NCBI GenBank assembly: GCA_016931085.1
Contig: JAFGFO010000352.1
Location: 1-18,107, forward strand
Origin: Thermoflexales bacterium
GTDB lineage: Bacteria; Chloroflexota; Anaerolineae; Fen-1058
DNA: 18,107 nucleotides
Reading direction: 5' to 3'
Made by a program: the position numbers and the translations under genes. Below the pieces are notes generated by a model. It searched no databases, was not told where the DNA came from, and saw only the letters and a program-made list of their open reading frames with translations. Shown piece by piece: positions 1 to 18,107 of this stretch (the first letter of the stretch is position 1; each line of letters begins with the position of its first letter).

Positions 1-2
1 CA

Positions 3-278
3 GCTGCTACACTAGGTCCTCAAGCTGCTGTCGAATGGATAGGGGGTAAAGAAGGTGACGACATGATTTTCATTGCCCTAACTGTGCCAGGAGGTTACTA
101 TGATACTCGAACCGTTGTGCGTGGGGGCCAAGAACTTATTGGGGGTAGAACCTATATCACACCATGGTTTTTAGTTATAAATTTCGTGTTTTACCTCACC
201 GCTTTTTTCACTCTTATGGGTGTCATAACCATAGTCATGCTCATCTTTTTCCCGCCCGGCGAGGTATACAACTTGTAG
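3..278 (+). CDS. Unrecognised membrane-anchored protein, 3' part (runs off the left edge)
   Basis: The frame is open from the first complete codon to a TAG at 276-278, so this is probably the C-terminal 91 residues of a longer protein. An internal ATG at 63, preceded by a weak GAAGGTG ribosome site, could instead start a 71-residue protein. A polar stretch containing VPGGYYDTRTVVRGG comes first, followed by one strongly hydrophobic segment (about PWFLVINFVFYL through VITIVMLIFF) and a short tail ending EVYNL. That suggests a domain followed by one C-terminal membrane helix. I do not recognise the family. Base composition looks more AT-rich than the genes after 487, which could mean a different origin. 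The stop codon lies inside the hairpin-rich repeat that starts at 275, so the last codon or two may be repeat-derived. Confidence 0.5.
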   Translation, partial: AATLGPQAAVEWIGGKEGDDMIFIALTVPGGYYDTRTVVRGGQELIGGRTYITPWFLVINFVFYLTAFFTLMGVITIVMLIFFPPGEVYNL

Positions 279-350
279 GGCGGCTTTCTACGCCAAAGGC
301 GTCCTGCGGATAGCCGCCGAGCCTGTGGCAGGTATGGAAACCTGCCCTAC
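275..350. repeat. Nested hairpin repeat bounded by GTAGGGC / GCCCTAC
   Basis: The outer arms GTAGGGC (275-281) and GCCCTAC (344-350) are exact inverted repeats. Inside are GGCGGCT (279-285) against AGCCGCC (312-318), ACGCC (290-294) against GGCGT (298-302), and GGCAGGT (327-333) against ACCTGCC (340-346). Some of these pairings exclude each other, so the element can fold in more than one way. It supplies the stop codon of the upstream reading frame. There is no T-run on either strand, so it is not a clear intrinsic terminator. Confidence 0.6.
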
Positions 351-405
351 GGGCGTCTCTCCAACAAGCTCCTAGGTCTGTAAAAATACACCTTCCTGTA
401 GCTAC

Positions 406-433
406 GAGATTCTTCGCTGCGCTCAGAATGACA
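406..433. repeat. Dispersed short repeat, imperfect dyad with core TTCTTCGCTGCGCTCAGAA
   Basis: The core has complementary ends (TTCT and AGAA). Read on the minus strand it aligns with the three tandem elements at 12211-12320, core TCCCGAGCTTGCCGAGGGA. I recall close variants of this motif being scattered in many copies in some environmental bacterial genomes. Here it lies downstream of the minus-strand operon that ends at 487. The rest of 351-486 shows no gene that I can support. Confidence 0.6.
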
Positions 434-486
434 AGTGCAGGAACTTGTTCTTTTATGAACCCTAAGGATATGGGAGCAAGTCTCCG

Positions 487-990
487 TCAGGCTTCTTGAT
501 CGCTGCTTGTTTCCTCCCTTTCGTGCGGCGCTTGAGCGGCGCGGGATTGCTCTTGCTGCACGCGTGCGATGCCGTTGCGCGCCTGGCTGAGGGCGCTTTC
601 CAGGTCTTGGGTGAGCTGCAAGAGCACCTGCAGCACGTATTCGTCGGCGTCGGCGCGCAGCGACTCGGCGTCCCCGTGGGCTCGCTCGAGGATCGTGGCT
701 GCCCGGCTTTCGGCCGCCCTGGCAATCTCGTGCTCGGCCGACAGTTTGGCGGCTTCCTCACGCGCCAGCTCGACGATCCGGGCCGCCTCCTCGTGGGCCT
801 GGGCCAGGATGCGGTCTCGTTCCTGATTGGTCCGCTTGGCGCGTTTGACCTCTTCAGGAATCGAAATGCGCATCTGGTCGATGGTGTTCCAGACTTTTTG
901 TTCGTCTACCAACACCCCTTTGCTGAGTGGCAAGCGCCGGCCTTCGTTGACCAAGGTTTCCAGGCGGTCTACCAGGTGCAAAATGTCCAT
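487..990 (-). CDS. SepIVA/DivIVA-like coiled-coil protein
   Basis: A 167-residue, mostly helical protein. The N-terminal 45 or so residues (MDILHLVDRLETLVNEGRR, then VDEQKVWNTIDQMRISIPEE) resemble a module found in DivIVA/SepIVA-like proteins that act in envelope growth and division. A long charged coiled coil follows (about 45-145), rich in Ala, Glu and Arg with heptad-like spacing, then a polar tail. Automated pipelines often mislabel such proteins as ATP synthase B-like because of the coiled coil. The ATG at 990 is chosen because GGAGG lies five bases upstream; an in-frame ATG at 1011 overlaps the coaD stop and has no such site. It is the last gene of the operon, 20 bp after coaD. The family call rests on pattern similarity only; the cell role is inferred. 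Confidence 0.65.
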   Translation of the reverse strand: MDILHLVDRLETLVNEGRRLPLSKGVLVDEQKVWNTIDQMRISIPEEVKRAKRTNQERDRILAQAHEEAARIVELAREEAAKLSAEHEIARAAESRAATILERAHGDAESLRADADEYVLQVLLQLTQDLESALSQARNGIARVQQEQSRAAQAPHEREETSSDQEA

Positions 991-1010
991 TGTTGCCTCC
1001 AATTCTACCA

Positions 1011-1538
1011 TCAGTCGCGTAAAGAGACAAGCTTGACTCTTCCGCTGGCCTCTGATCCCAAGCTCCTAAACTTCTTTTCAAGAGCGGCCACGACGTGCGG
1101 GGGGGCCAACGCTTCCACGTCACCGCCGTTGGAAAATACTTCTTTGACCACGCTCGAACTCAGGAATGAGTATTCCTGGCTGGCCATCAGGCACAGCGTG
1201 TCGATATCGGGTGCCAGCCGCCGGTTGACCATGGCCAACTGGAGTTCCCATTCGAAATCTGACATGACGCGCAGCCCGCGCACGATGACCTTGGCGCCCA
1301 TTTTCTGAGCAAAGCTGGCTGTCAGTTCGTGATACAATTCAACGCTCACCGTGGGCAAATGGGCCAGGGCAAGCCTCGTCATGTCCAGGCGCTCCTGGGG
1401 CGAGAACATCAGGTTTTTCAAGGGGCGATCGTATACGCAGGCGATCACCCGCTCGAAGATGACGGCCGCTCGCATGGCGATGTCAATGTGGCCGTTGGTG
1501 ATAGGGTCGAATGTGGCCGGGTAAATGGCTATAGTCAA
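1011..1538 (-). CDS. coaD: Phosphopantetheine adenylyltransferase
   Basis: CoaD transfers AMP from ATP to 4'-phosphopantetheine to make dephospho-CoA, the penultimate step of CoA synthesis, in the cytoplasm. The nucleotidyltransferase signature is at the N-terminus: MTIAIYPATFDPITNGHIDI carries the T/NGH motif at about residues 14-17. The second signature, SSSVVKEV, lies in the C-terminal third and corresponds to the ISST-type loop. At 175 residues it is slightly longer than the usual 160 or so because of a C-terminal tail. The start is a TTG at 1538, overlapping the recG stop (TTGA) with GGGAG seven bases upstream; the longer in-frame reading to 1562 would put non-conserved residues before the first beta strand. 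The start position shows tight coupling to recG. Confidence 0.93.
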   Translation of the reverse strand: MTIAIYPATFDPITNGHIDIAMRAAVIFERVIACVYDRPLKNLMFSPQERLDMTRLALAHLPTVSVELYHELTASFAQKMGAKVIVRGLRVMSDFEWELQLAMVNRRLAPDIDTLCLMASQEYSFLSSSVVKEVFSNGGDVEALAPPHVVAALEKKFRSLGSEASGRVKLVSLRD

Positions 1539-3940
1539 CTGACATCTCCCTCTCCGCTCCAAAAGCGTGTCACTTTTTCTGCCAGGGGCCGGTGCTCCGG
1601 CGCACCCAACTGCGGATCAGCTTCGAGCAGTCCCTCGGCTTGTTTGCGAGCCAGGTCGAGCAGGGCTAGATCGCTCAGCTTGGCCATGCGCATGTCCGGC
1701 AGGCCGCTTTGGCGCGTGCCAAAGAACTCGCCAGGGCCGCGCAGTTCCAGGTCCTTCTCGGCCAATTGAAAGCCATCGTCGATGTTTTCGATCGCTTGCA
1801 GCCGCTCGTCGCTGACGACGCTGCTGGAATCGGCCAGCAGCAGACAATAACTGGGTGCCGTGCCGCGTCCTACCCGTCCGCGAAACTGGTGCAGTTGGGA
1901 CAGGCCAAAGCGGTTGGCGCCCTCGATGAGCATAACCGTCGCATTCGGCACGTCGATGCCGACCTCGACCACCGATGTGGACACCAGGACGTCCAGCTCG
2001 CCGCGCACGAACTTGCCCATGGTCGATTCCTTCTCCTCGCTCTTCAGGCGGCCATGCAGTAGCCCCAAGCGCAGGTGGGGAAAGATTTGGCTCTTGAGCC
2101 GCTCGTGCTCTTCGACGGCGGCCTTGACTTCTTGATCGCGCGCTTTGAGCTTTTCGGATTCCTCGACCAACGGGCAGATGATAAAGGCCTGGTGCCCCTT
2201 GCCTACCTGGGAACGGATGAAGTGATACGCTCGTTCGCGCTCGGTGGGAAGCAGCCAGTGCGTTTCGATCTTTTGGCGGCCGGGTGGCAGCTCGTCGATG
2301 ACGGAAGGGTCGAGGTCGCCGTACAGCGTGAGCGCCAGTGTCCTGGGAATGGGTGTGGCGGTCATGACCAGCATGTGGGGTGTGTAGCCCTTCTGCCGCA
2401 GGGCGGCCCGCTGCCGTACGCCAAAGCGATGCTGCTCGTCGATCACCGCCAACGCCAGGTTGCGAAAGCTCAGGCCGGGTTGGATCAAGGCGTGTGTGCC
2501 GACGGCGATCTGAATCTCACCGCTGGCAAGCCCAGCGTAAATGTGCTGTTTGTCGGCCTCGGGTGTGCTGCCGGTCAGCAAGCTGATGGCTTTGTCTCCC
2601 AAGATGTTCTTGAGCGTGTTGGCGTGCTGTTCGGCCAGGATTTCCGTGGGCGCCATCAGGGCCACTTGGGCGCCGGCGTTCAGCGTAGCCCAGGCTGCCG
2701 TGGCCGCCACCACCGTCTTGCCGGAACCCACGTCGCCCTGCAGCAAGCGGTTCATGGGCGTCGGCTGGCGCAGGTCGGCCAGGATGTCTGCCAGGGCGCG
2801 CTGCTGCGCGCCGGTGAGTGGGTAAGGCAATTCGGCCACAAAGCGCTCGACGGCGGCCGGTTCAAATTCGAGCGCACGGCCCGGCTCGGCGCGCCAGGCG
2901 CGCCGCTGCATCAGCACACCGAGTTGGATCAGGAACAATTCGTCAAAGGCCAGCCGCCGCCGGGCGCGCTCCAAGCTGTCCCAATCGTCAGGAAAGTGAA
3001 TCTGCCCGATGGCCGTGCTCAGCCCCACCAGCCTGGCTGTTTTGATCAAGCGCTCGGGTAAGTGATCGGCCAGGCGTGGCTCCCAGTAATCCAGGCTGCG
3101 CTTCATGAGCCGGCGCAGCCAACGGTTGCTGATGCCCTCAGTCAATGGGTAAACCGGCACCAGGCGGGCGGTGTGCAGCAGTTCTTTGTCAAGCATTTCC
3201 CATTCGGGGTTTTGGAAGGTCAGCCGGCCCTGGTAGTGCTCTACCTGGCCGCTGAGGACGATCTGCTTGCCGCGCACAAGCTTGTCTGCCAGGTAGGCTT
3301 GGTTGAACCACGTGCACTGGATCACGCCCGAATCATCGCTGAGAAGCGCTTGCACGAGCTGCATCCCACTGCGCGTCTGGCGCACGCTGGCCTCCCATAC
3401 GGTCGCGATGATCGTGACCTCTTCGCCTAGCTCCAGTTGGTTGATCAGCTTGAGGCGGCGAAAGTCATCGTAGCGGCGAGGGTACAGGTGTAAGAGCTCG
3501 CGGATGGTCGTGACACCCAGGCGGGCGAACCTGGTGGCGTATCCTTTGCTAATGCCCGACAGGGCGGTGACCGGGGCATCTAGCCCCAGGTGCTCGGCAG
3601 TCCTGGGCTTGGGTGACGGCGCCCTGCGTGCTTGGGTGCCGTCCCCCTGGCGCTCGTCTTGTGGCACGGGTGGAGGTGCCGCTGCTCCAGCCGAGGGGGG
3701 TGGGGGTGAAGCGTGGTGGCTCAACGCGGCGCGCAGGCGCTCGACGTGCGCCTGGCGGGCCTCCCGCTTGTCTAGCGCCTTGTAAGCACGCAAGAGCGCC
3801 GCGACCTCTTCCATGCCAGGCAGGTGCGCCATCTCGCGTTCCCAGCGTTCCGCCAGGCAGCTCAACCCGCCGATCACAGCCCGGTCACGGTAGCCTTGGT
3901 CGCTTTCTAAGGTGAGAATTTTTCCTAATTGCTCAATCAT
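1535..3940 (-). CDS. recG: ATP-dependent DNA helicase RecG
   Basis: RecG is a double-stranded DNA translocase that remodels stalled replication forks and Holliday junctions. The protein has 801 residues. Residues 1-75 form an N-terminal helical extension, followed by a Pro/Ala-rich linker (about 78-112). The OB-fold wedge domain follows (about 125-260). The helicase core has Walker A GDVGSGKT at 402-409, the RecG-type DEQH box at 501-504, and later VSTSVVEVGIDVPNAT and QFRGRVGRG, which are motifs V and VI. The extension makes it about 100 residues longer than E. coli RecG; such extensions occur in several deep-branching phyla. The ATG at 3940 follows the fakB stop by 8 bp, and its likely ribosome site GAGGT lies in the last fakB codons. 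Confidence 0.97.
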   Translation of the reverse strand: MIEQLGKILTLESDQGYRDRAVIGGLSCLAERWEREMAHLPGMEEVAALLRAYKALDKREARQAHVERLRAALSHHASPPPPSAGAAAPPPVPQDERQGDGTQARRAPSPKPRTAEHLGLDAPVTALSGISKGYATRFARLGVTTIRELLHLYPRRYDDFRRLKLINQLELGEEVTIIATVWEASVRQTRSGMQLVQALLSDDSGVIQCTWFNQAYLADKLVRGKQIVLSGQVEHYQGRLTFQNPEWEMLDKELLHTARLVPVYPLTEGISNRWLRRLMKRSLDYWEPRLADHLPERLIKTARLVGLSTAIGQIHFPDDWDSLERARRRLAFDELFLIQLGVLMQRRAWRAEPGRALEFEPAAVERFVAELPYPLTGAQQRALADILADLRQPTPMNRLLQGDVGSGKTVVAATAAWATLNAGAQVALMAPTEILAEQHANTLKNILGDKAISLLTGSTPEADKQHIYAGLASGEIQIAVGTHALIQPGLSFRNLALAVIDEQHRFGVRQRAALRQKGYTPHMLVMTATPIPRTLALTLYGDLDPSVIDELPPGRQKIETHWLLPTERERAYHFIRSQVGKGHQAFIICPLVEESEKLKARDQEVKAAVEEHERLKSQIFPHLRLGLLHGRLKSEEKESTMGKFVRGELDVLVSTSVVEVGIDVPNATVMLIEGANRFGLSQLHQFRGRVGRGTAPSYCLLLADSSSVVSDERLQAIENIDDGFQLAEKDLELRGPGEFFGTRQSGLPDMRMAKLSDLALLDLARKQAEGLLEADPQLGAPEHRPLAEKVTRFWSGEGDVS

Positions 3941-3948
3941 ACCTGGAT

Positions 3949-4806
3949 TTACCTCAATCCCTCGTAAACGACAATGCCTAAGCCGTCCGGACCAATATCA
4001 CAGCCTATGGTTGCGCCATAGTGCATAACAGGATAGGTGTATTGAGGACAATTCAAGGCCAGCCGTTCCAAGAGCAGCTTGGTGTCTTCCTTCGGGGTGT
4101 CGATACCTTGCAGGATGGAAATGCTCTCGATGTGTGTGAACTCGACGACGAACTCGACGAGTTTATCGATGGCTTTTTCACGGGTGCGCACTTTTTCGAT
4201 AGGGATGATGTGCCCGTCTTCAATCGTGAGAAAGGGTTTGATGCCGAGCAGCGTCCCTAGTATGGCTTGCGACTTGCTGATCCGCCCGCTGTGTTCCAGG
4301 CAGTCCAACGACTGGGTGAAAAACTCGGTGTAGATGTGCGGGATCATGCCGCGCATGAGCTTGACGATATCATCCAGGCTCTCGCCGCGTTGGGCCGCCC
4401 GGGCGGCTGCTTCTACCAGGATACCCAGGCCGACTGAGGTCGTGCATGAATCGACCACGATGGTATCGCTGCGCCCGAGATAGTCGGCCGCGGCTGCCTC
4501 AGCGTGGCTGATTGTCTTGGAGAGCTTGCTGGACATGTGAATGGATAGGATTTGATCGGTTTCGCGCAAGAGCTTGTTGTACACGCTGCGGAATGCACTG
4601 ACCGGTGGGGCATGATAAATGGGGTGGTAGACATCTGCACTTAGCCTTGCGTAAAACTCGTCTAGAGACAAGTCCAGCCCGTCTTGGAAGGACTCGGCCC
4701 CAAATTTGATGGTTAACGGCAAGACGGTAATGCCTAATTGTCCAGGCGTGCCTGGATCTGGGAAATGCGCCGCGCTATCGGTAACGATATGAACTTGGTT
4801 TGCCAT
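3949..4806 (-). CDS. fakB: DegV family fatty-acid-binding protein (FakB)
   Basis: DegV/FakB proteins hold a free fatty acid and present it to FakA for phosphorylation; the acyl-phosphate then enters phospholipid synthesis. The 285-residue length is typical. Family hallmarks seen are the N-terminal VTDSAAHFP, the SSKLSKT loop, VVDSCTTSVGLG and HSGRISK, the last near the domain interface. The start ATG overlaps the fakA stop by one base (TAATG), so the two are likely translationally coupled at matched levels, which agrees with their working as a complex. The symbol is given by family and by this pairing; which fatty acid it prefers cannot be read from the sequence. Confidence 0.88.
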   Translation of the reverse strand: MANQVHIVTDSAAHFPDPGTPGQLGITVLPLTIKFGAESFQDGLDLSLDEFYARLSADVYHPIYHAPPVSAFRSVYNKLLRETDQILSIHMSSKLSKTISHAEAAAADYLGRSDTIVVDSCTTSVGLGILVEAAARAAQRGESLDDIVKLMRGMIPHIYTEFFTQSLDCLEHSGRISKSQAILGTLLGIKPFLTIEDGHIIPIEKVRTREKAIDKLVEFVVEFTHIESISILQGIDTPKEDTKLLLERLALNCPQYTYPVMHYGATIGCDIGPDGLGIVVYEGLR

Positions 4807-6470
4807 TATTCTACGCTCAAAATGTATTGGTAATGCGGTTGCCCACCCTCGACGACTTCGACGGTCAGCTCCGGCATGTGCTGGCGGATGGCTTCAGCCA
4901 GGGCTTGCGCCTGCATGCTGCTGACCGCGTCACCATAATACAGGGTGATGATTTCGCGTGCCTGGCTGTTCATCCGCTCGATCAGTTGCCACACGACGCC
5001 CTCGATCGTTTGCCCTGTCGCCACCAGGTGGTCGTCGAGCAGGCCGATCGCCTGCCCCTGGTCAACCTGCAGGCCATTGATTTCTACTGCGCGGGTGGCG
5101 ATGGTCACTTCACCGGTCTGGACTCTGGTGGCGGCGGCCTGCATGGCCGCCACGTTGTCTTCCAGATCGACGTGCGGGTTGAACGCGAGCTGGGCGGCGA
5201 TCCCTTGCGGGATGGTGTGGGTCGGGATTACCCTGACCTGCTTGTCGCCGACCAGCTCGGCGGCCTGGCGGGCGGTCATCACCACGTTGCTGTTGTTGGG
5301 CAGCAGGATGGCGCGCTCGGTCGGCAAGGACTTGAGCGCTTGTACGAACTGCTCGGTGCTGGGATTCATCGTCTGGCCGCCGGGGATGATCACGCTCGTG
5401 CCCAGGCTGTGGAATACGCGTGCCAGGCCATTGCCCGGCGCCACTACGACGGTGGCGACCTGGTCCGGCACGATGTTCAGCTCGGGCGCAATCACGGGCG
5501 CTGCTGCGCGCCCCATGATGAATTCCTGGTACTGGGCTTGCATATCTTCGACGACCACGTCGCGCAGGCTGCCCAGGGCGGCTGCGTAGCTGAGGGGCAC
5601 GCCAGGATCGGCCACGTGGACGTGCACCTTGATCGCTTCCGGCTCGCCGACGATCAGGGCGGATGGCCCCATGGCGCTGATGGCTTCGCGCATGGCGCCG
5701 GCATCCAGGCTCTGGCCGATGACGACGAACTGCACGTCGTAGATGTAGCCTCCCTCGACGTCCCCAGCCTCGATGTGGGCTGGAGCGTGCAGATCGACTG
5801 CCCCGGCCAGGGCGCTGTCGAACTCGACCGTCTCGCCGCGCAACCCGCGCAGCATACCTTCCAGGATAATGAAATAACCCTGGCCGCCGGCGTCCACCAC
5901 ACCGGCTTGCTTGAGCAGGGGCAGTTGGTTGGGCGTGCGAGCGACAGCCTCTTTGCCGCGTGTCACCATGCGTTCCAGGATGATGGTCATATCGTCCGTG
6001 TCTTGTACGGCCTCGGCACAGCCTTTGGCGATCTCGCGCGCGACAGTCAGGATCGTCCCCTCGACCGGCTTGACCACGCCTTTGTAAGCCGTGTCCGCGC
6101 CTTCTTGCATGGCCTGAGCCATGTTGTGGACGTTGAGAAGTTCTTGATCGGCCAGGCTGCGCGCAAAGCCCCGCCACAGTTGTGACAAGATGACGCCTGA
6201 ATTGCCGCGCGCGCCCATAAGCGCCCCATGGGCCAGGTTATGGGCCACTTTGCCCACGTGTGTTTCGGGTGACTGCTCGATTTCTGCCCAGGCTGACTGC
6301 ATCGTCAGCAGCATATTCGTCCCCGTGTCGCCATCGGGCACCGGAAAAACGTTCAGGGCATTGATGGCTTGCTGATGGTGATGCAGCCACGCCAAGGCTA
6401 CTTTGACCAGTTGTTTCAATCCCTGCCCGTTCACGGTCAACAGCGCTTGTGTATGATGTTCGTCGCTCAA
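4806..6470 (-). CDS. fakA: Fatty acid kinase catalytic subunit FakA (DAK2 domain, YloV-like)
   Basis: FakA phosphorylates fatty acids bound to FakB, using ATP. The protein has 554 residues, the usual length. The N-terminal DhaL/DAK2 domain carries NVFPVPDGDTGTNM, with the metal and nucleotide-binding acidic cluster DGDTGTNM at 46-53, and GARGNSGVILSQ further on. A middle domain and a C-terminal DegV-like region ending in YQYILSVE follow. The start is a TTG at 6470 with GAGG five bases upstream. It lies 117 bp after the yloU stop, a gap that contains an inverted repeat, and overlaps fakB by one base. The yloU-fakA order is conserved in Firmicutes, where the pair is called yloU-yloV. Confidence 0.92.
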   Translation of the reverse strand: MSDEHHTQALLTVNGQGLKQLVKVALAWLHHHQQAINALNVFPVPDGDTGTNMLLTMQSAWAEIEQSPETHVGKVAHNLAHGALMGARGNSGVILSQLWRGFARSLADQELLNVHNMAQAMQEGADTAYKGVVKPVEGTILTVAREIAKGCAEAVQDTDDMTIILERMVTRGKEAVARTPNQLPLLKQAGVVDAGGQGYFIILEGMLRGLRGETVEFDSALAGAVDLHAPAHIEAGDVEGGYIYDVQFVVIGQSLDAGAMREAISAMGPSALIVGEPEAIKVHVHVADPGVPLSYAAALGSLRDVVVEDMQAQYQEFIMGRAAAPVIAPELNIVPDQVATVVVAPGNGLARVFHSLGTSVIIPGGQTMNPSTEQFVQALKSLPTERAILLPNNSNVVMTARQAAELVGDKQVRVIPTHTIPQGIAAQLAFNPHVDLEDNVAAMQAAATRVQTGEVTIATRAVEINGLQVDQGQAIGLLDDHLVATGQTIEGVVWQLIERMNSQAREIITLYYGDAVSSMQAQALAEAIRQHMPELTVEVVEGGQPHYQYILSVE

Positions 6471-6490
6471 TTTTTCCTCGGATAAAACGC

Positions 6491-6583
6491 TATCCGCTAA
6501 TCTCCGCGAATCTACACGAATGATTGATGAACATTAGCGATAGGATTTGCTTCGAATCCTCATTAGCGTGAATTCGCGGATAA
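6491..6583. repeat. Inverted repeat with central hairpin in the yloU-fakA gap
   Basis: The left part (6491-6522) holds TATCCGCTAATC, CGCGAAT and ACACGAATG. The right part (6561-6583) holds CATTAGCGTG and AATTCGCGGATA, which is the left part reversed in pieces (CGCGAAT with ATTCGCG). The centre forms a clean hairpin: AGGATT 6542-6547, a seven-base loop, and AATCCT 6555-6560. It shares the CACGAAT word with the repeat at 11018-11050. No T-run follows on the minus strand, so read-through from yloU into fakA is expected. Confidence 0.6.
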
Positions 6584-6587
6584 AAAT

Positions 6588-6941
6588 TTAATCCGGGTTG
6601 CTCACGCGCAGCCCCTGCACGTGGACGTTGACGCGCGCGACAGGGACGCCCAAGGCGCGTTCGACACTGTATTTGACGACCTTCATGATGCTGTGGGCCA
6701 CGGACGAAATGCGCGTCCCATACTCGATGGTGACATAGATGTCGATCACAATCTCGTTGCCCTCCATGCGAACCTCGACGCCCCGCTGAGCCTCGCTCTG
6801 CAAAGCTTGGACAAAGCCATCGGCAATGTTCTTGGTGGCCATGCCCACCACGCCATACGAGCTAAGTACGGCCTGGCGAGTGATGGTCCCTACGACAGCC
6901 GGTGATATATCGATTTTACCTAAGGTGGTTTCTTCTGACAC
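6588..6941 (-). CDS. Asp23/Gls24 family envelope stress protein (YloU-like)
   Basis: This 117-residue protein belongs to the Asp23/Gls24 family, small cytoplasmic proteins often linked to cell-envelope homeostasis; the biochemical role is not settled. Seen are the family signatures ISPAVVGTITRQAVLSSYGV near the N-terminus and EIVIDIYVTIEYGTRISSVA, followed by VARVNVHVQGL at the C-terminus. It has no signal peptide or membrane segment. The start is a GTG at 6941 with a strong AGGAGGT four bases upstream. It is the first gene of the minus-strand operon with fakA and diverges from rpmB. I could not identify a convincing promoter for it in the repeat-filled gap. Confidence 0.88.
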   Translation of the reverse strand: MSEETTLGKIDISPAVVGTITRQAVLSSYGVVGMATKNIADGFVQALQSEAQRGVEVRMEGNEIVIDIYVTIEYGTRISSVAHSIMKVVKYSVERALGVPVARVNVHVQGLRVSNPD

Positions 6942-6973
6942 ACAAACCTCCTCTCATTCGACTCAGGGCACGT

Positions 6974-7070
6974 GCGCTTTGCCTCACCAGTAACGAAGGC
7001 GATGCGCCATTCGGAAATGGCGGCAGCGCGGGTCTTGCCCCTGAGACCTTTAAACCTGAAACCTGCAACT
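6974..7070. repeat. Composite dispersed module, intergenic copy: hairpin plus heptamer array
   Basis: The hairpin CGCCATT-cgga-AATGGCG (about 7005-7022) is followed by a period-7 array on the minus strand (7041-7070) with units GGTTTCA and GGTTTAA. The segment aligns along its length with 14011-14098 inside the yfhO-like gene, sharing CTCACC, AAGG, ATGC, CCATTCGGAA, TGGC and GCAGC in the same order before the heptamers. It fills most of the divergent yloU/rpmB intergenic space. Confidence 0.65.
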
Positions 7071-7081
7071 CTCTAAGCCCC

Positions 7082-7110
7082 TTGCACAAAACAAGGTCCT
7101 GTGGTATCAT
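7082..7110 (+). promoter_or_regulatory. Promoter of rpmB, sigma-70 type
   Basis: TTGCAC (7082-7087), a 17-base spacer, then TATCAT (7105-7110) with TG one base upstream (extended -10). The transcript should begin near 7117, about 54 bases before the rpmB start. A small dyad, CCTTG (7080-7084) with CAAGG (7092-7096), overlaps the -35 box. Confidence 0.7.
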
Positions 7111-7123
7111 CTGCCTGCTCTAA

Positions 7124-7143
7124 AGGCCCAGTTCGATGGGCCT
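7124..7143 (+). promoter_or_regulatory. Leader hairpin upstream of rpmB
   Basis: AGGCCCA (7124-7130) pairs exactly with TGGGCCT (7137-7143) across a six-base loop, GTTCGA. A run of six T follows eight bases later (7151-7156), just before the ribosome site. The spacing is loose for an intrinsic terminator, but a leader attenuator or a ribosomal-protein binding hairpin is possible. Function is inferred from position only. Confidence 0.4.
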
Positions 7144-7170
7144 CATTCAATTTTTTGTGAGGTGATGAAA

Positions 7171-7356
7171 ATGGCAAAATGTCAACTCTGTGGCAAGGGA
7201 CCCCAATTCGGTCATAGCGTCAGCCATTCCAAGCGCGCCACAAATCGGCAGTTCAAGCCCAATATTCACAAGCACTGGGTTGTAGTGGAAGGGCAAAAGC
7301 GCCATTTGTACTTGTGTACCCGCTGCCTGCGTACGCTCAACAAGATCGACAAATAG
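7171..7356 (+). CDS. rpmB: 50S ribosomal protein L28, zinc-binding type
   Basis: L28 is a small protein of the large ribosomal subunit. The 61-residue product begins MAKCQLCGKGP and has two CxxC pairs, C4/C7 and C49/C52 (LYLCTRCL), the four-cysteine zinc form of L28. The conserved HSVSHSKRATNRQFKPNI and the RTLNKIDK end fit the family. The ATG at 7171 is chosen over GTG 7162 and ATG 7165 because GAGGTG (7159-7164) lies six bases before it and the protein then begins MAKC as usual. The gene has its own promoter and terminator, so it is a single-gene transcript divergent from yloU. Confidence 0.96.
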   Translation: MAKCQLCGKGPQFGHSVSHSKRATNRQFKPNIHKHWVVVEGQKRHLYLCTRCLRTLNKIDK

Positions 7357-7387
7357 GCAGCCGTTCCATTCCCACGTTGTGCTACAG

Positions 7388-7418
7388 TGCACCGGGCTTG
7401 GCCGGTGCATTTGTTTTT
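7388..7418 (+). terminator. Intrinsic terminator of rpmB
   Basis: An eight-base-pair stem, TGCACCGG (7388-7395) with CCGGTGCA (7402-7409), has a six-base loop and is followed by TTTGTTTTT (7410-7418). It starts 32 bases after the rpmB stop. On the other strand, behind rpe, no T-run follows the same hairpin. Confidence 0.85.
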
Positions 7419-7427
7419 AATGTGCTT

Positions 7428-8099
7428 TTAACCCTCGTCGGCCGCGGCGCGAATCTGCCGGATAGCTTCGGCAACCCCTTGCGGGGCAGTGAAGATCGCT
7501 GAACCGGCTACCAACACGCGCGCGCCCGCTCTCACCACGGCTCGGCTGGTCCTGGGGCTGATGCCCCCATCTACTTCCAACTCCACGCTGGGCTTGCTTT
7601 TATCCAGCAGCGCGCGCGCCTGCTCGATCTTGCTCAGCATGCGCTCGATAAAGGCTTGGCCGCCAAAGCCGGAATTGACCGTCATCACCAGCAGTAGATC
7701 GATGTCTGGCACGATTTCTTCAATCGTCCACAACGGTGTGGCCGGGTTGAGCGTCACGCCAGCCCGGCAGCCCAACTCGTGGATCTGCTGGATCGTGCGG
7801 TGCAGATGGGGGCAGGTCTCGACGTGTACCGTCAAGATGTTTGCCCCCGCCCGCGCAAAGCGCTCCAGGTAGTGCTCAGGCTCGACGATCATCAAGTGGA
7901 CGTCGAGCGGCAAGCTGGTCGAGCGGCAAGCTGCTTCGACCACGAGTGGGCCAACTGTGATGTTGGGTACAAAACGCCCATCCATGACGTCGACGTGGAT
8001 ATAGTCGGCTCCTCCTGCCTCGGCCTGGGTGATCTGTTCGCCCAGGCGAGTAAAGTCGGCGGCCAGGATGGACGGCGCGATTTTAATCTGCGTTGACAT
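7428..8099 (-). CDS. rpe: Ribulose-phosphate 3-epimerase
   Basis: Rpe interconverts ribulose 5-phosphate and xylulose 5-phosphate in the pentose phosphate pathway. The 223-residue TIM barrel has [10 protein letters not shown] at the N-terminus. The metal ligands are H35 and D37 (HVDVMDG), H68 (DVHLM) and D177 (VDGGI). NSGFGGQ, which lies over the active site, and the phosphate-binding VAGSAIF near the end are also present. The ATG at 8099 has no ribosome-binding site; instead a strong promoter places the predicted transcription start at about 8101-8099. The gene follows rlmN by 56 bp on the same strand, so it may be read both from its own promoter and from the upstream one. Confidence 0.97.
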
Positions 8100-8107
8100 C
8101 GGGGTTA

Positions 8108-8136
8108 ATGATACACTGCTATGCAGAAAAAATCAA
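8108..8136 (-). promoter_or_regulatory. Promoter of rpe, predicted leaderless start
   Basis: On the minus strand TTGATT (8136-8131), exactly 17 bases, then TATCAT (8113-8108). An AT-rich tract directly upstream (GTTTTTTAAAAAC at about 8139-8151) could act as an UP element. Only eight bases separate the -10 box from the rpe ATG at 8099. Confidence 0.65.
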
Positions 8137-8155
8137 GGGTTTTTTAAAAACTCGT

Positions 8156-9223
8156 TCACACGGCGTGCCCTTCGCGCTGGCGCAGTTGGCCGCAGCCAGC
8201 CTGGATGTCCAGGCCGCGCCGCAGGCGCAGGGTGTGGGGGATTCGACCCTCCAGGACGGCGCAGAAGGCCTCGAGGCGCTTGCGCCTCGAGGCCACGCCG
8301 GAAAACTCCGCTGTGGGATTGAGTGGGATCAGGTTGACGTGGCATACCAGGCCCTTCACCAGCTTGAGAAGCACACGTGCTTGCTCGGGGCTGTCGTTGA
8401 CGTTTTCGATCAGCGCCCACTCGAAGCTGACGCGGCGATGGGTCCGCGCGCTGTAATCGCGCACGGCTTGCATCAGGCTCGACAGCGGATAGCGCTTGTT
8501 GACCGGCACGAGCCGATCGCGCAGCTCGTCTGTGGCGGCGTGCAGCGAGATGGCCAGGTTGATCTGCAACGCTTCCCTGGCCAGTTTCTGGATGCCCGGC
8601 GTCAGTCCGACGGTGCTGACCGTCATGCGTCGCGCACCCAGGTTGAAACCGGCCGGGTCGTTCAGCCGCCGGGCGGCCTGCACAAAGTTGTCGTAATTGG
8701 CCAAGGGCTCGCCCATGCCCATAAAGACGACGTTAGATAGTGGGCTTGGGTGCTTGGCCGGAGCTTGGTGTGGAGCGGCGCGGGCTAGACTGAGAACCTG
8801 TTCGACGATCTCGCCGGCGCTCAGGTTGCGCTGCAGGCCACCCTGGCCGGTGGCGCAAAAAGAGCAGCCCATCGCGCAGCCGGCCTGGGTGGAAACGCAG
8901 ACGGTACAGCGCTTGTCGTAAGTCATCAGCACGCTTTCGACCTGCGCGGCACCGGGCAGCTCAAAGAGTGACTTGCGGGTGTAGCCATCTGAGGACACTT
9001 GCTCGCTTACAGGCCGCAGGCGGCTGAAACTGAAAGCCCCGTTCAGCTTGTCCCGTAGTGGGAGGGGCAGGTCACTCATCTCGTCGAAAGACGCGGCCAG
9101 CTTGTGATACAGCCAGGCCCATATCTGCCTGGCGCGGTAGGACGGCTGCCCCCACTCGCTCAGGCACGCCTGCAGCTCGTCGAAGGAGAGATCAAAGATG
9201 CCTGGTCTTGCGTCACTGTTCAT
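8156..9223 (-). CDS. rlmN: 23S rRNA (adenine2503-C2)/tRNA methyltransferase RlmN
   Basis: RlmN is a radical SAM enzyme that methylates C2 of A2503 in 23S rRNA and A37 in some tRNAs. In the 355-residue form the radical SAM cysteines CAMGCSFC fall at about 116, 120 and 123, and the C-terminal catalytic cysteine in QAGCGQLR at about 344. Other family motifs are FMGMGEPLANYD, TVSTVGLTPGI and NLAISLHA. ATG 9223 (MNSDARPG) is preferred over an upstream in-frame GTG at 9247, because that GTG lies inside the hairpin repeat 9243-9305; the ribosome site for 9223 (GGAA) is weak, so the start is uncertain. The stop of the upstream HAD gene is 31 bp before it. The 3' third contains a 28-base palindrome. 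Confidence 0.95.
   Translation of the reverse strand: MNSDARPGIFDLSFDELQACLSEWGQPSYRARQIWAWLYHKLAASFDEMSDLPLPLRDKLNGAFSFSRLRPVSEQVSSDGYTRKSLFELPGAAQVESVLMTYDKRCTVCVSTQAGCAMGCSFCATGQGGLQRNLSAGEIVEQVLSLARAAPHQAPAKHPSPLSNVVFMGMGEPLANYDNFVQAARRLNDPAGFNLGARRMTVSTVGLTPGIQKLAREALQINLAISLHAATDELRDRLVPVNKRYPLSSLMQAVRDYSARTHRRVSFEWALIENVNDSPEQARVLLKLVKGLVCHVNLIPLNPTAEFSGVASRRKRLEAFCAVLEGRIPHTLRLRRGLDIQAGCGQLRQREGHAV
8267..8294. repeat. 28-base palindrome inside rlmN
   Basis: GGCCTCGAGGCGC (8267-8279) pairs exactly with GCGCCTCGAGGCC (8282-8294) around a central TT. It encodes ASRRKRLEAF in the RlmN C-terminal region, a stretch whose Arg-rich character is normal for the family. It may be coincidence of codon choice or a structure in the mRNA. 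Confidence 0.55.
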
Positions 9224-9242
9224 CGTGGCTGTTCCGAAGATG

Positions 9243-9305
9243 GCCACAGAGGATTTAACTCTGTGTCCGCCAATCCCCTGCGGGGATTGGATGTGTCTCT
9301 GTGGC
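9243..9305. repeat. Hairpin repeat with alternative stems at the HAD/rlmN junction
   Basis: CCAATCCCC (9270-9278) pairs with GGGGATTGG (9282-9290) across a three-base loop. The outer arm GCCACAGAG (9243-9251) pairs with CTCTGTGGC (9297-9305). Its CACAGAG (9245-9251) can instead pair with CTCTGTG (9259-9265), so two folds exclude each other. The element encodes the last 16 or so residues of the HAD protein and overlaps the leader of rlmN. Confidence 0.65.
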
Positions 9306-10151
9306 GGAAATTCTTGTCTTCCACGCTTGCATCAAATCGCTAATGTCCTCAAAGATCAGGTCCGGCCCGTTGGGGTAACGCTCGGCCTCGGCACGGCTCT
9401 GCACGCCGCTGCACACGAAAATCGTCGTCAACCCGGCTCGCTGGCCGCCTTCGATGTCGGTCTCCAGCCGGTCGCCGAGCATGGCCACCTGGGCCGCCTC
9501 CAGGCCCAAGCGTTTCATGGCTTGCTCAAAGACGATCTGGCCCGGCTTGCCAATGATCATAGGCTCGACGTCGGTGGCCGCTTGCAGAAAGGCCAGCGTC
9601 GCGCCGTTGCCCGGCAGCAAGCCGTACTCGCTGGGCCAGGTGCGGTCGGCGTTAGTGCCCACGAAGCAGGCCCCGCCTCGGATCAGCAGCGTGGCGCGCG
9701 TCAGCTTCTCCCACGTCAAGCGCCGATTCCAGCCGACGATGACGTAATCGGCCAGCTTGTCTATCTTGACGCCCAACGGCACGGCTTCTTCGGGTACGAT
9801 GACCAGGCCGCGCTCGGCCAGCGCGCTCTCCAAGGCCGGCTCGCCGATGACGAAGGCGCGCGCGCCCGGTGATAGAGCGGCCAGGTGCTCGGCGGCGGCT
9901 TCGGCCGTGCACGAGATCTCGTCTTGTGGGACCGTCACGCCAAAGCCGGCCAGCCGCTCGACATAGTCCGCCGATCTCTTGCTGGCATTGTTGGTCGCCA
10001 AGATGAGCCGGATACCGGCCTGGCGCAGAAAGCTCACGAAATCGACCAGGCCTGGCATGGGCTGGTTGCCCCGCCATAGCACGCCGTCCATGTCAGAGAT
10101 CAACCCGCGGATCGTGCCAAGCCTGGATAAAGGTGTCGAACTTTTAACCAT
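9255..10151 (-). CDS. HAD-IIA family phosphatase (NagD / nitrophenylphosphatase-like)
   Basis: A cytoplasmic hydrolase of the haloacid dehalogenase superfamily, subclass IIA. In the 298-residue form the nucleophile motif is LISDMDGVLW (D20 and D22); LATNNAS is motif II, IIGKPG carries the motif III lysine, and MLGDRLETDI is motif IV. The substrate (sugar phosphate, phosphoglycolate or nucleotide monophosphate) cannot be told from sequence. ATG 10151 is chosen because GAGGAG lies ten bases upstream, while the longer frame beginning at 10190 starts inside the -10 box. The last residues, about HPIPAGDWRTQS, are encoded by the hairpin repeat and look unlike a normal HAD end. It is the first gene of a minus-strand unit with rlmN and possibly rpe. 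Confidence 0.9.
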   Translation of the reverse strand: MVKSSTPLSRLGTIRGLISDMDGVLWRGNQPMPGLVDFVSFLRQAGIRLILATNNASKRSADYVERLAGFGVTVPQDEISCTAEAAAEHLAALSPGARAFVIGEPALESALAERGLVIVPEEAVPLGVKIDKLADYVIVGWNRRLTWEKLTRATLLIRGGACFVGTNADRTWPSEYGLLPGNGATLAFLQAATDVEPMIIGKPGQIVFEQAMKRLGLEAAQVAMLGDRLETDIEGGQRAGLTTIFVCSGVQSRAEAERYPNGPDLIFEDISDLMQAWKTRISATETHPIPAGDWRTQS

Positions 10152-10188
10152 CGTTAGTGTACTCCTCAAAAGATTTGCTTGCAACGTC

Positions 10189-10217
10189 ATTGTAACAGAG
10201 AACGCCTAGTCCTGCAA
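10189..10217 (-). promoter_or_regulatory. Promoter of the HAD-rlmN unit
   Basis: On the minus strand TTGCAG (10217-10212), 17 bases, then TACAAT (10194-10189), with TG one base upstream of the -10 box (extended -10). The expected transcript start near 10182 leaves a leader of about 30 bases before ATG 10151. This placement excludes the longer reading of the gene. Confidence 0.65.
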
Positions 10218-10223
10218 TCGTGG

Positions 10224-10256
10224 CTTGAACCCTTAAACCTGCAACCCTTAACCTTG
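10224..10256. repeat. Period-7 heptamer array in the divergent HAD/GT2 promoter region
   Basis: On the minus strand the units are GGTTAAG, GGTTGCA, GGTTTAA and then GGGTTCAAG. It is the same family as arrays at 7041, 11431, 14072 and 14443. It lies between two back-to-back promoters and its plus-strand end supplies part of the -35 box of the GT2 promoter. Confidence 0.65.
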
Positions 10257-10282
10257 TCAAGCCGGCCAAGCCAGTGTATGAT
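10254..10282 (+). promoter_or_regulatory. Promoter of the glycosyltransferase cassette
   Basis: TTGTCA (10254-10259), 17 bases, TATGAT (10277-10282). The predicted transcript start near 10289 leaves about 26 bases before the GT2 ATG, with GGAGGA close upstream of the start. Confidence 0.65.
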
Positions 10283-10314
10283 AGGGCCTGCTCAGATTAC
10301 TGTTGGAGGAACGC

Positions 10315-10995
10315 ATGAAACTCAGTGTCGTGATGCCGGTTTACAACGAGCGGGATACGATCCGCGAGATCCTGCGCCAGGTACGGGCGGTGGGCCGCGC
10401 CGACGAGATCATCGTCGTGGACGATGGGTCGGTGGATGGGACGCGCGATATTTTGCGCGAGGAAGCGCAGCAAGGCGACCTCGTTCTGATCTTGCACGAT
10501 AAAAACATGGGCAAGGGCGCGGCCGTCACCACCGGCTTCCAACACGCCACAGGCGATGTCGTCTTGATCCAGGATGCTGACCTGGAATACGACCCACGCG
10601 ACTACCCGACGCTGCTGCGCCCCATCGAAGAGGGGCGCGTGGCGGTGGTGTACGGCAGCCGCTTCTTGGGACCCCACAAGGCCATGTTGTTCTGGCATAT
10701 GCTGGGCAACCAGTTCCTGACGCTGGTGACCAATGTCATGTTCAATGCTATCCTGAGCGATATGGAAACCTGTTACAAGGTGCTGCGCGCCGACGTGGCC
10801 AAAAGCCTGAACTTGCGCTCGCACGGCTGGGGCATCGATCCCGAGATCACCGCCAAGGTGCTCAAGCAGGGACACCGTATTTTTGAAGTGCCCATCAGCT
10901 ACTATGGCCGCGAGTACTCGGAAGGCAAAAAGATCACCGCGTTCGATGGCTTTCGGGTGTTATGGACACTGATCAAATATCGCCTGGTGGATTAG
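10315..10995 (+). CDS. Family 2 glycosyltransferase, polyprenyl-/dolichyl-phosphate sugar synthase-like
   Basis: Likely transfers a sugar from a nucleotide sugar to a polyprenyl phosphate at the inner face of the membrane, giving the donor for extracytoplasmic transferases. The 226-residue GT-A fold shows SVVMPVYNERDTI, VVDDGSVDGT (D36, D37), NMGKGAAVTTGF and the metal-binding QDADLEYDP (D87, D89), then MTCYK-like METCYKVLRAD and GWGIDPEITAK, all typical of DPM1-like enzymes. There is no C-terminal membrane pair, so it is the soluble DPM1 type, not the GtrB/CsbB type. ATG 10315 follows GGAGGA; an in-frame TTG at 10303 is less likely. It is the first gene of a cassette with a GT-C transferase and a YfhO-like protein. 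The sugar is unknown. Confidence 0.92.
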   Translation: MKLSVVMPVYNERDTIREILRQVRAVGRADEIIVVDDGSVDGTRDILREEAQQGDLVLILHDKNMGKGAAVTTGFQHATGDVVLIQDADLEYDPRDYPTLLRPIEEGRVAVVYGSRFLGPHKAMLFWHMLGNQFLTLVTNVMFNAILSDMETCYKVLRADVAKSLNLRSHGWGIDPEITAKVLKQGHRIFEVPISYYGREYSEGKKITAFDGFRVLWTLIKYRLVD

Positions 10996-11017
10996 GCGTT
11001 GTACAGGTTAAATAGAT

Positions 11018-11050
11018 CACGAATGGCACGAATATACGAATTTCACGAAT
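11018..11050. repeat. CACGAAT word array with period near 9
   Basis: CACGAAT occurs at 11018, 11027 and 11044, with a variant TACGAAT at 11035. The reverse word ATTCGTG is at 11120-11126, inside the first codons of the next gene. The 119-base gap between the GT2 and GT-C genes otherwise shows no promoter or terminator that I can support. Confidence 0.6.
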
Positions 11051-11114
11051 GTTTGCTTTTTCCCAAAAGCCTGCCTTTATCCCAATGCGTGTCATCCGCT
11101 TCGGAGTCCAATGA

Positions 11115-12737
11115 GTGACATTCGTGATTAAAAACGGCCATCAAGACGTTCTCTCTCGGCGACAGTGGGCGCTGGTTGCCTTGTGCCTGGTGGCTTTTGG
11201 CCTGCGGCTGCCGCCGCTGTGGGCCGACCGCTTTCACCCCGACGAGGCCTTGTATGCCTCGTGGGGCTTGCTGATCCGCACCGGGCGTGACGTGTGGCTG
11301 AGCAGCCAGGCCGCCGACAAGCCCCCCGTGGCGTTTTACCTCATGGCGCTGTCCTTCAACTACGTCTGGCGCTGCGAGGCGGCGGCCCGCCTGCCGGGGC
11401 TGCTGGCCGGAACGCTGTGCGTGCCTTTGGGGTTTCAGGTTTCAGGTTCAAGGTTTAAGGATGTCGCCTGGGTGACGGCCGCCCTGGTGGCGTTCTCGCC
11501 TTATATGATCGCTTTTTCGCCGACGGCCTTCCTCGACCCGTTGATGGTGGCCTTTGCCCTGGCGGCCTGGGCGGCGGCCGGGCGGGGACGCGCGTTCCTG
11601 GCCGGCATCTTGCTGGGCTTGTCGGCGGCCACCAAGCTGACCGGCCTGCTGTTCTTGCCGCTGGTGGGGTTTCAAATCGCAACTCGCGCGCCATTAAGGA
11701 ATGGCCTGTCGCAACTAGCCAATCGCAAATTTGGATCGGGCCTTGTGGTGGTGCTTGCGTTGGTGCTGATTTGGGATCGCGTCAAGGGGGGGACGCCCTT
11801 CTGGGTGCAGCAGGCGATCAATTACGAGGGCGCGCGCCTCGTCCCCCTGGCCGAAGCGCTGCCCCGCCTCCAGGCCTGGCTGTCGTTTTTTCCCTACTTT
11901 TTCGGCCGCCCTGCCCTGGTCGCGTTCGCCATCATAGCCGTCGTCCAGCTCGTGCTTTGCGTTTTACGTTTCACGTTTTACGCCTGCCCTCGCGGCGAAG
12001 CAAAGAGGGTTTCACGTTTTACGCTTCACGTCTCAAGCCTCAGTCGCCAGGCGTGGCTGCCCTGGCTGGGCTTTGGCCTGTTTTACCTGGCCGTGCACTG
12101 CCTGCTGGCGTTCCAATTGTGGGATCGTTACCTGCTGGGCCTGGTGCCCGTGGCGGCGCTGCTGGCTGCGCACATCACGGCTCGCTTTGTTTCAGGCTTT
12201 ACGTTTTATATCATCCCGAGCTTGCCGAGGGACGTTTCACGTTTCACGCCTTATATCATCCCGAGCTTGCCGAGGGACGTTTCACGTTTTATGTCATCCC
12301 GAGCTTGCCGAGGGACGTTTTACGTTTTGCTCCTCATCCTCCTGCTGCCGCCTGCCCTCACCGCCGCCGGCAGCGGCTACCCTGTCGGCGGCGACCACGG
12401 CGCCTACGACGGCATCGAGGGGGTGGCGGACTACCTGCGTGCCCGGCCGGAGGGCACGGTTGTCTACGATCACTGGCTGGGCTGGGAGTTCAGGTATTAT
12501 CTTTGGGACGCGCCGGTGTACGTCGCGCATTTTCCCGAGCCGGGCTGGCTGCGCGACGATTTGCGGCTTTGGGGCCAGTCTGCCCCGCGCTACGTCACCG
12601 TGCCGGCCTACGTCTCGGCTGATCCCGTCTTGGAGGCGGTGGCCCAGGCTGGCTTTGGGGCTTCGCCTGTGCTGGCGACGATCAGCCGGCGCGGCCAGCC
12701 GACGTTCACAGTATACGAGATTATACCAGGGAAGTAA
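11115..12737 (+). CDS. GT-C membrane glycosyltransferase, PMT_2/ArnT-like (GT39/GT83 type)
   Basis: Predicted polytopic transferase using a lipid-phosphate-linked sugar at the outer face of the membrane. The 540 residues give about ten hydrophobic segments. The first outer loop has the acidic motif RFHPDE (HPDE 41-44) and DKPP at 68-71, typical of this superfamily. The start is GTG 11115, with GGAG eight bases upstream; ATG 11111 is closer to the usual codon but runs into a stop after six codons. Four loops (about residues 106-115, 186-207, 282-310 and 361-405) are encoded by dispersed repeats and look unlike normal family sequence. The gene lies 119 bp after the GT2 gene and three bases before the yfhO-like gene. 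Acceptor unknown. Confidence 0.85.
   Translation: MTFVIKNGHQDVLSRRQWALVALCLVAFGLRLPPLWADRFHPDEALYASWGLLIRTGRDVWLSSQAADKPPVAFYLMALSFNYVWRCEAAARLPGLLAGTLCVPLGFQVSGSRFKDVAWVTAALVAFSPYMIAFSPTAFLDPLMVAFALAAWAAAGRGRAFLAGILLGLSAATKLTGLLFLPLVGFQIATRAPLRNGLSQLANRKFGSGLVVVLALVLIWDRVKGGTPFWVQQAINYEGARLVPLAEALPRLQAWLSFFPYFFGRPALVAFAIIAVVQLVLCVLRFTFYACPRGEAKRVSRFTLHVSSLSRQAWLPWLGFGLFYLAVHCLLAFQLWDRYLLGLVPVAALLAAHITARFVSGFTFYIIPSLPRDVSRFTPYIIPSLPRDVSRFMSSRACRGTFYVLLLILLLPPALTAAGSGYPVGGDHGAYDGIEGVADYLRARPEGTVVYDHWLGWEFRYYLWDAPVYVAHFPEPGWLRDDLRLWGQSAPRYVTVPAYVSADPVLEAVAQAGFGASPVLATISRRGQPTFTVYEIIPGK
11431..11460. repeat. Heptamer array inside the GT-C gene
   Basis: Tandem units GGTTTCA (twice), then GGTTCAA and GGTTTAA, plus GG. 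It encodes about FQVSGSRFKD in a loop between two membrane segments. Orientation is opposite to the copies at 7041, 10224 and 14072. Confidence 0.75.
11671..11734. repeat. Hairpin module with three TCGCAA words inside the GT-C gene
   Basis: The hairpin GCCATT-aagg-AATGGC (11690-11705) resembles CGCCATT-cgga-AATGGCG of the 7005 module. TCGCAA occurs at 11677, 11709 and 11723. It encodes a polar loop, about FQIATRAPLRNGLSQLANRK, between two hydrophobic segments. Confidence 0.5.
11960..12042. repeat. Composite: heptamers, GC-rich dyad, heptamers, inside the GT-C gene
   Basis: Heptamers CGTTTTA, CGTTTCA, CGTTTTA (11960-11980) are followed by a segment with CCCTC (11988-11992) and GAGGG (12005-12009) as complementary ends. 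Five more units follow (12008-12042): GGTTTCA, CGTTTTA, CGCTTCA, CGTCTCA, AGCCTCA. All are read without a stop. Confidence 0.65.
12195..12329. repeat. Three tandem copies of a 27-base dyad element separated by heptamers
   Basis: Identical 27-base elements with core TCCCGAGCTTGCCGAGGGA start at 12211, 12256 and 12294. Each is flanked by CGTTTCA/CGTTTTA heptamers. The offsets are 45 and 38 bases, so copies 1 and 2 are read as IIPSLPRDV and copy 3, shifted, as SSRACRGTF. The third frame would give HPELAEGRF; none has a stop. Confidence 0.9.
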
Positions 12738-12740
12738 GCT

Positions 12741-15700
12741 ATGCTGGCCGTATTGCGTAGTGCGTATTCCGACAATGGATCAGGTGCAACGCACCTTAAA
12801 GGTGCGTTGCACCTATGCCTTGCCTGCCTGGACGGCCTGGGCTTGCTGGCCCTGGTCGTGCTCGTCTTTTGGAAGCTGGCGCTGACCAACCTCGTCATCG
12901 CGCGCGGCGACGTGTTGACGTACTTTTACCCCTACTTGGATTACGCCGCCGAGGCGACGCGGCAGGGACGGCTGCCGCTTTGGAACCCCTACTTGTTCAT
13001 GGGCGTGCCCTTCCTGGCCAACAGCCAGGCCGGTTTCTTCTACCCCCTCAATCGCCTGCTATCGTGGCTGGCGGTGACGCGCGCGGTCAGTGTGACGATC
13101 GTGCTGCACGCCTGGCTGGCTGGTCTGGGCGCGTATGCCCTGGCGCGGAAAAGCTTGCGCTTGGGGCGGGCGGCCGCCTGGACGGCCGGGGCGGCCTTTG
13201 CCGCCGGCGGCTGCCTGGCGGCCCAGGTCGAGCACGTCAACCAGTTGCAGGGCCTGGCCTGGCTGCCGTGGCTGGTGGTGTGTTTTGACGGCTGGAGAGA
13301 CGCAAGCTCCGCCCCCGGCCTGCGGAGGGCGTGGCTTGGGCTGGTGCTGATCGTTGCCTTGCAACTGCTGGCCGGACACACTCAAACGGCCTTTATCAGC
13401 CTGTTTGGCTTGGGCGTGTATGTTGTGTTGAGTTGCCCGCTTCGCCCGTGGCGGGCCTGGGGCCGGCAGTTGGCCGCGCTGGCCGGCGCCGTGCTGCTGG
13501 GCGCCGGCCTGGCGGCCGCGCAGCTTCTGCCCACTTTCGAGCTGACCCGCTGGTCAATCCGCAGTGAGGGCTTGAGCTGGCGCGAGGCCGTGTCGTTCTC
13601 GCTCAAGCCGTCCCTATTGGGGCGGGCGCTGCTGCCGGGTTATGGGCAGGCGCTTTTCCCCGAGTACGTGGCTTATCTTGGCCTGGCCGGACTGGCCCTG
13701 GCAGCCGTGGGACTGGCGGCTGCCTGGCGGGGTAGGGGGGTGCGGCCGGCGTCGAGGCGCCTGCTCGCATTGGCCGTGTTGGCCGGCCTGGGGCTGTTCT
13801 TTGCCCTGGGAGCCTATAACCCGGTTTACCTCCTGCTGGTCCGCTTCGCGCCAGGCTTTGGGCTGTTCCGCGTCCCGGCGCGCTGGTTGGCCTGCTACGC
13901 CTTTGGGATGGCTTCGCTGGCCGGCGCGGGGCTTGATTGGCTGGCCAGGTCCACTTTTGGAAGCGGTACGTATGAGCGCCCGCTTCCAAGTGGTACGCTT
14001 CCGAGCGATCCGCTTCTCACCAAGAACAAGGATGCCGCACCATTCGGAATTGGCAGCATTGTGAGTCTCGCGCTTGAAACCTTAAACCTGACACTTGCGC
14101 CTGCGCGCAGTGCAGGTGAACCTGAAACGATTTTCCGTTTAGCCTTGGTGGGATGGGGGGCGGCCTGCGCGGCGTTGGCTACCCTGGCCTTTTACGCGGC
14201 CAACACGCTGGTGCCCGGCCCGGACCAGCCCGCCGGCTACCTGAACGCCGCTACCTGGGGTGGCTGGCTGGTCGCCGCCGGCCTCGTCATCTTCTCGCTC
14301 TGGAAGCGCCCGCGCTGGGGAGGGCTTGCGCTGCTGGGGGTGATGGTGGTCGAGTTGTTCGCGGCCAGCTTGTCCCTGCCCTTCAACCGCGCCACCGCGC
14401 CCGAGGCGCTCACCAGCCTCCGCCCCTCGATACTGGGCCTCAAGTCTCAGGTTTCAGGGTTCAGGTTCCTGTCGCTCTCGGACATCTTTTTCGACCCCGG
14501 CGACAAGGCCGAGCTGGAGAGCGCGTTTGCCGACCAGTTGAGCGCGGACGCCTTTTACGACCTTTTGGTCGCCACCAAGCAAAAAGAGATCGTCGCGCCC
14601 AACTTGCCCTTGTACTATCGCCTGCCGGGCGCGGATGGCTTCGATGGGGGCATTTTGCCGCTGCGCGACTATGTGCGCTTTCAGGTGTTGTTCATGCCGC
14701 CGGGCGAAACCAGCCCAGACGGGCGCTTGCGCGAAGTGCTGCGCGACGTGCCTGACGGGCGCTGGTTGTCATTGATGAACGTGCGCTACGTCATCACCGA
14801 CAAGACGCTGGATGGGTGGGTGGACGGGGTGTTTTACGACCTGCAATTCAGCACATCACTGAGGCTGGGCGGCGCAAGCATGCCGGCCATCGCGCCAGCA
14901 GTTGCTGCCGTGGCCCGCGTGCCGCGCTTTGAGGCGACTGCCCTGGGCGTGGTGAGTTACCTGCAAGGCGCGGCTCATCTGCCGCAGGGCACGCCCGTGG
15001 CCCAGGTCGTCCTCGGCTTTGACGATGGGACGAGCCAGGCTTTTGTCCTGCGCGCTGGGGTGGAGACGGCCGAGGGAGTATACACGGACGATGTGGCGCA
15101 CCGGCTGGCCCAAGTGGGCGGGCACTTTGTGCGCGACCACCCCGAAATCGCCGATTACGTCACACGGCTGCGCTGGGGCGAGCCGCGCGGCATCGTGTCG
15201 GTCGAGGTGCGGCCCTGGCTGGAGTCGCCCGCTTCCGGGGAGGCGGGTGAGCTGGTCCTGCGCGGTGTCTCGCTCATTGACGAGGCCGCCGACAAGGCCG
15301 GCGGCGGCAGCAGTTTTCAATCGCTGGTCATCTCTGGACGGGGGCGTTTTGCCCGCGTGCACTCGGGCGACGTCAAGATATACGAAAACCTGGGCGTGCT
15401 GCCGCGCGCCTTTGTCGTGCCGGAGGCCATTGTGAGCGAGGGCGACGCGGCGCTTACGGCCATGCGCGACCCAGGCTTTGACCCGGCCCGTCAGGTTCTC
15501 CTGGAGCAGCCGCTGACCGCGCCACCCACCGCGCCGTGCCTGGCCTGCGTCTATACGGCGACGCTGGCGCTGTACCAGCCCGAACGGGTCGTGGTGGACG
15601 TGGAGGCAAGCGGCCCCGGCTGGCTGGTGTTGACCGACAGTTATTACCCCGGCTGGCGCGCTTCTTTGGACGGCCAGCCGGTCTCGATCTCGCGGGCCGA

Positions 15701-15869
15701 CCTGCTCTTTCGGGCCGTCCCCGTGCCGGCCGGCGCGCACCGGGTTGAGTTTATCTACGATCCACTCTCGCTCAAACTGGGGGCGGCCATCAGCCTGCTG
15801 GCATTGGCGGTGGCGGGCCTGGCCGGCATCAGCGTTCATCTGCGTTTATCTGCGTCCCAAAAAGAATGA
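12741..15869 (+). CDS. YfhO-family polytopic membrane protein (putative GT-C glycosyltransferase)
   Basis: YfhO-type proteins are large GT-C-like membrane proteins; B. subtilis YfhO uses a lipid-linked sugar made by CsbB to glycosylate lipoteichoic acid. The 1042 residues contain about a dozen hydrophobic segments up to 530 or so, a long outer domain, and a last helix near 1020-1030. The family motif around RGDVLTYFYPYLDYA (from residue 56) and RLPLWNPYLFMGVP is clear, as is the C-terminal YYPGWRASLDGQPV followed by PAGAHRVEFIYDPL. ATG 12741 follows the preceding stop by three bases with GGGAAG upstream. Residues about 1-25 and 404-463, and a stretch near 568-577, are repeat-encoded. Its last 41 bp overlap the convergent flavoprotein gene. 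The enzymatic role is inferred from family and cassette. Confidence 0.85.
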   Translation: MLAVLRSAYSDNGSGATHLKGALHLCLACLDGLGLLALVVLVFWKLALTNLVIARGDVLTYFYPYLDYAAEATRQGRLPLWNPYLFMGVPFLANSQAGFFYPLNRLLSWLAVTRAVSVTIVLHAWLAGLGAYALARKSLRLGRAAAWTAGAAFAAGGCLAAQVEHVNQLQGLAWLPWLVVCFDGWRDASSAPGLRRAWLGLVLIVALQLLAGHTQTAFISLFGLGVYVVLSCPLRPWRAWGRQLAALAGAVLLGAGLAAAQLLPTFELTRWSIRSEGLSWREAVSFSLKPSLLGRALLPGYGQALFPEYVAYLGLAGLALAAVGLAAAWRGRGVRPASRRLLALAVLAGLGLFFALGAYNPVYLLLVRFAPGFGLFRVPARWLACYAFGMASLAGAGLDWLARSTFGSGTYERPLPSGTLPSDPLLTKNKDAAPFGIGSIVSLALETLNLTLAPARSAGEPETIFRLALVGWGAACAALATLAFYAANTLVPGPDQPAGYLNAATWGGWLVAAGLVIFSLWKRPRWGGLALLGVMVVELFAASLSLPFNRATAPEALTSLRPSILGLKSQVSGFRFLSLSDIFFDPGDKAELESAFADQLSADAFYDLLVATKQKEIVAPNLPLYYRLPGADGFDGGILPLRDYVRFQVLFMPPGETSPDGRLREVLRDVPDGRWLSLMNVRYVITDKTLDGWVDGVFYDLQFSTSLRLGGASMPAIAPAVAAVARVPRFEATALGVVSYLQGAAHLPQGTPVAQVVLGFDDGTSQAFVLRAGVETAEGVYTDDVAHRLAQVGGHFVRDHPEIADYVTRLRWGEPRGIVSVEVRPWLESPASGEAGELVLRGVSLIDEAADKAGGGSSFQSLVISGRGRFARVHSGDVKIYENLGVLPRAFVVPEAIVSEGDAALTAMRDPGFDPARQVLLEQPLTAPPTAPCLACVYTATLALYQPERVVVDVEASGPGWLVLTDSYYPGWRASLDGQPVSISRADLLFRAVPVPAGAHRVEFIYDPLSLKLGAAISLLALAVAGLAGISVHLRLSASQKE
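12782..12814. repeat. Perfect 16-bp-arm palindrome in the start region of the yfhO-like gene
   Basis: AGGTGCAACGCACCTT (12782-12797) pairs exactly with AAGGTGCGTTGCACCT (12799-12814) around one A. It encodes about GATHLKGALHL, before the first membrane helix. The stretch before it (12750-12771, ATTGCGTAGTGCGTATTCC) also looks like a repeat fragment. Confidence 0.8.
13951..14129. repeat. Composite in-frame repeat block in the yfhO-like gene
   Basis: It starts with the inverted repeat CCACTTTTGGAAGCGG (13951-13966) against CCGCTTCCAAGTGG (13980-13993), with a two-base bulge. The second copy of the 6974-7070 module follows (14011-14098), including CCATTCGGAATTGG and the heptamer array 14072-14096. 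A further heptamer pair is at 14117-14129. It encodes a polar loop of about 60 residues between hydrophobic segments. Confidence 0.65.
14443..14471. repeat. Heptamer array in the yfhO-like gene
   Basis: Units GGTTTCA, GGGTTCA and GGTTCCT follow AGTCTCA. It encodes about SQVSGFRFL, nearly the same peptide as the 11431 array in the neighbouring gene. Confidence 0.65.
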
Positions 15870-16326
15870 ATGGCGCCTGCCACGTGAGCTCTTCGTTCAC
15901 CATGGTACGCTTATAATTGATGACTTCCAGCCTTTCCGGAACGACCTTGATGAGAATCAAGTACTTCCAATCCGGAAAAGCCTGCTCCCAATAATCTCTT
16001 TTCCGCTTCAGTATCTCGCTCATCTCGTCCACCAGAAAGGCCTTGCCGCTGATGGTCACGTATCCAGACGCCTCCTTATGGTCGGCGTAGTAAAGGCAAA
16101 CCTGAGGGTTGGCTCGGATTTCTTGCACCTTTCGGCATCGGCTGTTGGTGGCGATCCAGACCGTCATATCGTCTTCGGGCGGGAACGGGTTCATCGTTCT
16201 CACCTGGGGGCGCCCTGATGAATCGACGGTGACCAGTGCGCAATACGTTTGCAGGCCCATGATCTCCCTGGCCGCCGCAATCACCGCGTCGCGTTCGGCC
16301 GGGCTGGCCGCTTCTTTCTGTTCCAT
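15829..16326 (-). CDS. Pyridoxamine 5'-phosphate oxidase-like flavoprotein (general stress protein 26 type)
   Basis: A small split-barrel protein that probably binds FMN or a related flavin cofactor; such proteins reduce or bind diverse substrates, and the true substrate is not readable here. The 165 residues show IMGLQTYCALVTVDSSGRPQ, MNPFPPEDDMTVWIATN, NPQVCLYYAD and YVTISGKAFLVDE in the usual order. It resembles the COG3871 group, not the vitamin B6 enzyme PdxH itself. ATG 16326 is chosen for GGGAGG seven bases upstream; the open frame back to 16515 runs through the divergent rarD promoter and is not homologous-looking. The C-terminus QINADER comes from the repeat shared with the end of the yfhO-like gene. 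No clear promoter was found. Confidence 0.82.
   Translation of the reverse strand: MEQKEAASPAERDAVIAAAREIMGLQTYCALVTVDSSGRPQVRTMNPFPPEDDMTVWIATNSRCRKVQEIRANPQVCLYYADHKEASGYVTISGKAFLVDEMSEILKRKRDYWEQAFPDWKYLILIKVVPERLEVINYKRTMVNEELTWQAPFILFGTQINADER
15834..15858. repeat. Tandem ATCTGCGT/ATCTGCGT repeat shared by two convergent gene ends
   Basis: ATCTGCGTTTATCTGCGTCC (15838-15857) is a duplicated ATCTGCGT word, a motif I recall as a common dispersed intergenic repeat in related genomes. It encodes HLRLSAS at the end of the YfhO-like protein and TQINADE on the other strand at the end of the flavoprotein. Confidence 0.6.
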
Positions 16327-16469
16327 ACTATTTCCTCCCTGGGTGTTCACAATGATCTGCCGGGTATTGAGCCTAGCTTGGTGATCTTGTAAGAATCTCC
16401 GTGTTATTCTTGTATACGAGATTAATCTTACCACAAAGGCAGAAATTTGCTGCCGGCCCTGGGGGTGAT

Positions 16470-16498
16470 TTGTACCAAAACTGCCCTTGTGATAAAAT
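16470..16498 (+). promoter_or_regulatory. Promoter of rarD, predicted leaderless start
   Basis: TTGTAC (16470-16475), 17 bases, TAAAAT (16493-16498), with TG one base upstream of the -10 box. Nine bases separate the -10 from the ATG at 16508, so transcription should begin at about 16505-16508. There is no ribosome-binding site. Confidence 0.65.
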
Positions 16499-16507
16499 GA
16501 GTTTCTT

Positions 16508-17398
16508 ATGAACAAGGGTATTGGATACGCGGTGGGGGCCTATACGCTGTGGGGCCTCTTGCCGGTGTATTGGAAATGGCTGCAGCAGGTGCCGGCGCCG
16601 CAGTTGATCAGCCACCGCGTCGTGTGGTCGTTTCTGTTCCTGTGCGGCGTGCTGGGCTTCTCGCACCGGGCGGTGGCCTTTCGCGCGGCCATCCGCCAGC
16701 CGCGCCTGCTGGGTTGGTATTGTGTGGCCGGGGCCTTCCTCAGCGTCAACTGGCTGGTCTATGTGTGGGCGGTCAATGCCGGCTTTATTCTCGAGACCAG
16801 CCTGGGTTACTTTATCAACCCGCTGCTGAGCGTTGTGCTGGGAGTGGTCTTTTTGCGCGAGAGCCTGCGTCCGTGGCAGTGGGCCGCGGTCGGTGTGGCG
16901 GCCGCCGGCGTGTTGTACCTGGCGCTTGCTTATGGCGCTTTGCCTTGGATCGCGCTCACGCTGGCCCTGAGCTTTGGCAGTTATGGCCTGGTCAAAAAGA
17001 TCGCCCCACTTGGCTCGCTGTACGGGCTGACCTTGGAGACGGGCCTCTTGCTCGTCCCGGCACTGGCCTATCTGCTCTATTCGGAAGCGATGGGGCAGGG
17101 GGCATTTCTGCACGCCGGCACTCTGTCCGATTGGCTCATGGTTGGCGCTGGGCCGATAACCGCTGTCCCGCTGTTGATGTTTGCCGCCTCCGCGCGGCGT
17201 ATTCCGCTATCGCTGGTGGGTGTTCTCCAATATATCACGCCGACGCTGCAATTCCTGTTGGGGGTGCTGGTTTACCATGAGCCGTTCACAGCCGGCCGCT
17301 TGATCGGCTTTGGCATCGTCTGGACGGCGCTGATCGTGTTCGCCGCCGAGAGCGCGCTGTTCCGCCGGGCACGGCCTGTGGCAGCTCAAGCGAGCTGA
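16508..17398 (+). CDS. rarD: EamA/DMT-superfamily permease RarD
   Basis: RarD is an inner-membrane protein of the drug/metabolite transporter superfamily; it was first linked to chloramphenicol sensitivity, but its natural substrate is not firmly known. The 296 residues give ten hydrophobic segments. The conserved start MNKGIGYAVGAYTLWGLLPV, with YWKW after it, and later SHRVVWSF, NWLVYVWAVN and ETSLGYFINPL, followed by LQYITPTLQFLLGV, match RarD closely. The strong match at the N-terminus fixes ATG 16508 as the start even though no ribosome site precedes it. It diverges from the flavoprotein gene and converges on the GXGXG-domain gene. A small hairpin, CAGCTC (17382-17387) with GAGCTG (17392-17397), covers the stop codon. 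Confidence 0.93.
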   Translation: MNKGIGYAVGAYTLWGLLPVYWKWLQQVPAPQLISHRVVWSFLFLCGVLGFSHRAVAFRAAIRQPRLLGWYCVAGAFLSVNWLVYVWAVNAGFILETSLGYFINPLLSVVLGVVFLRESLRPWQWAAVGVAAAGVLYLALAYGALPWIALTLALSFGSYGLVKKIAPLGSLYGLTLETGLLLVPALAYLLYSEAMGQGAFLHAGTLSDWLMVGAGPITAVPLLMFAASARRIPLSLVGVLQYITPTLQFLLGVLVYHEPFTAGRLIGFGIVWTALIVFAAESALFRRARPVAAQAS

Positions 17399-17456
17399 GC
17401 GTCATGGAAGGCGCGCCTACGGGGACCGGACGTCGCACACTGTCGCGTATGGAGCG

Positions 17457-17484
17457 GTAGAGGCGCAGCATGCTGCGCCCCTAC
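17457..17484. terminator. 28-base near-perfect palindrome between convergent genes
   Basis: GTAGAGGCGCAGCA (17457-17470) faces TGCTGCGCCCCTAC (17471-17484) with one mismatch. It could stop transcription from both rarD and the gltB-like gene, although neither side has a T-run. The motif is also reminiscent of dispersed GTAGGGGCGCAGC-type repeats seen in many Chloroflexota and cyanobacteria (from memory). Confidence 0.5.
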
Positions 17485-18107
17485 TAATATGCGTACAACT
17501 GCCCGTAGGGACGCAGGGAGAGGGGGACGAGCTTGGTAAAAGGCTGGTCGAGGATGGCGCGCGCGTCACGCTCGAAGTGAGCGGCGTACTCGTCTACCAA
17601 GTCCGCCAGAAGTTGTCGATCGGCCTCGTCCAGCGGCACCTGCCCCATCTCTTTCCCCAACTGGTGCTCGGCCAGCTCGCCGCGAATGTACATCACTCCC
17701 CCGTGCATGCCGGTGCCGATGAAATTGGCTGTGTGAGGGCTGCCGGCTTGCAAGTTCAATCCCAGCACCACCAACACCCCGCCGGCCATGTACTCGCCCA
17801 AAAAGTGTTGGGCCGTCCCGCCGATGACGATGACGGGGCGCTGCTGCTTGTATTCTTTCATGTGGATGGCCACCCGGTAACCGACGTCGTCGCGGATGAA
17901 AATCTTGCCACCGCGCATGGCGTGCCCGGTGGCGTCGCCGGCTCGCCCGTGGACGATCAGCTCGCCGCCGTTCATCGTGTTGCCGCAGCCGTCTTGGGCG
18001 TTGCCGTGCACGACGATGCGCACGCTGTCCATGAAGGAGGCCAGGTCGTTGCCCGGCGTGCCGTGGATGTGAATCTCGACCGGGCTGTGCAGGTCGGTGC
18101 CCAGGTA
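17484..18107 (-). CDS. Glutamate synthase GXGXG-domain protein (C-terminal part; runs off the right edge)
   Basis: The frame is open to the right edge, giving the last 207 residues. The right-handed beta-helix repeats are clear: GNAQDGCGNTMNGGELIVHG, GDATGHAMRGGKIFIRD, GGTAQHFLGEYMAGGVLVV and GTGMHGGVMYIRG, the G-xx-G-xxx-G pattern of the glutamate synthase alpha-subunit C-terminal domain. In the holoenzyme this domain supports the ammonia channel between the glutaminase and FMN sites. The end FTKLVPLSLRPYGQLYAY is like stand-alone GXGXG proteins (COG0070, archaeal-type split GltB), not like the end of full-length GltB, so a split enzyme is inferred. The 5' end and neighbours are outside the window. 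The stop abuts the palindrome. Confidence 0.85.
   Translation of the reverse strand, partial: YLGTDLHSPVEIHIHGTPGNDLASFMDSVRIVVHGNAQDGCGNTMNGGELIVHGRAGDATGHAMRGGKIFIRDDVGYRVAIHMKEYKQQRPVIVIGGTAQHFLGEYMAGGVLVVLGLNLQAGSPHTANFIGTGMHGGVMYIRGELAEHQLGKEMGQVPLDEADRQLLADLVDEYAAHFERDARAILDQPFTKLVPLSLRPYGQLYAY

Follow-up and report, generated by a model that had tools for sequence, protein, structure and literature searches.

The window analysed here, an 18,107-nucleotide stretch from a Thermoflexales bacterium, holds a gene for a GT-C glycosyltransferase that contains four blocks of repeat-like DNA while its reading frame stays open. The blocks are very probably dispersed repeats of the intergenic kind (heptamer arrays and short hairpin cores) that entered the coding sequence and would be translated as additional residues. 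Such repeats offer a natural, replicated experiment in which non-coding DNA turns into protein.

Repeat blocks in a glycosyltransferase gene

The gene and its blocks are as follows.

11115..12737, + strand: GT-C glycosyltransferase open reading frame, 540 residues (PMT_2, ArnT-like fold), from PF13231, profile and AlphaFold2 model
11426..11462, + strand: block 1 in loop 1, a period-7 array (GTTTCAG GTTTCAG GTTCAAG GTTTAAG) with at least 17/21 positions matching
11671..11735, + strand: block 2 in loop 2, the weakest, an GCGCCATTAAGGAATGGC hairpin flanked by AATCGCA words
11954..12046, + strand: block 3 in loop 3, a CCCTC..GAGGG core with GTTTYAC heptamers on either side (array 11954-11983)
12188..12329, + strand: block 4 in loop 4, CATCCCGAGCTTGCCGAGGGACGTTT three times plus GTTTYAC heptamers

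The 540-residue protein belongs to PF13231 by its family profile (28.6 bits, curated cut-off 26.1), and the profile of alignment A1 matches GPI mannosyltransferase 1 with an E-value of 0.00027. Its AlphaFold2 model has a pLDDT of 83.8, and the top PDB matches of the model are ArnT structures (5f15/5ezm, TM 0.55), which places it in the same fold. The original prediction that the frame runs unbroken through blocks at 11431, 11671, 11960 and 12195 holds, as 11115-12737 contains no stop, and its estimate of about 100 residues compares with a count of 111/540 (106-116, 186-207, 281-311 and 359-405). The GC content of the four blocks is 0.495, against 0.672 for the remaining open reading frame. The blocks had been placed between hydrophobic segments, and in the AlphaFold2 model they do lie between predicted helices or where a helix ends. 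When the model helices are counted, the conserved residues, invariant in the homologue alignment, fall on the side facing away from the blocks, and in this predicted topology all four blocks probably face the cytoplasm. The protein would be translated and folded with the blocks in place.

Period-7 arrays were called where at least 17/21 positions match, and those at 11426-11462 and 11954-11983 exceed chance expectation. The whole window has three such arrays, whereas 300 dinucleotide shuffles gave 0.01 on average; none of 1000 codon-order shuffles of the gene contained any, and none of 1000 synonymous reshuffles contained two. A chance origin of the arrays in the gene is ruled out by these shuffles. 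Block 2 did not pass the period-7 test; its hairpin, GCGCCATT..AATGGC, resembles hairpins at 7004 and 14031, and its AATCGCA word is confined, within the window, to the block itself. In block 4 an exact 26-nt word occurs three times (12212, 12257 and 12295), the first two copies sharing one frame and the third being read in another, so that it is the DNA and not the peptide that is repeated, and a peptide repeat is rejected. Across blocks 3 and 4 all three forward frames are open, and all three reverse frames contain stops.

Comparison with homologous glycosyltransferases

If the blocks are insertions, homologues should have gaps opposite them, and among the 29 best-scoring of 773 homologues this was borne out for two of the four loops. 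Loop 3 has 64 residues between its anchors (homologues 45-53) and loop 4 has 72 (homologues 41-54), each exceeding all 29, and blocks 3 and 4 are therefore clear insertions. Loops 1 and 2 are of ordinary length, with 23/29 and 13/29 of these homologues, respectively, equal or longer; blocks 1 and 2 are repeat-like sequence in variable loops, adding no net length. The nearest homologue is 57% identical, and there is no near-identical empty site among the homologues. The idea that non-conserved loops serve as landing sites is supported and can be extended, since two other loci carry different arrays in loop 4 (ATCGTCA over 80 nt in L022; GTGGTCT in L025). Loop 3 of L016 also holds a repeat, and repeat-like peptides were seen by eye, from protein sequences only, in loops of several homologues. 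Within the open reading frame, a period-7 or period-8 array is present at 7/25 GT-C loci, four of them close to the N-terminus. A search of genome contigs with P0002 gave five loci at 28-29% identity, with a period-7 array (17/21) in none.

Decay of the gene, or errors of assembly posing as blocks, might be suspected from data that are draft and mostly MAG-like, and one GT-C homologue (L008) does have an internal TGA. We consider this highly improbable, because the open reading frame is full-length with conserved residues flanking every block, the GT-C fold is confidently modelled, 24/25 GT-C loci and 38/38 HisF matches are free of stops, and the pattern recurs in many assemblies.

Related repeats elsewhere in the window

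Similar repeats lie between genes and in a second host gene, which encodes a YfhO-like membrane protein.

6983..7072, no strand assigned: intergenic repeat element, hairpin plus CCTGAAA words (repeats D4, D10)
10224..10254, no strand assigned: repeat words between the open reading frames 9255-10190 (-) and 10303-10995 (+) (D10, I21)
11013..11060, no strand assigned: CACGAAT words at 11018, 11027 and 11044, just 5' of the GT-C gene
12741..15869, + strand: YfhO-like membrane protein open reading frame, 1042 residues, second host gene (PF09586, 70.4 bits)
14016..14097, + strand: repeat block within the YfhO open reading frame (repeat search; D4, D10)
14436..14471, + strand: period-7 array in the YfhO open reading frame (CTCAAGT CTCAGGT TTCAGGG TTCAGGT)

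No open reading frame of at least 90 residues overlaps 6983..7072, and only a mechanical one (10179-10502) overlaps 10224..10254. The first 71 nt of 14016..14097 are 72% like the intergenic element at 6983-7053, and the stretch encoded by this block is missing in 13 of the 14 YfhO homologues aligned (A2) and different in the other, P0122. At the site of 14436..14471, P0122 has another repeat-like peptide, IKSQISNRKYQIANF (seen as protein only). This homologue is 85% identical in the YfhO alignment, yet it has different fillings at the same places.

The blocks had been described as the same heptamers and hairpins as those between genes, which is true of block 1, whose GTTTCAG has its reverse complement at 7056, and of the block 2 hairpin (7004). 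It does not extend to blocks 3 and 4, as clustered GTTTYAC and the CATCCCGAGC core are found in this window only in the GT-C gene, with single GTTTYAC words dispersed elsewhere. Beyond the window, GTTTYAC three times over occurs in 18/56 genomes of the nearest order found, and the block 4 core with a free tetranucleotide in 9/400 Chloroflexota genomes. The exact core is absent from the 56 nearest-order genomes, where two places with one mismatch were found, both in one genome, and from 201 collected loci.

Arrays in conserved enzymes of relatives

In related genomes, in-frame tandem arrays of 7 or 8 bases are present in HisF, AroE, hydantoinase B, PtsI, a DnaE and other genes. Pfam was run on 18 of 30 host genes (14/18 scored over the family cut-off, L104 fell below it and three had no match), and ten more in-gene arrays lie in G408 and G433; PtsI is recognised as a host by Pfam domain positions, and ten further AroE-region stretches were checked by BLAST. 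Within the family His_biosynth, the motif points to HisF. The observation that housekeeping genes are spared fails to generalise beyond the window, and avoidance of such genes by the repeats is rejected by the arrays within HisF, AroE, PtsI and DnaE.

One hairpin loop of HisF holds an array in 12 and none in 18 of the best 30 loci (37 genomes matching), and one hairpin loop of AroE an array in 11 and none in 19 of the best 30 (49 genomes matching). Both loops accommodate up to ~35 extra residues, and their array words vary among close relatives: on a quick tree of 22 genomes, with words assigned by eye, at least seven word changes are needed at the HisF loop and at least six at the AroE loop. 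Repeated use of the same loop in HisF, AroE and GT-C proteins could be taken to mean that the repeat-coded loops are functional segments under selection for their sequence. This is very improbable, given that a single loop carries different words, and hence different peptides, in closely related genomes, that 18/30 HisF and 19/30 AroE loci are array-free there, and that the block 4 element is read in two frames.

If their repeats were perfect, 13 of 33 HisF and AroE loop arrays would hold stops (24 stops), and none was observed, in a count for which the loops were cut from open frames and the 33 arrays are not independent, some being common by descent (G406, G410). Intergenic arrays for comparison retain 881/896 expected stops (183 arrays), and none of 38 HisF matches has a stop. 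Expected stops that are gone from genic arrays and retained in intergenic ones argue for translation, and on this evidence the genic arrays appear to be translated as spare enzyme loops. Were the blocks instead cut out of the mRNA, bypassed by ribosomes or excised from the finished protein, the loss of stops would be needless, and we find such removal scarcely credible.

Anatomy and origin of the arrays

In six related genomes 286 arrays were collected, using a home-made dicodon finder for gene calls, so that gene edges are rough; the contigs of G421 were picked for GTTTYAC hits, which biases array density. Copies occur both between and inside genes, with 144/286 arrays intergenic and 45 well inside predicted genes. 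Arrays wholly within predicted genes are depleted (54/286 vs 253 expected at random). The period is 7 in 220/286 and 8 in 66/286, and the common words GTTTYAC, AATTCAC, AATCTCC and ATTACCG contain neither GGG nor CCC, which are seen in a few arrays, e.g. GGGGTGA and TTGCAGGG. Among 56 neighbouring pairs at most 80 nt apart, 47 run G-then-C, two C-then-G, four C-C and three G-G, and the junction is at most 12 nt in 41 of the 47 G-then-C pairs. The two arms of some pairs carry different words with the polarity fixed, and this fixed polarity points to a specific mechanism that makes or spreads arrays. RAYT transposases might be the driver of dispersal; matches to Y1_Tnp are present in 50/56 genomes, and their correlation with GTTTYAC counts is weak (rho 0.27, p 0.04, uncorrected for kinship).

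A possible but rather doubtful alternative to arrival from elsewhere is polymerase slippage in place, in which chance seeds among AT-rich loop codons expand and the loop grows its own microsatellite, with no landing. Slippage has been proposed for heptamers, which two reports (PMC4679880, PMC4692102) rank as the most frequent of the longer repeat units in the majority of genomes, and it would suit the variation of length and words at a single site. It does not readily account for words common to genic and intergenic arrays of the same sample (39/45, vs 22/45 when read backwards, a weak control), for the fixed polarity of adjoining arrays, several with a different word in each arm, or for the recurrence of the 22-nt core of block 4 in distant genomes. 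Improbable, in our estimate, is a reading, drawn from array anatomy, of the arrays as scars of telomere-like end healing at DNA breaks. G-rich units of 7 or 8 nt would be added to 3' break ends with the template changing, and the ends then joined; this would give the observed polarity, the G-rich strand pointing toward the junction from both sides (47/56 pairs), together with short junctions, different words per arm and fast word change at one spot. In-frame scars in housekeeping loops would in that case be the survivors of random breaks.

For the preferred reading, entry of dispersed repeats, the arrays would spread by copying out of intergenic arrays and would persist in loops distant from the active site, which in this protein probably means loops facing the cytoplasm. 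Survival would need an orientation free of stops, or stops mutated away, and a net length change that is a multiple of three. Because seven is not divisible by three, an array of heptamers encodes the same seven-residue peptide in all frames, and strand and total length alone would therefore decide survival. Arrays at one loop would turn over quickly, and the effect of repeat-coded loops is presumably near-neutral. One housekeeping-enzyme loop is seen filled with different words across related species, with the expected stops missing. Protein databases for these bacteria hold stretches that are similar through DNA repeats and not through homology.

Comparison with known systems

Selfish repeats lying in frame are already known from Rickettsia and from REPs, as are dispersed heptamers from Xanthomonas, Nostoc and Chloroflexus; we found no report in the literature of many-word arrays, recurrent loop hotspots and word turnover. 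Rickettsia palindromic elements (RPE) are dispersed and lie in frame in unrelated protein genes, including those for DNA synthesis (Ogata 2000, as cited in PMC2229807), and GTAG/CGTC REPs occur in open reading frames (PMC3733652). The effect of such in-frame MITE/REP insertions is there described as neutral or slightly harmful (PMC2229807, PMC3733652), and the arrays here likewise appear in frame in conserved genes. RPE (105-146 bp) and REP (20-40 bp) are, in the same accounts, palindromes of defined families, whereas the main unit here is a tandem array of 7 or 8 nt, with many words per genome and word turnover per loop. A single-consensus palindrome family (~20-146 bp) was not found, the recurrent 22-nt core being limited to block 4.

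G-rich heptamers of Xanthomonas (GGGAATC) and Nostoc (GGGGAYT) are dispersed and mostly intergenic, with some intragenic (PMC4692102), and resemble the present repeats in having a dispersed 7-nt tandem unit, here depleted in genes. That source gives 70 and 75 close, convergent pairs for Xanthomonas and few for Nostoc, and convergent close pairs are also typical here (47/56). Each of those organisms has, in that account, one word type, with G-tracts forming quadruplexes in vitro, in contrast to the common words here, which lack a G-tract per unit. The available part counts intragenic copies and notes their strand, with nothing on reading frame, placement in loops or stops (PMC4692102). Beggiatoaceae also have tandem heptamer repeats, of the single word TAACTGA, which gives stops in one orientation and a seven-residue peptide in the other, limiting genic placement; they lie mostly just 5' of start codons, and loop hotspots are not described in the part available (PMC4679880). 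Within Chloroflexota, (GATAGRA)n heptamer satellites are scattered over the genome of Chloroflexus aurantiacus, again with a single word and, in the available part of the report, no description of in-frame loop insertions (PMC6749651). Finally, ArnT (5f15/5ezm) has its overall fold in common with the window protein, in which the repeat-coded loops are probably cytoplasmic.

Repeat blocks within the GT-C gene

Tandem arrays of 7- or 8-nt words are dispersed through genomes related to the window and lie in frame within genes, at loop positions of GT-C, HisF and AroE proteins; they turn over, and in genes they lack the stop codons that some of their words would give. In the window, repeat blocks fall in a glycosyltransferase gene:

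11115-12737, + strand, GT-C gene, 540 residues, PMT_2 domain
11426-11462, block 1 (loop 1)
11671-11735, block 2 (loop 2)
11954-12046, block 3 (loop 3)
12188-12329, block 4 (loop 4)

The window looks like a contig of an uncultured Chloroflexota bacterium, judging by its protein neighbours, of which the few that are named are assigned to Anaerolineae, Thermoflexales, Chloroflexi or Chloroflexota. Its RecG shares 56-59% identity with the RecG proteins of the six best-scoring genomes, all from one order, the nearest found (hereafter the order, 56 genomes). The GT-C gene is flanked by a family-2 glycosyltransferase gene on one side and the gene of a YfhO-like membrane protein on the other, and its product is modelled with an ArnT-like GT-C fold (pLDDT 83.8; structure matches to 5f15 and 5ezm, TM 0.55). 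The called start, GTG at 11115, is preceded by GGAG and adjoins repeat-like DNA (CATTCGTGA, window 11101-11130); the first codons may themselves be repeat-derived.

As originally noted, the gene carries repeat blocks in frame; they encode residues 106-116, 186-207, 281-311 and 359-405, with a GC content of 0.495 across the four blocks versus 0.672 in the remainder of the gene. Period-7 arrays are present in blocks 1 and 3; shuffling yielded 0.01 such arrays per shuffled window (300 shuffles) and 0/1000 with codon order shuffled. In block 4 a 26-nt word occurs three times without a mismatch, at spacings of 45 and 38 nt, which differ by one heptamer. Copies 1 and 2 share one reading frame and copy 3 uses another, giving IIPSLPRDVSRF twice and then SSRACRGTF; because the word is read in two frames, the repetition resides in the DNA. 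Block 2, the weakest, has a hairpin and a word pair only, without a period-7 array. All three forward frames are open in blocks 3 and 4, and stops occur in all three reverse frames. The expectation that block words recur in intergenic DNA was borne out within the window for the block 1 word and the block 2 hairpin, but not for clustered GTTTYAC or the 22-nt core of block 4. Dispersed copies of this core (TCATCCCGAGCNNNNCGAGGGA) occur in 9/400 Chloroflexota genomes (e.g. G102:C9:70-143), and some of those in G102 form inverted pairs 52 bp apart.

Loops of GT-C homologues

We aligned the window protein with the best 29 of 773 homologues. Loop 3 spans 64 residues between anchors in the window and 45-53 in these homologues, and loop 4 spans 72 against 41-54, lengths that 0/29 reach; loops 1 and 2 are equalled or exceeded by 23/29 and 13/29 respectively. 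The blocks had been expected to appear as gaps in homologues, which holds for blocks 3 and 4, thus extra sequence, but fails for blocks 1 and 2, which are therefore repeat-like fillings of already variable loops. Repeat-like peptides, judged by eye from protein alone, occur in loop 3 of homologue P0002 (SPIPNRQSPFPNPQSPITN), loop 1 of P0024 (CHSEQSKESF) and loop 2 of P0030 (NQKSEIRNQKL). Among GT-C family DNA loci from the order, 7/25 have a period-7 or -8 array inside the ORF, in loop 4 (L022, ATCGTCA over 80 nt; L025, GTGGTCT), loop 3 (L016) or the N-terminal region (L018, L026, L029, L030).

When helices are counted from the N-terminus of the model, all four blocks fall on a single face, opposite the stretches that are invariant in the alignment (D43-E44, P136-D141, W220-N236, W336-Y339). 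The active side is probably periplasmic, as in ArnT, and the blocks cytoplasmic, on a count made uncertain by some short helices.

The YfhO-like neighbour

The adjacent gene carries repeat blocks too:

12741-15869, YfhO-like ORF
14016-14097, repeat block, 72% like an intergenic window element over 71 nt
14436-14471, heptamer array

The stretch encoded by 14016-14097 is missing from 13/14 homologues. P0122, a homologue 85% identical in the alignment, has different fillings at both repeat places, so these loops change fast. A 13-bp hairpin (GGTGCAACGCACC TTAAA GGTGCGTTGCACC, window 12779-12818) lies in the opening codons of the called ORF. As the N-terminus of P0122 is shorter and different at this site, either an inserted hairpin or a true start further downstream is possible. 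A YfhO-family gene in another genome (L119:6168-8957, G421) has arrays of several words at four places, resembling the window gene.

Arrays across related genomes

Three GTTTYAC copies in tandem (one mismatch allowed) were found in 18/56 genomes of the order, with a maximum of 126 in one; the reversed control gave 0, save 2 in one genome. A 1.45-Mb sample from six genomes, including one without a GTTTYAC match (G433), contains 286 arrays (220 of period 7 and 66 of period 8), against 39 for periods 5, 6, 9, 10, 11 and 13 together. By placement, 144 lie between predicted genes, 88 across a gene edge, 45 well inside genes and 9 near gene ends, where random placement would put 253/286 in genes; in this sample, arrays avoid coding sequence yet occur in it. 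Internal arrays were found in 30/1152 predicted genes, and 10 of these 30 encode at least five hydrophobic stretches, compared with 14.8% of coding length (p 0.009).

An earlier list of 30 hosts, drawn from four of the genomes, included arrays near gene ends. Pfam searches with 18 of them placed 14 above family cut-off: His_biosynth (HisF), hydantoinase B, a xanthine-dehydrogenase-type oxidase, an aminotransferase, two GAF histidine kinases, alpha-amylase, a DnaE-type polymerase, a PMT protein, an amidohydrolase, AroE, a PMT_2 protein, PtsI and YfhO. Arrays lie between domain matches in PtsI, AroE and the oxidase, and outside them near an end in DnaE and the amylase. Others fall inside a match covering more protein than profile residues (HisF, 248 vs 227; hydantoinase, 544 vs 516; the GAF domain of L113, 163 vs 133).

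HisF and AroE loops and the missing stops

Two stretches, presumably beta-hairpin turns, recurrently hold arrays: AIDAxR..WEVYVSGGR of HisF (12/30 loci; GGAGATT/AATCTCC, AATTCAC, ATCGGTA, GAGCAGT, AAGCCGC and other words) and GAVNTIVV..GYNTDW of AroE (11/30). At the remaining HisF loci the stretch is either a short turn or carries an array-free insert. In a quick tree of 22 genomes, built from HisF and AroE cores without the loops, HisF shows at least 7 word changes and at least 3 presence changes, and AroE at least 6 and at least 3; loop words differ even within the tight clade G406-G410.

Across 23 loops there are 33 genic arrays, some common to related genomes, and 13 combine word and phase in such a way that a perfect array would contain stops, perfection being an approximation where two words meet; 24 stops are expected from these and 0 are seen. 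In 183 intergenic arrays, 881/896 such stops are present, summed over frames and strands. The absence of stops is confined to genic arrays, matching the demand of translation. As loops were cut from open frames, this argument leans on the stop flags of the HisF and AroE searches, which located loops by homology while reading through stops. All 38 HisF matches were free of stops. Four AroE matches were flagged; two have stops outside the loop, and the other two have no stop in the aligned stretch, loop included. In one HisF locus (L126, G414), the array of a stop-bearing word is substituted at the would-be stop codon, TTA for TGA.

Origin and comparison with known repeats

Whichever frame is used, a heptamer array encodes one and the same seven-residue peptide, which leaves strand and total length as the only things that count. 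Arrays would enter at random, with all but harmless cases then removed. Slippage, copying by a transposase or an end-healing process are possible origins or means of movement. Y1 transposases occur in 50/56 genomes and correlate weakly with array number. Words are common to genic and same-sample intergenic arrays in 39/45 cases, which mildly favours copying, and only mildly because 22/45 match when read backwards. For array pairs up to 80 nt apart (n=56), a G-rich strand precedes a C-rich one in 47, the reverse holds in 2 and 7 are equal (47/49, p 4e-12); several pairs have different words on the two arms. In six genomes (L064-L121, L152-L171), the fixed-polarity pairs resemble fused telomere repeats.

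In the open literature, none of the best-ranked titles concerned in-frame heptamer arrays in Chloroflexota protein loops, subscription journals being mostly outside this scope. Small palindromic repeats inserted in frame are described in Rickettsia and in many REP families (PMC2229807, PMC3733652), and heptamer repeats in Xanthomonas and Nostoc (PMC4692102), Beggiatoaceae (PMC4679880) and Chloroflexus (PMC6749651). The GGGAATC repeats of Xanthomonas reportedly form convergent pairs (PMC4692102), as do the arrays sampled from the order.
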